DNA from: Paenibacillus mangrovi
GTDB lineage: Bacteria; Bacillota; Bacilli; Paenibacillales; Paenibacillaceae
DNA length: 64,000 nt
NCBI RefSeq assembly: GCF_022898935.1
Contig: NZ_JALIRP010000001.1
Coordinates: forward strand, 248,001-312,000
Reading direction: 5' to 3'
Both the position numbers and the translations under genes were made by a program. Below, in pieces: positions 1 through 64,000 of the stretch; the first letter of the stretch is position 1; the number at the start of each line of letters is the position of its first letter. Under the pieces are notes generated by a model that saw nothing but the letters and a program-made list of their open reading frames with translations, ran no database searches and had not been told where the DNA came from.

Positions 1-1
1 G

Positions 2-481
2 AATCACGCGGAAGACGAACTGAGAGATATGAAATCGACGATGTTAGTCTTTCAGCTTCTGTATGAAATGATAGAGAGTGCTGGAATCGGCAAGACATCA
101 CAAGTCAACAAAGAGCAGTCTACTCCGGATTATCTTGCGCAAGTTATTCCATACATCGAAATGAACTTGAAGGGGCGGCTTACCCGAGAGGAGCTGGCTA
201 AAGTCGCTCACCTAAACCCGGTATATTTCAGCCGATTGTTTCAGAAATCATACGGCATTACCCCTATGAAACTAGTCCAAAAACTTCGGATGAAACGCGC
301 ATTGCAAATGCTAGAGAATTCGGAGTATACAATCGAATTTATTGCTGTAGAATGCGGATTTTACGATGCCGCCTACTTTAATCGAATGTTTCAGCGAATC
401 TACTTGATGACACCTGGTATGTACAGAAGACAACTGGAGGCAAGCAAGAGACGTTTTTATGAGCAGGTACCTGATGTTTAG
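2..481 (+). CDS. AraC-family transcriptional regulator, C-terminal part (5' truncated by the window)
   Basis: The frame is open from base 2 through the first ATG at 29, so the gene begins upstream of the window. The last 100 or so residues form the paired helix-turn-helix of AraC/XylS regulators: a first helix set around LAKVAHLNPVYFSRLFQ and a second around FIAVECGFYDAAYFNRMFQ, ending in the usual TPGMYRR. The ligand-binding part is outside the window. It lies about 120 bp upstream of a sulfatase on the same strand, so local control of that gene is a reasonable inference, not shown. Which sugar or ligand it senses cannot be read. Confidence 0.85.
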   Translation, partial: NHAEDELRDMKSTMLVFQLLYEMIESAGIGKTSQVNKEQSTPDYLAQVIPYIEMNLKGRLTREELAKVAHLNPVYFSRLFQKSYGITPMKLVQKLRMKRALQMLENSEYTIEFIAVECGFYDAAYFNRMFQRIYLMTPGMYRRQLEASKRRFYEQVPDV

Positions 482-601
482 CCACGACCCAAACAAACCC
501 AAACAGAAGTATCTTTTATACAATCAAGAGTTCCAGACGTACATTGTACGATTCGAACGGGTATTTTACGATGTTTGTATATCCAAAAGGAGGACAAACC
601 A

Positions 602-1993
602 GTGAAAATTTTGTATCTGGACATTGATTCGCTTCGTGCCGATCATTTGGGCTGTTACGGCTATCAACGGGACACTTCCCCTAACATCGATCGAATAGCG
701 AAAGACGGCGTAAGGTTCGAAAATTACTACACGTCGGATGCCCCTTGCGCTCCGTCTCGGACAGCTCTGTTATCAGGACGATTCGGCATTCATAGTGGGC
801 TGATCGGACATGGCGGAACCGCTGGCGATTATCGCCATGAAGGCGCGGGGAGATCGTTCAGCGACCGCTTGGCACGGGAAAGTTTGCCTGCCTTTTTACG
901 GAGGCAAGGGCTTCATACAGCGTTGATCAGTACGTTTGCCGAACGGCATTCCGCCTGGACATTTTACGCTGGTTTCAACGAGATGCATAATATCGGTAAA
1001 GGCGGGGGGGAGAGCGCCGAACATGTGACTCCTACCGTAATGAAGTGGATTGAAGCAAATGCGTCCAAGGATAATTGGTATTTGCACGTCAACTACTGGG
1101 ATCCGCATACCCCTTACCGTGTACCCTTCGAAAATGGTAACATGTTCGAAGATGATCCGTTGCCAGACTGGCTTACGGAAGAAGTGTTCGATGAACATAT
1201 GCGCAAACGGGGACAGCACACTTTGACCGACATGAACAACCTGGCCCAAACGCACTATTACCGCTATCCGCGGCATGGAAAAATGATTGAGAAGCGTGAG
1301 GATCTCCGCGTCATCCTGGACAATTATGATTCGGCGATCCGCTATGTCGACGAGCATATCGGAAAGTTGCTCCAGTGCTTCGAAGAACAGGGCGTTCTGG
1401 ACGATATGGTTATTATCATCAGCAGCGATCACGGCGAGAGCATGGGTGAACTAGGGATATATTCCGAACATGGAACAGCCGATCAGGCTACCTGTCGAAT
1501 TCCGATGATCATCCGATGGCCCGGTAAACGAAGCGGAAGTGTCGACGACGGACTGCACTATCAGCTGGATCTTGCACCGACGATCGCTGAACTGCTCGGT
1601 GCGGAAGCCCCATCCAGCTGGGACGGCATCAGCTATGCTGGAACAATCGATGGCGGAAAGCAGGAAGGGAGACCTTATCTTGTCCTATCGCAATGCGCGC
1701 ATGTATGCCAGCGCAGCGTTCGTTTTGACGATTGGCTGTACATACGCTCTTACCATGACGGGCATCATGGATTTCCTAAGGAAATGCTGTTTGATTTGAA
1801 GCATGATCCTCATGAACAAATCAATTTGGCGGAAACGCGGCCAGAAGTGTGCCGGCAAGCGATTTATTATTATCAAAGCTGGCACGACGACATGATGGCG
1901 TCCATGCCCTTTGATACGGATCCATTATGGACAGTTATGAAGGAAGGCGGGCCTTTTCATGCGAAAGAATATGCTCCAAAACGGGCGGAATAA
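602..1993 (+). CDS. Cys-type sulfatase, alkaline phosphatase superfamily
   Basis: A 463-residue predicted hydrolase of sulfate esters. The N-terminus has the metal-binding stretch LDIDSLRADHLG, followed by C-A-P-S-R at about residues 49-53. This is the sulfatase signature in which Cys is oxidised to formylglycine by FGE or an anaerobic maturase. A later SSDHGES supplies further metal ligands. I chose GTG at 602 because AAGGAGG lies 8 bases upstream; an in-frame TTG at 575 lies before that site and has no SD of its own. No signal peptide is visible, so the product may be cytoplasmic. The substrate is unknown; the AraC gene upstream suggests an inducible carbohydrate or sulfate-ester function. 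A phosphonate or phosphodiester hydrolase of the same superfamily is the main alternative. Confidence 0.85.
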   Translation: MKILYLDIDSLRADHLGCYGYQRDTSPNIDRIAKDGVRFENYYTSDAPCAPSRTALLSGRFGIHSGLIGHGGTAGDYRHEGAGRSFSDRLARESLPAFLRRQGLHTALISTFAERHSAWTFYAGFNEMHNIGKGGGESAEHVTPTVMKWIEANASKDNWYLHVNYWDPHTPYRVPFENGNMFEDDPLPDWLTEEVFDEHMRKRGQHTLTDMNNLAQTHYYRYPRHGKMIEKREDLRVILDNYDSAIRYVDEHIGKLLQCFEEQGVLDDMVIIISSDHGESMGELGIYSEHGTADQATCRIPMIIRWPGKRSGSVDDGLHYQLDLAPTIAELLGAEAPSSWDGISYAGTIDGGKQEGRPYLVLSQCAHVCQRSVRFDDWLYIRSYHDGHHGFPKEMLFDLKHDPHEQINLAETRPEVCRQAIYYYQSWHDDMMASMPFDTDPLWTVMKEGGPFHAKEYAPKRAE

Positions 1994-2010
1994 GCCTGAA
2001 TAACATTAAA

Positions 2011-2057
2011 GGGCATCTCTACGATCTTCATGATCTAAGGAGATGTCCTTTTTTTTT
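2011..2057 (+). terminator. Rho-independent terminator after the sulfatase
   Basis: GGGCATCTC at 2011 pairs with GAGATGTCC ending at 2048 (one G-U pair), followed by a run of nine T. Confidence 0.8.
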
Positions 2058-2083
2058 GCAAAGACATACTTTATTCAGCCCCT

Positions 2084-2989
2084 TTACTCCGCCTTTACAA
2101 ATTCCCTCACATACTTCTGAAACTGCCGCCGAAGCGGCGAGAGCGGCTGGTCCGCGGCATATGCAAGCACGCCGTACACATCAGGATCGGCTTGTCCGGG
2201 CAGCGGCAGGGACTTCAGTTCAGCGGAAGCCAGTTCCCTTTGGATGCCTGACAGCGGGAAGATGCTGATGAATTCACCGGACCGCACAATGCTTTTTACA
2301 ATTTCCGGGGAATCGGTCTGGGCCCGCTCCCACAGGTGAATGTTGCAGGCGGCGGCATAAGAGCGTGCGTAGTCCATCATGTACGAGCCTTCCCCGTGCT
2401 GGACGAAGAACTGTTGGGTAATGAGCTGATGCGTCAGTGACTTGAGACCGGCAAAAGCATGCGATCCAGAGAAAATCAAAGCTATATCCTCTTTTACAAT
2501 TTTTTCTTCTTTTACAGTCTTCATCATTTCTGTTGAGGTTTGTCCTGTATAATAAAAAGCCAGATCGATTTCCTGGCTCAGCAGAAGCTCTCTAATCTCT
2601 TTGGTGGATTTGATGTCCAGCTCGATCTGAATGCCCGGAAACTGGCTGCAGAAGCCTGCGATCAGGGGAGGGAGAATATAGGTGCCCATCATGCAGTCCG
2701 CTCCGATTTGCAAATATCCTTTATTCAAATCCGCGTAGTCTCGAACCGCTTTTCGAGCCTCCTGCGCCATACCTGTCATCTTTACCGCATAAGGAAACAG
2801 CGCCTTACCGGCTTCCGTTAACAAAATTCTGCCGCGCTTCGATTCAAATAGGGAAACTCCCAGATCTTCCTCCAGACTTTTCATATGAAAAGTTACCGTC
2901 GGCTGTTTCATATTCATTTCTCTCGCCACATCCGTCACTTTTTTCAGCTTCTCTATCAATACAAGAATTTGCAATTTTAACAAATTCAC
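2084..2989 (-). CDS. LysR-family transcriptional regulator
   Basis: A 301-residue LysR-type regulator. The N-terminal winged HTH includes MKQPTVTFHMKSLEEDLGVSLFE, and the rest is a periplasmic-binding-like effector domain of usual length. I preferred the GTG at 2989 to the upstream ATG at 3025 because GGGAGGG lies just before it and the family's N-terminus begins at this point (NLLKLQILV). It faces away from pstS, separated by about 200 bp of AT-rich sequence. Whether it regulates pstS or a distant gene cannot be told; pst operons are normally under PhoPR. The effector is unknown. Confidence 0.85.
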   Translation of the reverse strand: MNLLKLQILVLIEKLKKVTDVAREMNMKQPTVTFHMKSLEEDLGVSLFESKRGRILLTEAGKALFPYAVKMTGMAQEARKAVRDYADLNKGYLQIGADCMMGTYILPPLIAGFCSQFPGIQIELDIKSTKEIRELLLSQEIDLAFYYTGQTSTEMMKTVKEEKIVKEDIALIFSGSHAFAGLKSLTHQLITQQFFVQHGEGSYMMDYARSYAAACNIHLWERAQTDSPEIVKSIVRSGEFISIFPLSGIQRELASAELKSLPLPGQADPDVYGVLAYAADQPLSPLRRQFQKYVREFVKAE

Positions 2990-3080
2990 TGATCTTCCCT
3001 CCCCAAAATCATGCTTCTGAATCAAATTATAGAGAAAATCTATGTTTTTATAAAGAATATGTATAAATTTTTGTTTTTTA

Positions 3081-3107
3081 TTTTACAAAACACTTTATTT
3101 CACAAAA
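3081..3107 (+). promoter_or_regulatory. possible Pho-box-like direct repeat upstream of pstS
   Basis: TTTTACAAAA at 3081 and TTTCACAAAA at 3098 form an imperfect direct repeat about 85 bp before pstS. Bacillus PhoP binds TT(A/T/C)ACA repeats, which these resemble, but the 17-base period is not the usual 11. Treat as a weak candidate. Confidence 0.3.
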
Positions 3108-3187
3108 TGATAGAGGACTACAATGAATTTGTCGGCAGCGAGATGACGTTGCTATGACAAACACAGAACAGGGGGAAACAAAAGATT

Positions 3188-4111
3188 ATGAAAATCAAGA
3201 AACCGTTACTTATGATTTGTACGTTGGCACTGGTCGTAATGCTGGCAGCCTGTGGTAGCAAGGATACCCAAGGAGGCAGCAGCGCTTCGGGAACGGCGAA
3301 TAATGATAAATCTTCTGAACTTAGTGGCTCCGTACTGGCAGTAGGTTCCACAGCACTTCAACCACTGGTTGAGCAAGCAGCACAAAAGTTCATGGCTAAA
3401 CCTGAGTATTCCAAAATTCAAGTACAAGTGCAAGGCGGGGGCAGCGGAACAGGCTTGACACAAGTTGCTGGCGGCCAAGCGGATATTGGTAACTCCGACG
3501 TGTTTGCAGAAGAAAAACTGAAAGACGAATCCAAAGACTTAGTTGACCATCAAGTGGGAGTTATAGCTATGGCTCCGGTAACCAATAAAGATGTAGGCGT
3601 AGATAACCTGACGCAAAAACAACTGGTTGATATTTTCACAGGAAAAGTAACGAACTGGAAAGAAGTTGGCGGTAAAGACGAACCTATCGTCATTGTAAAC
3701 CGTCCATCCAGCTCCGGTACACGCAAAACTTTTGAAAAATATGCACTTGGTCAAAAGACAGAGGACCTGAAAGGCTCTATTCAAGAAGAATCTTCAGGCA
3801 CAGTTAAGAAAATCGTTTCGGAAACTCCTGGTGCGATCGGATACCTGGCTCTTTCCTACCTCGATGACAAAGTCAATGTTGTGAAATACGATGGCGTTGA
3901 AGCTACCGTTGAAAATGTAAAATCCGGTAAATATCCGGTATGGGCATACGAGCACATGTACACTAAAGGCGAACCAAAACCAGAAGTAAAAGCATTCCTG
4001 GATTACATGGCTTCTGATGAAATTCAAAACAACGATGTAGTAGAGCTTGGATATATCCCAGTTTCCCAAATGGAAGTTAAACGCGACGCAGACGGCAACA
4101 TCACGAAGTAA
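3188..4111 (+). CDS. pstS: phosphate ABC transporter, substrate-binding lipoprotein PstS
   Basis: A 307-residue phosphate-binding lipoprotein. A signal peptide ends in lipobox L-A-A-C with the lipidated Cys at residue 22, followed by a Gly/Ser-rich linker. The phosphate-binding fold shows GSTALQPLVE near the start, GGGSGTG in the middle and SSSGTRKTFE, all typical of PstS. The protein is anchored outside the membrane and hands phosphate to PstC-PstA. First gene of pstSCAB. The 79-base gap before pstC carries a hairpin that probably lowers downstream expression. Pho regulation is inferred from the family. Confidence 0.96.
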   Translation: MKIKKPLLMICTLALVVMLAACGSKDTQGGSSASGTANNDKSSELSGSVLAVGSTALQPLVEQAAQKFMAKPEYSKIQVQVQGGGSGTGLTQVAGGQADIGNSDVFAEEKLKDESKDLVDHQVGVIAMAPVTNKDVGVDNLTQKQLVDIFTGKVTNWKEVGGKDEPIVIVNRPSSSGTRKTFEKYALGQKTEDLKGSIQEESSGTVKKIVSETPGAIGYLALSYLDDKVNVVKYDGVEATVENVKSGKYPVWAYEHMYTKGEPKPEVKAFLDYMASDEIQNNDVVELGYIPVSQMEVKRDADGNITK

Positions 4112-4138
4112 GGACGATTGAACTCTTAAAAGCTAGAA

Positions 4139-4168
4139 AGAGGCGGAAGGTTATTCTGCCTCTATTTT
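4139..4168 (+). terminator. intercistronic attenuator hairpin between pstS and pstC
   Basis: AGAGGCGGAA at 4139-4148, a 5-base loop, TTCTGCCTCT at 4154-4163 (one G-U pair), then ATTTT. The short U-tract suggests partial termination, which would give more PstS than permease. Confidence 0.65.
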
Positions 4169-4190
4169 CACTTTAGAAAGAAGGACAACG

Positions 4191-5126
4191 ATGAAAACTA
4201 TGGATGAAAGGCCTGTTCAGGTAGGCTCAGCACGTTCTGGCCGCTTTAAAAAACATCACGCTGAAGATCTTGCGGGCCGGAGCTATACGTTTATTTGTGT
4301 GGCTTTGCTCATTGTCATCATCATCTCAATTGTATTTTTTGTCGCATCCAAAGGACTTTCAACATTCTTTCGTGATGGCGTCAGTGTTAGCGACTTTCTG
4401 TTTGGCTCCACTTGGGATCCGGAAGGCAACCAAGGGGATCCGGTATACGGCGTGCTGCCGTTTATTTTCGGTTCTTTTGCCACATCGCTTCTTGCGGCTC
4501 TGATTGCCAGTCCGCTCAGCATTTGTGCTTCTCTGTTTATGACCGAAATCGTTCCCGGTTGGGGCAAAAAGCTGCTGCAGCCCGTCATTGAGCTGCTTGC
4601 AGGCATTCCATCCGTTGTCTACGGCTTTGTCGGTCTGACGGTTCTCGTTCCGTTTTTGCGAAATGTGTTTCCGGGCCAGGGCATCGGGATCGCCGCAGGT
4701 TCACTGGTGCTCTCGGTTATGATTTTGCCGACGATCACAAGCGTAGCGACGGATGCACTCTCCTCGCTGCCGCGGGGATTGAAGGAATCCTCGTTTGCTC
4801 TTGGGGCAACTCGCTGGCAAACGATCTCTAGAGTTATTTTGCCAACCGTGCTGCCTTCTATACTTACCGGTATCGTACTTGGGATGGCACGTGCGTTCGG
4901 CGAGGCGCTGGCTGTACAGATGGTTATCGGGAATGCGCCGCATATTCCGCGGTCGCTGTTCGAGTCCGCATCCACACTGACCAGTGTGATCACCCTTGAT
5001 ATGGGCAACACGGTGATGGGCTCCGCTCATAACGATGCGCTGTGGAGTATGGCGCTCGCACTGATGTTTATGACCTTTATCTTCGTACTCCTCGTTAGGC
5101 TCTTGGAAAGGAGAAATCGGATTTGA
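4191..5126 (+). CDS. pstC: phosphate ABC transporter permease PstC
   Basis: A 311-residue inner-membrane permease with about six membrane segments, beginning after a basic cytoplasmic stretch. The segment IELLAGIPSVVYGFVGL and the EAA-type cytoplasmic loop (LKESSFALGATRWQTISRVI) are typical of PstC and mark the contact with the PstB ATPase. RBS AGAAGGA lies 7 bases before the ATG. The stop codon overlaps the start of pstA (TTG at 5123), so the two permease subunits are probably made in equal amounts by translational coupling. Confidence 0.95.
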   Translation: MKTMDERPVQVGSARSGRFKKHHAEDLAGRSYTFICVALLIVIIISIVFFVASKGLSTFFRDGVSVSDFLFGSTWDPEGNQGDPVYGVLPFIFGSFATSLLAALIASPLSICASLFMTEIVPGWGKKLLQPVIELLAGIPSVVYGFVGLTVLVPFLRNVFPGQGIGIAAGSLVLSVMILPTITSVATDALSSLPRGLKESSFALGATRWQTISRVILPTVLPSILTGIVLGMARAFGEALAVQMVIGNAPHIPRSLFESASTLTSVITLDMGNTVMGSAHNDALWSMALALMFMTFIFVLLVRLLERRNRI

Positions 5127-6019
5127 AAGCGAAACTGACTGACAAAATTGCTACCTTCTTCATCGTGTTCTTTGCCTTGCTTATCGTCGCTGTGCTTGTA
5201 GGACTCATTGGATTTATCTTGGTGCGAGGCCTGGGCTATATAAACTGGTCATTTTTAACCTCGCCTCCTCAAACGATCCGCGCCGGGGGCGGCATTGGTC
5301 CGCAACTGTTCAACTCTTTATTTTTGCTTGTTCTGACGTTAATCATAACCATTCCGCTGGGACTTGGCGCAGGTATTTATATGGCGGAATATGCGAAGCC
5401 CGGTAAATTCACCAGCGCGATTCGCCTTGTCGTCGAAGTGCTGTCATCCTTTCCGTCGATCGTGATTGGTCTGTTCGGCATGCTTCTCATCGTCAACTTG
5501 TTAGGCTTTGGTTTCTCGCTTTTCTCAGGTGCGGTGGTGCTGACCATATTTAACCTGCCTCTGATGGTGCGTATTACGGAGCAGGCGTTCCGCAGCGTAC
5601 CGAAGGAGCAGAAGGAAGCAGGGCTTGCGCTTGGATTGTCCAAATGGAAGATCATTACCTCCGTCTTGTTCCCGGTGGCGCTGCCAAGCATTGTCACAGG
5701 TACGGTCCTGGCTTCAGGCAGAGTATTCGGTGAAGCAGCCGCTTTGCTCTATACGGCAGGTATGTCCACGCCGCGTCTTGATTTTACAGACTGGAATCCG
5801 ATGAGCCCGACTTCGCCGATTAACCCGTTCCGTCCAGCAGAAACACTTGCAGTGCATATCTGGAAAATCAACAGCGAAGGCTTGGCGCCGGATGCCGCAC
5901 AAATCGCCGCAGGTGCTTCGGCAGTGCTCGTTATTCTGGTGCTGGCATTCAACCTGTTCGCTAGATGGATTGGCGGCGTGCTGTACAAAGCCTTGACAGC
6001 TTCCAAACGTATGGGATAA
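5123..6019 (+). CDS. pstA: phosphate ABC transporter permease PstA
   Basis: A 298-residue partner of PstC with six predicted membrane helices. [18 protein letters not shown] and the EAA loop [21 protein letters not shown] identify PstA. It starts at TTG 5123, overlapping the pstC stop by 4 bases, with GGAAAGGAG about 10 bases upstream inside pstC. The pstB start follows 13 bases after the stop. Together PstC and PstA form the phosphate channel in the cytoplasmic membrane. Confidence 0.95.
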
Positions 6020-6032
6020 GGGGGACATCAAT

Positions 6033-6791
6033 ATGCAAACAACATCGTTTCGTACCGAGCATCTCAGCGTATTTTACGGACAATATGAAGCGGTTAAAAA
6101 TATTAGCCTGAACTTTCCCGAACAGAGCGTTACAGCTCTAATCGGACCCTCCGGGTGCGGCAAATCGACGTTTCTACGATCGCTGAACCGGATGAATGAC
6201 GAAATTTCGCAAGCCAAAATCAAAGGGCGCATCTGGATCGACGGAGTGGACATCAATGATCCCTCCACCGATGTCATCCAGCTCCGCCAGAAAATCGGGA
6301 TGGTATGGCAGAAGCCGAACCCGTTTTATAAATCCATTTATGAAAATATTGCTTTTGGTCCAAAGTATCACGGCATTAAGAACAAGAAGCAGCTCGATGA
6401 GATCGTCGAGTCCAGCCTCCGTAAAGCGGCACTGTGGGATGAAGTCAAGGACCGCCTGAAACAGTCCGCATTGTCCCTCTCCGGCGGCCAGCAGCAGCGT
6501 TTGTGCATTGCCCGCGCTTTGTCGGTAAATCCACGCATCCTGCTTCTGGATGAGCCTGCGTCGGCGCTCGACCCGGTTTCGACGTCGAAGGTCGAGGAAT
6601 TGATCGTCGAACTGAAAAAGGAACTGAGCATCGTCATCGTTACCCATAACATGCAGCAGGCGGCGCGTATATCCGATTACACCGCATACTTCTATATGGG
6701 CACTCTGATGGAACATAACGAAACAGAAGTTATTTTCACCAATCCCGAGAATGCCATGACCCAGGAATACATTTCTGGACGGTTCGGGTGA
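6033..6791 (+). CDS. pstB: phosphate ABC transporter ATP-binding protein PstB
   Basis: A 252-residue ATPase that energises phosphate uptake. Walker A is GPSGCGKST, the signature is LSGGQQQR, Walker B is ILLLDEP and the H-loop lies in VTHNMQQA. The Q-loop region has the PstB-typical [20 protein letters not shown] precedes the ATG at 6033. A strong terminator follows 10 bases after the stop, so the operon ends here and no phoU is attached, unlike many pst operons. Confidence 0.96.
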
Positions 6792-6800
6792 ATCGCATGA

Positions 6801-6843
6801 AAAAAAGGGTATCCCCAACGAACCTTCAGGGATACCCTTTTTG
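6801..6843. terminator. bidirectional terminator between pstB and the MFS gene
   Basis: AAAAAAGGGTATCCC and GGGATACCCTTTTTT form a 9-bp GC-containing stem with A-run on one side and T-run on the other, so it can end both converging transcripts. Confidence 0.9.
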
Positions 6844-6868
6844 ACGCTTCATATGATGTGTATTCCTC

Positions 6869-8086
6869 TTAGTGGCCTTCTGCTCTGTCTATATGCGTGA
6901 GATGGCGACGACGGACCAGCAATGTAACTACACCCAGAAATACCATCACTGCTCCAAAATAAAACGGAGTTTGTGGGTTGTACCATTCGGACAGCTTGCC
7001 TGCGAGCCACGGAGACACAGCGCCGCCAAGGAAACGGACGAAGCTATATGCGGCGGAAGCGACGGAACGTTCGACAGGAGCAGCCTGCATAACGGCCGTT
7101 GTAATCAGCGTGTTGTTGATACCGAGGAAGATACCGGCCACAATGACGCTAACGATAACCGTTTTAGGAGAATGATTGTAAGTTCCGATCCCCATGATGA
7201 TCAAAAGGACCGTAAATAAGGTGAGAACCGTACATATGGATTTAACGACGCTGAACCGCTTCTGAAGCTTGGGAGCGACGAATACAGAGGTAAAGGCAAG
7301 CAGGATGCCCCAACCGAAGAAAACGTAGCCGAGCCCATGCTCATCCAGTCCCATGACGTATGGAGAATAAGCCATCAGCGTGAAGAACCCAAAGTTGTAC
7401 AGGAACGCCGTAATGCCGAGTGTCAGCAGTGCCGGATAAGACAAAGCTTTAAAGGGATCGGCAAGAGAACTTGCTTTTTTAGGTTTTGGAACCGAAGGAA
7501 GCATAAAAATGATGAAGAAAAAGGCAATTAGCATCAAGCATGCGACACCAAAGAAAGGACCGCGCCAGCTGATGGAGCCAAGCTCACCGCCGAGGAGTGG
7601 TCCGACAGAAATGCCAAGACCCAGTGCAGCCTCATACAGGATGATGGCTTTGGCTGTACCGGAAGTGGACAGGCTTACAATGGCGGACAATGCGGTTGCG
7701 ATAAACAGAGCGTTACCAAGGCCCCAACCTCCGCGGAAGCCAACGAGTTGGGCGATAGAGCTTGAAAATCCGCCGAGTGCGGAGAAAATCGTAATCAGAA
7801 AAATACCGGTAAGTAGTGTTTTCTTAATTCCAATCCGGCTCGAAACGACGCCCGTGATCAGCATCGCTACGCCTGTGACCAGGTTATAGCTGGTGAAGAG
7901 AAGGGACACCTGGCTTTTGCTGGCATGCAGCTGCTCAGCAATGGCCGGCAGGATCGGGTCAACGAGTCCGAGACCCATAAAGGAAATGACGCAGGCAAAG
8001 GCAATGGCCCATACTGCCTTGGGCTGGGATAACAGCCCGGATTTCTTCTGTTCAAGTTCCAGAGGATGTGAAGCTGGGGAATTCAT
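6869..8086 (-). CDS. MFS transporter, DHA1 drug-efflux type
   Basis: A 405-residue major facilitator with twelve predicted helices. The N-terminal GLGLVDPILPAIAEQLHAS motif and the loop after helix 2 (SSRIGIKKTLL) fit proton-coupled drug exporters of the DHA1 group. ATG 8086 is chosen because GGAGG lies 11 bases upstream; the longer TTG start at 8104 would begin inside that SD. The substrate cannot be read. An 18-bp palindrome at 8199-8216 lies 113 bp upstream and could be the site of a local repressor. Confidence 0.85.
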   Translation of the reverse strand: MNSPASHPLELEQKKSGLLSQPKAVWAIAFACVISFMGLGLVDPILPAIAEQLHASKSQVSLLFTSYNLVTGVAMLITGVVSSRIGIKKTLLTGIFLITIFSALGGFSSSIAQLVGFRGGWGLGNALFIATALSAIVSLSTSGTAKAIILYEAALGLGISVGPLLGGELGSISWRGPFFGVACLMLIAFFFIIFMLPSVPKPKKASSLADPFKALSYPALLTLGITAFLYNFGFFTLMAYSPYVMGLDEHGLGYVFFGWGILLAFTSVFVAPKLQKRFSVVKSICTVLTLFTVLLIIMGIGTYNHSPKTVIVSVIVAGIFLGINNTLITTAVMQAAPVERSVASAAYSFVRFLGGAVSPWLAGKLSEWYNPQTPFYFGAVMVFLGVVTLLVRRRHLTHIDRAEGH

Positions 8087-8198
8087 AAAATAGATAACCT
8101 CCAAATTTATAAGATTATTTTCAATTGTTCAAATATGCCCATCACAAAAAACGCCCCTTATGTTCTTAATGACATACATCATTGTAATCCTATCTAAC

Positions 8199-8216
8199 GT
8201 TAACGTCAACGTTAAC
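8199..8216. promoter_or_regulatory. 18-bp palindromic operator candidate
   Basis: GTTAACGT-CA-ACGTTAAC is a perfect 8-bp inverted repeat around two bases. It is also part of a direct repeat (AACGTTAAC at 8196 and 8208, 12-base period). It lies upstream of the MFS gene and overlaps the last codons of the small gene at 8212. The form suits a TetR- or MarR-like dimer; the regulator is not identified. Confidence 0.5.
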
Positions 8217-8415
8217 TTTTGGTTCTTCGAAGAAATCCCACACGTTCAAGCAGTACTGCACCAGCTAGTCCGGCTGCCGCACCGGCTATACCACCAATAC
8301 TAACCGTCCATATCACCGAAACGGGCTCAAGTCCGAACAGAAAAGCCAAGCCGCTGGCCATCGTCGTACCCGTGAGCACACCAAATGCAACCCCGGCATC
8401 CTTACCAATCTTCAT
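8212..8415 (-). CDS. small Gly/Ala-rich membrane protein
   Basis: A 67-residue protein with two hydrophobic segments: a Gly/Ala/Thr-rich one around residues 8-25 and another at about 32-55, ending in a basic tail (FLRRTKS). I chose ATG 8415 because AAAGGAAGG lies 9 bases upstream; the open frame extends to 8478 without another RBS. The family is not recognised. The small-residue helices suggest a packed membrane hairpin. Its 3' end overlaps the operator candidate of the neighbouring MFS gene. Confidence 0.6.
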   Translation of the reverse strand: MKIGKDAGVAFGVLTGTTMASGLAFLFGLEPVSVIWTVSIGGIAGAAAGLAGAVLLERVGFLRRTKS

Positions 8416-8482
8416 AACAGCGCACCTTCCTTTACTATGAATAATTCCATCATCTAGATTGGAGCTTACTATGCCCAAAATA

Positions 8483-8527
8483 AAACAGCTCTATAAGCCG
8501 GGCGAATACCGGATCATAGAGCTGTTT
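8483..8527 (-). terminator. terminator for the double-HTH gene
   Basis: A 12-bp perfect stem (AAACAGCTCTAT with ATAGAGCTGTTT). Read on the minus strand it is followed by TTTTATTTT, placing it about 40 bases after the stop of the leftward gene at 8565. Confidence 0.75.
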
Positions 8528-8564
8528 ACCATGGTATGGCTTGGTTTGACGTTTGGCTGAGAAT

Positions 8565-9152
8565 TCAAGAGTCGTGCAGAATGCAGTCCGCAAACAGGAT
8601 GAATTTCGGGATACGGAAAAAGAGTTCGGCTCGATCCTGGAAGCTTGGAGAAGGAAGAGTTCCCTGGTGCAGCCATTTTCGGAACGTCCCCGGGTGGATA
8701 TGCATCCATTCGCTGACGTCGCTGACGGATAGATCATGGACCATGCATAGACCCGTGAGAATCTTGTTGTCCACCGGTGAGCGTGTCAGTGTTCTGCGCA
8801 TAAACCGTGAAGATGATGGTTGGCAGATAATCGGGCTGTTCACCGTAACGGCGCGGTTAAACAGAATATGATGCGGGTAGCCGAGAAACTGACACACCTT
8901 GTCGAGATTCTTTTTGCCGGGAATCCGTCCCTCGTAAACCCAAGCACTGACGCTCCGTGAAGAAACGCCAAGCTCTTCAGCCAACTGCGAAAGCTTGATA
9001 TCATTTGCCATCAATACTGCTAAGAGTACCCGGTTGCGGATTTGGCAGCGGGAAGGCTTACGAAAACGCTTGACGCGTATACCTTTTCCTAAATATTTGC
9101 GGTTGATCAGAGACCACGCCTGAATTGAATGTTGTTCTTGTTGTGTAGGCAT
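8565..9152 (-). CDS. DNA-binding protein with two HTH (XRE-like) domains
   Basis: 195 residues. A first HTH lies at about 45-95 (KLSQLAEELGVSSRSVSAWVYEG, then KVCQFLGYPHHILF). A second, related domain lies at about 130-190 (VSDVSEWMHIHPGTFRKWLHQG, then DRAELFFRIPKFILF). The two halves look like an internal duplication of a Cro/C1-type fold, each ending in a similar F/P-I-LF stretch. The N-terminal 40 residues are basic. RBS GGAGG lies 4 bases before ATG 9152. It is a stand-alone unit with its own terminator. A regulator function is inferred; the targets are unknown, and the palindrome at 8199 is one candidate. Confidence 0.65.
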   Translation of the reverse strand: MPTQQEQHSIQAWSLINRKYLGKGIRVKRFRKPSRCQIRNRVLLAVLMANDIKLSQLAEELGVSSRSVSAWVYEGRIPGKKNLDKVCQFLGYPHHILFNRAVTVNSPIICQPSSSRFMRRTLTRSPVDNKILTGLCMVHDLSVSDVSEWMHIHPGTFRKWLHQGTLPSPSFQDRAELFFRIPKFILFADCILHDS

Positions 9153-9358
9153 ATTTCCTCCGACAGTTTTTCTTAAAATTCTACATTTTTATGGACCTTA
9201 TTTCAATAGTAACTATCGCCCATCTCTCCGTCTTTCTTCCTAGTAAAATGCCGCTCACAACGGCAGAAACAGGTTGTTTGGCATATGTCTTTCCCTATCA
9301 TTCTCCTTTATACCCTTCAATTACCAATAAGGTTACAAAAATGGTTACTGAATTGAAA
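9153..9358. other. intergenic region between divergent genes, no gene seen
   Basis: Low-GC spacer between the HTH gene and the deacetylase promoter. The short plus-strand frame at 9191-9400 has no ribosome binding site and no family features, so I do not call it. Confidence 0.6.
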
Positions 9359-9387
9359 TTGAAACGGCTCACGGATTCAGTTACAAT
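9359..9387 (+). promoter_or_regulatory. sigma-A-type promoter for the deacetylase
   Basis: TTGAAA at 9359-9364, a 17-base spacer, TACAAT at 9382-9387. The leader starts near 9394 and contains the 12-bp palindrome ATTCGATCGAAT at 9409-9420. Confidence 0.55.
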
Positions 9388-9437
9388 GCAATGGAACTAG
9401 ATTACTAGATTCGATCGAATAGATTTGAGAGGATCAC

Positions 9438-9491
9438 ATGAAGAGCTTCGCGCCTACAAATCTAGTCAAAATAAGCAAAAAAGGTTGGTAG
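9438..9491 (+). CDS. possible 17-residue leader peptide upstream of the deacetylase
   Basis: ATG 9438 follows GAGAGG at a good distance and encodes MKSFAPTNLVKISKKGW before TAG at 9489. The deacetylase start (TTG 9498) lies 6 bases after this stop and has only a weak SD of its own, which would suit translational coupling. No homologue is recognised and the frame may be chance. Confidence 0.35.
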   Translation: MKSFAPTNLVKISKKGW

Positions 9492-9497
9492 AGAGAA

Positions 9498-10652
9498 TTG
9501 AAAAAGCTATTGCAATGCTCTAAATGGGTATTATCGTTTGTGCTTATCTTCAGCTGCGTTTTTTCCGCAGGACAAATCACTGCAACAGCAGAAGGAAGCT
9601 CAGTAGATACGGTAAAATATTCCGTTTTTGCTGCGGTTAATGACACGCTAATCACTTATCCGATGTCCCCGGTCATACATAAAGGCACTTTATATGTTCC
9701 TATTGTTCAAACAGCAGCGGCTATGAATGTGACTGTACAGTACTCGAAGGGTAATGTCACATTGACTCATAGCGGTGGGAAGTCCGTAACGCTGCCGGCA
9801 AATGGCAGCAATACCTTTGTGAAAAACGGCAGAACATTTATCGCGTTCCGCGTCATCAGCGAGAAATTCGGGTTTAAGCTGTCCTATCTGCCACAGCAGA
9901 ATGTTTATCGTGCCTTGAACAGCGGCGCTAAGCTGACAGATGCGCAGTTTGCTGCCAAATACAGCAGCTATATTCAGCAGCATAAGGCGGTGACGCCTCC
10001 GCCAGCCAAACCATCCAAGCCCGAATCAGGTAAAGGCTCCAAAACGATTTACATTACATTTGACGACGGTCCGTCTCCATATACGCCTCAGCTGCTGAAT
10101 GTGCTGAAACAGTATAATGTGAAGGCAACATTCTTTATGCTTGGCAACCAGATTGCCAGTCATCCTGCTTCAACTGCGCGTATCGTCAAAGAAGGGCATG
10201 GCGTGGGACTTCATGGCATGACGCATCAGAAAAACAAGTTTTACGCTTCACCATATTCGGCCTTGAATGAGATGAATATGGACAACAAAAAGCTGCATGA
10301 TGCAGCGGGTGTATACACGAAGCTGATTCGCGTGCCATATGGCAGCAAGCCGTATTTCACGAAATCATACCGCGATCAAACGGCCGCTGCAGGATATCAT
10401 CTGTGGGACTGGAACGTCGACTCCAATGACTGGAGATATCAAAGCAACCCGCAAACCATTTATAACAATGTCATGAGAGACATTAAAAATATGGAGAAAA
10501 AAGGAGTTACGCCGATCGTCCTGTTCCACGATCAGAAAGCTACCGTTTCCATTCTGCCTAAGGTGATCAAGTCAATCCAGGCGGAAGGCTACACGTTCAA
10601 GCCGATTACGAATGACATGACGCCGATGAATTTCTGGCACGACGAGCGTTAA
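9498..10652 (+). CDS. secreted polysaccharide deacetylase with copper-amine-oxidase-like N-terminal domain
   Basis: 384 residues. A signal peptide at about 1-33 is followed by a stalk domain of the copper-amine-oxidase N-terminal type (about 45-150, with GTLYVPIVQTAAAM and GRTFIAFRVISEKFG). After a Pro-rich linker comes a NodB-type carbohydrate esterase 4 domain. Its motifs are complete: TFDDGP, the metal-binding HGMTH, RVPYGS, the aromatic stretch WDWNVDSNDW and LFHD. It should remove N-acetyl groups from peptidoglycan or another surface glycan outside the cell. Start is TTG 9498 with weak AGAGAG; the signal peptide begins directly after it, supporting this choice. Confidence 0.88.
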   Translation: MKKLLQCSKWVLSFVLIFSCVFSAGQITATAEGSSVDTVKYSVFAAVNDTLITYPMSPVIHKGTLYVPIVQTAAAMNVTVQYSKGNVTLTHSGGKSVTLPANGSNTFVKNGRTFIAFRVISEKFGFKLSYLPQQNVYRALNSGAKLTDAQFAAKYSSYIQQHKAVTPPPAKPSKPESGKGSKTIYITFDDGPSPYTPQLLNVLKQYNVKATFFMLGNQIASHPASTARIVKEGHGVGLHGMTHQKNKFYASPYSALNEMNMDNKKLHDAAGVYTKLIRVPYGSKPYFTKSYRDQTAAAGYHLWDWNVDSNDWRYQSNPQTIYNNVMRDIKNMEKKGVTPIVLFHDQKATVSILPKVIKSIQAEGYTFKPITNDMTPMNFWHDER

Positions 10653-10657
10653 GATTG

Positions 10658-10686
10658 AAAGCCCCGGTTTCCGGGGCTTTTTGTTT
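10658..10686 (+). terminator. terminator after the deacetylase
   Basis: AAAGCCCCGG-TTT-CCGGGGCTTTTTG, a 10-bp perfect stem with T-tail, 6 bases after the stop. Confidence 0.9.
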
Positions 10687-10769
10687 TATAACTTCTCTTT
10701 TCCTGTGCGGATGGATATGGTATATTTTTTTTGTAACCTTTTACAAGTAGGACAAGGAGAATGTATGCC

Positions 10770-11057
10770 ATGATTAAACATATTGTTTTCATTAAATTAA
10801 AAGACAGAACTCCGGAAAGCGTTGACAAGACTGCAGCGATCCTGCGCGCGATGAAAGGGCAAATTCCGCAATTGCTGGCGATTGAGGTGGGCGTGGACGT
10901 GATCCATTCGGAGCGCTCTTTTGATATTGCTCTCGTAACCGAGGTGTCTTCTCTGGAAGATCTGCAGGCTTATCAGGTGCATCCTGTACATCAGGAAGTC
11001 ATCCGCCATTTGAATGAAGTAAAGGAATTATCCGTTAGTGTGGATTACGAAATCTAG
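10770..11057 (+). CDS. Dabb (stress-responsive alpha/beta-barrel) domain protein
   Basis: A 95-residue single-domain protein. HIVFIKLK near the start and YQVHPVHQEVIRHLNEV near the end are the hallmarks of the Dabb fold (dimeric alpha-beta barrel). I chose ATG 10770, ten bases after AAGGAG; the ATG at 10761 lies too close to that SD. Members range from stress proteins to small cyclases, so the reaction cannot be assigned. It heads a probable short operon with the small membrane protein at 11076 and the YutE-like gene. Confidence 0.8.
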   Translation: MIKHIVFIKLKDRTPESVDKTAAILRAMKGQIPQLLAIEVGVDVIHSERSFDIALVTEVSSLEDLQAYQVHPVHQEVIRHLNEVKELSVSVDYEI

Positions 11058-11075
11058 CAGATAGGAAGACTGTTT

Positions 11076-11186
11076 ATGAGCGATTTGGAATACCCGATGG
11101 AGACATTGACTTTGCTTGTCGTGTTTGTCGTGGCTATTTTTGTCATGTTTTTCTGGCTCAAGCGCCGCGGTAAAAAAGGCGAATAA
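11076..11186 (+). CDS. 36-residue single-pass membrane protein
   Basis: A short frame in the gap between the Dabb and YutE-like genes. An acidic N-terminus (MSDLEYPMET) precedes one long hydrophobic helix (LTLLVVFVVAIFVMFFWL) and a basic tail (KRRGKKGE). This is a clear N-out or N-in single-pass layout by the positive-inside rule. AGGAAG lies 8 bases before the ATG. The clean topology and spacing to both neighbours (18 and 25 bases) support a real gene. Family and function are unknown. Confidence 0.6.
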   Translation: MSDLEYPMETLTLLVVFVVAIFVMFFWLKRRGKKGE

Positions 11187-11211
11187 TATCTGCAGCTTGG
11201 AGGTACAGGCC

Positions 11212-11637
11212 GTGTATTATGTAAATCAGGAACAAATTCAGCATAGACTAGACGCGATTCCGCAAATTGCCCAAAGTTTGACAAAGGCTGCCGAGTCCTG
11301 GGACGGAAGCGTCGTGCTCGGTATGGTGCAGGAGCGTGCACTGCATTTGGCGATTGAAGTTGTAACAGATGTAGGGAGCTATTTGATCGACGGCTTCATT
11401 ATGCGTGACGCCAGCAGTTATGAAGACATCATGGAGATCAACCATGAGGAAAAGGTATTCGATGATGAAATCTTCGATGTCCTTTTGAAGTTGGTTAGCC
11501 TCCGCAAGCCTTTGGTGCAGGAGTATTATTCGTGGAACCGGAGCGAGCTGCATCCATTGACACCGGTGCTGCCGGATATTTTGAATAAGTTCGCCGTTCA
11601 GGTACGTGAATATATCCAGCAAGAGCTCGTATTGTAA
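11212..11637 (+). CDS. HepT/YutE-like DUF86 family protein
   Basis: A 141-residue all-alpha protein. VVLGMVQERALHLAIEVVTDVGSYLIDG followed by FIMRDASSYEDI matches the DUF86/HepT family as in Bacillus YutE. Start GTG 11212 is preceded by TTGGAGG with 8 bases; the longer frame from 11116 overlaps the small membrane gene and lacks an SD. HepT proteins are RNase-like toxins that normally pair with an MntA nucleotidyltransferase antitoxin. No such partner lies beside this gene, and the HepT Rx4-6H catalytic motif is not obvious, so it may not act as a toxin. Confidence 0.8.
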   Translation: MYYVNQEQIQHRLDAIPQIAQSLTKAAESWDGSVVLGMVQERALHLAIEVVTDVGSYLIDGFIMRDASSYEDIMEINHEEKVFDDEIFDVLLKLVSLRKPLVQEYYSWNRSELHPLTPVLPDILNKFAVQVREYIQQELVL

Positions 11638-11670
11638 ATGGCATCTAAATGATAAGGTTCAATATAAGGT

Positions 11671-11709
11671 AAGCCCATTCTGACTGCCGGAGTGGGCTTG
11701 TTGTTTTTT
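11671..11709 (+). terminator. terminator after the YutE-like gene
   Basis: AAGCCCATTC and GAGTGGGCTT form a stem around a 9-base loop, followed by GTTGTTTTTT. Confidence 0.8.
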
Positions 11710-11771
11710 AATTGCGTCTATAGGCGGTTTTTACACCGTAATATTTTTTTGAAAATAAATGCTGTCTTTTG

Positions 11772-11800
11772 TGTCAAGACGACCTTCCCCTGCTTATAAT
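11772..11800 (+). promoter_or_regulatory. promoter for the DUF948-YtxH pair
   Basis: TGTCAA at 11772, a 17-base spacer and a perfect TATAAT at 11795-11800, about 49 bases before the DUF948 start. Confidence 0.5.
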
Positions 11801-11848
11801 ATCCTACAAATAGGCATTAGCCCGTAAGGGTGAAGGGAGTGACACACC

Positions 11849-12298
11849 ATGGTGGAATGGGGCGCGGTACTGCTTGCTTGCGGATTCATACTGTTCGCCG
11901 CTGCAGCAATGCTTCTGCTACATACCTTGAGAAGAGTACTGCTGCGGACAGAAGACGTGCTTGGCAAGACCGGTCAGGAGATTTCCCAGCTGGCTACCGA
12001 ATCCAAAGAGCTGCTCGTGCAGGCTTCGGCGACCTTGTCGCTGCTTCAGAAACGGGTAGAGGAAGTGGAGCCGTTCTGCGAATCGCTGAAGCTGGCTGGT
12101 GAGAGCCTATCGAAAACGGTGCAGCGGGCCGATTCCATCATGCAGCTCGTGACCGATTCTGCCATGGAACGTTTGGAGAGAGCCCACCGGGAAAATGAGC
12201 TCCATTTAGCGGAGGCTTTCCGCTGGCTGGATGCCGGACTCACGGTTTGGCATTCCTTCAAGCGTCAGTCTGAGCCCCTATCGGATGATCATGCCTGA
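11849..12298 (+). CDS. DUF948 (YtxG-like) membrane-anchored coiled-coil protein
   Basis: 149 residues: an N-terminal membrane helix (residues about 5-28) followed by a long amphipathic helix typical of DUF948 proteins such as Bacillus YtxG. Hydrophobic heptad spacing continues from about 35 to 125. It is followed 20 bases later by a YtxH-family gene, the same order as ytxG-ytxH in Bacillus, where the operon belongs to the general stress response. A SigB-type promoter is not evident here; the visible promoter is sigma-A-like. Molecular function is unknown. Confidence 0.75.
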   Translation: MVEWGAVLLACGFILFAAAAMLLLHTLRRVLLRTEDVLGKTGQEISQLATESKELLVQASATLSLLQKRVEEVEPFCESLKLAGESLSKTVQRADSIMQLVTDSAMERLERAHRENELHLAEAFRWLDAGLTVWHSFKRQSEPLSDDHA

Positions 12299-12318
12299 GC
12301 CGAAGGAGAGATGAAGCG

Positions 12319-12693
12319 ATGAAGGAAAAGAACAAAAGCTTGTTGTGGGGCGCTTTGATCGGCAGTGTAGTAGGTTCGGTAACGGCACTGCTGCTCGCGC
12401 CGAAATCCGGCAAGGAGCTTCGCCAGGATATCACTGAAGGCGCCAGAACGGTTGGAAGTAAGACAACGGAGCTGGCAGGCAAAGTCGGCGAGCAGGGTGC
12501 TTTTCTGATCGAAAGGGTTAAAGATACGGCCGGAAATGTCATTCAAGATATTCGCAACTGGCGCACGCCCGGATCCGGGCAGGGGGACGCTGGAGAGAAC
12601 CTCGAGCTGGCCCAAATTTCTTCTTGTGAGGACGACGGCGAGCAGGATTTGATTATTGCTGAGAATTCGAAGCAGGACGCTGGCGACTTGTAA
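12319..12693 (+). CDS. YtxH-family general stress protein
   Basis: 124 residues. The family hallmark GSVVGSVTALLLAPKSGKELR occupies residues about 13-35: a glycine-rich membrane segment followed by a basic turn. An amphipathic helix comes next (EGARTVGSKTTELAGKVGE), then an acidic, probably disordered tail. AAGGAGA lies 9 bases before the ATG. It is the second gene of the DUF948-YtxH pair. Role in the envelope under stress is inferred from Bacillus; no activity is known. Confidence 0.85.
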   Translation: MKEKNKSLLWGALIGSVVGSVTALLLAPKSGKELRQDITEGARTVGSKTTELAGKVGEQGAFLIERVKDTAGNVIQDIRNWRTPGSGQGDAGENLELAQISSCEDDGEQDLIIAENSKQDAGDL

Positions 12694-12880
12694 AACACAG
12701 CATTGATCCAGGTGGGCTCTTATTCCTGTTTATGGGAAGCGGAGCCTGCTTTTGCGCGTATTCATGATGGCATAGGCCATTGAACCTCCGGTGGATTTGA
12801 TTTATGATGTGAGGTACGTTTAATCTTTATTTTTCATATGTTAAAAAAGAAAGAGTATAAATCGAAAAGAAGGAAGCGGT

Positions 12881-13702
12881 GTGTTCGTGCAGCAAGCAAT
12901 CGCAATATTAGACTCGGGTGTGGGTGGCTTAACGGTTGTCAAAGAAGTGATGAGACAGCTTCCACGGGAAAAAATCATCTATTTTGGAGACACGGCCCGC
13001 ACACCTTACGGACCCCGTTCGTCCGAGGAAGTAAAGCATTTCACGGAACAAATCGTGGATTTTCTGATTCAATTTAACCCCAAAGCCATTGTCATCGCTT
13101 GCAATACAGCAACGGCTGCGGCACTGGATTATATTTCCGAAAAAGTGTCCATACCAGTGATTGGTGTCATTCATCCGGGTGCCAGAGCGGCGATCAGCGC
13201 CACAAGGACAGGGAATATTGGTGTGATCGGTACGATCGGCACAATCAGCAGCGGAGCTTATACGACAGCACTGCACCAGCTTTCGCCATATGTGGAAGTG
13301 CTCAGTGAGGCCTGTCCGGCACTGGTCCCGCTTGTAGAGCAGGGACGGTTCCGCTCGGATGAAACGACAGCAATCGTTGAAGATTCCCTGAGGGGCATGA
13401 AAAGCTCCCCGATAGACTGCCTGATCCTGGGATGTACCCACTATCCTTTTTTGAAGGAGACCATTCAGGAGGTTATGGGAGAGAAAGTAAAGCTGATCAG
13501 CTCGGCGGATGAAACCGCGAGGGAAGTCAGCACCATCCTCTATGATAAGGGACAGCTTGCGAGCAGCAACGAAAGTCCGGTACATCAGTTTTTCTGCAGC
13601 GGGGACCCAGATATATTTCAGAAAATCGCCAAGACTTGGCTCGGAGAGCAGATCCAGCGTACTCCGGTGGTTTGGCAGGTTGCCAGGTTTTTTGAATCGT
13701 AA
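12881..13702 (+). CDS. murI: glutamate racemase
   Basis: A 273-residue cytoplasmic enzyme that converts L-glutamate to D-glutamate for peptidoglycan (and poly-gamma-glutamate where made). Both catalytic cysteines are present in their motifs, ACNTATAAAL in the N-terminal half and LGCTHYPFL in the C-terminal half. Substrate motifs DSGVGGLTV and YFGDTARTPYG are intact. The start is either GTG 12881 (4 bases after AGGAAG) or GTG 12887; the difference is two residues. The next gene encodes an endopeptidase predicted to cut the bond that D-Glu makes in the stem peptide. Confidence 0.95.
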   Translation: MFVQQAIAILDSGVGGLTVVKEVMRQLPREKIIYFGDTARTPYGPRSSEEVKHFTEQIVDFLIQFNPKAIVIACNTATAAALDYISEKVSIPVIGVIHPGARAAISATRTGNIGVIGTIGTISSGAYTTALHQLSPYVEVLSEACPALVPLVEQGRFRSDETTAIVEDSLRGMKSSPIDCLILGCTHYPFLKETIQEVMGEKVKLISSADETAREVSTILYDKGQLASSNESPVHQFFCSGDPDIFQKIAKTWLGEQIQRTPVVWQVARFFES

Positions 13703-13720
13703 AGTTCATATCGGAAAATG

Positions 13721-13753
13721 AAAAAGAACTCTGCTCAAACAGGGTTCTTTTTT
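13721..13753 (+). terminator. terminator after murI
   Basis: AAGAACTCTG-CTCAAA-CAGGGTTCTT (one G-U pair) followed by TTTT. It lies inside the longer frame of the next gene, which supports that gene's downstream start at 13844. Confidence 0.8.
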
Positions 13754-13843
13754 CGCATGGGCCAAGGTACCTTAGTCATACACTTTCCAAAAGAACATCG
13801 CAGAGCAGCGGTCAATCATAGGCCGCCGGAAAGGAAGACGTCT

Positions 13844-15043
13844 ATGCAGCAGTATACCGTATGTAAGGGGGATACCTTGGAGCGAATCGCCGCACGCAGG
13901 GGATTATCCAAGGCCCATATTATTAATGCCAATCCTTGGGCAGAGGAGCAGCCATATTTGCTTCCGGGACAGATTATCTTTTTACCGTCCTCACCGAGAA
14001 GAAGATATGTTATACAGCCGGGCGACAGCCTGGATCAAGTGGCAGAGGCTTTTCAAGTTCAGGAAGCATCACTGCTGGAGATGAACCCGGGAATATCCGG
14101 GAGTTATTTTCCAGAAGGACGTATGCTGGTGCTGCCACACACCGAAAAGAACCGAATTGTAGAGCTCAAGGGAGAATACGGGTACCAGCAGCTAACTCAG
14201 GATATCAGGAGGCTCACACAGTCCTATCCGCGAATTGCAGGAGGTACGATTGGTGAAAGCGTGCTGGGCAAGCCAATTCCCTACCTGAGGATCGGGGAAG
14301 GTGCCAGAATCATTCATGTTAACGCTTCCATACATGCGAATGAGTGGATAACGACACCTTGCATCATGCGTTTTATTGAAGATTATGCTTACGCTCTCAA
14401 GGAAGTCAAGCGCTGGAATGGGTATGATCCAAGACTATGGTTTGCCCAGTGTACCTTGTGGGTTGTACCGATGGTGAATCCGGATGGCGTGGAACTCGTG
14501 CAGGAAGGAATTCAGCCGAATAATCCCTATTATGAACAGTTAACCGAATGGAATGGAGGGCGTATCGATTATCGTCACTGGAAGGCGAACCTTAATGGCG
14601 TGGATTTGGGGGATCAGTTCCCTGCCCATTGGGAAGAAGAGGTGCAGCGCCGCGGGAAAAAATCCCCGGGTCCTAAAGATTATGCGGGGGTTGCGCCACT
14701 CAGTGAGCCTGAGGCTGCTGCACTCGCGGCATTTACCGTGAAGACTTCTCCGGATGCTGCCGTTTCTCTGCACAGTCAGGGACAGGAGATCTATTGGAAT
14801 TATCGCAATTATGAGCCGAAGGAAAGCCGGGAAATGTCGCGGAGACTTGGTCAGGCAAGCGGATACCGTCCCGTAAAGCTAGAAGGCAGCGATGCAGGGT
14901 ATAAGGACTGGTTTATTCAGGAGTTTAGGCGTCCGGGATTTACAGTTGAGATTGGCCTCGGCAAAAATCCACTGCCGCTTGACGATTTTGAGAATGTCGC
15001 ACTCGAAACCGGTCTTGTCATCGCCGAACTGTTATCGATATGA
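13844..15043 (+). CDS. LysM-M14 endopeptidase, gamma-D-glutamyl-diaminopimelate type
   Basis: 399 residues. Two N-terminal LysM repeats (about 1-45, YTVCKGDTLERIAARRGL; about 48-95, YVIQPGDSLDQVAEAF) bind peptidoglycan. They are followed by a zinc carboxypeptidase M14 domain. Zinc ligands are HANEW and the later His in SLHSQGQ; the catalytic Glu is in FTVEIG. The architecture matches endopeptidase I (YqgT/ENP1), which cleaves the D-Glu to meso-DAP bond. ATG 13844 follows AAAGGAAG; the longer frame starts before a terminator. No signal peptide is visible, so it may act on imported muropeptides or in the mother cell or spore. Confidence 0.85.
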   Translation: MQQYTVCKGDTLERIAARRGLSKAHIINANPWAEEQPYLLPGQIIFLPSSPRRRYVIQPGDSLDQVAEAFQVQEASLLEMNPGISGSYFPEGRMLVLPHTEKNRIVELKGEYGYQQLTQDIRRLTQSYPRIAGGTIGESVLGKPIPYLRIGEGARIIHVNASIHANEWITTPCIMRFIEDYAYALKEVKRWNGYDPRLWFAQCTLWVVPMVNPDGVELVQEGIQPNNPYYEQLTEWNGGRIDYRHWKANLNGVDLGDQFPAHWEEEVQRRGKKSPGPKDYAGVAPLSEPEAAALAAFTVKTSPDAAVSLHSQGQEIYWNYRNYEPKESREMSRRLGQASGYRPVKLEGSDAGYKDWFIQEFRRPGFTVEIGLGKNPLPLDDFENVALETGLVIAELLSI

Positions 15044-15200
15044 AAACACTTTGAAACATTTTCTGTAAAGTTACGTATAATACGTTAGAGGGAGCGGGCG
15101 TAGCATGTTTTGTACGATCGTTTCCTCTCTCAAGATACGTCGATAGATATTTTTCTTACGAAAATTTCACATTTAGTTCACAGGAAGGGATTGGACATAC

Positions 15201-15482
15201 ATGAAGAGGAAAAAACTGCCTCCAATCCAGCGATGGTCACATATGCCAGGTCAATTGTGGCGTTATCTCAGCTCCTCACAGGTTTCCATCTTGGACAAGC
15301 TTTCATTTGTAGTTCCGGTGCTGCTGTACTGGGTTTTGCCGGATGTCATGCCCTTTGTCCCGATTGATGATATTGGAGTCACGCTCATAGTAATGGGCTG
15401 GTTCGTTTCCCGCATGGAAAAGAAATACCCATCTTTATCCGCACCCGACATCCATCCCTCGCCGAAAGGGAGAAACAGATAA
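15201..15482 (+). CDS. small membrane protein, possibly DUF1232-like
   Basis: A 93-residue protein: a basic N-terminus (MKRKKLPPIQRW), a helix pair with VPVLLYWVLPDVMPFVPIDDIG at about 40-60, a second hydrophobic stretch (VTLIVMGWFVS) and a hydrophilic tail. The P-D-x-x-P-x-x-P-x-D-D pattern resembles DUF1232 (YkvA) proteins. AGGAAGGG lies upstream of the ATG. An overlapping frame from 15110 is judged a shadow. Function is unknown. Confidence 0.55.
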   Translation: MKRKKLPPIQRWSHMPGQLWRYLSSSQVSILDKLSFVVPVLLYWVLPDVMPFVPIDDIGVTLIVMGWFVSRMEKKYPSLSAPDIHPSPKGRNR

Positions 15483-15597
15483 GTCGTCTTGCGAAGCGCT
15501 GAGCGTTTCTTTACAATAAAAGAAGCATTAATTCAATTTATCGTTTTAAAGGATTAGCCGAAATCCTAATCATGTCAAAACAGGAGATGCAGCCCCA

Positions 15598-15900
15598 ATG
15601 AAATGCAAAATTACACGTAATGCTGCCAAGGTTCTTCAAAAGGAACTGGAGAAAGAAGAAAACAGCGGACTTAAGCTGCGTGTGTTGGTAACCCATGCTC
15701 ATGGAGATCACGCACACTATGGTCTGGACCTGGACAAGCCGGGAGAGAACGATGAGGTTGTAAGCACGGACAAGGGCATCGACGTGCTGCTTAACCGCAA
15801 TGAACCGATGCTTGATGGAGTGAAAGTGGACTATCTCTACTTTCCGAATGAAGGCTTTGTCATTACCAACCCATCCAAGGGGAATCACGGTGACCACTAA
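15598..15900 (+). CDS. HesB/IscA-like protein with His in place of the ligand Cys
   Basis: 100 residues with the A-type carrier outline: ITRNAAKVLQKEL at the N-terminus, LKLRVLVTHAHGDHAHYGLDLD in the middle, and a NEGFVITNP-type end. Normal A-type carriers bind Fe-S clusters with one Cys in the middle loop and a Cys-Gly-Cys at the C-terminus. Here the middle loop reads HAHGDHAHYG and the C-terminus reads GNHGDH, so all three ligand positions appear His-rich and the only Cys is residue 3. AGGAG lies about 11 bases before the ATG. It may bind a different metal or have lost the carrier role. The next gene is YuzB-like. Confidence 0.7.
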   Translation: MKCKITRNAAKVLQKELEKEENSGLKLRVLVTHAHGDHAHYGLDLDKPGENDEVVSTDKGIDVLLNRNEPMLDGVKVDYLYFPNEGFVITNPSKGNHGDH

Positions 15901-15935
15901 AGGTTATTCGAATATGGAAGAAAAGGGTGCGAACC

Positions 15936-16160
15936 ATGGCCAATGATATCCGTATATGTGATAAGTGTAACCATATACAGTTGAAGAGTCTTGTTCCGAA
16001 GCTGAAGAAAATGGCTCCGGATAGCGAGATTCAGATCGGATGCAAGTCGTATTGCGGCCCCTGCGGCAAACGGGCGTTTATTTATGTGAACGGTCGATAT
16101 ATCAGTGCACCGACAGAGGCGGAAGTACTCGCGAAGATGGAGCCTTTTATTAAGTCATAG
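15936..16160 (+). CDS. DUF1450 (YuzB-like) Cys-rich protein
   Basis: 74 residues. Cysteines are arranged as CDKC near the N-terminus and CKSYCGPCGKRAF in the middle, the pattern of the DUF1450 family (Bacillus YuzB), suggesting metal or redox chemistry. ATG 15936 follows AAAAGGG by 8 bases; the GTG at 15927 overlaps that SD. It lies 35 bases after the HesB-like gene, so the two are probably co-transcribed and may share a metal-related role. No activity is known. Confidence 0.8.
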   Translation: MANDIRICDKCNHIQLKSLVPKLKKMAPDSEIQIGCKSYCGPCGKRAFIYVNGRYISAPTEAEVLAKMEPFIKS

Positions 16161-16266
16161 GACCGCATACTGGAAAATGCTTACGGGATTGCTGTGCATA
16201 GATCCTTGCAGGAAGCTCCATCCTATATGATGGATAGGAACTTTCGAGTGAAGGAGAGATCAGCCC

Positions 16267-16542
16267 ATGGCATCCAGACATGATTCCAGTCTTCAAACGC
16301 AAAATCCGATTTCCCAAGCGCAAAATTCGGTGGAAAAGCTGCATAATGCGGTTTCCCAGGCAATGTCCCACCCCACGGAACAAATGGTGGAGCAGGCTAC
16401 GAACACGCTTGCTCATACGGAACTGGCGGTTGACCAGGCCGGCGACAGCCTGAATGGACAAGCCGTCGAATTGGTGGAGGAAGCGCTGGCAGAGGAGAAA
16501 AGCCGCTTGGCTTCCATAGCCTCTGACAATCACGGAGAATAA
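16267..16542 (+). CDS. small hydrophilic helical protein
   Basis: 91 residues, rich in Gln, Ala, Glu and Asn, with no hydrophobic segment and probably mostly helical (about 20-80, SQAQNSVEKLHNAVSQAM and onward). A strong AAGGAGA lies 10 bases before the ATG and a 12-bp terminator follows, which supports a real gene. The family is not recognised. The composition resembles small stress or spore proteins, but I make no functional claim. Confidence 0.6.
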   Translation: MASRHDSSLQTQNPISQAQNSVEKLHNAVSQAMSHPTEQMVEQATNTLAHTELAVDQAGDSLNGQAVELVEEALAEEKSRLASIASDNHGE

Positions 16543-16563
16543 ACGAAATAAGTTGCCTGTCTG

Positions 16564-16598
16564 ATCCTGCAAAGTATCGAACTTTGCAGGATTTTTGC
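16564..16598 (+). terminator. terminator after the small hydrophilic protein gene
   Basis: ATCCTGCAAAGT-ATCGA-ACTTTGCAGGAT, a 12-bp perfect stem, followed by TTTTTG. Confidence 0.9.
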
Positions 16599-16619
16599 TT
16601 CTATGAAGGAGGGGCTTTT

Positions 16620-16648
16620 TTGGGAATCATTCTTCTCTATGCTATAAT
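16620..16648 (+). promoter_or_regulatory. extended -10 promoter for the aldo/keto reductase
   Basis: TTGGGA at 16620, 17 bases, then TGCTATAAT (extended -10) ending at 16648, about 54 bases before the start codon. Confidence 0.6.
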
Positions 16649-16701
16649 GGACATGCTTTCTTAATCATGCATCTCATTATTCACGGAAGGTTGTGAAGGA
16701 C

Positions 16702-17526
16702 ATGAAACACATTACGGACTGCGCCACTCTGAACAACGGAGTTACCATGCCATGGTTTGGTTTCGGTACATATCAGGCGAAAGGCAATGAAGTATATGAA
16801 GCCGTCAAGGTTGCACTGGAAACAGGGTACCGCAGCATTGATACCGCCGCCGTGTACGGTAATGAGCAGGAAGTAGGCAAGGCGATTGCTGATAGCGGCA
16901 TTGCCCGAAGCGAAATTTTCGTCACGACCAAAGTATGGAATGATGATCAGGGATACGATTCTACGCTTCGCGCTTTTGAAGATAGCCAGAAACGCCTTGG
17001 ACTGAATGTGATCGATCTGTATTTGATCCACTGGCCGGGCAAAGATAAATTCAAGGATACGTGGAAAGCGATGGAGCGCCTGTACGATGAAGGCAGCATC
17101 CGCGCCATTGGCGTGAGCAATTTCCACGTTCATCATTTACAAGAGCTCATGAAGGACAGCAATGTAGTGCCGGCTGTCGATCAGGTGGAGCTACATCCGG
17201 GGCTGACTCAGCAGGAGCTACATGACTATTGCAGAGCTCACGGAATTCAGATCGAAGCATGGGCTCCTTTGATGAAGGGCAAGCTCAGCGATAACACGAC
17301 GCTGCTCGGCATCGCCCAGAAATACGGGAAATCGCCGGCGCAAATCATACTGCGTTGGGACATTCAGAATAGAATCGTCACGATTCCGAAATCGGTAACG
17401 CCTTCGCGCATCCGCGAGAATGCGGATATTTTCGATTTCGAACTGACGCAGGACGAGCTGAAGCTAATCGATGCGCTGAACGAAAATAAGCGGATCGGTA
17501 CAGATCCTGACAAGCTGTTTTTCTAA
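16702..17526 (+). CDS. aldo/keto reductase
   Basis: 274 residues with the full AKR tetrad: Asp and Tyr in SIDTAAVYGNE, Lys in TTKVWNDD and His in LIHWPG. The NADPH-binding end is present as IPKSVTPSRIRENADIFDFEL. It resembles the Bacillus YvgN/YtbE group, which reduces methylglyoxal and other small aldehydes in the cytoplasm; this substrate is inferred. ATG 16702 is 10 bases after GGAAGG; GTG 16693 lies too close to it. It is a single-gene unit with its own promoter and terminator. Confidence 0.9.
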   Translation: MKHITDCATLNNGVTMPWFGFGTYQAKGNEVYEAVKVALETGYRSIDTAAVYGNEQEVGKAIADSGIARSEIFVTTKVWNDDQGYDSTLRAFEDSQKRLGLNVIDLYLIHWPGKDKFKDTWKAMERLYDEGSIRAIGVSNFHVHHLQELMKDSNVVPAVDQVELHPGLTQQELHDYCRAHGIQIEAWAPLMKGKLSDNTTLLGIAQKYGKSPAQIILRWDIQNRIVTIPKSVTPSRIRENADIFDFELTQDELKLIDALNENKRIGTDPDKLFF

Positions 17527-17545
17527 TCAGTTTTTCGTCATAACC

Positions 17546-17587
17546 AAAAATCCCGGACTGCCTTTTCAGGCGATCCGGGATTTTTTT
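17546..17587. terminator. bidirectional terminator between converging genes
   Basis: AAATCCCGGA and TCCGGGATTT form a 10-bp stem with A and T runs on either side. Confidence 0.85.
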
Positions 17588-17639
17588 AAGATTATAGAAT
17601 TAATAATTTTTCCGCAGGCTGAACATATGCTTCGCAGTC

Positions 17640-18797
17640 TTAATGCTTGCGCGGCGGAAGCGGCCCCAGGAACTGATAATATTGGCACTCGATCCGGCCG
17701 TTAAACAGCTTGCGTCTCTTATCGGCTTTACGGCCGAAGTAATGCTCAAACTGCTTGGTCGGACTGATGGCGAAGAAGGACCAGGTCGGCAGCTGTGCAG
17801 CGGTATGGCCTAACTGGCGAATCAGCTTCTCAACCTCGTTTTTCTCACTCAAGCGTTCCCCGTACGGCGGGTTGGTGATTAGACAGCCATACTCACCCTC
17901 AGGCTTGGCTTTAGCTGCAGGGAGGACGTTGAACGTGATTTCACGTCCAAAGCCTGCACTTTTGGCAGCCGCTTTGGCGACTTCAATAGCCTGCGGATCG
18001 ATATCACTTCCAGTAAGCTGCAAAGGCTCGTCATCCTGAACAGAGTCATAAGCTTCTTCACGCGCTTCTGTCCACAGCTGCTCGGGGATGATGCGCCAGT
18101 GCTCGGAAGGAAAGGAGCGGCGCAGTCCCGGTGCGATATTCCAGCCCATCATAGCGGCTTCGATCAGGAAGGTGCCGGAACCGCAGCATGGATCATAAAG
18201 TGGCCGGGAAGCATTCCAGCGGCTGAGCTGCAGCAGAGCAGCGGCCATCGTTTCCTTGATCGGCGCTTCCGTCACTAGCTTGCGATAGCCGCGCTTATGC
18301 AGGGCCGGTCCCGTTGTATCCAGCGTAAGGAGCGCCACATCTTTATGCAGATTCACTTCGATGACGTAACGAGCGCCGTTTTCCTGGAACCAATCGGTGT
18401 GGTAGCTTTGCTTCAATTTTTCGACGATGGCTTTTTTAACAATCCCTTGGCAGGCAGGTACGCTGCTCAGCTGGGAATGATGCGAACGCCCTTCGACAGG
18501 GAATTCCCCGTCAGACGGAATCCAGTCTTCCCAAGGCAGCGCCTTGGTTCCTTCGAACAGCTCGTCAAAGGTTTTGGCAGGGAATTCACCCATTTTTACA
18601 AGAATCCGGTCCGAGGTGCGGAGCCACAGGTTGCAGCGGCAGATATCCTTGAGATCTCCTGCAAAAGTAACTCTTCCGTTTTCGACCTCAAGGTCGGTGT
18701 AACCCAAATCTTTAAGTTCACGCGCGACGATGGCCTCCAGGCCCATCGGTGCGGTTGCAATCAATTGCAAGCGGGGCATATGCGGTTTCAACTCCAT
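17640..18797 (-). CDS. THUMP-domain class I RNA methyltransferase (YpsC/RlmL-like)
   Basis: 385 residues. An N-terminal ferredoxin-like plus THUMP RNA-binding region (about 10-165) is followed by a Rossmann methyltransferase domain. DPCCGSGTFLIEA is the SAM-binding motif I, GSDIDPQAIEVAK motif II, and TNPPYGER the N-P-P-Y catalytic motif for base N-methylation. It corresponds to Bacillus YpsC and the first half of E. coli RlmL, which makes m2G in 23S rRNA. The target is inferred. ATG 18797 is preceded by AAAGG. Confidence 0.9.
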   Translation of the reverse strand: MELKPHMPRLQLIATAPMGLEAIVARELKDLGYTDLEVENGRVTFAGDLKDICRCNLWLRTSDRILVKMGEFPAKTFDELFEGTKALPWEDWIPSDGEFPVEGRSHHSQLSSVPACQGIVKKAIVEKLKQSYHTDWFQENGARYVIEVNLHKDVALLTLDTTGPALHKRGYRKLVTEAPIKETMAAALLQLSRWNASRPLYDPCCGSGTFLIEAAMMGWNIAPGLRRSFPSEHWRIIPEQLWTEAREEAYDSVQDDEPLQLTGSDIDPQAIEVAKAAAKSAGFGREITFNVLPAAKAKPEGEYGCLITNPPYGERLSEKNEVEKLIRQLGHTAAQLPTWSFFAISPTKQFEHYFGRKADKRRKLFNGRIECQYYQFLGPLPPRKH

Positions 18798-18841
18798 TTT
18801 CAGCCTTTATTTCAGTTTGTAAGTTATGGATTAACATAGGA

Positions 18842-19065
18842 ATTAGTTCTTGACAATTGTGCGAGGAGTCCGCTGCGGTTACGGATCGTTCTTCCGATCA
18901 CTGTTGTCTCCAAATTTCTTGATTATAACCTTTATAAGGTTGAAATTCGGAGACAGCCCATGCTTTCGAGGCGAGCTTTCCTTTGGAAAGCTTTCAGGCG
19001 ACCGCTTCGCTTCTTCAGAACGATTCCGTCCCATTCGCTACCTGTGCTTCTTGTCAAATACTAAT
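18842..19065. mobile_element. MITE-like element with terminal inverted repeats
   Basis: The ends ATTAGTTCTTGACAA (18842-18856) and TTGTCAAATACTAAT (19051-19065) are inverted copies with two mismatches in 15. Inside are strong hairpins: TGTCTCCAAATTTC at 18905 with GAAATTCGGAGACA at 18942 (13 of 14 pair), enclosing AACCTT-TAT-AAGGTT at 18927-18941, and AGCTTTCC-TTT-GGAAAGCT at 18974-18992. No transposase is encoded. The 83-residue frame at 18850-19101 lies mostly in the element and has no RBS. A clear target-site duplication is not visible. It may instead be a structured intergenic repeat. Confidence 0.5.
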
Positions 19066-19225
19066 CAGAATGTTGAGCCTGTCGTATATAAATGGAATTG
19101 AAGCTCGAATAAGTCTTCAAACCATTCTATAATAGTATAGGTGAATGTGAGTTCAGAAACAAACCATAAGTTAACGCCATCAATGATTGAATGTTGAATG
19201 TTGAAAGTGAAGGAGAGTCTTAGCC

Positions 19226-19861
19226 ATGAGTCCTGAAGAATACGCGGACCATTTTCTTGAAAATGATGAGCAGCTTGCTCGTGTGAAACAAAATATTGCC
19301 GAGAAGGGTATGCCGGAGATTTCGATCGCACCGGGTTATGGCCGGCTGCTGACCCTGCTGGTGTCGGCAACCAAAGCGTCGCAGGTGCTGGAAATCGGGG
19401 CACTGGGCGGCTACAGCGGTATTTGTCTGGCCAGAGGCCTGACATCCGAAGGTCTTCTTACGTCACTGGAGCTCAAGAAGGAATTCGCAGACGTTGCCCT
19501 TCAGCATTTGACCGAAGCTGGGTTCGGGGAACAAGTGGAATATAGGATCGGCGAAGCCGCAGACAGCTTAGAGAAGCTTAAGCAGGAAGGCCGGAAATTC
19601 GATTTCTTCTTTATCGACGCCGATAAGGAGAACTATCCATTATATCTGGAATATGCGATTGAGCTTGCGAATCCGGGAGCCATCATTGCCGGTGATAACA
19701 CATTTTTGCGCGGAAGAACCTTGAATCCAGACAAAAATGGCCCATCGGTTCAGGCGATCCGCCGATTTAACGAGCAGATGGCCACCGATGAGCGTTTAAT
19801 CGGCACGATTTTGCCGGCATACGACGGATTGGCTGTCGCTATGGTGAAGCCGCAGGCGTAA
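19226..19861 (+). CDS. SAM-dependent O-methyltransferase (catechol OMT-like)
   Basis: 211 residues. The fold shows APGYGRLLTLLVSATKASQVLEIGALGGYSG (motif I is LEIGALGGYS), a TSLELKKE acidic loop and FFFIDADKENYP with the metal-binding Asp. This is the class I methyltransferase group PF01596 that uses a divalent ion to methylate catechol-like hydroxyls. The cytoplasmic substrate is unknown. AAGGAGAG precedes ATG 19226 by 9 bases. The final NTFLRGR provides another metal-binding Asn region. It is a single-gene unit closed by a strong terminator. Confidence 0.88.
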   Translation: MSPEEYADHFLENDEQLARVKQNIAEKGMPEISIAPGYGRLLTLLVSATKASQVLEIGALGGYSGICLARGLTSEGLLTSLELKKEFADVALQHLTEAGFGEQVEYRIGEAADSLEKLKQEGRKFDFFFIDADKENYPLYLEYAIELANPGAIIAGDNTFLRGRTLNPDKNGPSVQAIRRFNEQMATDERLIGTILPAYDGLAVAMVKPQA

Positions 19862-19873
19862 CAGCAACCAGGT

Positions 19874-19916
19874 ACAAAAAAAGGTGGTGCAGGATGTCAT
19901 CCTGCCCACCTTTTTT
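19874..19916. terminator. bidirectional terminator
   Basis: AAAAAAGGTGG-T-GCAGGAT-GTC-ATCCTGC-CCACCTTTTTT: about 18 paired bases with A and T runs, between converging genes. Confidence 0.9.
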
Positions 19917-19946
19917 AATCTATTGGAATTCATAATTTCCGGGGCC

Positions 19947-20008
19947 CCCGCAAAGTTCCTGAATCCGCTTCGAAGCAAAGTCCCCACTTTGTGGGGGTAT
20001 TTTGCGGG
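19947..20008. repeat. nested hairpin element between converging genes
   Basis: The outer stem CCCGCAAA (19947-19954) pairs with TTTGCGGG (20001-20008). Inside are a 10-base palindrome GCTTCGAAGC (19967-19976) and a CCCCAC-TTT-GTGGGG hairpin (19982-19996). No U-tract follows, and a strong terminator already lies beside it, so it looks like a structured intergenic repeat, not a simple terminator. Confidence 0.5.
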
Positions 20009-21232
20009 TTAACGGTATTCAGGCGATTTGCGATGTTTGAACAGCTTGAGCCGTACCCAAATCATGTTCAGCAGAAGCATACAGCCTGAGATAATAAACA
20101 AGCCTTCAATCCCAATGAAGCCGGATAAGAAGCCTCCGACCACCGCGCCGAGCATGTTGCCGAGCGCAAGCGTGCTCGTATTGAAGCCGAACGCCCGGCT
20201 CTCCATGCCGTCAGGCGTATACGAGCGGATCAGGGCATTGACGCTTGGGAGCAAGCCTCCCATGAAAATACCCATCAAAAACCGCACGATAATCAGCTGC
20301 CATACGGACTGCACAAAAGCCTGTGGAATCATCGTAAGCCCGGCTCCGATCAGGGCGTAGGTCAAGATGCGGTGAGCTCCCACCTTGTCGCTGACCTTGC
20401 CGAGGATCGGTGAGGTAATCATGTTGGACACGCCGGTAACGGCGGTGACCATGCCGGCCCAGAAGGCGAGATTAACTGTCGAACCATGAAGCTTCTCAAC
20501 ATATATCGGCAGCAACGACATTGGGCTCATCATAGCGAACTGCAGCAGGAAGGTCACGGCGAACAAAGCCGGAAGCTGAGGGATTTGCGCCAGCTCTTTG
20601 AATCCGGCTAGAACTGAGATTTGCGGGACTTTCGCGGCTTCTTCGCGGTTAAAGTTTTCTTTGACGAGGAAGAGCGCAAGCAGTGTGGCTACAAAGATGA
20701 GAATGCCGATAATATAGAAAATAGGGCGGAATCCGAACAGATCCGCAAGGCTCCCTCCAATGAGTGGGCCGAGAATGGTTCCTGCCACGGAGCCGGACTG
20801 CATGATCCCCATTGCAAAACCCATCCGTTCTTTCGGGGTCGTGCTGGATACCAGGGAAACCGAAGCCGGGTTGAAGCCCGATATCGTACCGTTCAGCAGC
20901 CGGAGGAGCAGCAGTTCCCATGGATTGCGGGCAAAGCCCATCAGTGTAATGACAATCGCCATCCCGAAGCCGGAGCGCAGCAGCATGATTTTGCGTCCGT
21001 AACGGTCGGCAAGCTTACCCCAAAAGGGCTGAAAAATAAATGAGGTCAGGAAATTGGCTGCAAAAATCAATCCTGCCCACATGCCGATCTGCTGCTCACC
21101 CTGAACTCCCAGATCCTTCGCCAGATACAGGGACAGGAACGGGGTAATCATTGTCATTCCAGAGTTGACCAGAAACTGGCCAATCCAAAGTACAATCAAA
21201 TTGACTTTCCACGATTTCAATGTGCTTTTCAC
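20009..21232 (-). CDS. MFS multidrug exporter
   Basis: 407 residues with twelve predicted helices. The MFS signature GKLADRYGRKIMLLRSGFG follows helix 2 and LRLLNGTISGFNPASVSL resembles the proline-containing motif C region of drug-proton antiporters (DHA1, the TetA/NorA group). The start is uncertain: GTG 21232 directly abuts the SD (AAAGGAAGTG), and an in-frame TTG at 21220 lies about 11 bases after it; both keep the first helix. It is divergent from hemE. The substrate is unknown. Confidence 0.85.
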   Translation of the reverse strand: MKSTLKSWKVNLIVLWIGQFLVNSGMTMITPFLSLYLAKDLGVQGEQQIGMWAGLIFAANFLTSFIFQPFWGKLADRYGRKIMLLRSGFGMAIVITLMGFARNPWELLLLRLLNGTISGFNPASVSLVSSTTPKERMGFAMGIMQSGSVAGTILGPLIGGSLADLFGFRPIFYIIGILIFVATLLALFLVKENFNREEAAKVPQISVLAGFKELAQIPQLPALFAVTFLLQFAMMSPMSLLPIYVEKLHGSTVNLAFWAGMVTAVTGVSNMITSPILGKVSDKVGAHRILTYALIGAGLTMIPQAFVQSVWQLIIVRFLMGIFMGGLLPSVNALIRSYTPDGMESRAFGFNTSTLALGNMLGAVVGGFLSGFIGIEGLFIISGCMLLLNMIWVRLKLFKHRKSPEYR

Positions 21233-21357
21233 TTCCTTTCTCTTGTGACTGCAATAGCAACATGAAAAACACAGATTGTTTCAGTATAACATATTTACCC
21301 AAGGCGGCCCGGGTAGCAGAATTCATACTATTGTCATGTGATTTAATAGGCAGCCAG

Positions 21358-21386
21358 TTGTTACTTACTTTTAAAAAGGGCATAAT
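21358..21386 (+). promoter_or_regulatory. promoter for hemE-hemH
   Basis: TTGTTA at 21358, 17-base spacer, CATAAT at 21381-21386, 40 bases before hemE. Confidence 0.5.
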
Positions 21387-21425
21387 ATTGATTAGAGAAA
21401 TTCTAAAATAATTGGAGGCCTTTTC

Positions 21426-22475
21426 ATGACCTACAACGATACACTCATACGAGCCAGCTATAAAAAGGACGTAGATCATGTTCCTGTCTGGTATATGAGA
21501 CAAGCGGGCAGGTACGATCCTGAATACCGCAAAATCAAAGAAAAATATACGCTTCTTGAAATTTGCCGTCAGCCGGAGCTTGCAGCAGAAATCACAATGA
21601 TGCCGGTGCGCAAGCTGGGTGTGGATGCTGCTATTTTGTATTCGGATATTATGAACCCGGTAGCTTCGCTTGGCGTTGATTTTGATATTGTCAAAAATAT
21701 CGGCCCGGTCATTGACAATCCAATCCGCAGTAAAGCCGATGTGGAGAAGCTGCGTCCGATCGACATCGACAAGGATTTGTCCCACATTATGGAGACGATC
21801 CGCATTTTGGACCGCGAGCTTGAGGTTCCCTTAATTACGTTTGCTGGAGCACCATTTACGATTGCCAGCTACCTGATTGAAGGGCGTCCTTCCAAAAGCT
21901 ATATTTTGACGAAAACGCTAATGTACAGCGAGCCTGAGGTCTGGAACATGCTGATGAACAAGCTGGGCGATATGGTGATTACATATGTGCGGGCCCATAT
22001 TCAGAACGGCGGCAAGGCATTTCAGCTGTTTGACAGCTGGGTTGGTGCGCTTGCGCCGCAAGATTTTCAAAAATATGTGCTGCCAACCATTACTCGTATC
22101 TTTGCCGAACTTTCAGATTTGAATGTACCCAAAATATATTTCCCTGGCGTAAGCTCCGGCGAGCTGCTTCCGACACTTACACAGCTTCAGGCGGATGTCA
22201 TTGGTCTGGACTGGAGAGTTTCCATCGCAGAAGGACGCAAGCGTACTGGCGGCAAATTTGCAGTGCAGGGTAATCTCGATCCGTATATTTTGACGGCTCC
22301 TATGGACATCATCAAGCAGTATGCTAAAGAAATCATTGACGAAGGCATTCAGGAACCAGGCTATATTTTCAATCTGGGACATGGTTTGTTCCCTGAAGCG
22401 TCGCTGGACAAACTGAAGGAGCTCACTGAGTATATCCATGAGTATTCGGCCTCAGCTTTGAAGAACGGAAAATAA
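21426..22475 (+). CDS. hemE: uroporphyrinogen III decarboxylase
   Basis: A 349-residue cytoplasmic enzyme of heme synthesis that removes four acetate carboxyls from uroporphyrinogen III to give coproporphyrinogen III. The N-terminal signature PVWYMRQAGRYDPEYR carries the substrate-binding Arg residues, and FAGAPFTIASYLIEG and the final FNLGHGLFPEA motif are intact. TTGGAGG lies 8 bases before ATG 21426. It is followed 46 bases later by hemH, so the two are probably one transcript. Confidence 0.96.
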   Translation: MTYNDTLIRASYKKDVDHVPVWYMRQAGRYDPEYRKIKEKYTLLEICRQPELAAEITMMPVRKLGVDAAILYSDIMNPVASLGVDFDIVKNIGPVIDNPIRSKADVEKLRPIDIDKDLSHIMETIRILDRELEVPLITFAGAPFTIASYLIEGRPSKSYILTKTLMYSEPEVWNMLMNKLGDMVITYVRAHIQNGGKAFQLFDSWVGALAPQDFQKYVLPTITRIFAELSDLNVPKIYFPGVSSGELLPTLTQLQADVIGLDWRVSIAEGRKRTGGKFAVQGNLDPYILTAPMDIIKQYAKEIIDEGIQEPGYIFNLGHGLFPEASLDKLKELTEYIHEYSASALKNGK

Positions 22476-22521
22476 TAAACTATTAAATCTAGACCCATAT
22501 TAATCAAGAGGTGATCGTTTC

Positions 22522-23472
22522 GTGAAAACAAAAGTAGGCGTGCTTGTGATGTCCTATGGAACTCCTGAAAGCATCGAAGGTATCGAAGCGTATTATACGC
22601 ATATCCGCCGTGGACATGCTCCATCTCCTGAGCAGCTTGAAGAGCTGGCTGACCGTTATAAAGCTATTGTAGGCGGCGTTTTCCCGCTGCGTGAAAATAC
22701 GAACCATCAGGTAGACAGCCTGCAAAAAGCGTTAAATGAGAATCCTCGTTTATCCGAAGTTGAATTTGTCTGCTATCAGGGTCTGAAGCATGCAAGTCCG
22801 TTTATTGAAGACGGCGTGGAGCAGATGGCCAAAGACGGCATCAAAAAGGCAGTCGGCATCGTGCTTGCCCCTCACTACTCCACAATGAGCGTGGAAAGCT
22901 ATATCAAGCGTGCGCAAGCGAAAGCGGATGAGCAGTGCGTGGAATTTACCTTTGTGAAGAGCTATCATCTGCATCCACAGCTGATCGAAGCTTTTAGCCG
23001 CCGTGTGAACGCGAAGCTCGATCTTTTCAAGGAAGCGGGAGCCGAACGTGACGACGTACGGGTATTGTTCAGCGCGCACAGTCTGCCAGAGAAAATTCTG
23101 GAGCTTGGCGATCCTTATCCGGAACAGCTGTTGGAAACCTCCCGTGCTATTGCTGAAAAAACAGGTGTTACCTCTTGGCAGTTTGCATGGCAGAGCGCCG
23201 GACGCACCTCGGTGCCTTGGCTGGGTCCAGATATTCTGGAGACTCTCCGTAATCTTAGCAAGGAACAGGTTGAAAATGTGCTGGTTGCTCCGATCGGCTT
23301 TGTATCCGATCATCTGGAAGTTCTCTATGACCTGGATATCGAAGCACAGGAAGTCGCCAAGGAGCTGGATATGCGCTTAATGCGTATCGACATGCTGAAC
23401 AGCGATCCGCTGTATATGGAAACGCTTTGTGATTCCGTCATCGATCAGCTAAAACAATCAAATTTGGTCTAG
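22522..23472 (+). CDS. hemH: ferrochelatase (coproporphyrin-type expected in Firmicutes)
   Basis: 316 residues. MSYGTPES near the start, LFSAHSLPEKI with the metal-binding His, and the later GFVSDHLEVLYDLD with the catalytic Glu are ferrochelatase motifs. In Gram-positive bacteria the enzyme usually inserts iron into coproporphyrin III (CpfC). GTG 22522 is preceded by AGAGGTGAT. The protoporphyrinogen or coproporphyrinogen oxidase gene that commonly follows hemEH in Bacilli is absent; a terminator and a CapA-like gene follow. Confidence 0.95.
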   Translation: MKTKVGVLVMSYGTPESIEGIEAYYTHIRRGHAPSPEQLEELADRYKAIVGGVFPLRENTNHQVDSLQKALNENPRLSEVEFVCYQGLKHASPFIEDGVEQMAKDGIKKAVGIVLAPHYSTMSVESYIKRAQAKADEQCVEFTFVKSYHLHPQLIEAFSRRVNAKLDLFKEAGAERDDVRVLFSAHSLPEKILELGDPYPEQLLETSRAIAEKTGVTSWQFAWQSAGRTSVPWLGPDILETLRNLSKEQVENVLVAPIGFVSDHLEVLYDLDIEAQEVAKELDMRLMRIDMLNSDPLYMETLCDSVIDQLKQSNLV

Positions 23473-23492
23473 AATACAGCTATTTCTCTATG

Positions 23493-23521
23493 GAACCTCC
23501 CGCATTAGCGGGAGGTTCTAT
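23493..23521 (+). terminator. terminator after hemH
   Basis: GAACCTCCCGC-ATTA-GCGGGAGGTTC followed by TATTTG; the stem is a perfect 11 bp but the T-tract is short. Confidence 0.75.
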
Positions 23522-23536
23522 TTGCTTGTGCGGCCC

Positions 23537-23545
23537 TGATATAAT
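23537..23545 (+). promoter_or_regulatory. extended -10 promoter for the CapA-like gene
   Basis: TGATATAAT at 23537-23545, about 57 bases before the start. No good -35 is placed, which is common for extended -10 promoters. Confidence 0.5.
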
Positions 23546-23601
23546 AGTATGGATTCTGTAAAACAAATCTATCAAAATATGAAAAAAATTTAGGAGGAAC
23601 A

Positions 23602-25080
23602 ATGTATCCGCCGAGATCACAGAAAAAACGTTCCGGTCAGAAGAACCGGAAATCAAGGCAAAGGCGTCTGTGGCTGACAATGAATGCCTCATTGCTTTTG
23701 ATGATTGTCGTTCTATTATCCTACTATTTTATTAATGACAGACAGAGCGCAGCAGGAATGCAGTCGCCGAATCCGGCTCCTGCTGGTATAGAGAAGAAAG
23801 AGAACCCGCTGCAAGAACAGGGCTCCTCAGCTGAGACATCCTCTTCTCAGGATCATCATTCAACGAATGCTGCAGATCAGCCGGTTCAGAAGCCTGCCAA
23901 ACAGTCGGTCAATCAGCCGGTCAAAGAGCCTGATAAGCAGCCGGCAAAAACAGACGTGGATGCCAAGAAGCAGGGTTCGAACCAGGACGGTAAAGACCAG
24001 TCATCTAATGATACCCATGATAAATCTCCGGCCGGAGATGAAGGAAATGCTGCAGAAGGCAGCAGCCAGAAGGACGCAAGCGTACCGGAAGAACAAAAGA
24101 GCATCGCTTCCGATAACGGCAAGGCCGTCACCATTAATTTTGTGGGCGATATGATCTTCTCAAGCAAGGTGGAGCAAGTTCTGGAGAAAAAAGGATATTC
24201 ATATCCTTTCGCATATTTGGGAGATACATTCAAGAAGGATGATCTCACGCTTGGAAATCTGGAAACGCCAGTGACTACAGGCGGCGTGAGCGCCCAGAAC
24301 AAACAGTATGTATTCAAATCCTCGCCTAAGGCGCTGGATGCCCTGCATGCCGCAGGTATGGATGTTGTCAATCTGGGCAATAACCATATCCTTGATCAAG
24401 GCGAGGTCGGTTTGCTGGATACGATCAAATATTTGGATCAAAGCGGCATTCAGTATGTGGGTGCAGGCAAGAATGCAGCGCGTGCTTATGAGCCGCAGTA
24501 TTTCAAACGGGGCGGCATGACCATTGCCGTCGTAGGCTGCAGCCGGGTATATCCTGAGCCGAGCTGGGCGGCTGGAGACAACAAACCGGGTGTGGCGAGC
24601 GTTTATGATGGAAAAGGGTATCACGACCGCGTTATGACGACGATATCGAATGCCCGTAAGAAAGCGGACCTGGTGATTGTCATGACGCATTGGGGCATTG
24701 AAAGATCCCTGACGCCGAACGCCGTTCAGACCAAGCTTGCACATGATTTTGTAGACGCGGGAGCCGATCTGGTTATCGGCGGTCACCCGCATGTCCTACA
24801 GGGACTTGAGCAGTATAAAGGCAAGTGGATTGCATATAGTACAGGGAACTTTATTTTTACGAAATCCAGCACTCCCTCGACATGGAAAACAGCCGTGTTT
24901 CAAGCGACCTGTAAACCGAAATCCGGCTGCAGCATGAAGCTTACGCCTTACCATGCCGAGCTGGGTCAGCCGGTACCCATGAATGCCCAAGAGGGAAGCC
25001 AGCTGATGAAAGAGCTGCAGGGTTTATCCATCGGCGGCGTGAAAATCTCGAGTGATGGTGTAGTTACTCCGGGATCTTAA
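23602..25080 (+). CDS. CapA-family surface protein with membrane anchor and disordered linker
   Basis: 492 residues. A very basic N-terminus is followed by one membrane helix (about 33-48), then a 120-residue low-complexity linker rich in Gln, Pro, Lys, Ser and Asp. The rest is a CapA/PGA_cap metallophosphatase-like domain: INFVGDMIFS, LGNLETPVT, DVVNLGNNHILDQG, VMTHWG and IGGHPHVLQG carry the expected His/Asp/Asn ligands. GGAGG precedes ATG 23602. The family includes PgsA/CapA of poly-gamma-glutamate synthesis, but no pgsBC genes are nearby, so a capsule role is only a possibility. Confidence 0.88.
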   Translation: MYPPRSQKKRSGQKNRKSRQRRLWLTMNASLLLMIVVLLSYYFINDRQSAAGMQSPNPAPAGIEKKENPLQEQGSSAETSSSQDHHSTNAADQPVQKPAKQSVNQPVKEPDKQPAKTDVDAKKQGSNQDGKDQSSNDTHDKSPAGDEGNAAEGSSQKDASVPEEQKSIASDNGKAVTINFVGDMIFSSKVEQVLEKKGYSYPFAYLGDTFKKDDLTLGNLETPVTTGGVSAQNKQYVFKSSPKALDALHAAGMDVVNLGNNHILDQGEVGLLDTIKYLDQSGIQYVGAGKNAARAYEPQYFKRGGMTIAVVGCSRVYPEPSWAAGDNKPGVASVYDGKGYHDRVMTTISNARKKADLVIVMTHWGIERSLTPNAVQTKLAHDFVDAGADLVIGGHPHVLQGLEQYKGKWIAYSTGNFIFTKSSTPSTWKTAVFQATCKPKSGCSMKLTPYHAELGQPVPMNAQEGSQLMKELQGLSIGGVKISSDGVVTPGS

Positions 25081-25126
25081 GCCCAATAATCTTATTGTTA
25101 ATTAGCAAAAGTTTGGAGGGAGAAGG

Positions 25127-25855
25127 ATGAATAATCTATGTGTGGCGCATCGTGGATTTTCCGGGAAAGCTCCGGAAAATACGATGGCTGCTTTTCGGAT
25201 GGCTATTGCAGAACCTTATGTGCAGTGGATGGAAATTGATACCCAGCTTACGATAGACGGGATTCCTGTGGTCATACATGATTTTAGTCTGGATCGAACG
25301 ACAAACGGCATTGGCAAGGTCAAGGATTATACGTGGCAGCAGATTCACCGCCTAGATGCAGGAAGCTGGAAGAGCAGAGACTTTCATGGGGAACGTGTTC
25401 CCTCATTGGAAGAGGTCCTTCGACTTAGCTGCGGCCGCGTGCACCTGAACATTGAGCTTAAAACCTCAGGGGATATGTATCCCGGGCTTGAGCAAGCGGT
25501 TATTGACCGGGTTGCTTCATATCACATGGAGCAGGATGTCGTGCTGACTTCTTTTGATACAGGCGCTCTGCTCAAGGCGAAGCAAATCAATCCGGATATT
25601 AAGACCGGCCTGATTATCGATGCCCGGCCCAAAGATTTGGTGGAGCGGCTGCAGTCTCTCAGATGCTCCTTCTTGTCGATCGGGTACTCTCACCTGGATC
25701 ATGATCTTTTTGAACAGCTGAAAGCAGCAGGAATCACGGTCATGGCCTGGACGGTGGATGATACTAGACGCATGAATCGGCTGGCGAATATTTCCCCGGA
25801 AATTTTGATATGCACCAACCGCCCTGATGTGTGGAAAAAAACGTTTGTGTACTAG
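25127..25855 (+). CDS. glycerophosphodiester phosphodiesterase
   Basis: 242 residues of GDPD (TIM-barrel) type. AHRGFSGKAPENTMAAF near the N-terminus has the catalytic His and Arg, EIDTQLTIDGIPVVIHDFSLDRTT has the metal ligands and second catalytic His, and NIELK the third metal ligand. It should hydrolyse glycerophosphodiesters to glycerol-3-phosphate and an alcohol. No signal peptide, so it acts in the cytoplasm. GGAGGGAGAAGG precedes ATG 25127. It is 46 bases after the CapA-like gene on the same strand. Confidence 0.92.
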   Translation: MNNLCVAHRGFSGKAPENTMAAFRMAIAEPYVQWMEIDTQLTIDGIPVVIHDFSLDRTTNGIGKVKDYTWQQIHRLDAGSWKSRDFHGERVPSLEEVLRLSCGRVHLNIELKTSGDMYPGLEQAVIDRVASYHMEQDVVLTSFDTGALLKAKQINPDIKTGLIIDARPKDLVERLQSLRCSFLSIGYSHLDHDLFEQLKAAGITVMAWTVDDTRRMNRLANISPEILICTNRPDVWKKTFVY

Positions 25856-25889
25856 ACATCATACTAAACTATCAAAGGATGATATGACG

Positions 25890-26504
25890 ATGATTCATAA
25901 CGTATATTGTGTGGGTCGTAACTATCAGCTTCATGCTGCAGAGCTTGGAAACGATGTACCTGATGAACCGATGATTTTCATGAAGCCGTCCCATGCAGCT
26001 GTTGAACTTGGAGGACAGACTTTAGTACTTCCGCAGGAAAAGGGAGAGGTTCATTATGAAGGAGAGATGGTTCTTCGCGTGAGCCGTTCCTATGAGCCAG
26101 GGGTTAAGGTAGATGATCTGGTGGACAAAATGGCGCTTGGCATTGATTTTACATTGCGGGATGTGCAAACGGTGATCAAGAAAAAAGGACATCCGTGGAC
26201 GGCTGCCAAGGGCTTCAAAAATTCCGCGCCGATTTCCGCCTTTATCGAATTTCCTGGTGTAGCGGCAGCAGGGGAACAAAACTTTACGGTACATAAAAAC
26301 GGCTCGGAGGTACAGCGCGGGAATATCAAAGATATGATTTTCTCACTGCAGGAGATCGTTGATTATATTGGCACCAATTATGGTCTTGGTGAAGGTGACG
26401 TGATTTTCACGGGCACGCCTGCTGGTGTCGGTCCTTGTGCTGCAGGAGACATGTTTGAACTCAGATGGGGAGACCAGCTTCTGGGAAGCTGCGTCATCGG
26501 CTGA
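25890..26504 (+). CDS. fumarylacetoacetate hydrolase family protein
   Basis: About 205 residues. YCVGRNYQLHAAELG, PMIFMKPSHA and YEGEMVLRVS carry the family's metal-binding acids and substrate loop, and FTGTPAGVGP is the C-terminal hallmark. Relatives hydrolyse acylpyruvates or decarboxylate oxaloacetate (FAHD1-like). Substrate here is unknown. AAAGGA lies 10 bases before ATG 25890 and 4 before ATG 25884; I prefer 25890, though the difference is two residues. The stop overlaps the start of the DUF92 gene. Confidence 0.85.
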   Translation: MIHNVYCVGRNYQLHAAELGNDVPDEPMIFMKPSHAAVELGGQTLVLPQEKGEVHYEGEMVLRVSRSYEPGVKVDDLVDKMALGIDFTLRDVQTVIKKKGHPWTAAKGFKNSAPISAFIEFPGVAAAGEQNFTVHKNGSEVQRGNIKDMIFSLQEIVDYIGTNYGLGEGDVIFTGTPAGVGPCAAGDMFELRWGDQLLGSCVIG

Positions 26505-27307
26505 TGATGGATTGGCTGATTGGTGCGCTGTGCGCTCTTGTTGTCGCCGGGGGGGCTTTCTGGAAACGTTCTTTGACTCTGCCGGGGGCGGCAGCCGCCT
26601 TTATTATGGGCACCATCTATTTTGGCGCGGGGAATTTGCTGTGGTTTGGCATCCTGCTGGTTTTCTTTATTAGCTCCTCGCTGCTTTCGAAGTTCAAACA
26701 GGCCCACAAGGCGGAGCTGGAGAAGTCTTATGCCAAAACTGGCACACGGGATGCGGGTCAAGTATTCGCCAATGGCGGAGCCGGAATGTTGCTATGTATC
26801 CTGAACGCGGTATGGCCCCATCCAGGCTGGGTCTACGCCTATATCGGCGTGATGGCTGCCGCAACCGCAGATACTTGGGCGACGGAGTGGGGAGGACTCA
26901 GCCGGAGACAGCCGCGTTCTGTGCTTACCGGTAAAATCGTGCCTCCAGGTACCTCAGGCGGTGTCACCCTGCTAGGAAGTACAGCAGCAGCGCTTGGCGG
27001 CCTGATGATCGCTTTGTTTGGCTGGCTGTTTGCTGGATGGACCGGCATGGACCATCTGTTACTGGAATTTTTGCTGGCTGGCCTCACTGGTGGCCTCGTT
27101 GGCGCATTCGCTGACTCTTTTTTTGGAGCAACTCTGCAGGTTATGTACAGGTGTCCCGTGTGCGGGAAAGATGTCGAGGTGCTGACGCACTGCGGGCAGC
27201 CGACCCGGCATATCCGTGGCCAAGCCTGGATGAACAATGACGCGGTGAACTTTCTGTCGTCTTGCATTGGTGGACTGGCAGCATGGGCCATCTCACTTTT
27301 AGTGTAA
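26504..27307 (+). CDS. DUF92 (TMEM19-like) membrane protein
   Basis: A 267-residue protein with about six to seven membrane segments. ATADTWATEWGGLS and the GTSGGVTLLGSTAAALGG stretch mark DUF92, whose plant and cyanobacterial members (VTE6) phosphorylate phytyl phosphate with CTP. A Cys-containing loop CPVCGKDVEVLTHCG lies near residue 220. The ATG at 26504 overlaps the upstream TGA, with no good SD, so translation is coupled to the FAH gene. A prenyl-phosphate kinase role is an inference from the family. Confidence 0.78.
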   Translation: MMDWLIGALCALVVAGGAFWKRSLTLPGAAAAFIMGTIYFGAGNLLWFGILLVFFISSSLLSKFKQAHKAELEKSYAKTGTRDAGQVFANGGAGMLLCILNAVWPHPGWVYAYIGVMAAATADTWATEWGGLSRRQPRSVLTGKIVPPGTSGGVTLLGSTAAALGGLMIALFGWLFAGWTGMDHLLLEFLLAGLTGGLVGAFADSFFGATLQVMYRCPVCGKDVEVLTHCGQPTRHIRGQAWMNNDAVNFLSSCIGGLAAWAISLLV

Positions 27308-27334
27308 ATTCCTTAGCATTACAAATGATTTGTC

Positions 27335-27368
27335 AAACCGTCTTTTATATCACGAAGACGGTTTTTTG
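27335..27368 (+). terminator. terminator after the DUF92 gene
   Basis: AAACCGTCTT and AAGACGGTTT form a 10-bp stem with a 10-base loop and a T-tail. Confidence 0.85.
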
Positions 27369-27485
27369 TTTGCTGAAAACTGCCGCCGAGCCTTAGCTTG
27401 TCCTTATGGTTTATATCAGTCCGGGCCATATGCTAAAATAGCATTATGTATTCTAATTCCAGAGAGATAAGTAGGGAAAATAAAT

Positions 27486-29405
27486 ATGAACATTATGACC
27501 GTTGAACATATATCCAAAAGCTACGGCGAAAAGATTTTGTTTGAGGATGCCTCTTTTGGTATGGAAGATCAGGATAAAATCGGTGTCGTCGGCGTAAACG
27601 GGACCGGAAAATCGACGTTTTTACGCGTTATTGCCGGCTTGGAGCAGCCGGATGCGGGCGGGATCTCCACCGGGAATCAGATCAGAGTCCGGTATCTGGC
27701 GCAAAATCCAGAGTTCAATCCGGGCAATACCGTGCTTCAGCAGGTGTTTGAGGGGAATGACCCTAAGCTGAAAATCGTTAGAGATTATACCGAAACTATG
27801 GAGCTACTTGAACTGAATCCGTCGGATACCGGGCTGCAGGAAAAGCTGCTGAAGTTGAATCAGCAAATGGACACACTGCAGGCTTGGCAGATGGAAAACG
27901 AAGCGAAAACGATTCTATCTAGGCTTGGGATCGTGAACTTTGAGGCAACCATGGGGTCACTGTCGGGTGGACAGCGTAAGCGTGTTGCTTTGGCCCAGGC
28001 CCTGATTGAACCATGCGAGCTATTGATCCTTGACGAGCCTACGAACCATATCGACAATGATTCCGTCATCTGGCTGGAGCAGTATTTGCAAAAGCGCCGC
28101 GGTGCACTGCTGATGATTACGCATGACCGTTATTTTCTGGACCGGGTAGCGAATGTCATGCTGGAGCTCGACCATGGACGGCTGTTCAGATATGAAGCCA
28201 ATTACTCCAGATTTTTGGAGCTGAAAGCGGAGAGAGAAGAGCGGGAGGAAGCATCCGAGCAAAAAAGACAAAACCTGCTCCGGAATGAGCTGGCCTGGAT
28301 CCGCCGCGGAGCGAAAGCCAGATCAACCAAGCAAAAGGCGCGGATCGACCGTTTTGAAGCGCTGAAGGATCAGCAGGGTCCAACTCGCAGCGGTTCCGTC
28401 GACATGGCTGCGGCCTCCACGCGTCTGGGACGCAAAATCATCGAGCTGGAGCATCTCGGCAAAAAGGCCGGGGATAAGGTTCTGATTCATGATCTGAACT
28501 ATATCAGCGTTCCTGGAGACCGAGTGGGTATCGCCGGACCGAACGGAAGCGGTAAGTCGACGCTGCTGAATATGATATCCGGTAGACTTGCGCCGGATGA
28601 AGGCGAGGTCATAACAGGCACAACGGTTAAAATTGGCTACTTCACCCAAGAGCATCAGGATATGGACGGCAGTATGCGTGTGATCGAATACATCAAGGAA
28701 GAGGCTGAGGTGATTCGCTCCGATGATGGCAGCAGCATTACAGCCTCCCAGATGCTCGAACGGTTTCTGTTCCCGCCTGTGATGCAGTGGACACCGATTT
28801 CCAGACTGTCCGGGGGTGAAAAGCGCCGTCTTTATTTGCTCCGGGTGCTGATGTCCGCACCAAACGTACTCCTCCTGGACGAACCGACCAACGATTTGGA
28901 CATTCAGACGCTCGCCGTACTGGAGGATTACTTGGATGATTTCCCTGGCGTTGTCTTCGTGGTTTCCCATGACCGTTATTTCCTGGACCGCACCGTGGAT
29001 AAGATCATGGCCTTCGAAGGAGAAGGACGTATCCGTGTTCATGTCGGCAACTATACGGAATACAGCGAATGGATGGCTAAAAATAGTGAACCGGCGGCTG
29101 CGGAGCGTTCAACCGAGAAGTCAAAGCCGGCTGCACAATCCGCCCCTGAAGCGGCTCCGCGTGAAAAGATGAAATTCAGTTACAAGGAGCAGCGGGAATA
29201 TGAGCAAATCGACGAATTGATCGAGGCCTGTGAAAATAAGCTGGCAGGCATTCAGAAAAAGATGGAGGAGTCCTTCAGCGATTCGGCTCTGCTGCAAGAG
29301 CTGCTGCAAAAGCAGCAGGAAACCGAGCAGGAGCTGGAGCATCTGATGGAGCGATGGACGTATTTGAACGAGCTTGCCGAGAAAATTGAAGCAAGCAAAA
29401 ACTGA
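27486..29405 (+). CDS. ABC-F ATPase, Uup/YfmR type
   Basis: 639 residues, two ABC cassettes in one chain and no membrane segments. Walker A is GVNGTGKST then GPNGSGKST; the signatures are LSGGQRKR and LSGGEKRR; both Walker B stretches read LDEPTN. The inter-domain arm contains GAKARSTKQKARIDR, typical of the Uup/YfmR subgroup, and a C-terminal coiled coil (about 560-639) follows an Ala/Glu linker. ABC-F proteins bind the ribosomal E site; YfmR relieves stalls together with EF-P. It is a translation factor, not a transporter. A single-gene unit. Confidence 0.9.
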   Translation: MNIMTVEHISKSYGEKILFEDASFGMEDQDKIGVVGVNGTGKSTFLRVIAGLEQPDAGGISTGNQIRVRYLAQNPEFNPGNTVLQQVFEGNDPKLKIVRDYTETMELLELNPSDTGLQEKLLKLNQQMDTLQAWQMENEAKTILSRLGIVNFEATMGSLSGGQRKRVALAQALIEPCELLILDEPTNHIDNDSVIWLEQYLQKRRGALLMITHDRYFLDRVANVMLELDHGRLFRYEANYSRFLELKAEREEREEASEQKRQNLLRNELAWIRRGAKARSTKQKARIDRFEALKDQQGPTRSGSVDMAAASTRLGRKIIELEHLGKKAGDKVLIHDLNYISVPGDRVGIAGPNGSGKSTLLNMISGRLAPDEGEVITGTTVKIGYFTQEHQDMDGSMRVIEYIKEEAEVIRSDDGSSITASQMLERFLFPPVMQWTPISRLSGGEKRRLYLLRVLMSAPNVLLLDEPTNDLDIQTLAVLEDYLDDFPGVVFVVSHDRYFLDRTVDKIMAFEGEGRIRVHVGNYTEYSEWMAKNSEPAAAERSTEKSKPAAQSAPEAAPREKMKFSYKEQREYEQIDELIEACENKLAGIQKKMEESFSDSALLQELLQKQQETEQELEHLMERWTYLNELAEKIEASKN

Positions 29406-29436
29406 CATTGAATTTGGCTTCTTGCATCCATAAAGT

Positions 29437-29477
29437 AACGGCTGTCCGGTCATGATGACCAGACAGCCGTTTTTTTA
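29437..29477. terminator. terminator between converging genes
   Basis: AACGGCTGTC and GACAGCCGTT with an inner GGTCAT-ATGACC stem, then TTTTTTT. Confidence 0.9.
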
Positions 29478-29506
29478 AGATAAAAGCGGTTATAAATTTC
29501 AAGAAT

Positions 29507-30544
29507 CTATGCTCTTACATAAGCCGCGAGGAGTTTAGTTGTGTTGAATACCGCCTGCTTATGGGTGCGTTCCATTGCATGGGACGCGTGGACGCCTGGA
29601 CCAATGAGCGCAGCGCGGATATTGTTGCCTGCGGACATAGCAGCTGAAGCATCTGAACCGTAATGAGGGTAGATATCCACCGCAAACGGAATGCTTTCCG
29701 CTTTAGCCAGTTCAATCAATTTACTGGTCATATCATAATCATAAGGGCCTGAGGAGTCTTTCGCACAGATGGACACGTCGGTTTCCTTGCAGCTGAGATC
29801 ATCGCCAATGCAGCCCATATCAACAGCGATCATTTCATCGATGTCGGATGGAATGAAGGCAGCGCCATGACCGACTTCCTCGTAGTTGGAGATGAGGAAT
29901 TTCAGATTGTATTTGGGCTTCCAGTTTTCGCGTTTCATCGATTCCAGCAGGCCGAAGAGAGCCGCAACGCTTGCTTTGTCATCAATATGGCGGGATTTCA
30001 CAAAACCGCTCTCTGTAATTACCGCACGAGAATCAAACGATACGAAGTCGCCCACGGAAATGCCCAGCTTCAGCACATCATCCTTGGAATGAACCAGCTC
30101 GTCGATGCGGACCTCCATGTGATCCTCTTGACGCTTGAAATCACGGGCATCGCTGTAGACATGAACCGAAGGATGCGTACTCAAAATCGTTCCGGTGTAG
30201 GTTTTGCCGCTGCGGGTATGGATGACGCAGTATTCGTTTTCGATGCTGTTCATCATAAATCCGCCAACGCTCGTAAGCCGCAGCGTGCCTTCGGATTTTA
30301 TCGCACGAACCATGGCACCCAGTGTATCCACGTGAGCGCTAAGGCCAATGGTGCGGGAACTGTCCGTGCCCTGAGCTTCGAGAATCGCACCACCTTTTTG
30401 GTTCCAGGACAGCTTGACGCCTAAGGAAGAGGCCTCCTGTTCAACAAGCTTCATCACTTGCGCCGTGAAACCGCTTGGACTTGGGGTATCGAGCAGTTTT
30501 TTTAAAAAAGTTAATATGTATTCTTCATTCGGTTGTATTGACAT
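29507..30544 (-). CDS. M42-family metallo-aminopeptidase
   Basis: 345 residues of the glutamyl aminopeptidase / deblocking aminopeptidase family with two metal ions. GLSAHVDTLGAMVR supplies the first His/Asp, KSRHIDDKASVAAL the bridging Asp, NYEEVGHGAAF the catalytic and ligand Glu pair, and AVDMGCIGDD and HYGSDASA the others. It trims peptides in the cytoplasm. ATG 30544 is 8 bases after AAGGAGG; the ATG two codons earlier is too close. It is the gene after LapA in the leftward direction. Confidence 0.9.
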   Translation of the reverse strand: MSIQPNEEYILTFLKKLLDTPSPSGFTAQVMKLVEQEASSLGVKLSWNQKGGAILEAQGTDSSRTIGLSAHVDTLGAMVRAIKSEGTLRLTSVGGFMMNSIENEYCVIHTRSGKTYTGTILSTHPSVHVYSDARDFKRQEDHMEVRIDELVHSKDDVLKLGISVGDFVSFDSRAVITESGFVKSRHIDDKASVAALFGLLESMKRENWKPKYNLKFLISNYEEVGHGAAFIPSDIDEMIAVDMGCIGDDLSCKETDVSICAKDSSGPYDYDMTSKLIELAKAESIPFAVDIYPHYGSDASAAMSAGNNIRAALIGPGVHASHAMERTHKQAVFNTTKLLAAYVRA

Positions 30545-30570
30545 GGTCATATCCTCCTTGTAAGAAGCAT

Positions 30571-30897
30571 TTAGTTCGGAAGTTGATCTTTTTCCTTGGC
30601 AAGCGTACTACTTGGTTCTTCCGGAATTGGGGCAGTATAGCCGGTTTCGTTCTGAATATGTGTGAGCTGCGAAGTGAGAAGCTTAATTTCCTTTTGCAGC
30701 TTAAATTGTCTAAAGATACCGTAAGACCCGACGATGATTCCGCCGATAAGTGTACAGCCGAGGATCAGCAGAATCAGCGGAATATCGACTTTACTGAACA
30801 TAAAATTGACACTTACCGGCTCCACGTTGATGACGGCAAAGATAGCGGTCAAAAGCGCAAATACCAGTCCGGCAATAAGTGACCACTGGATTTTCAT
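30571..30897 (-). CDS. LapA-domain (DUF1049) membrane protein
   Basis: 108 residues: two membrane helices (about 5-25 and 40-62) connected by NVEPVSVNFMFSKVDIPL, the pattern of LapA/YrvD proteins, then a coiled-coil stretch (FKLQKEIKLLTSQLTH) and a Pro-rich tail. AAAGGAGG precedes the ATG. In E. coli LapA takes part in lipopolysaccharide assembly; in this Gram-positive the role is unknown. It is 26 bases upstream of the M42 gene, so they are probably co-transcribed. Confidence 0.82.
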   Translation of the reverse strand: MKIQWSLIAGLVFALLTAIFAVINVEPVSVNFMFSKVDIPLILLILGCTLIGGIIVGSYGIFRQFKLQKEIKLLTSQLTHIQNETGYTAPIPEEPSSTLAKEKDQLPN

Positions 30898-30973
30898 ACA
30901 GACACCTCCTTTTACAAACAGTATAAAATCCCTTGACCACTACGGACAAGGGATTTTATGCCATGAAACAACT

Positions 30974-32764
30974 TTATTTCGTCATTTGCTCCAATTGTTC
31001 GATGACATTTTCAAAGACACTCATAGCTTCGCGGATTGGCTGCGGCGAAGACATGTCGACGCCCGCCTTTTTCAGGATGTTGATCGAGAAGTCGCTGCCG
31101 CCGCTCTTCAGGAAGCCGAGGTAACGATCCACGGCAGGCTGGCCTTCCTCCAAAATTTGCTTGGAGAAGCTTGTTGCGGCAGAGAACCCGGTTGCGTACT
31201 TATACACATAGAAGCTGTTGTAGAAGTGAGGGATGCGGGCCCATTCCATTTCGATATCTTTATCTACAGCCATGCCCTTGCCATGGTATTTCATGTTCAA
31301 ATCATAATAAATTTCCGACAGCGCCTGCGGCGTCAATGCCTCGCCTGATTCAGCGCGCTCATGAATGAGCTTTTCGAACTCGGCGAACATGGTTTGACGG
31401 AATACTGTTGTACGGAACTGGTCTGCATAGTACGTCAACAGATACATTTTTTCCTTCGGATCCGTTGATTTCTTCAACAGGTAATCCATCAGGAGTGCTT
31501 CATTGGTCGTCGAAGCCACCTCGGCCAAGAAAATGGTATATTGTGCATCCCGGTATGGAAGGGTATTGTCCGAGTAATAGGAATGCAGCGCATGACCCAT
31601 TTCATGAGCGAGTGTAAACATGCTGTTCAGATTGTCCTTATGATTGAGCAGCACGAACGGGTGCGTGCCGTATGCTCCCCAGCTGTATGCGCCGGTGCGT
31701 TTGTTTTCATTTTCATATACGTCAATCCATTTGTTGTCAAAGCCTTCCTGCAGCGATTTCAGGTAATCCTGCCCCAGCGGCTTGAGACCTTCGGCAACGG
31801 TTTTCTTAGCTTCATCATATGTAATATCCATTTTGTATTCTTCCACAAGCGGAGCAAACAGATCATACATATGAAGCTCATCGACGCCGAGCAGCTTTTT
31901 GCGCAGATTCATGTATCTGTGGAGAAGCGGTAGGCTTTCATGGATGGTGTCGATCAGGTTCGTGTACACTTCCTTCGGAATATTGTCGCCGTAGAGGGAC
32001 ATTTCCAGGACGGAAGGATATTTCCGCACATTCGAATAGAATATGTTTTTGTTTACGTTCGCGTTCAACGTGGCGGCAATGGTGTTTTTCTGCTTGGAGT
32101 AAGTCGCGTACACGGCTTTGAATGCGCGTTCGCGAACTTCGCGGTTCGGGCTCTCCAGGAACTGGATGTAGTTGCCGTGGGTCAGCTCGACTTCCTTGCC
32201 TTCTTCGTTTTTGATTTTTGGAAACTTGAGGTCCGCGTTGTTCAGCATACCGAAAATCGTTTGCGGCGCCTGGGACAGGTTGCCGACCTGCGCAAGCAGT
32301 GCTTCTTCGTTTTTGGACAGGATATGTGCTTTTTCACGCTTCATTTCGGTAAGAGTGAATTTGTAAGCGGCCAGTTCCGGATCTGCAATGAACGCATCGA
32401 GCTTGTCGTCCGCAAGGGACAGGATTTCAGGCGTAACGAAAGACAGTGCCTCGCCAACCTGCACGTTCATTTTTTTTGCTTTTTGTGAAAGAGCCTGGTA
32501 TGTAGGATTTGCTGTATCTTCGTCATGATGTAAATGCGCGTAAATGTAAAGGCGTTCGGTCTTGAGGGAAATCTCGTCTTCCAGTGCGAAGCAGGCTCTA
32601 ACAGATTTTGCGTTATCCAACTTGCCCTGGAATTCAGCCATTTTCTTTACTTCCTGCTGCAGCTCGGCATAAGTCTGATCCCAGGCTTTCTGACCGCCTA
32701 CCAAGTCCTCCACATTCCATTTGTTCTCTTCAGCTACTTCAGAGCGCTTCAATAATTGTTCCAT
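30974..32764 (-). CDS. pepF: oligoendopeptidase F
   Basis: 596 residues of peptidase family M3B. FTLAHEMGHALH contains the zinc site HEMGH, with the third ligand Glu in LAEVASTTNEALL. The N-terminal helices and overall length match PepF. It degrades peptides of about 7-17 residues in the cytoplasm. ATG 32764 is 6 bases after AAGGAGG. The frame is open to GTG 32896, which has its own GGAGG, and the 44 extra residues look like a signal peptide (MNFNKTFR, then a hydrophobic run). An alternative exported form is therefore possible; see findings. Confidence 0.92.
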   Translation of the reverse strand: MEQLLKRSEVAEENKWNVEDLVGGQKAWDQTYAELQQEVKKMAEFQGKLDNAKSVRACFALEDEISLKTERLYIYAHLHHDEDTANPTYQALSQKAKKMNVQVGEALSFVTPEILSLADDKLDAFIADPELAAYKFTLTEMKREKAHILSKNEEALLAQVGNLSQAPQTIFGMLNNADLKFPKIKNEEGKEVELTHGNYIQFLESPNREVRERAFKAVYATYSKQKNTIAATLNANVNKNIFYSNVRKYPSVLEMSLYGDNIPKEVYTNLIDTIHESLPLLHRYMNLRKKLLGVDELHMYDLFAPLVEEYKMDITYDEAKKTVAEGLKPLGQDYLKSLQEGFDNKWIDVYENENKRTGAYSWGAYGTHPFVLLNHKDNLNSMFTLAHEMGHALHSYYSDNTLPYRDAQYTIFLAEVASTTNEALLMDYLLKKSTDPKEKMYLLTYYADQFRTTVFRQTMFAEFEKLIHERAESGEALTPQALSEIYYDLNMKYHGKGMAVDKDIEMEWARIPHFYNSFYVYKYATGFSAATSFSKQILEEGQPAVDRYLGFLKSGGSDFSINILKKAGVDMSSPQPIREAMSVFENVIEQLEQMTK

Positions 32765-32972
32765 GGGAATCCTCCTTAAATGTTGGGATGAAAAGGCATG
32801 GGTTCCACTTGACGAAACCGCCGGAGGAAAGAGGGGAACCGCACCCACAGTGAACGCGAATGCGATGGCAAGTCTAAACGTCTTGTTGAAGTTCACAAGC
32901 AGGGAACCTCCTTATCTAGGAAAGATACCCCTTAGTATGAACTTTTCCCCATAAAAATATTTACACTTTCCT

Positions 32973-33158
32973 TTAAGGGTTGGAACCCATGTTGAAGAAA
33001 CTGTATAGAATAAGGAAAAAGGCAAACAGGATCATGACGACAGCAATGCTGGCCATACCCCGTTTCAGCTTCTCTGGAACCGAGTTTCTCATCATAATGA
33101 GAACGGCTCCAAGACAGAATGAGGAAATAATGAAGATCAGAGTGCTATTGGATTCCAT
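32973..33158 (-). CDS. small two-helix membrane protein
   Basis: 61 residues: hydrophobic helix about 7-22 (LIFIISSFCLGAVLIMM), a basic loop (RNSVPEKLKRG) and a second helix about 38-56. The ATG is 8 bases after the stop of the upstream leftward gene, and AAAGGAG lies in that gene's last codons. Co-transcription with the gene at 33167 is likely. A frame on the opposite strand has no SD. Function is unknown. Confidence 0.6.
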   Translation of the reverse strand: MESNSTLIFIISSFCLGAVLIMMRNSVPEKLKRGMASIAVVMILFAFFLILYSFFNMGSNP

Positions 33159-33166
33159 TTGAAGGA

Positions 33167-33400
33167 CTATACTCCTTTAAAGGCGGCCATGATCGAACGC
33201 CATTCTTCCATATTGTCTTCGTATTCTTCTTTGGGGAAGCGGGTTTCAGCCCACTGCATGAGAGCCGGGCGGCTCATGAAGGTGTGCGTTTCCTCGCCCC
33301 ACTGATCGGAGATCTCCCGAAGAACGATATATCGGCCTTGAACTTCGACGGTCATCATGTTCCATTTGTCTTTTTTGTATATTTCATGTTTTTTGATCAT
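33167..33400 (-). CDS. hypothetical cytoplasmic protein
   Basis: 77 residues, acidic at the C-terminus (RFPKEEYEDNMEEWRSIMAAF), with a central beta-rich stretch (WNMMTVEVQGRYIVLREI). ATG 33400 is 7 bases after CGGAG; the frame extends to 33535 but the extra residues overlap the csp promoter on the other strand and have no SD. I do not recognise a family. It precedes a small membrane protein in what appears to be a two-gene unit. Confidence 0.6.
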   Translation of the reverse strand: MIKKHEIYKKDKWNMMTVEVQGRYIVLREISDQWGEETHTFMSRPALMQWAETRFPKEEYEDNMEEWRSIMAAFKGV

Positions 33401-33489
33401 ATGCATTCTCCGTTTAGTCTTTTGGTAAAATGATACCGCAGAGGAAGCTCCAAAAGCAAATAAAAAGATGCAATCCCAAAAAAGAGCGA

Positions 33490-33518
33490 TTGCATTGTCA
33501 AGATGCATGAAGTATAAT
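33490..33518 (+). promoter_or_regulatory. promoter for the cold-shock protein gene
   Basis: TTGCAT at 33490, 17 bases, TATAAT at 33513-33518. The start codon is 46 bases downstream, a short leader for a cold-shock gene. Confidence 0.65.
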
Positions 33519-33563
33519 GTACTTATTCGCCACATATGGCGGTATTTTTAGGAGGTTGTTCAT

Positions 33564-33761
33564 TTGAAAGGTACAGTTAAATGGTTTAATGCAGAAAAAG
33601 GCTATGGCTTTATTCAAGTTGAAGGCGGCGAGGACGTATTCGTACATTTCTCCGCAATTCAAGGCGACGGATTCAAAACTTTGGACGAAGGTCAAGAAGT
33701 TGAATTCGAAATCACTGAAGGCAACCGTGGCCCTCAAGCTGCAAACGTAACTAAATTATAA
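33564..33761 (+). CDS. cold-shock domain protein (CspA/B family)
   Basis: 65 residues, a single OB-fold that binds single-stranded RNA and DNA and keeps mRNA unfolded. The RNA-binding motifs KGYGFIQV (RNP1) and VFVHF (RNP2) are intact, and length and sequence ([13 protein letters not shown]) match Bacillus Csp proteins. The start is TTG, 8 bases after TAGGAGG. It has its own promoter and terminator. Regulation by temperature is likely from the family but not shown. Confidence 0.95.
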
Positions 33762-33813
33762 GATCGACTCCGTGTAACGGATTTCTTATAGCTTTGGTTA
33801 AATAAAAGCCTAT

Positions 33814-33849
33814 AAAGCACAGTTCTCATCAAGAGAACTGTGCTTTTTT
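33814..33849 (+). terminator. terminator after the csp gene
   Basis: AAAGCACAGTTCTC and GAGAACTGTGCTTT form a 14-bp perfect stem with a 5-base loop and T-tail. Confidence 0.92.
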
Positions 33850-33873
33850 GTATTTGATTCAGGCAGTGGGGAG

Positions 33874-34530
33874 TCAAACCTGCAACTCCCTATAATTGTC
33901 ATTTTCCTTACCGGAAAGACGTGCTTTGTAGCCAATGCTGCTTGCAATCAGAAACTGGGCGGCATAATAAGTTGTCATGATCCAAACGTCCGAGTATTTA
34001 ATATCCGAGATGAACATGTTCCATGAGAGAATGGAGTCGGAAGCCATGAACAGGACTGCACCGCAGCTGGCCGGCAGATTGCCGGACATAATGGCGAAAA
34101 ATCCCATCAATGAAATGACGATCAGGTATAACATGACGGGAAGTATCAATCCATCATTGCCGCTGCTCTGTAGGCTGTGAAACAGCTTCCACGCCATATA
34201 GGAGGCAAAACATGCGATAGGGATAATGGAGATGATCCGAACGCGTGAAAATGTCCAGCGGATGGTAAAGGCAGACAGGTAGAACAAATGACCTACAAGA
34301 AAAGCGGATAAACCAATGAGGAACCATTGTATAAGACCGTCACCCATCATGCAGAAGAAGAGACCTGACAATGTCAGCCATACATATTTACTTTTGGCGG
34401 CAGGCGCTCGCAAATAGCCGTAAATCAGAATCAAAGCCATAGGGATCAGCTTGAACGGAATGCTATGAAGCAGAAATATATACAGCAGTCCCATGATGAG
34501 AATGGCAGCGGGCAGCAGCCGTTTTAACAT
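33874..34530 (-). CDS. YhhN/TMEM86-family membrane protein (lysoplasmalogenase-like)
   Basis: 218 residues with about seven to eight membrane segments. The family pattern is present: FFCMMGDGLIQWF, FLVGHLFYLSAF and GAVLFMASDSILSWN, with conserved Asp residues in membrane-embedded positions. TMEM86B hydrolyses lysoplasmalogens; bacterial members are less well characterised. AAGGAGG precedes ATG 34530. A lipid-related activity is inferred. Confidence 0.8.
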   Translation of the reverse strand: MLKRLLPAAILIMGLLYIFLLHSIPFKLIPMALILIYGYLRAPAAKSKYVWLTLSGLFFCMMGDGLIQWFLIGLSAFLVGHLFYLSAFTIRWTFSRVRIISIIPIACFASYMAWKLFHSLQSSGNDGLILPVMLYLIVISLMGFFAIMSGNLPASCGAVLFMASDSILSWNMFISDIKYSDVWIMTTYYAAQFLIASSIGYKARLSGKENDNYRELQV

Positions 34531-34780
34531 ACTTTAGACCTCCTTGAATAGGAATCTGTTAAATTTTAAAATGATTTCGGCATGTACTGAAAATATTCCT
34601 TTTTTATTTGCTAGAACGCTTACATGCAGTATCCAAGGGAATGAAAACCCTTTCTACACATTGTATTTCTGGCTTTTACCTTCCATGACGTGATCTAGTT
34701 TATTTGTGCTATTTTCAGGTCCATATTATAATAAAGACATTAGGATAGATACAAGTAGACAACAATGTGGAGGCACCGTC

Positions 34781-35866
34781 TTGAATGAAAATGGGCAAAG
34801 TCAATATCAAGTTCCCCGGAACCCTATAAGCTTGATGGGACGGGTCTATAAGCATATTTTGCCGGAAGTTAGGAAGGAATTGGACGGTTGGCGCAAGGCC
34901 GCTGGACAAATCCCGGATCCCGAGCTTCGGAAGCAAGCACTTGCCAGCATTGAAACCAAGCAGTTTCATTGTGAAGGTGGGGGCATCTATGCTGCCGTCC
35001 CATTGCCGGACAGATTGGTTCTGACCAAACTAATTGTTGCTTATCAGACGATTAGCGACTACCTGGATAATTTATGCGACCGCAGTACCTCCATGGATCA
35101 GGCTGATTTCAGGCTTCTTCATCAATCCATGCTGGATGCTACCGATCCGGAGGCGGAGACGGTAAATTATTACGCGCTTCGCCAGGAGCAAAATGACGGG
35201 GGGTATTTGCACAGCCTGGTAACGACATGCCAGAGCTGTATCCGTCAGCTTCCCGGCTATTCAGCGGCCATGCCTTACATCCGGGATTTAGCGGGCCTGT
35301 ATACCGACCTGCAGGTCTACAAGCATATCAAGCCCGAACTCAGGGAGCAGGCACTGCTGGACTGGTGGGAGCTTCACCGTGAACGGACCCCCCATCTCCA
35401 GTGGAATGAATTTGCTGCAGCCACGGGCTCTACACTGGGCGTATTTATGCTGTTTCTTGCCGCGAGCGACAGGCACTTGAACGATACGGCTGCGGCCTCC
35501 ATTCATGCGTCATACTTTCCACATGTTTGCTGTCTGCACATTATGCTGGATTACCTGATTGATCAGGAAGAGGATCGGCTTGGCGGAGATCTTAATTTTT
35601 GCAATTATTATGATTCTCCCGAGAGTATGCTGGACCGGATTGCCTTGATTGTGGAATCGGCACGCAAGGATGTATCATCCATTCCTGTACCGCCGTTTCA
35701 CCGGATGATCATTGAGGGATTACTGGCAATCTATTTGTCCGATCCGAAAGTCAGCGAGCAGCAGGAAGTTCGCTCCGTATCCAAACGCTTGATGAAGGGA
35801 AGTCCGCTTACCCGGCTCTTCTTCTTCGTCAACAGCCGCTGGATCCGCAAACATTTGTATGAGTGA
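34781..35866 (+). CDS. ytpB: tetraprenyl-beta-curcumene synthase (DUF2600, YtpB-like)
   Basis: 361 residues, all-alpha, of the DUF2600 family. In Bacillus YtpB cyclises C35 heptaprenyl diphosphate to tetraprenyl-beta-curcumene, a precursor of sesquarterpenes in spores. Asp-rich stretches such as TISDYLDNLCD and HIMLDYLIDQEED are candidates for binding the diphosphate through magnesium. TTG 34781 is 7 bases after GGAGG; an in-frame ATG at 34706 has no SD. pfkA follows 19 bases later. No squalene-hopene-type second cyclase lies in the window. Confidence 0.82.
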   Translation: MNENGQSQYQVPRNPISLMGRVYKHILPEVRKELDGWRKAAGQIPDPELRKQALASIETKQFHCEGGGIYAAVPLPDRLVLTKLIVAYQTISDYLDNLCDRSTSMDQADFRLLHQSMLDATDPEAETVNYYALRQEQNDGGYLHSLVTTCQSCIRQLPGYSAAMPYIRDLAGLYTDLQVYKHIKPELREQALLDWWELHRERTPHLQWNEFAAATGSTLGVFMLFLAASDRHLNDTAAASIHASYFPHVCCLHIMLDYLIDQEEDRLGGDLNFCNYYDSPESMLDRIALIVESARKDVSSIPVPPFHRMIIEGLLAIYLSDPKVSEQQEVRSVSKRLMKGSPLTRLFFFVNSRWIRKHLYE

Positions 35867-35885
35867 TTACGAGGAGGAATTTTTC

Positions 35886-36854
35886 ATGACAGTGAAAAAG
35901 ATAGCAGTATTAACCAGTGGCGGAGACTCCCAAGGGATGAACGCGGCAGTTCGTTCAGTTGTCCGCAGCGGGCTTTATTACGGACTTGAAGTATATGGCA
36001 TTCAGCGCGGTTACCAAGGATTATTAAACGATGATATTTTTTCAATGGATCTGCGCAGCGTAGGAGACATCATTCAGCGAGGCGGAACGGTCTTGCAGTC
36101 GGCACGTTGCAAGGAGTTCATGACACCCGAAGGACAGCAGAAGGGCGCTGAAATCCTGCGCAAGCACGGTATTGACGGCCTGGTTGTAATCGGCGGCGAC
36201 GGATCTTACCATGGTGCCAACAAGCTGAGCAAGCTCGGCATCAAAACCATGGCACTGCCTGGCACCATTGACAACGACATCTCCTTCACGGACTTCACCA
36301 TTGGATTCGATACCGCCGTGAGCATCGTCGTAGACGCAGTGAACAAACTGCGCGATACGATGTCCTCCCATGAACGCTCCTCAATCGTTGAGGTTATGGG
36401 TAGACACTGCGGTGATATCGCCCTTTATGCAGGTCTGGCTTCCGGCGCGGAGACTATCCTCGTACCTGAGGTTCCGCATGACATGGACGAAATTACCGAA
36501 CGGATGAAGCAGAACTTTGCTCATGGCAAACGCCACAGCATTGTGATCGTTGCTGAAGGTGTAGGTAGCGGGGAAGATGTAGCCAAAGCGCTCACAGACC
36601 GCTGTCCGACGCTCGAGCCGCGTGTTACGGTGCTCGGTCATATCCAGCGCGGTGGTACGCCAACGCCTGCTGACCGGAATCTGGCCAGCCGTCTAGGCGA
36701 TTTTGCTGTTCGCAAGCTTATTGAGGGCGAGTCCTGTAAAGCCTGCGGAATTATTAAAGGTGAGCTTGTTCTTACGGACATCGATAAGGTGGTTAACAGC
36801 AAGAAAGATTTCAACATGGAATTGTACGAATTGGCATCCCGGTTGTCCCAATAA
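35886..36854 (+). CDS. pfkA: 6-phosphofructokinase
   Basis: 322 residues, ATP-dependent enzyme phosphorylating fructose-6-phosphate at the control point of glycolysis. LTSGGDSQGMNAAVR binds ATP, VIGGDGSYHGA binds magnesium ATP, PGTIDND and GFDTA hold the catalytic Asp, and VEVMGRHCGDIAL and HIQRGGTPTPADR are substrate and effector regions. Length is that of bacterial PfkA. GAGGAGG lies 8 bases before ATG 35886. It follows ytpB closely and probably shares its transcript; no pyk or accA follows. Confidence 0.96.
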   Translation: MTVKKIAVLTSGGDSQGMNAAVRSVVRSGLYYGLEVYGIQRGYQGLLNDDIFSMDLRSVGDIIQRGGTVLQSARCKEFMTPEGQQKGAEILRKHGIDGLVVIGGDGSYHGANKLSKLGIKTMALPGTIDNDISFTDFTIGFDTAVSIVVDAVNKLRDTMSSHERSSIVEVMGRHCGDIALYAGLASGAETILVPEVPHDMDEITERMKQNFAHGKRHSIVIVAEGVGSGEDVAKALTDRCPTLEPRVTVLGHIQRGGTPTPADRNLASRLGDFAVRKLIEGESCKACGIIKGELVLTDIDKVVNSKKDFNMELYELASRLSQ

Positions 36855-36877
36855 TCAGGAGCTTGCTATGTTATAGC

Positions 36878-36918
36878 AAAAAGCCTTGCAGAGAATCCTC
36901 TCTGACAAGGCTTTTTTG
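36878..36918. terminator. terminator between pfkA and the MATE gene
   Basis: AAAAAGCCTTG and CAAGGCTTTTTT stem, inner CAGAGA-TCTCTG; A and T runs on both sides serve converging genes. Confidence 0.88.
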
Positions 36919-36926
36919 TGTATATG

Positions 36927-38291
36927 TTATGCGGCCACAGTGATGCTTTCCGAATGTGTCCGTTGAACCTTGATCAGCCGTGCCAGTAGCAGAACCGCGC
37001 CGACGGCGAGCCCTGTGATGAGTCCGATCCAGAAACCGTAGGCTCCAAGCGTAGTATAGGTGGCCAGCAGGTAACCGATCGGAAGACCGATAACCCAGTA
37101 AGAGATAAAGGTAATGATGAATGCGGGATTCACGTCCTTGTATCCACGCAGCGCCCCCTGAACCGGAGTTGCAATCGCATCGGATATTTGAAAGAAGATC
37201 GCATAGATCAGAAAATGCTGGGTCAACGCAATCACGTTGCTTTCATCCGAATATAGTCCTGCAACGAACTTTCCTGCCGCGAGCAGCACCACGGCCGTCA
37301 CGAGCGACAAGGCTATGGCGGAACCGATCCCTAGGATGCTGTACTGGCGCGCGTCCTTAAGCCGTCCGGAGCCTTTTTCAAAGCCGACCAGAATGGTAAG
37401 CGCCATGCTGATGCTGAGCGGAATCATATACAGTGTTGTAGCAAAATTCATGGCTGCCTGATGTGCAGCGATCGTAATGGTGTCAAATCGGCTCATAAGC
37501 AGGGTCGTAGCCGCAAAAACCGCCGTTTCGAAGAAAATAGAAAAGCCGATCGGCACCCCGATTTTCAGAAGCTCCTTCCATACTTTCAGAGATACCCCGT
37601 GAAAGGTACGGAAGATGCCAAAGGAAGCGAAGGGCTTAAGACGGGTCACGAAGATGACCGAGATGATAAAGACGCACCAATACGTAATCGCGGACGCGAT
37701 CCCTGCTCCGGCGCCTCCAAGCCGCGGAAATCCCCAGTTGCCGAAGATGAGCAGGTAGTTGAGAAAAATATTGATTGGCAGGGAAATCAGCGTAATGGTC
37801 ATGGAAATTCTCGTTTGACCAAGAGCATCGATAAAACTTCGCAGCACCGTATAGCCAAACATCGGAATAATGCCGATCGAAAGATAGCTCAGAAAATGCA
37901 GTGCAATGCTCCGGACATGTTCATCGAGATCCATGCTGCCGAGAATCGTCGGGACCAGGAGACTTCCTGCGACCAGAATGGCAACGGCCAGTATGAGTGC
38001 AAGCCACAAGCCCTGCATCACATGAAAAGCGACCTTTTTGGCTTGGCCCCCGCCCATGAGGTGTGAAACAATGGGCGTCATGCCCATTAAAATACCGCTC
38101 AGACCGGTTTGCAGCGGCACCCACAGGCTCGAGCCAATCGCGACGCCGGCCAAATCGGTGGAACTGGCCTTACCCGACATGTTCGTATCGAAAAAGGTAA
38201 TGGCGGAAAGGGCGATTTGGGTGATGAGTATGGGCAGTAAAATAACGAGAAACTGTTTTGATTTTTGCTGAAGCGATAATGTTGGTTTCAT
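36927..38291 (-). CDS. MATE-family efflux transporter
   Basis: 454 residues with twelve predicted helices in two related halves. FFDTNMSGKASSTDLAGVAIGSS is the usual first-repeat motif of NorM-type MATE exporters, and AAHQAAMNFATTLYMIPLSISMA that of the second half. It probably exports cationic drugs or toxic compounds with sodium or protons. ATG 38291 follows GAGGAC; the longer frame from 38324 has no SD. Stand-alone gene. Confidence 0.88.
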   Translation of the reverse strand: MKPTLSLQQKSKQFLVILLPILITQIALSAITFFDTNMSGKASSTDLAGVAIGSSLWVPLQTGLSGILMGMTPIVSHLMGGGQAKKVAFHVMQGLWLALILAVAILVAGSLLVPTILGSMDLDEHVRSIALHFLSYLSIGIIPMFGYTVLRSFIDALGQTRISMTITLISLPINIFLNYLLIFGNWGFPRLGGAGAGIASAITYWCVFIISVIFVTRLKPFASFGIFRTFHGVSLKVWKELLKIGVPIGFSIFFETAVFAATTLLMSRFDTITIAAHQAAMNFATTLYMIPLSISMALTILVGFEKGSGRLKDARQYSILGIGSAIALSLVTAVVLLAAGKFVAGLYSDESNVIALTQHFLIYAIFFQISDAIATPVQGALRGYKDVNPAFIITFISYWVIGLPIGYLLATYTTLGAYGFWIGLITGLAVGAVLLLARLIKVQRTHSESITVAA

Positions 38292-38418
38292 CAAGATGTC
38301 CTCACAGTAATTGATTTCTGACATGATGCAATAGTCTATTGTAGAATATAAGCTCTTATTTGAACAGGAAAACTCCGAAGAGCTAGCAGAGCGTGTGAAG
38401 GATATATGCGATTAAAAT

Positions 38419-38447
38419 ATAAAAACCCGGCTTGATCAACCGGGCTT
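38419..38447 (-). terminator. terminator for the DUF4015 gene
   Basis: AAACCCGG-CTTGATCAA-CCGGGCTTT; on the minus strand it ends in TTTTTATATTTT. Confidence 0.75.
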
Positions 38448-38465
38448 TACGTATTGGCGCGATGC

Positions 38466-39641
38466 TTATTTGTAATCTACTCCCTGGGAATAACGATTGG
38501 TCGCATTCCAGAGCAGGTATTCATCGACATTCATGTCCTTCAAGGCGCGGATCTGTTCCTCGACTTCGGTCTTGCCGTATTTTATATAGTGTCCGCTGCC
38601 AAGCCAGCTCGCCGTAAAATCCTGAATCCATGGACGCACGATCGGCTTTTGGTCCTCAAGCGGAGTCAGCTTTTTAATCGTGTCCGACATTGAGCCTTTG
38701 ATGGTTTTGTACGGCTCTTTGTCGGGATCCTTGGCACCAAACCAGCCTTGGGTGTAGTGACTTGGGTATACCATCGGACTGATGACATCGACGTTTTCGG
38801 AGATTTTGTTAAAGTCCTGTCCGATTCCCTCTGCCGCCGGCACAGAAGCCGCATAACCGAAAATATCAACGGATACACGGACACCGAGTGGAGCTAGCTG
38901 TTTGCGCGCATATTGAACGAATTCGGCTACGGTATCCACACGGGATTTTCCGTTCTTGATGTATTTCAATGAATCAGCGCGCTTTTCAAAGCCTTCAGGA
39001 AAACGAACGTAATCGAACTGGATTTCCTTAAATCCGAGCTTGGCCGCTTCTTTGGCAATTTCTATGTTGTAATCCCATACTTCTTTGCTGAACGGATTGA
39101 CGAAGCTATCGCCTTTGCCATTTTTCCATACGGTCCCATCATTGTTAACAAAGGAAAGATCAGGACGTTTTTTAGCAAGAACCGTATCTTTGAATACGAC
39201 AACGCGCGCAATCGGATAAACATTATGTTCTTTCAGACGATCCATCAGCCCGTGAATATCATGGATAAACGGCTGTGGATTACCCATTTTGATCAGGCCC
39301 GGGTTGTCCGTCTTATAGGTTATGTATCCAGCGTCGTCTTTGATGTCGATTACCATCGCGTTCAGTTCTGTATTGTCCATTAGATCGATAAGCTGGTTCA
39401 TTCGGGAGCCGCCGGCGCTATATGCCGTCACGTATACACCTTTGACCTTGGGAGCGGTCGTCTGGGGATCAACTTTGACTGGTGGATTGTCAGCGCTTAC
39501 GGTAATGTCTTTTTGCTGGGAAGTGATGATGGCTGAGTTAATGGATGACTCAATGATTTTGGCGACTTGATGATTGTCGTTCTGCGGATGATGAGCCGCG
39601 CTGCTGCCCAAAATGATCAGCAGAGCCCAGATGATATTCAT
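38466..39641 (-). CDS. secreted putative glycoside hydrolase (DUF4015)
   Basis: 391 residues. A short signal peptide (MNIIWALLIILGSSAA) is followed by a 50-residue linker and a TIM-barrel domain of the DUF4015 type: KGVYVTAYSAGG, AMVIDIKDDAGYITY, FKEIQFDYVRFPEG and ISPMVYPSHY. Conserved acidic residues in IDIKDD and QFDYVRFPE are the probable catalytic region. It should act outside the cell on a glycan; the substrate is unknown. GGGAGAG precedes the ATG by 7 bases. It is transcribed alone. Confidence 0.82.
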   Translation of the reverse strand: MNIIWALLIILGSSAAHHPQNDNHQVAKIIESSINSAIITSQQKDITVSADNPPVKVDPQTTAPKVKGVYVTAYSAGGSRMNQLIDLMDNTELNAMVIDIKDDAGYITYKTDNPGLIKMGNPQPFIHDIHGLMDRLKEHNVYPIARVVVFKDTVLAKKRPDLSFVNNDGTVWKNGKGDSFVNPFSKEVWDYNIEIAKEAAKLGFKEIQFDYVRFPEGFEKRADSLKYIKNGKSRVDTVAEFVQYARKQLAPLGVRVSVDIFGYAASVPAAEGIGQDFNKISENVDVISPMVYPSHYTQGWFGAKDPDKEPYKTIKGSMSDTIKKLTPLEDQKPIVRPWIQDFTASWLGSGHYIKYGKTEVEEQIRALKDMNVDEYLLWNATNRYSQGVDYK

Positions 39642-39880
39642 AACAATTCTCTCCCTTGTTAGCGTTCACATAACTGATTATATAAAAACAAATAAGCTTA
39701 AAAACAACAGGTTTGTAACAATTTGGAGGAGTTCTTCGAATAGAGGCTATACCTCCTGTTTTAATAAACCGAATGGCTTTGACTTTAACCTTTTTGGTAT
39801 CCTGTAGCTTTACCTGTAAGCACTGGAAATACGTATGCAGCAAGGGATTGGCAAAATTTTTACTTTATTGAGAAGTTAGG
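39642..39880. other. intergenic region, no gene seen
   Basis: AT-rich spacer upstream of the DUF4015 gene. Several short frames lack ribosome binding sites and family features. Confidence 0.6.
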
Positions 39881-39940
39881 AAAAAACAAAAATGCCGCCA
39901 GCTTTTCAGTGTGAATTAGTGACTGAAAAACGGACGGCAT
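39881..39940 (-). terminator. terminator for the small gene at 39965
   Basis: Outer stem TGCCGCCA with the complementary GACGGCA end, inner TTTTCAGT-ACTGAAAA 8-bp stem; a T-rich tract follows on the minus strand. Confidence 0.75.
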
Positions 39941-39964
39941 GATCCATCTTATACTTCCGAACGA

Positions 39965-40159
39965 TTAATGAAGAGGCGCAGAGCTTTGATGTTCACAGAT
40001 ACTGTACTGGATAATCTCCATAGCATCGTCCTGTTCCAGGATACCCAGTCCGTCCCGCAGCACAATGAGTGAATTCAGTTCATTGTGCTTCAAGAAAGGC
40101 ATCATATCAGGGAACCACTTCATGACGATTTGGGACAATTTTACCGTTTCCATTTCCAC
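39965..40159 (-). CDS. hypothetical small protein
   Basis: 64 residues, VEMETVKLSQIVMKWFPDM at the N-terminus and a short helical C-terminal part (DDAMEIIQYSICEH). The start GTG 40159 is 4 bases after AAGGGTGAT, which resembles the extended anti-SD complement; ATG 40153 is an alternative. A strong terminator follows. I do not recognise a family. Confidence 0.55.
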   Translation of the reverse strand: MEMETVKLSQIVMKWFPDMMPFLKHNELNSLIVLRDGLGILEQDDAMEIIQYSICEHQSSAPLH

Positions 40160-40341
40160 AAAAATCACCCTTTCCTCTCAAGATTCTTTAAGCCCTAATA
40201 CTCTAAAGCCAAGGAGAATCGGAAAAGCGTTTAAGTGCTTTGGAAAAATCGGGTCGATCCTAATCTCATGGAACTCATGCAGGAACCGCGCACCATTAAT
40301 ATACCACAAAACACATCTTATTTACACAGCGCTCCTGAAAA

Positions 40342-41166
40342 TCAGCTTCTGCGGAAGGAGCCCATGACGCCGACCGTTTCGACAATGTTGACGAAGGCTT
40401 TGGGATCCGTCTGTTTGATGATCCGTTTCAGCTCCTGAAGCTCGTAACGGGTGGTCACCGTCATCAGCATGTCCTTGGGCTCATGGGAAAAGGCGCCTTC
40501 GGTTTTGATTTTGGTTACGCCCCGCGGCCGCACCAGCAGCTGCTCTAGTAGGGCTTCCGTTTCATTGGTGACAATGTATACAGTAACCTTGAAATGGCTG
40601 ACATGAATCATATCCACCACTTTGCCGGTAACAAAAATCGATACCATGGAAGCGAGGGCAAGGTTCCAGTCCTTTTGTAGATAACCTGCCGCAAGAATGA
40701 CGAGACCATTCATCGCAACGAGCACACTACCGACAGGAAAATCACGGTAACGCGTCACGATGGAACCGACGATGTCAAATCCGCCCGAGGAACCACCTGC
40801 CCGGAAAGAAATGCCTGCCCCAATGCCTACCAACACCCCGCCAAATACAGCGGCAAGCAGCGAATCGGAGGCAAGAGGCTGAACCGGTACGATAGCGATG
40901 AACCAGGTGGTAGCAACAACGGACAGAATGCTGAGGACGATAAATCTTTTCCCGAGCAAAAACCAACCTGCAACAAGGATCGGAACATTAAACACAAAGT
41001 ATAAAATGCTGAGATCCACGGGCGTGAAATAATTGACCAGCATGGATAGACCGGATACGCCGCCGCTGAGCAGCTGATGTGGAACGAGGAAAAGATTGAA
41101 TCCGCAAGCGATGAGCGCGGCACCAAAGATGACAATGAGATATTTCCAGATGTTGCTAAGCCGCAA
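40342..41166 (-). CDS. YitT-family membrane protein (DUF161/DUF2179)
   Basis: 274 residues. Five to six membrane helices (about 8-180) with repeated LFLVPHQLLSGGVSGLSML and FRAGGSSGGFDIVGSI elements, followed by a cytoplasmic DUF2179 domain (YIVTNETEALLEQLL to the C-terminus). This is the layout of YitT proteins, which are common in Bacilli and have no settled function. The start is TTG 41166 after GGTGGAG. Alternative starts would shorten helix 1. Confidence 0.85.
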   Translation of the reverse strand: MRLSNIWKYLIVIFGAALIACGFNLFLVPHQLLSGGVSGLSMLVNYFTPVDLSILYFVFNVPILVAGWFLLGKRFIVLSILSVVATTWFIAIVPVQPLASDSLLAAVFGGVLVGIGAGISFRAGGSSGGFDIVGSIVTRYRDFPVGSVLVAMNGLVILAAGYLQKDWNLALASMVSIFVTGKVVDMIHVSHFKVTVYIVTNETEALLEQLLVRPRGVTKIKTEGAFSHEPKDMLMTVTTRYELQELKRIIKQTDPKAFVNIVETVGVMGSFRRS

Positions 41167-41499
41167 AATGCTCCACCTCTATTTCACGTGTAATTTTTTT
41201 TGAATAAAAGGGTTTTTTACCTTTGTTTCCAAGCAGCTGGTTTTTGTATTTTGATTTGTGATATAATGTATTGGATGTTCTTGAGTAGGCTTGTACAATA
41301 GTATTATTTTGACATTGTTTCAGGAGAAAAATTACCGTTTACTAAAATCTGTAGGCTGTTTTTCCCCTGGATAAACGCTATAGAGAATTTAAGCCATGCA
41401 ATAATTTTTGAAGAATGGCTAACCTATATAATGTTTACGCTACTTAAGAATACAGACAAGATTGTGGATTGTCCACTATATAGAAGGAGTATGAAAATA
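41167..41499 (+). promoter_or_regulatory. long AT-rich leader of the DEAD-box helicase gene
   Basis: An extended -10 TGATATAAT at 41259-41267 places a possible transcription start near 41274, giving a leader of about 225 bases. A GTGGA-TTG-TCCAC hairpin at 41465-41477 lies just before the SD. Long leaders of this kind are typical of cold-inducible RNA-helicase genes; control is inferred. Confidence 0.4.
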
Positions 41500-43113
41500 T
41501 TGAAAAATTTCGCAGATTTAGGCCTTGAACCAAAGGTTCTTCAGGCCATCACAGAGCTTGGATTTGAGGAAGCAACACCAATTCAGGCGCAGTCGATTCC
41601 GATTGCTATGTCCGGACGCGATATGATCGGCCAAGCTCAAACCGGTACAGGTAAAACAGCAGCTTTCGGCATTCCTCTGATTAATAAAATTTCTAAGGAC
41701 ACGGACAAAATCGTAGCGCTCGTTATGACTCCAACCCGTGAGCTTGCCATTCAGGTTGCTGAAGAGATCGGAAAACTGACACGCTTTAAAGGTATCGGAT
41801 CGCTGCCAATCTACGGTGGTCAGGATATTGGCCGTCAAATTCGCGCATTGAAAAAGAAACCGCAAATTATCATCGGTACACCAGGTCGCTTGCTTGACCA
41901 CATCAACCGCAAAACCATCCGCCTTGATGATGTCGAAACCGTTATTCTGGACGAAGCCGACGAAATGCTGGATATGGGCTTTATGGATGATATTCAATCC
42001 ATCCTGAAGCTGGTACCCGAAGAACGTCAAACGATGCTTTTCTCCGCAACAATGCCGCCAAACATTCAAAAACTGGCTCAGCAATTTTTGAAAAATCCTG
42101 AACATGTATCGGTTGTTCCTAAACAAGTCAGCGCACCGCTGATTGACCAAGCATATATCGAAGTACCTGAGCGTCAAAAGTTTGAAGCACTTTGCCGTTT
42201 GATTGATATGGAGTCTCCTGAGCTGGCGATCGTATTTGGACGTACCAAGCGCCGCGTTGACGAGCTGTCCGAAGCTCTGCAAAAACGCGGATATTCTGCG
42301 GACGGACTTCATGGTGACCTGTCTCAAAACCAACGTGATACCGTTATGCGTAAATTCCGTGACGGAAGCATCGACGTATTGGTGGCAACAGACGTGGCAG
42401 CGCGCGGTCTCGATGTTTCCGGCGTAACTCATGTCGTTAACTTTGACCTTCCACAGGATCCTGAGAGCTATGTACACCGTATCGGACGTACAGGCCGCGC
42501 AGGTAAAGAAGGTACTGCATGGTCCTTCGTAACACCTCGTGAAATCGATCATCTGCACCTGATTGAACGCGTTACGCGTCACCGCATTACGCGCAAACCG
42601 CTTCCTACACTGGCTGAGGCTATTGAAGGTAAGCAGCGGATTATTGCTGAGCGCCTGATGGAGACGATTGAGTCTGGTGAGCTTAACGAATATAAAGGTC
42701 TTGCGATCCAGCTTCTGGAACAGTATGATTCCGTGCAGCTGTTGTCCGGCGCTATGAAAATGTTGACTGGCGAGAAACGCGATTCCGAAATCCAACTGAC
42801 TCCAGAGGATCCGATTCGCGTGAAACGTCGCTACAATAACAGCGGTAAGCCTGATCTGCGCAACGGCCGCAAACCATCTGGAAACTACGGCGGATTCCGT
42901 GGTGGCAGCAATGGCGGCGGAAGAGGCGGATATAACCGTGACCGCGATAACGGTGGACGTGATAACGGTGGACGTGGCGGATACAACCGCAGCAGCAGCG
43001 GTGGCGGACGCAGCGATACTTCCTCTTATCGTGGCGGTGGAGACCGCAAGCCGCGGACGAACAGCGGTGAAGGAAGACGCCCTTCTAAACGCGATGATTC
43101 CTACAACAGCTAA
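41500..43113 (+). CDS. cshA: DEAD-box RNA helicase, CshA type
   Basis: 537 residues. Q-motif FEEATPIQ, Walker [21 protein letters not shown] in [14 protein letters not shown] and [10 protein letters not shown] are all present across two RecA domains (about 1-370). A dimerisation-like region follows, then a Gly/Arg-rich tail (about 465-537) with repeated GGRGGY units that binds RNA. It unwinds RNA in mRNA decay and ribosome assembly. The start is uncertain: TTG 41500 lies 10 bases after AAGGAG, while ATG 41491 lies 1 base after it. Confidence 0.93.
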
Positions 43114-43124
43114 TCGCTGAATAC

Positions 43125-43166
43125 AAAAGAGACGATGTGTGCCTTGCACACGCCGTCTCTTTTTTG
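43125..43166 (+). terminator. terminator after the helicase gene
   Basis: AAAAGAGACG and CGTCTCTTTTTT enclose GTGTGC-CTT-GCACAC; a very stable stem with T-tail. Confidence 0.92.
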
Positions 43167-43216
43167 TTTATTTATGCTTTTAATTCATGAGGTTAGCTCT
43201 TTTGGTTTCATTTCAA

Positions 43217-43345
43217 TTACCAAATGAATGCGCGGGTGATGATGACCAGCAAGATGAACAGTACTAGAATTGCACCTGTGGAACCCCACATTCCTGCTCC
43301 ACAACCATATCCGATTCCATATCCTAATCCTGGTGCGTATGCCAT
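43217..43345 (-). CDS. YjcZ-family small sporulation protein
   Basis: A 42-residue protein too short for usual gene finding. MAYAPGLGYGIGYGCGAG is the Gly/Tyr-rich N-terminus, followed by one hydrophobic helix (GAILVLFILLVIITRAFIW) to the C-terminus. This is the pattern of YjcZ-type small membrane proteins of Bacilli, often expressed in sporulation. AAGGAGG lies 9 bases before the ATG on the minus strand. It converges with the helicase gene. Confidence 0.8.
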   Translation of the reverse strand: MAYAPGLGYGIGYGCGAGMWGSTGAILVLFILLVIITRAFIW

Positions 43346-43521
43346 ATATGATTACCTCCTTAAGTGTTTGATTCCTTTGGGTTACTGTGTATCTTATGAG
43401 GGATAATGCCCTTCTGTATAGACCTTTACCTAAATCCCAGGAAATTAGGCGCTGGTAATCTAAGGCTAAAATGCGGTATATTAATATGTACAGGCATAGT
43501 TAGTGGAGGAGGGGCTTATTA

Positions 43522-44337
43522 TTGGAATTTAAAGGTGCAATGGGCGGTATTTACAAAATTACAGAATGGATTACCCGCTTTGCTTACAGCAACATCCTGT
43601 GGCTTTTATGTTCGTCTCCGTTTTTCTTTTTCTTTGTGACCAGACTGCTGGTAACGGGTCCGAATGAGAAGCTTCAAATGAACTGGTCTATGGGTATTGT
43701 GGCACCGTTTACATTGTTTCCGGCTACAGCGGCATTGTTTGCAGTTGTCCGGAAATGGGTGATGGGCGACACGGATGTAAAGATCTTTAGTATGTTTTTC
43801 AGAACTTTTAAGGAAAACTATAAGCAAAGCATGATTGGCGGCATATTTTACGTTCTTTTGCTAGTCATTATGATTGTCGATTATAACGTTTATATGACCC
43901 AGCTCAACAATCTGCAAATCATCGGCATCGTGATGCTGTTTTTGCTGATCGTGCTGTTCATTACGTTGTTTAATTTCTTTTCCATGATCGTTCATTATCA
44001 CATGGGAATGATGCAGCTTCTGAAAAATGCAGTACTCATTACTATTCTTAGACCGCTGCGTGTCTTAACAACCGTTATCGGAAGTGCTGTAGTGCTGTTA
44101 ATCGGTTCGAAGTATCCGGCACTGATCTTTTTCTTCGGCGGCAGTCTGATTGCATTCTGGGCATTCTTCAACTTCTACGCGACGTTTAACAAAATGCAGG
44201 AACAGGCCGAACGTATCAAGCAGAAAGAGCTGGAAGAGCAGGAAGCGGCTGAGCTTGAACAGGATCCGGACGAAGAGGGTGATGAGCAAGAAGATGTTCC
44301 TCATCAACATTTACATTCTGATAAAAAAGGTCTATAA
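43522..44337 (+). CDS. YesL-like DUF624 membrane protein
   Basis: 271 residues with about five to six membrane helices and a long acidic, charged C-terminal tail (EQEAAELEQDPDEEG and onward). The N-terminal FKGAMGGIYKITEWITRFAY and SSPFFFFF match DUF624, found in YesL, often linked to carbohydrate ABC systems. Here it stands alone. TTG 43522 is 8 bases after GGAGGAGGGG. The promoter of the following 6S RNA lies in its last codons. Confidence 0.8.
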   Translation: MEFKGAMGGIYKITEWITRFAYSNILWLLCSSPFFFFFVTRLLVTGPNEKLQMNWSMGIVAPFTLFPATAALFAVVRKWVMGDTDVKIFSMFFRTFKENYKQSMIGGIFYVLLLVIMIVDYNVYMTQLNNLQIIGIVMLFLLIVLFITLFNFFSMIVHYHMGMMQLLKNAVLITILRPLRVLTTVIGSAVVLLIGSKYPALIFFFGGSLIAFWAFFNFYATFNKMQEQAERIKQKELEEQEAAELEQDPDEEGDEQEDVPHQHLHSDKKGL

Positions 44338-44338
44338 T
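44310..44338 (+). promoter_or_regulatory. promoter of the 6S RNA candidate
   Basis: TTTACA at 44310, 17-base spacer and TATAAT at 44333-44338, inside the 3' end of the DUF624 gene. Predicted start near 44345. Confidence 0.7.
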
Positions 44339-44344
44339 AGTACT

Positions 44345-44535
44345 ACATCCTGCGATGTTCGCCACGGTTAATCGTTGTTTTGAACCAATGATAATGTCTA
44401 GGGAGATCATTACGAGGCGCAGCTGAAAAGCCCTGTCTATACGACATGGGGACTTCAAAAACGCATCCGAGGTCACCCACCTGCCAAAGCAGGTTCAGAA
44501 GACAATTTAGCCGGACGGCATAGGCGGGTTTTTAT
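44345..44535 (+). ncRNA. ssrS: 6S RNA candidate (RNA polymerase mimic)
   Basis: About 190 nt between a good promoter and a T-rich end, in a gap with no open frame. The 5' part CCTGCGATGTTCGCC and the 3' part CGGACGGCATAGGCGGG pair as the closing stem and resemble the ends of E. coli 6S RNA (GATGTTCGC, CGGCGGCATC). The middle can form a long imperfect hairpin with a central bubble, including CCCTGTC-TATAC-GACATGGG. 6S RNA binds the housekeeping RNA polymerase in stationary phase. Length fits. A covariance search would be decisive. Confidence 0.7.
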
Positions 44536-44552
44536 TTTGAATGATAACTTGG

Positions 44553-44598
44553 GCACCCCGTTTTTCGGAACAATTCCGGAATTCAGGGGTGTTTTTTG
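44553..44598 (+). terminator. second terminator downstream of the 6S RNA candidate
   Basis: CACCCC and GGGGTG close a stem with an inner GGAACAATTCCGGAATTC region, followed by TTTTTT. Confidence 0.7.
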
Positions 44599-44697
44599 CC
44601 TATAAGGTACATTTTACCCTACTTTCTCTTTTGTTCTGTCCTTAACAATGTTACACTATAAAGTATTGAAGATGCTTACTGCAAAGGGGGAAAGGTC

Positions 44698-45090
44698 TTG
44701 TCGTTAAAGAGAGTTCTAGTGGGGGTCATTCGCAGCCAAGAAGGTACAAGCGACCGGGCGAAAGATCCGAAGATGAAGACACGCTATTACAATTTATCGA
44801 GAGACAAGGCATGGGAGGAAATATCCTCGACGCTGAAAAAGATTCCGGGCTACAAAGTGCTTCATGAGGTTCCTTCCGTCGGTGAGATTACACTGGAGAA
44901 AAGGACGTCTCTTGGGCGCACGATGGATATTACGGTATCCGTACTGTCGGTTGGACCTGTGCGCAGTGCGGTAGACATGTACTCAGCTTCTAGAGGCTCC
45001 ATGGGCGACTTGGGAGCGAATTATCGCATTATTTTGAATTTGTTTTCAGCACTCGATAAGAAATTGGCTAAATACAAAGTTACCCAATAA
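44698..45090 (+). CDS. DUF1499 family protein
   Basis: 130 residues, mixed alpha/beta. The pattern KTRYYNLSRDKAWEEISSTLKKIPGYKVLHEVPSVGEITLEKRT followed by DITVSVLSVGP matches DUF1499. TTG 44698 follows a GGGGGAAAGG stretch. Function is unknown; members are common in Bacilli and proteobacteria. It is flanked by terminators, so it is transcribed alone. Confidence 0.65.
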   Translation: MSLKRVLVGVIRSQEGTSDRAKDPKMKTRYYNLSRDKAWEEISSTLKKIPGYKVLHEVPSVGEITLEKRTSLGRTMDITVSVLSVGPVRSAVDMYSASRGSMGDLGANYRIILNLFSALDKKLAKYKVTQ

Positions 45091-45097
45091 CAGGACT

Positions 45098-45141
45098 AAA
45101 AAAGCGAGAGAAAGGACAAGGCTCTTTCTCCCGCTTTTTTT
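45098..45141 (+). terminator. terminator after the DUF1499 gene
   Basis: AAAAAAGCGAGAGAAAG and CTTTCTCCCGCTTTTTT form a stem of about 11 bp, with A and T runs. Confidence 0.85.
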
Positions 45142-45143
45142 AA

Positions 45144-45190
45144 GATTATAGAATTTATAAATCTCAGCGAAGCTGAACCATTCTATAATC
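45144..45190. repeat. palindromic intergenic repeat (cruciform type)
   Basis: GATTATAGAAT at 45144 and ATTCTATAATC at 45180 are perfect 11-bp inverted copies. Between them lies a second hairpin, TCAGC-GAA-GCTGA. The preceding TTTTTTTAAGATTATAGAATT is identical at 17584-17601, and a diverged copy lies at 55421-55477, so it appears to be a dispersed element. Confidence 0.5.
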
Positions 45191-45379
45191 ACAAGAAAAA
45201 CTTCCGCTAAACGCGGTCTGTCTTCTGTGCAATTACATCAATAGACGTTTTTCTTTAGATTTCCGTAAGATATGCCACTCAAGGAAGCTGCTTCCGGATC
45301 TCCTGATAAAAAATTTCAGTTCCATTTTGTTTAAATGGATTTAAGCATATACTAACATTAGGGACCGATGCTTTGAGAC
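45191..45379. other. intergenic region after the palindromic repeat, no gene seen
   Basis: AT-rich spacer up to the tpx stop. No frame of useful length with an SD is visible. Confidence 0.6.
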
Positions 45380-45898
45380 TTAGAGCAGTTCCTTTACAGC
45401 GGCTACCGCTTTTTCATAATTCGGATGCTCAGTCATTTCAGGCAGATACTCCACGTACGTAATTTTGTCGTTTTTATCAACTACGAAGATGGAGCGCATA
45501 TCCAGGCGGAATTCCTTGATCAGAACACCATAAGCTTGTCCGAAGGACATATCCTTGTGATCGGAGAGGGTAACCACACGGTCCACGCCTGCGGCGCCGC
45601 ACCAGCGTGCCTGCGCGAACGGAAGATCGGCGCTGATGGTCAGAACGATGACTTCATCTCCCAAAGCCCCTGCTTCTTCGTTAAAACGGCGTGTCTGTGC
45701 ATCACATACGCCAGTATCCAGGGAAGGTACGACGCTGATCAATTTGATTTTGCCTGCATAATCCTTCAGGGTAGCTTGCTCGAGCAAATTTTTGCTGACG
45801 GTAAAATCAGGAGCCTGATCCCCTGCTTGAAGCTGTGGTCCAACCAATGTGAGCGGATTGCCTTTAAAAGTAGCAACACCTGTACGTTCTTGTGTCAT
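45380..45898 (-). CDS. tpx: thiol peroxidase (Tpx)
   Basis: 172 residues. [12 protein letters not shown] carries the peroxidatic Cys with its T-x-x-C motif, and ARWCGAAG the resolving Cys, as in atypical 2-Cys peroxiredoxins of the Tpx group. It reduces hydroperoxides with thioredoxin in the cytoplasm. AAAGGAGA precedes ATG 45898 by 6 bases. Single-gene unit. Confidence 0.95.
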
Positions 45899-46077
45899 GT
45901 TGATTCTCCTTTCGAAAATGGAAATTGGCGAATCGTGCCAAGGACATTATAATCTTTTTAAAAAGGCATTGTCCAATCAGCTTGCTTGGTTTACTTGAAA
46001 TGCTGAAAAAACATTTTAGGCAAGAGAATGATTAGGAAGAATTCATTCCTGAATGGTTCAAGCAAAGGAAGTGTATC

Positions 46078-46710
46078 ATGATATTTGTTCGCTACGAAAA
46101 TTGGAAAAGTTACTTAAAATACTACCCCGTCACGACGATATTATTTGTGGCTAATATTATTATGTTTCTTGTATTGACTTTTAACGGAGGATCTTCAAAC
46201 AACGAGACGCTCATCAAGTTTGGCGCACTGACCAATGTGGACGGCTTCAATGAGTGGTGGAGATATGTAACGTCGATCTTCCTGCATGGAGGCTTCTCGC
46301 ATCTGTTGTTTAACGACTTTGCGATCTTGGTGTTTGCTCCTCCCCTGGAGCGGCTCCTTGGAGCCTGGAGATACGCGGTATTGTATTTGCTTAGTGGTGT
46401 GATCGGCAATATCCTGTCCGTTGCACATTACAACCGGATGGGCGAGATTCTACTGACGATTGGAGCTTCTGGGGCCATTTTCGGTGTTTACGGGGCGTTT
46501 CTATATATTGCACTGCTGCAGCGGAATTGGATGGATGAGTCCTCGCGGAAGACGGTGTTTGCTCTGCTGATTGTCGGTATTGTCTTTTCCTTTATACCTT
46601 CAGGGGGAGTAAACGTTAACTGGGCGGCTCATTTGGGTGGATTTGTCGGCGGATTTTTTATTTACGGTTTAATGGCAAGAATGTTGAAGAAACGGGTTAA
46701 ACGGTCATAA
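46078..46710 (+). CDS. rhomboid-family intramembrane serine protease
   Basis: 210 residues with six predicted helices. GASGAIFGVYGAF holds the catalytic Ser, and NWAAHLGGFVGGFF the catalytic His; HLLFNDFAILVFAPPLE is the usual helix-2 stretch. It cleaves membrane proteins within the bilayer. AAAGGAAG precedes ATG 46078 by 6 bases. Substrates are unknown. No signal or extra domain beyond the core fold. Confidence 0.9.
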   Translation: MIFVRYENWKSYLKYYPVTTILFVANIIMFLVLTFNGGSSNNETLIKFGALTNVDGFNEWWRYVTSIFLHGGFSHLLFNDFAILVFAPPLERLLGAWRYAVLYLLSGVIGNILSVAHYNRMGEILLTIGASGAIFGVYGAFLYIALLQRNWMDESSRKTVFALLIVGIVFSFIPSGGVNVNWAAHLGGFVGGFFIYGLMARMLKKRVKRS

Positions 46711-46750
46711 CTAGCGGATTCACGTATATGCAGAATGGAGCGAGTAACAG

Positions 46751-47680
46751 GTGGAATTAAGACAGTTGCAGTATTTTTTGAAGGTAGCACAGAAGGAGCA
46801 TGTTACTCAGGCGGCGGAAGAGCTGCATGTGGCCCAGTCTGCGGTTAGCCGTCAGATTCATCAACTGGAGGAAGAATTGGGAGTCCAATTGTTTATGCAA
46901 AAGGGCAGAAACCTGCAGCTAACGCCTGTGGGGCAGCTGTTTTGCAAAAGGGTGGACAGCATTCTGAAGGATCTGGATAAAGCTGTTGTGGAGGTTCATG
47001 AATTTTTGGACCCGGAACAAGGGGAAATCCGGATTGGCTTTCCGCACAGCCTGGGTATCCATCTGATCCCGTCTGTCGTTGCTGAATTCAAGCGGCGGTA
47101 TCCGAATGTGAAATTCAGATTCAAACAGGGGATGTTTCCTTCGTTAATCCGGGATGTCATCTCGGCCGAGGTGGATCTTGCTTTTATTTCTCCGTTTCCT
47201 GAGAAACATGAGCAGGTTGAGGGCGAGATTATGCTGACCGAAGAGCTGTATGCGATTTTGCCTCCGAATCATCCTTTGGCCAATGAAGAAAGCATTACCC
47301 TGAATCAGCTGAAGGAGGATAAATTCGTCCTGTTTAGCAAAGGGTATTCCCTGCGGCCGATTGTCTGGCATGCCTGTCTTGAAGCTGGCTTTACTCCGAA
47401 GATTGCTTTTGAAGGGGAGGAAACGGATACGATCCGCGGGCTGGTTGCTGCCGGTATGGGTGTCAGTATTTTGCCAGAGATGGCATTGTTCCAGACGAAT
47501 CCCTTGCAGCCAGCAAGAGTGAGAATTTCAGAACCTAAGGTGACACGTACCATCGGCCTGATTCATCGTTCTGATGACAAGCTGCCGCGGGTTGCGCAAG
47601 CATTCAGAACCTTTCTGCTCAGCTACTTCGGACTGCAACAACAAAATGGAAACCAAAAAAACACCCCGGTCGGTTCTTAA
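46751..47680 (+). CDS. LysR-family regulator, GltC-like
   Basis: 309 residues. The N-terminal HTH (EHVTQAAEELHVAQSAVSRQIHQLEEELG) and the effector domain resemble Bacillus GltC closely in motif order (YLDP/FLDPEQGEIRIGFPHSLG, KFVLFSKGYSLR, GLVAAGMGVSILPE). GltC activates gltAB, which is not in the window, so the target is unknown. The start is GTG 46751 after GGAGCGA. It lies 41 bases after the rhomboid gene. The stop codon lies inside the terminator stem. Confidence 0.88.
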   Translation: MELRQLQYFLKVAQKEHVTQAAEELHVAQSAVSRQIHQLEEELGVQLFMQKGRNLQLTPVGQLFCKRVDSILKDLDKAVVEVHEFLDPEQGEIRIGFPHSLGIHLIPSVVAEFKRRYPNVKFRFKQGMFPSLIRDVISAEVDLAFISPFPEKHEQVEGEIMLTEELYAILPPNHPLANEESITLNQLKEDKFVLFSKGYSLRPIVWHACLEAGFTPKIAFEGEETDTIRGLVAAGMGVSILPEMALFQTNPLQPARVRISEPKVTRTIGLIHRSDDKLPRVAQAFRTFLLSYFGLQQQNGNQKNTPVGS

Positions 47681-47698
47681 CCGATCAGGGTGTTTTTG
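47655..47698. terminator. bidirectional terminator overlapping the LysR stop codon
   Basis: AAAAAACACCC and GGGTGTTTTT close a stem with inner GGTCGG-TTCTTAA-CCGATC. The LysR stop is in the loop, and the YugP stop is 10 bases beyond. Confidence 0.85.
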
Positions 47699-47707
47699 GT
47701 ATGCAGC

Positions 47708-48388
47708 TTAGTCGCGATTGTTGTTATTGAAAATCATAATGTAGCGGAGCAGTTCCAGTACGGAGACCAAAGCAGCGGCTACATAGGTCAAAGCGGCAGC
47801 GTTCAGTACCTTGGCAACGCCTCTTTCCTCGTTAGGCGATATATAACCTTCAGATACCATGATATCGCGTGCGCGGTTACTTGCGTTAAACTCGACGGGC
47901 AGCGTAATCAGCTGGAAAGCAACGGCGACGGAGAAGAAAATAATCCCGATGCCGAGAAGTCCTGTCCATTGGAACAAAAAGCCTGCGAGAATCATCAGCG
48001 GCGCAAGACCTGAAGCGAAATTCACGAGCGGGAAGATCCGGTGGCGAAGCACCAGCATTGGGTAATGCTTCTTATGCTGGATAGCATGTCCAATTTCGTG
48101 GCAGGCTACCGAGATAGCCGAGATGGAGCTTTCATAGTAGACCGGCTCGGACAAACGTACAACGCGGTTGATTGGATCGTAGTGGTCGGATAATGCGCCT
48201 CGAACCGGCTCAATCGGGATATCATGCAGACCGTTGCTGTCGAGCATATGCCTTGCAGCTTCATAACCAGTCATGCCGCTCGTTGCTTGGACAGTGGACC
48301 ATTCTTTAAAGGTTCCCTTAACCCGGAACTGGGCCCACATCGAAAAACCGAACGCAATAATAATTAATAAATACATATTCATTCCCAT
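47708..48388 (-). CDS. YugP-type membrane zinc metallopeptidase
   Basis: 226 residues. An N-terminal membrane helix (MYLLIIIAFGFSMWAQF), a HEIGH zinc motif in VACHEIGHAIQHKKHYP, and two to three C-terminal helices around 140-215 match the YugP family (PF04298). It probably cleaves membrane or extracytoplasmic peptides; no substrate is known. AGGAGGGTG precedes ATG 48388. Confidence 0.88.
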   Translation of the reverse strand: MGMNMYLLIIIAFGFSMWAQFRVKGTFKEWSTVQATSGMTGYEAARHMLDSNGLHDIPIEPVRGALSDHYDPINRVVRLSEPVYYESSISAISVACHEIGHAIQHKKHYPMLVLRHRIFPLVNFASGLAPLMILAGFLFQWTGLLGIGIIFFSVAVAFQLITLPVEFNASNRARDIMVSEGYISPNEERGVAKVLNAAALTYVAAALVSVLELLRYIMIFNNNNRD

Positions 48389-48440
48389 ATTACACCCTCC
48401 TGCTAGTCGTGAAAAATAATATCTCTATATGGGAGACCGG

Positions 48441-48848
48441 CTATATTGTAGGTCCCTGCTCGAGGAAGAGTCTGATAGCTTCGATACAAGCCGCACCTTG
48501 CGGCAGTAATTTCAAAAGCAGGTGACTGGCTTGCCCGGGCTTCATCTTTTCTAGAAGGGGACTAAGCTCCTTCACCTCGCGTTCAAGCTGCTGCATATGC
48601 AGTTCCAGGTAGGTCAGCTTGTCGGATACCTGATTGATCTCAGGTTCGGCATCCCATTTATCGAGCGTCTGCCGGATCTCTTCTAGAGTATATTTCTCTT
48701 GTTTTAAATCATTAATACGTTTGAGACGGAGTAAGGTTTCATGGCTGTACAAACGATAATTTTTAAGGGTGCGCTTTTCGGGAGAAATGAGCCCCAGTTT
48801 GGTGTAATAATCAATTGTGCGCTCGCTGACATCTCCAGCTTTAGCCAA
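48441..48848 (-). CDS. MerR-family regulator with an apparent 5' frameshift
   Basis: The reading frame encodes the HTH from ERTIDYYTKLGLISPEKRTLKNYRLY, then a coiled-coil dimerisation helix. The expected N-terminus continues upstream in the same frame as ITLYRIGEL, but no start codon occurs before an in-frame TGA. The well-placed ATG at 48880, 4 bases after GAGGTGAT, is in a different frame and hits TAA after three codons. One extra G in the GGGG run at 48875-48878 would join them into a 146-residue protein. I list the frame from TTG 48848; the true start is probably 48880. Confidence 0.6.
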   Translation of the reverse strand: MAKAGDVSERTIDYYTKLGLISPEKRTLKNYRLYSHETLLRLKRINDLKQEKYTLEEIRQTLDKWDAEPEINQVSDKLTYLELHMQQLEREVKELSPLLEKMKPGQASHLLLKLLPQGAACIEAIRLFLEQGPTI

Positions 48849-48880
48849 TTCACCTATACGGTACAGCGTTATATCCCCAT

Positions 48881-49065
48881 CTAAATCACCTCACTGGATC
48901 ATAATTAATATTTATTAGATTGAACTATAGACGAAAACCGCCTCATTCCTATGAGCCACTTTCATTCAATCTATGTAACTCATTTTAATGTGGAATTGAT
49001 GAAAATATGATACATGAAAGTTAACCATACAGTCAAACGTAATGCTTGCTTAATGTTACAAATAA
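48881..49065. other. AT-rich intergenic region upstream of the ammonium transporter
   Basis: No gene is visible. The right part joins the GlnR/TnrA-controlled promoter region of amtB. Confidence 0.6.
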
Positions 49066-49082
49066 TGTTATTAAACATAACA
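49066..49082. promoter_or_regulatory. GlnR/TnrA box I upstream of amtB
   Basis: TGTTA-TTAAACA-TAACA matches the GlnR/TnrA consensus TGTNA-N7-TNACA at every fixed position. It lies about 70 bases upstream of the predicted transcription start. Confidence 0.75.
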
Positions 49083-49106
49083 TATAATATTTTGACGAAA
49101 ATATTA

Positions 49107-49136
49107 TTGTCATCACCACCCCTAACTGCTTATAAT
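49107..49136 (+). promoter_or_regulatory. amtB promoter
   Basis: TTGTCA at 49107, 18-base spacer, perfect TATAAT at 49131-49136. Predicted start near 49143. Confidence 0.65.
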
Positions 49137-49157
49137 GTGATTAATAATTTCGTTATA

Positions 49158-49174
49158 TGTAATATAACCTAACA
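49158..49174. promoter_or_regulatory. GlnR/TnrA box II downstream of the amtB start site
   Basis: TGTAA-TATAACC-TAACA also matches TGTNA-N7-TNACA fully. It lies between the predicted start and the SD, a position for repression. Confidence 0.7.
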
Positions 49175-49193
49175 TTAAAGAGGAGTGGGGAGT

Positions 49194-50636
49194 ATGAAAG
49201 GAAAGTGGATTGGCGGTGCTTTGGCATTTCTTGCATTAATGGCTTTTCCGGTTACGGTGTTTGCGGATGATGGACCCACGAATGTGCAGCTTCAAGCAGG
49301 ACTCAATACATTCTTTGTGTTCATGGCAGCCATGCTCGTGTTTTTCATGCAGGCGGGATTTGCATTGCTGGAAGCTGGCTCGGTGCGGATGAAGAATGCC
49401 GGCCATATTGCAGGTAAAACGGTATTAACGCTCGGCATCTCGGTGATCGTATTTTGGGCTTTCGGCTTTGGGCTCGGTTTCGGCAACGGGAACAGCTTCT
49501 TTGGGACGACCGGATTTTTTATGACAGGCGATTCGATGGCGAAGTCCTTTGATGCGCTGTCGGCATCAGATGTATCCCTTTCGGTGAAATTTTTATTCCA
49601 ACTCTCCTTCGCGGCGATCTCCTTAGCGATTGCATGCGGCGGTATGGCCGAACGTGCCAAGCTGAGTATATATATCGTATTCGGAGCATTGTTTATGATC
49701 GTCATATATCCGGTTGTGGCTCACTGGGTATGGGGCGGCGGCTGGCTCGGCCAACTGGGCATGCAGGACTTTGCAGGCTCAACAGTCGTGCATTTGACGG
49801 GTGCCACTGCAGCTTTGGTTATTACGTATATGCTGAAACCTCGTCTTGGCAAATACAATAAGGATGGCAGACCGAACAGCATTCTGGGCCACAATCAGGT
49901 TTTGTCTGTTCTGGGCGTATTGATCCTCTGGATTGGCTGGTTCGGTTTCAACCCTGGCAGTACTTTGTCGGCGATGATGGACGGTTTCTTCGGCTATGTG
50001 GCATTGACAACCAATATCGCGGCGGCGGCGGGAGCCGTTGCTGCACTGCTCATTTCATGGGCTGTATTCGGCAAGGCGGATATCCCAAGCATGCTGAACG
50101 GTGTGCTGTCAGCACTCGTAGCGATTACAGGCTCTTGTGCCTTCGTGGATCCATGGGCTGCAGTTGTCATCGGGGCTGTCGCCGGAATCATTACCTTCTT
50201 TACGGCGCAATGGTTTGAGAGAGCAGGTATCGATGATCCGATTTATGCATTTTCCGTTCACGGCATTGCGGGGATTTGGGGAGCCATCTCCACAGGGTTG
50301 TTCGCAACGCCGAAGCTCGTGGAAACGACGGGTGTCGGTAAGCCGGGCTTCTTTTATGGCGGGGGATTGGAACAGCTTGGTGTTCAGCTTCTGGGAGTTC
50401 TAGGGGCATTCGTGTTCGTGTTCGTGATCTCGTTCATTATGATCGGTATGATGAAAGTGACGATGGGCATCCGCGTATCGGAGGAAGAGGAGATGATGGG
50501 GCTGGATATCAGCGAGCATGGCGCATACGGCTATCCGGAGCAAATGAAGCTAATTGCCGATGCGGCGGTAAAGTCTTCTTTAGAGCTCTCTGCAGTAAAG
50601 TCGGCAGCAGGAACCGGGGAAGCTTTGAACCTATGA
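49194..50636 (+). CDS. amtB: ammonium transporter
   Basis: 480 residues with a cleavable-signal-like N-terminus and eleven predicted helices, the Amt/MEP/Rh fold. FMQAGFALLEAGSVRMKNAGH is the ammonium transporter signature, and GGTVVHLTGA-like and DDPIYAFSVHGIAGIWGA the twin-His pore regions (here FAGSTVVHLTGA and FSVHGIAG). ATG 49194 is 8 bases after GAGGAG. In most bacteria it is followed by a PII gene; here a DUF294 nucleotidyltransferase follows 57 bases later. Nitrogen control is expected from the two GlnR/TnrA boxes. Confidence 0.95.
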   Translation: MKGKWIGGALAFLALMAFPVTVFADDGPTNVQLQAGLNTFFVFMAAMLVFFMQAGFALLEAGSVRMKNAGHIAGKTVLTLGISVIVFWAFGFGLGFGNGNSFFGTTGFFMTGDSMAKSFDALSASDVSLSVKFLFQLSFAAISLAIACGGMAERAKLSIYIVFGALFMIVIYPVVAHWVWGGGWLGQLGMQDFAGSTVVHLTGATAALVITYMLKPRLGKYNKDGRPNSILGHNQVLSVLGVLILWIGWFGFNPGSTLSAMMDGFFGYVALTTNIAAAAGAVAALLISWAVFGKADIPSMLNGVLSALVAITGSCAFVDPWAAVVIGAVAGIITFFTAQWFERAGIDDPIYAFSVHGIAGIWGAISTGLFATPKLVETTGVGKPGFFYGGGLEQLGVQLLGVLGAFVFVFVISFIMIGMMKVTMGIRVSEEEEMMGLDISEHGAYGYPEQMKLIADAAVKSSLELSAVKSAAGTGEALNL

Positions 50637-50693
50637 TCTTAAAGGCGACTTGTAAGCTAAAAAATTCAGCTGTTTGATAGGGAGGTGCAGCTA

Positions 50694-51773
50694 TTGGAGC
50701 CGATGAAATACGCGGAAAGTGAACCGGATTTGGAAGGCATCAGGTATGCAGCTTCCCGCGAGCAGCTGAGACAACAACGTCAAGAATGCCAAATGCAGCT
50801 GGAACAGCTATATGCAGTTTTACCCATTACCCAATGGACGTCACTCGTGAACGATATGCATGATCATGTTGCCGCTAGGGCGGCCGTCATTTCCGAATAT
50901 GAGCTGGATGCGGTGGGTTACGGTCCGCCTCCGGTTCCCTACGCATTTGTGGCATTCGGCAGTTCGGGACGGCGCGAGTCCACACTGTGGAGCGATCAGG
51001 ACCATGGGCTGATCATCAGTGATGTGGACCATGAAGAAAAAGAAAAGTATTTTCACGCATATGGGCGCCATTTGTCCAATTTACTGGAATATTTGGGATA
51101 TGAAAAATGCAAAGGGAAAGTCATGTGCTCCGAGCCGCTGTGGCGGAAAACACTTGAGGAGTGGAAGCGGCAGATCATAAGCTGGCATCAGGATTTCAGC
51201 TGGGAGCCTGTCCGCAGTCTGATGATCGCTTCGGATATGCGTTTTATCGCAGGTGAGCGTTCACTTGCGGCGGCCTGGAAGCAGTTTTTTGAACACAGCA
51301 TGAATGAATCTCCGGAGATGGTGACGGCTATTTTGCGAAACACAGTCAGACATAAAGCGACGATGAATATTCTTGGGCAGGTGGTTACCGAGCGTTTTGG
51401 AGAGCATGCCGGCGATTTTGATGTGAAATACGGTGTATATATTCCGCTCGTGAACAGCATCCGGTACATGGCCCTTCAGGAAGGCATCGGAGAGACATCA
51501 ACGCTGAAGCGGCTGGAAAGATTGACGCTACTGGATGGAGGGAACATGCTGCTCGAGAATTGCCAGCGGGCTTTTCTGACAGCACTGACGCTTCGTGCAG
51601 CCGCTTCCTTTACGGTGAACAACGGGATATATTCCAGCAGCGGATTCCTGCCGCAATCGGAGCTGAAGAAAAAGCCGCTCCTGTATAAGCTTCGTGACAG
51701 TCTTACGACAGTGAAGCGAACGCACCGTGCGCTGCAAAGACGACTTTGGTTTGCGGAGAGGAGAAGATTATGA
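50694..51773 (+). CDS. GlnD-like nucleotidyltransferase (DUF294)
   Basis: 359 residues. A helical N-terminus precedes FVAFGSSGRRESTLWSDQDHGLII, which has the nucleotidyltransferase pattern G-S-x-x-R-x-E then S-D-x-D, as in GlnD and DUF294 proteins. The C-terminal DUF294_C-type helical region follows. CBS and cyclic-nucleotide domains usually found in front are missing. TTG 50694 is 8 bases after GGAGG; GTG 50685 overlaps that SD. Its TGA overlaps the next start (ATGA). Its target may be AmtB, a PII protein elsewhere or a small molecule; this is not known. Confidence 0.8.
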   Translation: MEPMKYAESEPDLEGIRYAASREQLRQQRQECQMQLEQLYAVLPITQWTSLVNDMHDHVAARAAVISEYELDAVGYGPPPVPYAFVAFGSSGRRESTLWSDQDHGLIISDVDHEEKEKYFHAYGRHLSNLLEYLGYEKCKGKVMCSEPLWRKTLEEWKRQIISWHQDFSWEPVRSLMIASDMRFIAGERSLAAAWKQFFEHSMNESPEMVTAILRNTVRHKATMNILGQVVTERFGEHAGDFDVKYGVYIPLVNSIRYMALQEGIGETSTLKRLERLTLLDGGNMLLENCQRAFLTALTLRAAASFTVNNGIYSSSGFLPQSELKKKPLLYKLRDSLTTVKRTHRALQRRLWFAERRRL

Positions 51774-52510
51774 AGACTCCAGAGCGCGGGAACGGCGGAT
51801 TCTGGAGCTTGCTGCGCCAGGGAGGGGTGCCATCGGCGATCGCATCTGTGATGGGTGGCAACTCGGCTCAGCAGATGGCGTTCATCCGATCTCTCATGAG
51901 AGAACAGCGGCGGCCGGAGATGCTTCATACACCATTGAACAAGCTAAAAACCGTCATTTTCGACCTCGAAACTACGGGGTTCAACGTTCAGCAGGGGGAT
52001 GAAATATTGTCGATCGGTGCACTCAAATCGGACGGTGAGCACATCATGGAGCAGGATTCGTTTTATACGCTGGTGCAGGCCAAACGGCCGGTGCCTCGCC
52101 AAATTACCGAGCTGACAGGCATCACCCAGCAGATGATCGATCATGCGCCGCCTCTGATAGACGGTCTGCATGATTTTATGAGTTTTGTGGGTGACCGGGT
52201 TCTGGTAGCGCATGCCAGTGCGCATGATAAATCTTTTCTGAATTCGGCCCTCTGGAAAACGTCCAAGGTGAATCTGAGCCACCGCGTCATCGATACGATG
52301 CTGATCGCACGCTGGCTGGAGCCTTGCCGGCAGAGCTACACGCTGGATTCACTACTGTCGGGAAAAGGCATTCCTATTGAAGGAAGGCATCATGCGCTTG
52401 AGGATGCGAGAATGACCGCGAAGCTGTGGGCTTCTTATTTGAGGGATATTGCAGAGAGCAGGAAGGCTGATACGCTAGGTGATCTCTATGCTTGTCTCAG
52501 TCATGCATAA
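51770..52510 (+). CDS. DnaQ-like DEDDh 3'-5' exonuclease
   Basis: 246 residues. A 55-residue N-terminal extension precedes VIFDLETTGF (first two acidic ligands), VAHASAHDKSFL (third) and HHALEDARM (His and Asp of DEDDh). This is the fold of DNA polymerase III epsilon and of nucleases acting on short RNA or DNA. The ATG at 51770 overlaps the DUF294 stop, with GAGAGGAG 7 bases upstream, so it is coupled to the nucleotidyltransferase. The pairing suggests opposite steps on one substrate, which is an inference. The end overlaps the converging JAMM gene by 14 bases. Confidence 0.85.
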   Translation: MKTPERGNGGFWSLLRQGGVPSAIASVMGGNSAQQMAFIRSLMREQRRPEMLHTPLNKLKTVIFDLETTGFNVQQGDEILSIGALKSDGEHIMEQDSFYTLVQAKRPVPRQITELTGITQQMIDHAPPLIDGLHDFMSFVGDRVLVAHASAHDKSFLNSALWKTSKVNLSHRVIDTMLIARWLEPCRQSYTLDSLLSGKGIPIEGRHHALEDARMTAKLWASYLRDIAESRKADTLGDLYACLSHA

Positions 52511-52952
52511 TCCGGCATGCTTGCAGCGTGTAATTGCCATCGGTTCCTTTGATAATATTATAGCCGTTTAACTGTACGTTATGATCCTCACTACCTGGGC
52601 TGCCGATCAAATAGACGCTGAGCATACCGGCGAATAAAGGCAGCTGCTGCAGATCCTGGGCAGAAGGTACGGGATCCGAGTGAGGATGCGAATGAAAGAG
52701 GCCGATCAGGCCATCTCCCTGCAAGCATTCTCTTGTCCAGTCCTCGGGATGCAGGATGAACCGGTGCAGCGGGTCAGGAGCTGCGTTCCTCATAGGAACA
52801 AAGGTTTCACTCCGCATGCATCTAGCTGTAGCTGAACCACGCAAAATACCGCAGACTTCATAAGGTAATCCGAGAAACAGGTGCTCGGCAATTTGCCTTT
52901 CGCACGAGGCGCTGAGCCAAATTTCTTGTTGGGTTTCATGAGATTCTGTCAA
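52497..52952 (-). CDS. JAMM/MPN+ metalloprotease domain protein
   Basis: 152 residues. YEVCGIL provides the Glu, and HSHPHSDPVPSAQD the H-x-H-P...S-x-x-D zinc motif of JAMM isopeptidases. Bacterial stand-alone members remove C-terminal residues from ubiquitin-like sulfur carriers or act on unknown substrates. TTG 52952 is 8 bases after AAGGGAG; longer frames have no SD. It overlaps the exonuclease tail to tail by 14 bases and is divergent from the TlpA-like gene. Confidence 0.8.
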   Translation of the reverse strand: MTESHETQQEIWLSASCERQIAEHLFLGLPYEVCGILRGSATARCMRSETFVPMRNAAPDPLHRFILHPEDWTRECLQGDGLIGLFHSHPHSDPVPSAQDLQQLPLFAGMLSVYLIGSPGSEDHNVQLNGYNIIKGTDGNYTLQACRIMHD

Positions 52953-52989
52953 TCGTAGTTCTCCCTTCTGGAAAAAATCTGCAATCCAT

Positions 52990-53019
52990 TTGTAAGTTAC
53001 GGTGAAAAGAGGGTACAAT
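52990..53019 (+). promoter_or_regulatory. promoter for the TlpA-like gene
   Basis: TTGTAA at 52990, 18 bases, TACAAT at 53014-53019, 40 bases before the start. Confidence 0.5.
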
Positions 53020-53058
53020 ACTTCATAGAAACTTTCTATGAAAAGGAACGGGACATCC

Positions 53059-53613
53059 ATGAAGCGTAATCTATATATTCTTCTTGGCGTCATCGTATTA
53101 ATCGGTATCGCGATTTATCAAAATGCGGGACCCGGCATTCAGTCGGTTTTCCAGCAAGAGAAGCCGATGCCGACCGAAACGGGACCCAAGGCGGGACTGC
53201 TTGCCCCGGAATTTACAGCCCAAGGGCTGGACGGAAAAGAGTATCATGTTGACGGACAGCAGGATAAAGCGATTCTGCTGAATTTCTGGGCATCCTGGTG
53301 CAGTCCATGCCAGCAGGAAGCGCCTGAGCTGAATGCATTGGCCGAGAAATACAAGGACAGCCTGAACATTTACGGGGTCAACGTGACGAAATACGATAAT
53401 AAGCAGAATGCCCAAAAATTTATCGAAAAATATGGCGTGAACTTCCCGGTGATGCTTGATATGAAAGCTGATATCTATGAAAAAATGTACCAAGGGATCG
53501 CATTCCCGACCAATGTGCTTATTGACAAGCGCGGAGTCATCCAGGAGGTTGTGCTTGGTATTTTGCCACCGAAGGATTTGGAGAAAAAAGTGAAGCATCT
53601 CGTAAAATCCTGA
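53059..53613 (+). CDS. TlpA/ResA-like membrane-anchored thioredoxin
   Basis: 184 residues. A basic start and one uncleaved helix (about 5-22) are followed by a linker and a thioredoxin-like domain with the active site W-C-S-P-C (FWASWCSPCQQEAPEL) and the cis-Pro in FPTNVLIDKRG. It should reduce disulfides outside the membrane, as ResA does in cytochrome c maturation; no ccs genes are nearby. ATG 53059 is 10 bases after AAGGAA; the ATG at 53038 lies before the SD. Confidence 0.88.
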   Translation: MKRNLYILLGVIVLIGIAIYQNAGPGIQSVFQQEKPMPTETGPKAGLLAPEFTAQGLDGKEYHVDGQQDKAILLNFWASWCSPCQQEAPELNALAEKYKDSLNIYGVNVTKYDNKQNAQKFIEKYGVNFPVMLDMKADIYEKMYQGIAFPTNVLIDKRGVIQEVVLGILPPKDLEKKVKHLVKS

Positions 53614-53673
53614 TGATTTTTTCTTGCGATATCAGGATGCTTCTCTTGAAGTTTATACTTTCTGCTATCTTGA

Positions 53674-53709
53674 AAAACCTCGGTGTCCTGACAGGACAGC
53701 CGAGGTTTT
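53674..53709. terminator. bidirectional terminator
   Basis: AAAACCTCGG and CCGAGGTTTT with an inner TCCTG-ACA-GGA stem; lies between converging genes. Confidence 0.85.
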
Positions 53710-53726
53710 AAGTTTTCTGATGAAGC

Positions 53727-55352
53727 TTAATGGTTGATGAGACCCCGCTGGTCTGCAGACGGTTCCTCTACATCGCGTTCTTTTTGGAGAATTTGCCCAA
53801 GCAGTGCGTAACGCATACTGTCCACAAGCGCTTCCCAGCTCGCTTCAATAACGTTGCCGGATACCCCGACGGTATTCCAGGAATTGTTAATATCCCTCGA
53901 TTCAATTAATACGCGAACCTTCGCTGCCGTTGCATCCTTCTCATCAAGAACACGTACCTTATAGTCCGACAGGTGCATTTCCTTAATGGCAGGGAAGTAT
54001 TGAACCAGCGCTTTGCGCAGCGCATTATCGAGCGCGTTGACAGGACCGTTGCCTTCAGCTGCTGTATAGACATTGTTGCCGGCGATATTCAGCTTCACGA
54101 AGGCCTCGGAGACAACCGGCCGGCCGGCTGTTTTTTCAACCAGCATTTTAAAGGATTCGAAGGTGAACAGCTCTTTCATTTCGCCGCCAGCTTCGCGTAG
54201 AAGGAGCTCAAGGGAAGCGTCCGCTGCTTCGAAGGTGTAGCCTTGATGCTCGAGATCCTTGATTTTGTCGATCACCTTGCGGGATTGCTCGTTCGTCTGG
54301 TCAAAATCGAGGCCCATATCATGAGCCTTGGAAACGATGTTGCTTTGTCCCGAAAGATCCGATACCAGCACCCGCTGCTTATTACCTACCCATTCCGGAA
54401 CGATGTGCTCGTAGGTTCTGGAATCCCGGAGGATGGCCGAGACGTGAATGCCGCCCTTATGGGCGAAAGCCGCATTTCCGACATACGGCTGATTGATCGG
54501 CATGTGGACGTTTGCAATTTCACTGATATAACGTGCGGTGTTGGTCAGCTGCTTCAGGCGCTCTTCGCCGATACATTCATACCCGAGCTTGAGCTGCAGG
54601 CTCGGGATAATGGAGCAAAGGTTAGCGTTGCCACAGCGCTCTCCGTAGCCGTTGATCGTTCCCTGCACTTGACGGGCGCCCGCTTGCACCGCGCTGAGTG
54701 TGTTCGCAACCGCAAGCTCGCAATCATTATGCGTGTGGATGCCGAGGTTAGCCTGCGGGATGTCGGTATGAAGCGTTGTGACGATGCTGCTGATTTCATG
54801 TGGAAGCGTTCCGCCGTTGGTATCACACATGACAAGCCAATCCGCGCCGGCTTCCTGGGCTTTTTTCAATACGGAGACCGCATACTCGGGATTGTTTTTG
54901 TATCCGTCGAAGAAATGCTCCGCGTCAAAAATCACCTCAAGACCCTGCTGCTTCAGATAAGCGATGGAATCATAAATCATGGCCAGATTTTCTTCAAGCG
55001 TCGTTTGGAGTGCAGTATGCACGTGAAAATCCCAAGACTTCCCGACCAGTGTCGCAGCTTGTGCACCGGACTCGATGATGCGCTTCAGGTTCGCGTCCTG
55101 ATCTGCCTGGCTGTCCTTGCGTCTCGTGCTGCCGAATGCAGTGATTTTGGCGCTGAGTCCGAGCTGCTGCACTCTTTTGAAAAATTCGATGTCTTTGCTG
55201 TTGCTTCCCGGAATCCCGCCTTCAATATAATGAACACCAAGATCATCGAGCTTCTTGGCAATTTTGAGTTTATCGTCTGCTGATAAGCTGATTCCTTCTC
55301 CCTGGGTGCCATCGCGCAGGGTTGTATCGAAGATGGATATGGACTTAGACAT
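53727..55352 (-). CDS. cimA: (R)-citramalate synthase
   Basis: 541 residues. The N-terminal TIM barrel has FDTTLRDGTQGEG (metal and substrate site), IEGGIPGSN and GIHTHNDCELAVAN (metal His pair), and GTINGYGERCGNAN. The C-terminal LeuA dimer/allosteric domain is present (about 415-530). It condenses acetyl-CoA and pyruvate to citramalate, giving isoleucine without threonine. Length and motifs favour CimA over LeuA or homocitrate synthase. AAAGGAGG precedes ATG 55352. The leader of about 160 bases contains a palindromic repeat copy. Confidence 0.93.
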   Translation of the reverse strand: MSKSISIFDTTLRDGTQGEGISLSADDKLKIAKKLDDLGVHYIEGGIPGSNSKDIEFFKRVQQLGLSAKITAFGSTRRKDSQADQDANLKRIIESGAQAATLVGKSWDFHVHTALQTTLEENLAMIYDSIAYLKQQGLEVIFDAEHFFDGYKNNPEYAVSVLKKAQEAGADWLVMCDTNGGTLPHEISSIVTTLHTDIPQANLGIHTHNDCELAVANTLSAVQAGARQVQGTINGYGERCGNANLCSIIPSLQLKLGYECIGEERLKQLTNTARYISEIANVHMPINQPYVGNAAFAHKGGIHVSAILRDSRTYEHIVPEWVGNKQRVLVSDLSGQSNIVSKAHDMGLDFDQTNEQSRKVIDKIKDLEHQGYTFEAADASLELLLREAGGEMKELFTFESFKMLVEKTAGRPVVSEAFVKLNIAGNNVYTAAEGNGPVNALDNALRKALVQYFPAIKEMHLSDYKVRVLDEKDATAAKVRVLIESRDINNSWNTVGVSGNVIEASWEALVDSMRYALLGQILQKERDVEEPSADQRGLINH

Positions 55353-55420
55353 GAGGCGTCCTCCTTTGGAAGTCTTATAAATTTCGATTTTGCAGGATTC
55401 ATAACGTTCTTAATTTTTTG

Positions 55421-55477
55421 AATTATAGGATTTAGAGGTATTCAGTGAGTTGAAAACGTCTGAGACTCTATAATCAG
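55421..55477. repeat. diverged copy of the palindromic intergenic repeat
   Basis: AATTATAGGATTTAGAGG at the left and GACTCTATAATC at the right resemble, at reduced similarity, the ends of the element at 45144-45190, and TCAGTGAGTTGAA matches the inner hairpin. It lies in the leader of cimA. Confidence 0.4.
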
Positions 55478-55514
55478 AAGACAAATGTCCGTCTGCTGCG
55501 GATATTTTTTTAAT

Positions 55515-55545
55515 ATTATAGCATTTTTACGCGGGAATGTAACAA
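55515..55545 (-). promoter_or_regulatory. promoter for cimA
   Basis: On the minus strand TTGTTA, 19 bases, then TGCTATAAT (near-extended -10). It gives a leader of about 155 bases before cimA. Confidence 0.5.
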
Positions 55546-55577
55546 AGAATTCCGGAATTTCCCGGCGGGCCGGTTTC

Positions 55578-55606
55578 TTGACCTCTTTTTCAAGGAACGT
55601 TATGCT
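55578..55606 (+). promoter_or_regulatory. promoter for dinB
   Basis: TTGACC at 55578, 17 bases, TATGCT at 55601-55606. No LexA-type box (GAAC-N4-GTTC) is visible. Confidence 0.5.
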
Positions 55607-55641
55607 GGAATTAATGAATTTAGTGAAGGTGAGAAGGACTC

Positions 55642-56937
55642 ATGAAGAGGGATGTTGACGCTTATTATCCATCGAACGGACGGGTCATTTTACATGTGGA
55701 TATGAATGCTTTCTACTGCTCGGTCCATGAGGCGGAGGAGCCGGAAAAATACCGCGGCAAGCCTACGGCCGTAGCCGGAAGTATCGAGCTGCGCAAAGGG
55801 ATCATCGTGACCTGCTCCTATGCCGCCAGGCAGAAGGGGATCTCCACCGGAATGCACGTGAACCGGGCGCTGAAGCTATGTCCGGATCTGATCGTCATTT
55901 CGCCCGATTTCCATTTATACCGTAAATACTCAAACGCATTTATGAAAATTGCTTATTCCTATTCACCGCTCATGCAGGCGACTTCCATCGATGAATGTTA
56001 TCTCGACATTACCGGCTCCAGGCAGTTCGGCACACCGCAGCAAATCGCGGAAGAAATCCAGTGTAGGATCGATGAGGAGCTTGACCTGCCGTGTTCCGTG
56101 GGAATCGCACCGAACAAGCTGCTGGCCAAGATGGCGTCCGACATGAAAAAGCCGAAAGGAATCTCCATACTTCGCATTCGTGATGTACCCAGCATATTAT
56201 GGGATAAGCCATGCGGCGAGCTGTTTGGCATCGGCGGCAAGACGGCTGAGAAGCTGCGCAAGCTCGGGATCTATACGATTGGTCAGTTGGCGAAAACGGA
56301 AGAGGACACACTCACCCGGGCGTTTGGCGTGATCGGGGTCTGGATGAAGCAGGCCGCAAACGGAATCGATCATTCGCCCGTTCTGGAAGAACGGGAACAA
56401 AATAAATCGATCGGACATACCACGACGCTTCCAATGGATATCCAGGCCCGTGAGGATGTAAACCGGGTGCTGCTGAACATCAGCGACCAGGTGGCACGCA
56501 GACTTCGGCGTCAGGAGCTTGTTGCAGGGGGCGTACAGATTACGATCCGCACACCGGACATGAAAACGATCACGCGCAGCCGGGCGCTAGGGACGCCTAC
56601 CGAAAATGCGAGCGAGATATATAATGAAGCCCGCCGCTTGTACGAGGAGCACTGGAGCTGGGATAAACCGGTGAGACTACTTGGCATTACGCTTCAGCAT
56701 TTGACGCCCAAAAGTGAATCGGCCATTCAGCTGGATCTTTTTGAATATGAAAAGCAGCCGAAGAAGGAGTCGTTAACACAAACGATGGATATGCTCCGCA
56801 ACAAATTTGGTGAAAATGCGGTCGTTACCGCAGGTATGCTGGGCGATGATCCTTCGGTTCTGCTTCGTAATCATAAGGTGAGGGGAACCTCGCTACAGAT
56901 GGATTTTGTTAATAAAGAGGGACTTGATCTTCCTTAA
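55642..56937 (+). CDS. dinB: DNA polymerase IV (Y family)
   Basis: 431 residues. Palm motifs HVDMNAFYCSVHEAE (first two acidic ligands) and TSIDECYLDITGS (catalytic SIDE) are intact; a HhH region FGIGGKTAEKLRKLG and the little-finger domain follow. The C-terminus carries IQLDLFEY, a beta-clamp binding motif. It copies damaged templates with low fidelity. AAGGTGAGAAGGA precedes ATG 55642. No LexA box was found, so SOS control is not supported. Confidence 0.93.
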   Translation: MKRDVDAYYPSNGRVILHVDMNAFYCSVHEAEEPEKYRGKPTAVAGSIELRKGIIVTCSYAARQKGISTGMHVNRALKLCPDLIVISPDFHLYRKYSNAFMKIAYSYSPLMQATSIDECYLDITGSRQFGTPQQIAEEIQCRIDEELDLPCSVGIAPNKLLAKMASDMKKPKGISILRIRDVPSILWDKPCGELFGIGGKTAEKLRKLGIYTIGQLAKTEEDTLTRAFGVIGVWMKQAANGIDHSPVLEEREQNKSIGHTTTLPMDIQAREDVNRVLLNISDQVARRLRRQELVAGGVQITIRTPDMKTITRSRALGTPTENASEIYNEARRLYEEHWSWDKPVRLLGITLQHLTPKSESAIQLDLFEYEKQPKKESLTQTMDMLRNKFGENAVVTAGMLGDDPSVLLRNHKVRGTSLQMDFVNKEGLDLP

Positions 56938-57035
56938 TCATTCAATATATACAGGTTAAAGTTGAATTGTAAGTGATATTTATCATAGGCTTTCGGCGTG
57001 ATGGTGATATAGGATAAGATCTGCGGCCTGCCTAA

Positions 57036-57332
<297 letters not shown>

Positions 57333-57342
57333 AGAAAAGGAC

Positions 57343-57393
57343 CAAAACATCCTTTCATTCGGGATAGACCCGGGTGAAGGATGTTTTTTTTCA
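57343..57393 (+). terminator. terminator after the ferredoxin gene
   Basis: AAAACATCCTT and AAGGATGTTTTTTTT close a stem with an inner CGGG-ATAGA-CCCG hairpin. Confidence 0.9.
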
Positions 57394-57447
57394 GTTTTTA
57401 TACTCCATCAACCGATATATAGAAAAAGAACATCGATGGAGGAACCC

Positions 57448-58875
57448 GTGGGAAATTCACATTACCTGAAAAAATATGTGCAGATGCATCCGGACAACAA
57501 GATGGGGTGGTATTTGCTTGGTAAGGAATATGAAAAGAACGGGAAGCATGGAAAAGCGAATTACTGCTTCAATCAATCCGGAGGAATATATGAGGCGTTT
57601 GAAACGAGCAAAATGCCTTCAGATATATGGGAAGAGTATGAAACTAAGCTGCTCCAGCAGGCTAAAGAGAAGCACCGGCGTTCCGTTCGAATGCGCCGTT
57701 CGCTAATGATCCTGATGCTTCTGCTGATTGCATTGATCCCGCCTGTGGATGCGCCGGGTCAGAGCAAAAAATCCGCGGAAGCGGTGCTTGCAAAACAGCC
57801 GGACAGCATGGGAAATCACCCGAATGATGCCGCAGACAAGGAGCGGGATGGTGCAGCGGATCTGCAGGAGAAGGACCGTGTCATGTTTACGGCGGCGCAG
57901 GAAGGCGGCTTTGGAGCGGGAGGACCGCAAGTGAAGCCAGGGCCTTTTACCCACCCCGAATTGCTGAAGGGGAAACTGGCTGTGCTGGAACTGAAAAAGC
58001 AGGGGAATTGGCTGCTGTGGGACAGGCATATGCCGCTTGGGTTTACACTGGAGAATAAAGGTGCCGGAACGCTTACCTATCAGTCATACAATCCTAAAAC
58101 CTGCAGCTGCCAGCCTTCGGACGGAAGCGAGCTGACGAATGAGGCGCTTACCTGGACGGGGGAACAGGAAGAGCAGGCCTTGCTATACAGTGCCATCAAA
58201 GCATATAGGAATAATACCGGCAATTTTCCTGATCAGCTGGGTGATCTGCTGCGCCCGTTTCCAGGCAACTGGGTATCAGGCACAACGGATGGAATGAAGG
58301 ATGCTTTTCAGCCGATGCTCAAGCGGGTTAAGGCGGAAGCAGCGGGGCAGGAACCTACTGATGAAGTACGAGCTTTAGACGGCTCAAAAGGGAAGGGACC
58401 ATTCTCTAAGACATGGGGCAATAAGCCGTTTTTTGAGGAGCCGCTAAAAATCGTCGTGGATAAGAGCAATCACCGGCTCGCCGTGATTAGCGGACAGATT
58501 ATTCTGCGTAATTACAAAGTCGGACTTGGAGGCATACGTACCCCGGAGGGGAGATACGTCATTTCGGACAAAGTGATGAATCCGAACGGACGCTCAAACG
58601 GAGAATTCGGGAGCAGGGGGATGCAGCTTTCCGGAACGAATTATGCCATTCACGGAACGGATGAACAGGATAGCATCGGAGCGGATGAGTCTCAAGGCTG
58701 TGTTCGGATGAGCAAAGAGGATATCGAGGAGCTTTTTGATCTGGTGCCTATGGGAACTCCAGTCGTTATAACGAAAGGGGCTTTGCCTGATGAACTGCTC
58801 GTTCCGAAGGAAAGATTCCATACGAAACGGGAACAGGACCAGACAAACCCCCGGGAAACGTACCACTGGCTGTAA
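57448..58875 (+). CDS. membrane-anchored L,D-transpeptidase (YkuD)
   Basis: 475 residues. A cytoplasmic N-terminal helical part (about 1-75, with GWYLLGKEYEKNGKHGKANYCFN, TPR-like) precedes a membrane helix (about 85-100), a linker of about 230 residues, and a YkuD domain: IHGTD and SQGCVRMSKED carry the catalytic His and Cys. It should form 3-3 cross-links or attach groups in peptidoglycan outside the membrane. GTG 57448 is 5 bases after GGAGG, and the ATG at 57436 overlaps that SD. The cytoplasmic TPR plus YkuD layout is less common. Confidence 0.88.
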   Translation: MGNSHYLKKYVQMHPDNKMGWYLLGKEYEKNGKHGKANYCFNQSGGIYEAFETSKMPSDIWEEYETKLLQQAKEKHRRSVRMRRSLMILMLLLIALIPPVDAPGQSKKSAEAVLAKQPDSMGNHPNDAADKERDGAADLQEKDRVMFTAAQEGGFGAGGPQVKPGPFTHPELLKGKLAVLELKKQGNWLLWDRHMPLGFTLENKGAGTLTYQSYNPKTCSCQPSDGSELTNEALTWTGEQEEQALLYSAIKAYRNNTGNFPDQLGDLLRPFPGNWVSGTTDGMKDAFQPMLKRVKAEAAGQEPTDEVRALDGSKGKGPFSKTWGNKPFFEEPLKIVVDKSNHRLAVISGQIILRNYKVGLGGIRTPEGRYVISDKVMNPNGRSNGEFGSRGMQLSGTNYAIHGTDEQDSIGADESQGCVRMSKEDIEELFDLVPMGTPVVITKGALPDELLVPKERFHTKREQDQTNPRETYHWL

Positions 58876-59010
58876 TCAGGTGTTTAAGATGATCAGCACA
58901 ACAATCAGCAGAACGAGAAGCAATAAACTGAGGCCTGACCAAAAAATCGCCTTTCTGTTCACTTCTTCCTTTTTTTGCTGAAGTGTCGGAGGCTTGCGCT
59001 TGGCTGCCAT
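58876..59010 (-). CDS. 44-residue single-pass membrane protein
   Basis: Too short for common gene finding. MAAKRKPPTLQQKKEEVNRK is a strongly basic N-terminus, followed by one hydrophobic helix (about 24-42) ending in LNT. AGAGGG lies 9 bases before the ATG on the minus strand. It ends 1 base after the stop of the L,D-transpeptidase on the other strand. The N-terminal charge and clean topology suggest a real small protein. Family unknown. Confidence 0.6.
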   Translation of the reverse strand: MAAKRKPPTLQQKKEEVNRKAIFWSGLSLLLLVLLIVVLIILNT

Positions 59011-59199
59011 AGAGTTCAACCCTCTTTCTATCAAATTCAGTGGATACCTCAATTGTAATGGGTTTATCCCTAAAATGCCAGCAGGGTCAAAGGCGATAAA
59101 ACAAGCGGATGGACAAGGTAAAAAACTTTTCTTTTACCACGGAAAAGGATACACTTAAGAGTAGAGAACATAACTGTGGATGGAGAGGAAGAGTAGCAG

Positions 59200-60294
59200 G
59201 TGCTGTACCGAAATGTGGCAAAACCGATTTTTTTTAAGATGGACCCTGAAAAAGCGCATCATTTGGTGATCGGAGGTTTACATACAGCCGGATCTATGCC
59301 GGGAGGCTCCGCATTTCTGCGAAGCATGTACGGTGTAAGCGAAACGCCGGATCTGGCAGTCGATTTATTCGGGCTTCATTTTCCTACGCCGGTCGGACTG
59401 GCGGCGGGACTGGACAAGAACGCGGCAGCCGTTGAAGGCTTCTCCTCTATCGGATTCGGATTCATGGAAGTGGGGACCGTTACGCCGAAAGGACAACCCG
59501 GCAATGACCAGCCCCGCTTGTTCCGCCTGCCTCCGGACGAGGCTCTGCTCAACCGGATGGGCTTTAACAACGAAGGTGCGGAAGCGATGGCGCAGAAGCT
59601 GTCCCGGCTGAAATCAAGATCTGTTCCCGTGGCGGTCAATATCGGCAAAAACAAAGTGACCCCAAACGAGGAAGCATATAAAGATTATCAGGAATGCATC
59701 CGGAAGCTGTATCCGTACGGCGATTTCTTTGTCGTCAATATCAGCTCGCCGAACACGCCGGATCTGCGGAATTTGCAATACGGAAGCGAGCTTTCCTCGC
59801 TGATTGCGCATATCATGGAAGAGATGCGTCAGCAGGCGAAAAAATACGGCGAATCCAAACATATATTGGTTAAAATTGCTCCAGACGTAAGCAACGAGGA
59901 GCTGGAGATGATGGTGGACGCTCTTGGGGCGAGCGGGATTTCCGGCATTATCGCTACGAATACGACGATTGGCAGGGACGGTCTGACCCATCCGAACAAG
60001 AAGGAAACAGGCGGAATCAGCGGCAGACCGCTGCGGGCGCGCTCCACGGAGGTTGTGTCCCGCGTATACAAACAAACCGGCGGGAAGCTGCCGATTATTG
60101 GCTCCGGCGGTATTTTTACTGCGGAGGATGCTTACGAGAAAATCCGGGCGGGCGCAAGCCTGGTCGAAATCTATACTGCTCTTATATATGAAGGGCCCGA
60201 AGTGAACCGCCGGCTGCATGCCGGGCTTAGGGAGCTTCTGCGCCGAGACGGATTAACACATATTTCCGAAGCCGTAGGAGCTGACCATCGCTGA
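59200..60294 (+). CDS. pyrD: dihydroorotate dehydrogenase, class 2 (quinone-dependent)
   Basis: 364 residues. The N-terminal YRNVAKPIFFKMDPEKAHHLV is the membrane-binding helix of class 2 enzymes, followed by FGLHFPTPVGLAAGLDKN, GVGTVTP-like (VGTVTPKGQPG) and NISSPNTPDLR, and the FMN-binding GSGGIFTAEDAYEKI. It oxidises dihydroorotate with ubiquinone or menaquinone in pyrimidine synthesis. Bacilli usually have the class 1B PyrD-PyrK enzyme in the pyr operon; here the gene stands outside such an operon. GTG 59200 follows GAGAGGAA. Confidence 0.92.
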   Translation: MLYRNVAKPIFFKMDPEKAHHLVIGGLHTAGSMPGGSAFLRSMYGVSETPDLAVDLFGLHFPTPVGLAAGLDKNAAAVEGFSSIGFGFMEVGTVTPKGQPGNDQPRLFRLPPDEALLNRMGFNNEGAEAMAQKLSRLKSRSVPVAVNIGKNKVTPNEEAYKDYQECIRKLYPYGDFFVVNISSPNTPDLRNLQYGSELSSLIAHIMEEMRQQAKKYGESKHILVKIAPDVSNEELEMMVDALGASGISGIIATNTTIGRDGLTHPNKKETGGISGRPLRARSTEVVSRVYKQTGGKLPIIGSGGIFTAEDAYEKIRAGASLVEIYTALIYEGPEVNRRLHAGLRELLRRDGLTHISEAVGADHR

Positions 60295-60318
60295 GGGAGA
60301 CAGACAGGAGGCATGTGA

Positions 60319-61146
60319 ATGGACGGCAGGGATTGGGGATTGTTTTTACTACCGTACGAGCAAACTGTTGAAGAACTTAAAGTCAAATTCAAAACCATGC
60401 GTGCGGAACTGAAGAAGCGCGAAGAGTACGCGCCGATCGAATTTGTAACGGGCCGCGTGAAACGGATATCCAGCATTTTGGAGAAAGCAAAACGTTTAAA
60501 CGTGCCGATGGACCAGCTGGAAACCGGAATCGAGGATATCGCGGGCATCCGCATTATGTGCCAGTTTGTGGAGGATATCCGGCGTGTGGCCGAGTACATC
60601 CGCAAGCGTAAAGACCTGAAGCTCTTATTTGAAAAGGATTATATTACGAATTACAAGGAGAGCGGCTACCGCAGCTTTCATATGATCGTCGAATACCCGG
60701 TGCAAACGGCGCTCGGCCAGAAACATGTACTCGCCGAAATTCAAATCCGGACCCTGGCGATGAATTTCTGGGCGACAATCGAACATTCCTTAAGCTACAA
60801 GTACCGTGAAAGCCTGCCCGAAGAAATGCGCAAACGACTGCAGAAGGCAGCCGAGGCCGCAGCGGTGCTGGATAACGAAATGTCCAGCATTCGCGAGGAA
60901 ATTCTGGAGGCCCAGAAGAAGTTTGAGGATGATTCAAATATAACCTCACAAGCATTGACATTGATTCACCAGCTGTATTTCTACCATCTCGTTAATGAAG
61001 CGATGGAGTTCCAGGAGCGGTTTAACCGGATTTGGGTGAGCCAGGGCGCAGATCGTAATACGGAAGAAATGAAGGAATTGCTGGAGGATGTCAAACAGAT
61101 GATAGCGTCTTACCGGAAGGAAGATTCGAACGACGATCAAGTTTAA
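60319..61146 (+). CDS. small alarmone synthetase (RelQ/SAS1 type)
   Basis: 275 residues. The RelA/SpoT synthetase core is present without a hydrolase domain: IEDIAGIRIMCQFVEDIR, ESGYRSFHMIVEYPV and LAEIQIRTLAMNFWATIEHSL, typical of Bacillus SasB (YjbM). It makes (p)ppGpp from ATP and GTP or GDP in the cytoplasm. It is about 60 residues longer than SasB at the C-terminus, with a helical extension (EMKELLEDVKQM). AGGAGG lies 7 bases before ATG 60319. pyrD is 24 bases upstream. Confidence 0.9.
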   Translation: MDGRDWGLFLLPYEQTVEELKVKFKTMRAELKKREEYAPIEFVTGRVKRISSILEKAKRLNVPMDQLETGIEDIAGIRIMCQFVEDIRRVAEYIRKRKDLKLLFEKDYITNYKESGYRSFHMIVEYPVQTALGQKHVLAEIQIRTLAMNFWATIEHSLSYKYRESLPEEMRKRLQKAAEAAAVLDNEMSSIREEILEAQKKFEDDSNITSQALTLIHQLYFYHLVNEAMEFQERFNRIWVSQGADRNTEEMKELLEDVKQMIASYRKEDSNDDQV

Positions 61147-61197
61147 GCAATGGGAGCTCTCCATACAGATGGATACTTATGAGATATGAAAGAGGAT

Positions 61198-61236
61198 CAG
61201 CCTGCTGCCCTGGGAGGGTAGCGGGTTGTTTTTTTA
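61198..61236 (+). terminator. terminator after the alarmone synthetase gene
   Basis: CAGCCTGCTGCCC-TGGGA-GGGTAGCGGGTTG (some G-U pairs), then TTTTTTT. Confidence 0.85.
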
Positions 61237-61307
61237 GATCATTAAGAGTATGCCTTCCGTCGAATTGTGATAAAATGGGACAGACCATTTAATCGAGACA
61301 GAACAGG

Positions 61308-62873
61308 ATGATGAATGACATGGCACTGCAGCTGCCCCCCGCTTTTGAGGAGCGGATGAAGTCCCTTTTACAGGAGCAATACGATCGTTTTCTCGCTTCA
61401 TACAACCATAAACCGTTTAGCGGGCTCAGAGTCAATACACTGAAAATTTCTGTGGAGGACATGATTACGCTAAGCCCTTGGCAGCTGAAGCCGATTCCGT
61501 GGTGTCCCACGGGATTTTATACGGAAACAGGCGACAGACCGGGAAGACATCCTTATTACCATGCGGGCCTCTACTATATACAAGAGCCGAGCGCGATGGC
61601 TCCGGTGGAGCTTTTGGACGTTCAGCCGGGTGAAAGAGTACTTGATTTATGTGCGGCTCCAGGAGGGAAGTCCACCCAGATCGCAGCCAAGCTTAAGGGA
61701 CAAGGCCTGCTCGTCAGTAACGATCTGAATGCGGAACGGACGAAGGCGCTTGCCAAAAATCTGGAGCTTTACGGTGTACGGAACGGCGTTGTACTTCAGG
61801 AGCATCCGGACCGGATTGCAGGCAAATTTCCTTATTTTTTTGATAAAATCCTTGTCGACGCTCCGTGCTCGGGCGAGGGCATGTTCCGCAAGGACGAGGA
61901 CATGGTCCGGCAGTGGAATGCCGACTCGCCGGCCAAGTATGCAGCCATGCAGCGCGATATTTTAAGAACGGCAGCAGGCATGCTGAAGCCAGGCGGCCGT
62001 ATGGTATATTCCACATGCACCTTTTCACCGGAGGAAAATGAAGCGATCATTGCTGAATTTCTTGCAGAGCATGAACATTTCCATGTCCAAGCCCCGGTGC
62101 AAAGCGAACTGTTTGCGAAGGGAGAGACGGCCTTTATTCGCGAGCATGTGAACGAAGCGCATAGCATTCCGGATGAGATCTGGGAGCAAGCGGAGCATAC
62201 TGCACGCCTGTGGCCGCATCTGATCGAGGGGGAAGGACATTTCCTCGCGGTGCTCCAGCATGATGGAACAGAGGAAGAGGCGCCACGGCACCTGGAGATT
62301 ACAGCCGGATCTCAGGATACGAATGGAGGTCGTCTACACGGCAGGAACGACTCCCGTTCCGATCGCAGCCGCAGCACCGGAAAAAAAGGAAAGGTTTCTT
62401 CCAAGGCTCCCGCAGCGGATCAAACGTCCGGCCAGCTTGAGGCATACGGCGAATTTATAAAAAGCCATCTTTCCTTTGAACCTGGCGGATATACCATTGT
62501 GTACGGGCAGCATGTTTATCAATCACCGCTTCCTTCCGAAGCGCTGGACGGACTTAAGGTTGTTCGACCGGGCTGGTACATGGGAGATGCGAAGAACGGC
62601 CGCTTTGTCCCGGCGCATCCGCTGGCCACAGCTTTGCATCCGCACGAATTCAAACGGGTGCTTGCACTATCGTCCGAATCCGGCGAGGCAGTCCGGTACT
62701 TGAAGGGCGAAACGCTTGATGTGGAAGCGGACCGCGTGACTTGTTATGGCGGCGTGATGCCCAAAGGATATGTATTGGTATGTATTGATGGCTATTCTGC
62801 GGGCTTCGGCAAATGGCAGGATGGATTTTTGAAGAATGAATACCCTGCAGGGTGGAGGTGGACCTCGGTATGA
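61308..62873 (+). CDS. 16S rRNA (cytosine-C5) methyltransferase, RsmF-type
   Basis: 521 residues of the Nol1/Nop2/Sun family. LDLCAAPGGKSTQIAAK is SAM motif I, VDAPCSGEGMF motif IV and YSTCTFSPEENE motif VI with the catalytic Cys. A C-terminal extension with a charged linker (about 325-365) and a PUA-like end follow. It methylates C5 of a cytosine in 16S rRNA; the exact base is inferred. Start may be ATG 61308, 61311 or 61320, as the SD (ACAGG) is weak. Its TGA overlaps the start of the pseudouridine synthase gene. Confidence 0.88.
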   Translation: MMNDMALQLPPAFEERMKSLLQEQYDRFLASYNHKPFSGLRVNTLKISVEDMITLSPWQLKPIPWCPTGFYTETGDRPGRHPYYHAGLYYIQEPSAMAPVELLDVQPGERVLDLCAAPGGKSTQIAAKLKGQGLLVSNDLNAERTKALAKNLELYGVRNGVVLQEHPDRIAGKFPYFFDKILVDAPCSGEGMFRKDEDMVRQWNADSPAKYAAMQRDILRTAAGMLKPGGRMVYSTCTFSPEENEAIIAEFLAEHEHFHVQAPVQSELFAKGETAFIREHVNEAHSIPDEIWEQAEHTARLWPHLIEGEGHFLAVLQHDGTEEEAPRHLEITAGSQDTNGGRLHGRNDSRSDRSRSTGKKGKVSSKAPAADQTSGQLEAYGEFIKSHLSFEPGGYTIVYGQHVYQSPLPSEALDGLKVVRPGWYMGDAKNGRFVPAHPLATALHPHEFKRVLALSSESGEAVRYLKGETLDVEADRVTCYGGVMPKGYVLVCIDGYSAGFGKWQDGFLKNEYPAGWRWTSV

Positions 62874-63622
62874 GCGGAAAAGGGAGAACGACCCTGAGAT
62901 TGGACAAGGTGCTGACCCATATGGGTTATGGTAGCCGGAGCGAAATCAAGAAATACGTGAAACAGGGTTTCATCACGGTTAATGGTGCCCGTGCGAAAGA
63001 CAGCGGCATGCACGTCCATCCGGAAACGGATGTCATCCTGCTGGACGGGGAGCAGATTGTCTACAAAGAGTTTATTTATGTGATGCTCCATAAACCTCCT
63101 GGCGTGGTGTCCGCTACCGAAGACAACCGCGACCGGACCGTTCTGGACCTGCTGGAGCCTGCGATTCTGGCTTTTGAGCCTTTCCCTGTCGGGCGTTTGG
63201 ACAAGGATACCGAAGGATTTCTGCTGCTGACCAACGATGGCAAGCTTGCACATGAGCTTCTGTCCCCCAAGCGGCATGTACCTAAGACCTATACAGCTCT
63301 TGTCTCCGGTGATGTTGATGAAGAAGATGTGGAACAGTTCGCTAAGGGTGTCACGCTGGATGACGGGTATGTGACCCTGCCGGGAGAGCTTGTCATTTTG
63401 CAAAAAGAGCAGAAGGAGGATGGGGTTCTCTCCCGGATTGAGCTGACGATTCATGAAGGAAAGTTCCATCAGGTTAAACGGATGTTTGAATCAGTTGGCA
63501 AAAAGGTCCTTTATTTGAAGCGGATCCGGATGGGCAATCTGGATTTGGATCCTGCTCTGAAGCTGGGCGAGTACCGGGAATTAACGGAAGAAGAGCTTGG
63601 ATTGCTCAAGAATAACGAATAG
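62870..63622 (+). CDS. RsuA/RluB-family pseudouridine synthase
   Basis: 250 residues. An N-terminal S4 RNA-binding domain (LRLDKVLTHMGYGSRSEIKKYVKQGFITVNG) is followed by the catalytic domain: GRLDKDTEGFLLLTNDG contains the catalytic Asp, and GKFHQVKRMFESVGKKVLYLKRIRMG is the family C-terminal motif. It isomerises uridine in rRNA. ATG 62870 overlaps the upstream TGA, with GTGGAGGTGG 9 bases before it, so translation is coupled to the RsmF-type gene. Both act on rRNA, which fits coupling. RsuA versus RluB cannot be settled. Confidence 0.9.
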   Translation: MSGKGRTTLRLDKVLTHMGYGSRSEIKKYVKQGFITVNGARAKDSGMHVHPETDVILLDGEQIVYKEFIYVMLHKPPGVVSATEDNRDRTVLDLLEPAILAFEPFPVGRLDKDTEGFLLLTNDGKLAHELLSPKRHVPKTYTALVSGDVDEEDVEQFAKGVTLDDGYVTLPGELVILQKEQKEDGVLSRIELTIHEGKFHQVKRMFESVGKKVLYLKRIRMGNLDLDPALKLGEYRELTEEELGLLKNNE

Positions 63623-63668
63623 ATATTGGCAAAATAGACAAAAACGACTTAAAAGGATGGATGGAGAA

Positions 63669-64000
63669 GTGAAGTACAAGCTGATAGCGCTGGATGTTGA
63701 CGGAACCCTGCTGAATGACAACCATGAACTGAGCGAACAAACGATGAAAACAATTCAGGAAGTATCCCGCACCGGGGCGGAAATCGTGCTTTGCACCGGG
63801 AGAGGTCCGCAAAACTCCATTCCGTTTATGGAGCAAATTGGATTGACCGGATATGTGATCAGCCATAATGGAGCGGCAACGGTAGATGTGGAGACGAAGG
63901 AGATTGTGCATCAGTTTGCCATGGACACCAAGGCGATTCAGCCGTACATGGATTATTTCCGCGAGAAACGCGTTCATTTTGACGTGAATACCGCTTTTAA
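63669..64000 (+). CDS. HAD-superfamily Cof-type phosphatase (3' end cut by the window)
   Basis: The first 110 residues are visible. LIALDVDGTLLND is the HAD motif I with the nucleophile Asp, and VLCTGRG motif II; ISHNGAA follows as in Cof/YidA sugar-phosphate phosphatases. The cap domain lies outside. GTG 63669 follows ATGGAG. It is 46 bases downstream of the pseudouridine synthase gene. The substrate is unknown. Confidence 0.85.
   Translation, partial: MKYKLIALDVDGTLLNDNHELSEQTMKTIQEVSRTGAEIVLCTGRGPQNSIPFMEQIGLTGYVISHNGAATVDVETKEIVHQFAMDTKAIQPYMDYFREKRVHFDVNTAF

Follow-up and report, generated by a model that had tools for sequence, protein, structure and literature searches.

An amtB operon with DUF294 nucleotidyltransferase and DEDDh exonuclease genes in Paenibacillus mangrovi: a candidate for PII-independent control of ammonium uptake

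In the textbook view, ammonium transporters are regulated by PII. GlnD and DUF294 proteins are related within the nucleotidyltransferase superfamily; in GlnD, by definition, the transferase is followed by HD and ACT domains. According to a passage of PMC3612183, GlnD acts on tyrosine; according to a part of PMC3412718, AmtB-GlnK operons in Bacilli have GlnR/TnrA sites. The gene order considered here is not new: footnote d to Table 1 of the latter paper (2012) gives amtB-DUF294-dnaQ for several Bacillales (Anoxybacillus, Geobacillus, Paenibacillus and Brevibacillus). In the literature covered, which includes few subscription papers, neither the DUF294 protein nor the exonuclease encoded here was seen to have been studied by experiment. 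What we add is the breadth of the conservation, the GlnR boxes, the absence of PII, the glnA-like and tnrA neighbours, the predicted GlnE/DrrA fold, a signature in the Amt tail and a motif change in the exonuclease.

The window (the whole stretch analysed, 64,000 nucleotides) carries on the forward strand, as do all features given below, amtB for an ammonium transporter of 480 aa (49194..50636, start ATG); a GTG is found at 49185, before the ATG at 49194. Direct reading gives a gap of 57 bases (50637..50693) with a ribosome-binding site, GGGAGGTG, at 50680-50687, behind which the DUF294 gene starts with TTG at 50694; the terminator scan lists no terminator-like site in this gap. The DUF294 gene (50694..51773) encodes 359 aa, a nucleotidyltransferase with a DUF294_C domain, of the short type without cNMP or CBS domains. 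Its stop, ending at 51773, overlaps as ATGA the ATG (51770) of the third gene (51770..52510), which encodes a DEDDh 3'-5' exonuclease-like protein of 246 aa from the PRK07740 family. The operon is confirmed as tight, and the spacing without terminator and the overlap are as described in the first-pass annotation.

The three-gene order, whose conservation that annotation proposed to check, recurs with all genes on one strand in 39 of 40 loci representing 39 genera of the order (38/39 genera), which is far beyond chance; these loci were a non-random choice, one per genus plus two more from the window's genus. A survey of amtB neighbourhoods across Paenibacillaceae, proposed at the same time and run on named loci, gave the triad in 80/80. 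Among the short-type loci of the class, the order is the same in 21/29, and most of the other eight are rearranged yet linked; these loci, like the long-type ones, were picked by eye to span genera and are non-random. The linkage outlasts reordering: the order is DUF294-exonuclease-amt in L145 and convergent in L146.

A sigma-70-like promoter, TTGTCA-18-TATAAT (49107..49136), agrees with the consensus in 11/12 bases and is the best of 11 in the scan. Upstream of it is the GlnR/TnrA box TGTTATTAAACATAACA (49066..49082) and downstream a second one, TGTAATATAACCTAACA (49158..49174), both exact matches to the consensus TGTNAN7TNACA as given in a part of PMC9948412. No other perfect box occurs in the 64 kb window; at least two boxes also appear in 12/100 shuffles, which makes their count weak evidence by itself; what matters is that they precede amtB. 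With two perfect predicted boxes at its promoter, the operon is a putative member of the GlnR/TnrA regulon. At least one box lies within 400 nt of amt in 60 of the 67 DUF294-linked amt genes (L146, convergent, and L090 and L163, with no amt, were left out of the Amt counts), and boxes occur in 77/80 named Paenibacillaceae loci. PMC9948412 reports, from ChIP-qPCR and EMSA, that GlnR binds the P. polymyxa WLY78 amtB promoter; the GlnR sites printed there precede the triad in close relatives, and PII was found in 0/5 of these related genomes. The name glnK2 given to the gene after amtB in that strain is a likely misnaming, since the gene at this position in the relatives suggests that it is DUF294. 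The DUF294-exonuclease pair also adjoins glnA-like genes (GS or GS-like) in four loci, L168-L171, and tnrA stands immediately before DUF294 in L163; boxes and neighbours together bear out the earlier suggestion of a nitrogen link.

A PII gene (PF00543) is absent from the whole genome, and so from the position after amtB, while the control search found PII in 13/14 genomes; a check of 149 DUF294 loci likewise gave no PII in any of them. In the order set 13 PII genes adjoin an amt, in every case that of another Amt paralogue (32-42% identity), and for 169 of 198 genomes drawn from the order a search at E 0.001 yields no PII. At the operon level, PII and DUF294 exclude one another. A genome-wide exclusion was considered and rejected: with PII counted only if better than 1e-10, and the short type taken as an open frame under about 490 aa, it is present in 21/97 short-DUF294 genomes of the class set versus 31/139 genomes without DUF294. 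The proposal that DUF294 takes the place of PII is thus upheld for the operon and fails for the genome in those 21 of 97. Two genomes of the order set (G068 and G091) have an Amt with neither.

The DUF294 protein matches PF03445 (120.7 bits, cut-off 21) and PF10335 (66.5 bits, cut-off 22.5) and nothing else in Pfam: neither cNMP nor CBS domains, the lack of CBS having been pointed out at the start, nor the HD or ACT domain of GlnD. No NCBIfam family was matched up to E 0.001. The nucleotidyltransferase motif GSSGRRESTLWSDQD (GSxGRxE...SDQD, 50958..51002) is intact in 77/77 proteins, the first G, R, E and both D being invariant and the first S present in 76. Compared by sequence with solved structures, the DUF294 profile has no match up to E 1. 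The structure model (pLDDT 94.6) matches the GlnE halves 1v4a (Z 27.3) and 3k7d (Z 26.2) and DrrA/SidM, 6yx5 (Z 25.6), followed by a DrrA fragment (Z 13.0) and then 9.2; the GlnE alignment spans 313-323 of the 359 residues. Going by the model, GlnE and DrrA have the closest folds among solved structures, and the match, covering most of the chain and well above unrelated structures, points to an adenylyltransferase fold of this type. The protein is not a GlnE itself, having no NCBIfam match and one 359-aa domain set in place of two transferase halves, nor a GlnD, since HD and ACT are absent. GlnD as the closest relative was dropped, as no GlnD is among the fold matches listed, which is not proof against it. 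The first-pass term "GlnD-like transferase" is supported as to a predicted protein nucleotidyltransferase fold and corrected as to the nearest solved fold. We take 1v4a to be the AMP-removing half of GlnE; the fold therefore fits attachment of a nucleotide as well as its removal, and DUF294 might be capable of either.

The exonuclease scores 108.5 bits with PF00929 and 314.8 with NF005836 (PRK07740), above the curated cut-off of 261, and has the residues D, E, D, H, D, by which it is classed as a DEDDh/PRK07740 protein. In 76/76 exonucleases the first D, E, the H and the last D are invariant; the third acid is D in 58, the window's protein among them, and E in 18. Its motif II is atypical, with His-Asp instead of Phe-Asp. 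The Amt-linked exonucleases have His before Asp or Glu in 69/70 loci, whereas relatives have Phe-Asp, and His-Asp is found in 78/78 readable exonucleases from the named loci; of 47 long-type loci scanned, the motif could be read in 30. By sequence, the solved structure that the exonuclease matches best is a PolC-type polymerase chain.

The amtB product (PF00909, E 7.9e-117; TIGR00836 above cut-off) is the sole Amt match in the genome. Its C-terminal tail contains Tyr447-Pro448-Glu449 (codons 50532..50540), a candidate docking or modification site. This Y-P-E is found in 66/66 full-length DUF294-linked Amts, 0/25 PII-linked and 4/14 unlinked ones, one of these four coming from a genome that has DUF294 at another place. 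Of the Amts of the 80 named loci, one reading ended early and one was unread. The tyrosine is also kept in PII-linked Amts (30/30 loci read, repeats included), therefore only Pro-Glu is distinctive. In a quick tree, from which L167 (an Amt fragment) and seven repeat loci were dropped, two DUF294-linked Amt clades are split by PII-linked clades on starred branches. The tree test of linkage against tail gave four pairs the same way, none opposite and four without difference (p 0.125); the association suggested by these sequences rests on few events and is not significant. A convergent gain of Y-P-E was for this reason not accepted, the alternative being a shared ancestor with losses. In the Amt model, residues 441-450 have a low mean pLDDT of 53, consistent with a mobile segment.

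We believe that these observations are best brought together by a control of ammonium uptake that is independent of PII and acts by reversible protein nucleotidylation, a real possibility that falls somewhat short of an even chance. Nitrogen supply would switch the operon through GlnR or TnrA. The DUF294 protein would modify the C-terminal regulatory tail of Amt with a nucleotide, in all likelihood AMP, probably on the Tyr residue of the invariant Tyr-Pro-Glu, and would so change the open/closed state of the channel, in whichever direction. The DEDDh enzyme would then hydrolyse the Tyr-O-P-5'-nucleoside bond, the layout of which would be that of the 3'-terminal bond cut by DEDDh exonucleases, and reset the transporter. 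We know of no DEDDh enzyme that strips a nucleotide from a protein; cleavage of Tyr-AMP by snake venom phosphodiesterase is given in parts of PMC3612183 and PMC12409994. If the proposal is true, the widespread DUF294 family gains a role and DEDDh enzymes a new job. Many Bacilli possibly co-produce Amt with a putative protein-tagging enzyme and a candidate tag remover as a PII stand-in, and for PII-less genomes the operon is a concrete candidate for halting futile ammonium cycling, with a predicted enzyme, a three-residue site and an eraser.

It is also conceivable, if unlikely, that DUF294 transfers its nucleotide to a different nitrogen protein (glutamine synthetase, GlnR or TnrA), Amt being an operon-mate or a docking place. 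GlnE, the nearest fold, modifies glutamine synthetase, and the GS or GS-like genes of L168-L171 fit this, as does the tnrA that immediately precedes DUF294 in L163; the constant partner is nevertheless amt (39/40 order loci), and Tyr-x-Leu-Pro, which we take as a crude pattern for the GS adenylylation loop, occurs in only 1/4 of the neighbouring GS or GS-like proteins. That DUF294 is functionally unconnected to Amt, it and the exonuclease being passengers, we consider very improbable, given the triad in 38/39 genera and a linkage kept in L145 and L146 despite the changed order; it would agree with the four Amts that keep the tail with no adjacent DUF294, with the Amts of G068 and G091, and with the function of the two proteins being predicted from sequence.

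The pairing with a DEDDh enzyme would also suit a DUF294 that makes a small nucleotide signal or an oligonucleotide, to be degraded by the exonuclease. HalB, solved with oligodeoxyadenylate, is among the weak fold matches (Z no higher than 7.0), but the strong ones are only GlnE/DrrA (Z 25.6-27.3), the others being at most 9.2 except for the DrrA fragment, and we find this improbable. Slightly less probable again is an action of both proteins on RNA, with nucleotides added to 3' ends and trimmed off again, and with expression following nitrogen supply. Nucleic acid is the usual substrate of DEDDh enzymes, and the PolC-type match is in line with this; the Amt-linked exonucleases depart from the DEDDh norm beside a catalytic acid (the His of 69/70 and 78/78), and the link to transporters is persistent.

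The preferred reading, nucleotidylation of the Amt tail, can be extended to transporters of another kind: a GlnE-like enzyme with a single domain set would tag the Tyr-Pro-Glu tail, a repurposed DEDDh enzyme would erase the tag, PII would be replaced in the operon, and a sister version with cNMP/CBS sensors may control sodium:solute symporters elsewhere. Taken as a whole, this is doubtful. In the two Bacilli examples scanned, the long DUF294 protein has cNMP and CBS domains. Next to long DUF294 genes in Bacilli, six symporters of the DUF4212 type have YPEQM as their C-terminus, and a seventh, in L294, reads RTPE; no literature on DUF4212 was found. Among 13 close symporter orthologues, the seven that are DUF294-linked all have YPEQM, and the six with no DUF294 within 1.5 kb have Y-P-E as well (YPEQM in three, YPEGM in two, YPEEM in one); DUF294 therefore need not be a requirement for such a tail. 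The YPEQM tail was accordingly rejected as proof of a shared tag and is a lead, not evidence. ActP-type symporters beside DUF294 are without the motif, and in symporters from other classes and from alphaproteobacteria Pro is preceded by different residues. We presume that P. aeruginosa PA3232-PA3235 is perhaps a symporter-DUF294-exonuclease cluster, going by the content of PA3232/3233. The symporter clusters of Paracoccus, Ruegeria and Rhizobium plasmids likewise combine a transporter, DUF294 and a 3'-5' exonuclease; unlike our operon, they have a sodium:solute symporter for Amt, a long DUF294 and the Phe-Asp exonuclease motif. The PA3232-PA3235 cluster is reported to include an ActP homologue.

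Closest in gene content is the amtB-DUF294-dnaQ operon of PMC3412718, which is identical, its function not being stated in the part of that paper concerned. The AmtB-GlnK (PII) operon is similar in having a regulator gene, in our case a candidate one, directly after amtB; here DUF294 and an exonuclease gene follow amtB instead, and the PII-linked amts of the order are other paralogues. With GlnD, the PII uridylyl/adenylyltransferase, the DUF294 protein would share a place in nitrogen control, but it has no HD or ACT domains and the genome offers no PII as a target. GlnE (1v4a, 3k7d) is alike in the predicted fold, the D-x-D nucleotidyltransferase motif and the setting of nitrogen assimilation; it differs in having two transferase halves per chain, where our operon has one domain set and a separate DEDDh gene.

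The gene order amt-DUF294-exonuclease (hereafter the triad) is real, widely conserved and predicted to be nitrogen-regulated, and has been recorded once before. In the window all three genes lie on the plus strand: amtB at 49194-50636 (Pfam PF00909), the DUF294 nucleotidyltransferase gene, starting with TTG, at 50694-51773, and the DEDDh exonuclease gene at 51770-52510. The first-pass annotation described a 57-base gap after amtB with no terminator, an ATGA overlap at the second junction and a DUF294 protein without CBS domains. The coordinates and a terminator scan, which lists no terminator-like site in the gap, bear this out, and Pfam gives PF03445 and PF10335 and no other domain for the DUF294 protein, to which no NCBIfam family is assigned. 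The exonuclease, with PF00929 as its best Pfam family, is PRK07740 (NCBIfam NF005836, 314.8 bits against a cut-off of 261). The whole source genome has one DUF294 and one Amt. A Prok-JAB metallopeptidase-like gene (52497-53093) is convergent with the exonuclease gene, whose last 14 bases it shares.

A survey of amtB neighbourhoods, proposed in the same annotation, found the triad, in the same order and strand, in 39/40 loci (39 genera of Paenibacillales) and in all 80 Paenibacillaceae loci with organism names (the best 80 of 143). The fortieth (L090; L-numbers denote loci from other genomes) has the DUF294-exonuclease pair without amt. DUF294 occurs in 192 of the 198 genomes drawn from the order, with one match each; of the other six, two lack Amt and a third has a broken fragment of it; a fourth has Amt next to PII (GlnB/GlnK), and the remaining two have Amt without DUF294 or PII. 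Among genomes of the class Bacilli it is found in 110/249, and 21 of 29 loci of the short type (DUF294 without cNMP or CBS domains), picked to cover genera, show the same triad order. Other arrangements are duf-exo-amt (L145), convergent (L146) and amt at a distance of 3.5 kb (L167); L163 (3428-4776) has no amt, and tnrA (NCBIfam NF053740, 162.9 bits against a cut-off of 140) immediately precedes its DUF294-exonuclease pair. The clusters of L168-L171 include a glutamine synthetase (GS) or GS-like gene, which is above the GlnA cut-off in L168 and L169, below it and above Pfam's in L170, and degenerate in L171. At L168 (3908-9018) glnA is flanked by two DUF294-exonuclease pairs, with amt downstream; at L171 the degenerate protein (4648-5832; 395 aa, Gln-synt_C 81.8 bits) lies between amt and the pair.

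PMC3412718 (2012) already records the operon, in a Table 1 footnote. Eight genomes are marked (Anoxybacillus, four Geobacillus, P. polymyxa E681, Paenibacillus JDR-2 and Brevibacillus), glnK being absent from six of them in that table; the footnote puts forward no role for the operon.

The window has only two perfect GlnR/TnrA boxes, at 49066 and 49158, flanking the best promoter-like site. Their number by itself is unremarkable (0.66 expected in the window; at least two in 12/100 shuffles); their position is the notable point. In 60/67 linked loci (Amt with a DUF294 neighbour) and 77/80 named ones, one or more boxes are no farther than 400 nt from the start of the amt match. According to PMC9948412, GlnR binds the amtB promoter in P. 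polymyxa WLY78 (ChIP-qPCR in nitrogen excess; EMSA), and the gene after amtB is given there as glnK2. One or other of the two sites printed in that paper precedes the triad amt, letter for letter, in five Paenibacillus genomes (L249, L251, L257, L261, and L262; for L261 the match is to the 15-base core), and PII is matched in 0/5 of these genomes, whose completeness is unstated. Judged by position in these relatives, the gene called glnK2 in WLY78 is most probably DUF294. Expression of amtB is reportedly up in N2-fixing conditions (PMC4774088). The WLY78 nif operon has one activating and one repressing GlnR site (PMC6191146), a layout similar to that before amtB; by analogy, the same division may apply here.

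That the transferase gene replaces PII after amtB, as initially claimed, holds at the locus, where a query detecting 29/30 PII loci matches 0/69 short-type and 0/80 named loci, but not genome-wide. Exclusion of PII by DUF294 at the genome level was rejected, because 21/97 of the class's short-DUF294 genomes also carry PII. The whole source genome has no PII match (the control search was positive in 13/14 known genomes), and PII is present in 29/198 genomes of the order. Of 30 PII loci retrieved from genomes of the order, 13 have amt within 1.5 kb; all 13 of these Amts are 32-42% identical to the window Amt, the order's linked Amts 55-77%. In the window's genus, L049-L059 carry a 113-aa PII-like gene whose surrounding 1.5 kb gives no amt match; the L049 copy adjoins a DUF445 gene.

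Tyr-Pro-Glu (Y-P-E) occurs in the C-terminal tail of 67/67 linked Amts (one a fragment), most commonly as GLDxxEHGxxGYPEQM, and the four Amts of L168-L171 carry this signature at 35-39% identity to the window Amt. It occurs in none of 25 distinct PII-linked Amts, which have HGxxAY followed by N, E, Q, D or H; going by these sequences, the tail tyrosine by itself does not set linked Amts apart. Unlinked Amts keep Y-P-E in 4/14 cases and lack it in 10/14. In a tree computed without the tail, linked Amts form two clades with the PII-linked ones between them, and an independent-pair test of linkage against tail has only four informative pairs (p 0.125). The single-chain model of the window Amt (pLDDT 84.6) has a poorly ordered tail region.

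In the exonuclease, His precedes the third catalytic acid in 69/70 short-type loci (Leu in L160), and the acid itself is Asp, or Glu in 18 short-type loci. His-Asp is found in 78/78 readable exonucleases of named loci; Phe-Asp is found in 30/30 readable long-type ones (beside long DUF294 frames; 47 scanned). This His versus Phe difference argues for an altered active site in the Amt-linked enzymes.

Outside the class, strong DUF294 matches lie in frames of 489-698 aa (348-genome phylum set). By Pfam, two long proteins, both from Bacilli, have a cNMP domain (below cut-off in one) along with two CBS domains. Some long-type genes adjoin sodium:solute symporters and most adjoin an exonuclease gene, so that transporter, DUF294 and exonuclease may be a general theme, with the Amt form as its Bacilli version. 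Three alphaproteobacterial plasmids have DUF4212, symporter, DUF294, small protein and exonuclease, in that order; the Paracoccus cluster is next to acs, with a response regulator gene added. The L284 small protein (5914-6432), whose gene separates DUF294 from that of a long exonuclease protein, has no Pfam family; L285 and L287 (alphaproteobacteria) have one similarly placed. A Cytobacillus plasmid carries DUF294 and exonuclease without a transporter. In P. aeruginosa, the cluster PA3232-PA3235 includes an ActP homologue and is more highly expressed on propionate (PMC9765439). DUF4212-type symporters of Bacilli (L178 1384-3042; L300, L302, L305, L306, L307; L328-L340) end in L(R/H)YPEQM, sharing their last five residues with the commonest Amt tail; Y-P-E is also kept by orthologues that have no DUF294 next to them.

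The DUF294 model has a mean pLDDT of 94.6 (AlphaFold2, 40 sequences). Its only Foldseek matches at or below 0.001 are DrrA (6yx5) and two GlnE halves (3k7d and 1v4a, the latter of which we take to be the AMP-removing half). A second aligner gives Z 27.3 for 1v4a (323 residues, 3.1 A), 26.2 for 3k7d (313, 3.3 A) and 25.6 for 6yx5 (300, 3.9 A), followed by a DrrA fragment (13.0) and by aminoglycoside transferases and others (at most 9.2). The targets of GlnE and DrrA are tyrosines (397 and 77). Our best reading, a tentative one, is reversible nucleotidylation of the Amt C-terminal tail, which the GlnE/DrrA-like fold, the Y-P-E signature and the changed exonuclease motif jointly favour: the DUF294 protein would attach the nucleotide and the exonuclease would erase it. 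Such eraser chemistry exists, since snake venom 3'-5' phosphodiesterase takes AMP off PII tyrosine and GS (PMC3612183, PMC12409994); by analogy, a DEDDh enzyme might do the same. A HEPN superfamily list (PMC3710099) places DUF294_C together with the GlnD/GlnE C-terminal domains. The first G, the R, the E and both D of the catalytic motif are invariant in 77/77 DUF294 sequences, and the window protein (G89 to D101 and D103) has the spacing G-X11-D-X-D of the effector SidM/DrrA, whose ATase domain is similar to GS-ATase (PMC12409994).
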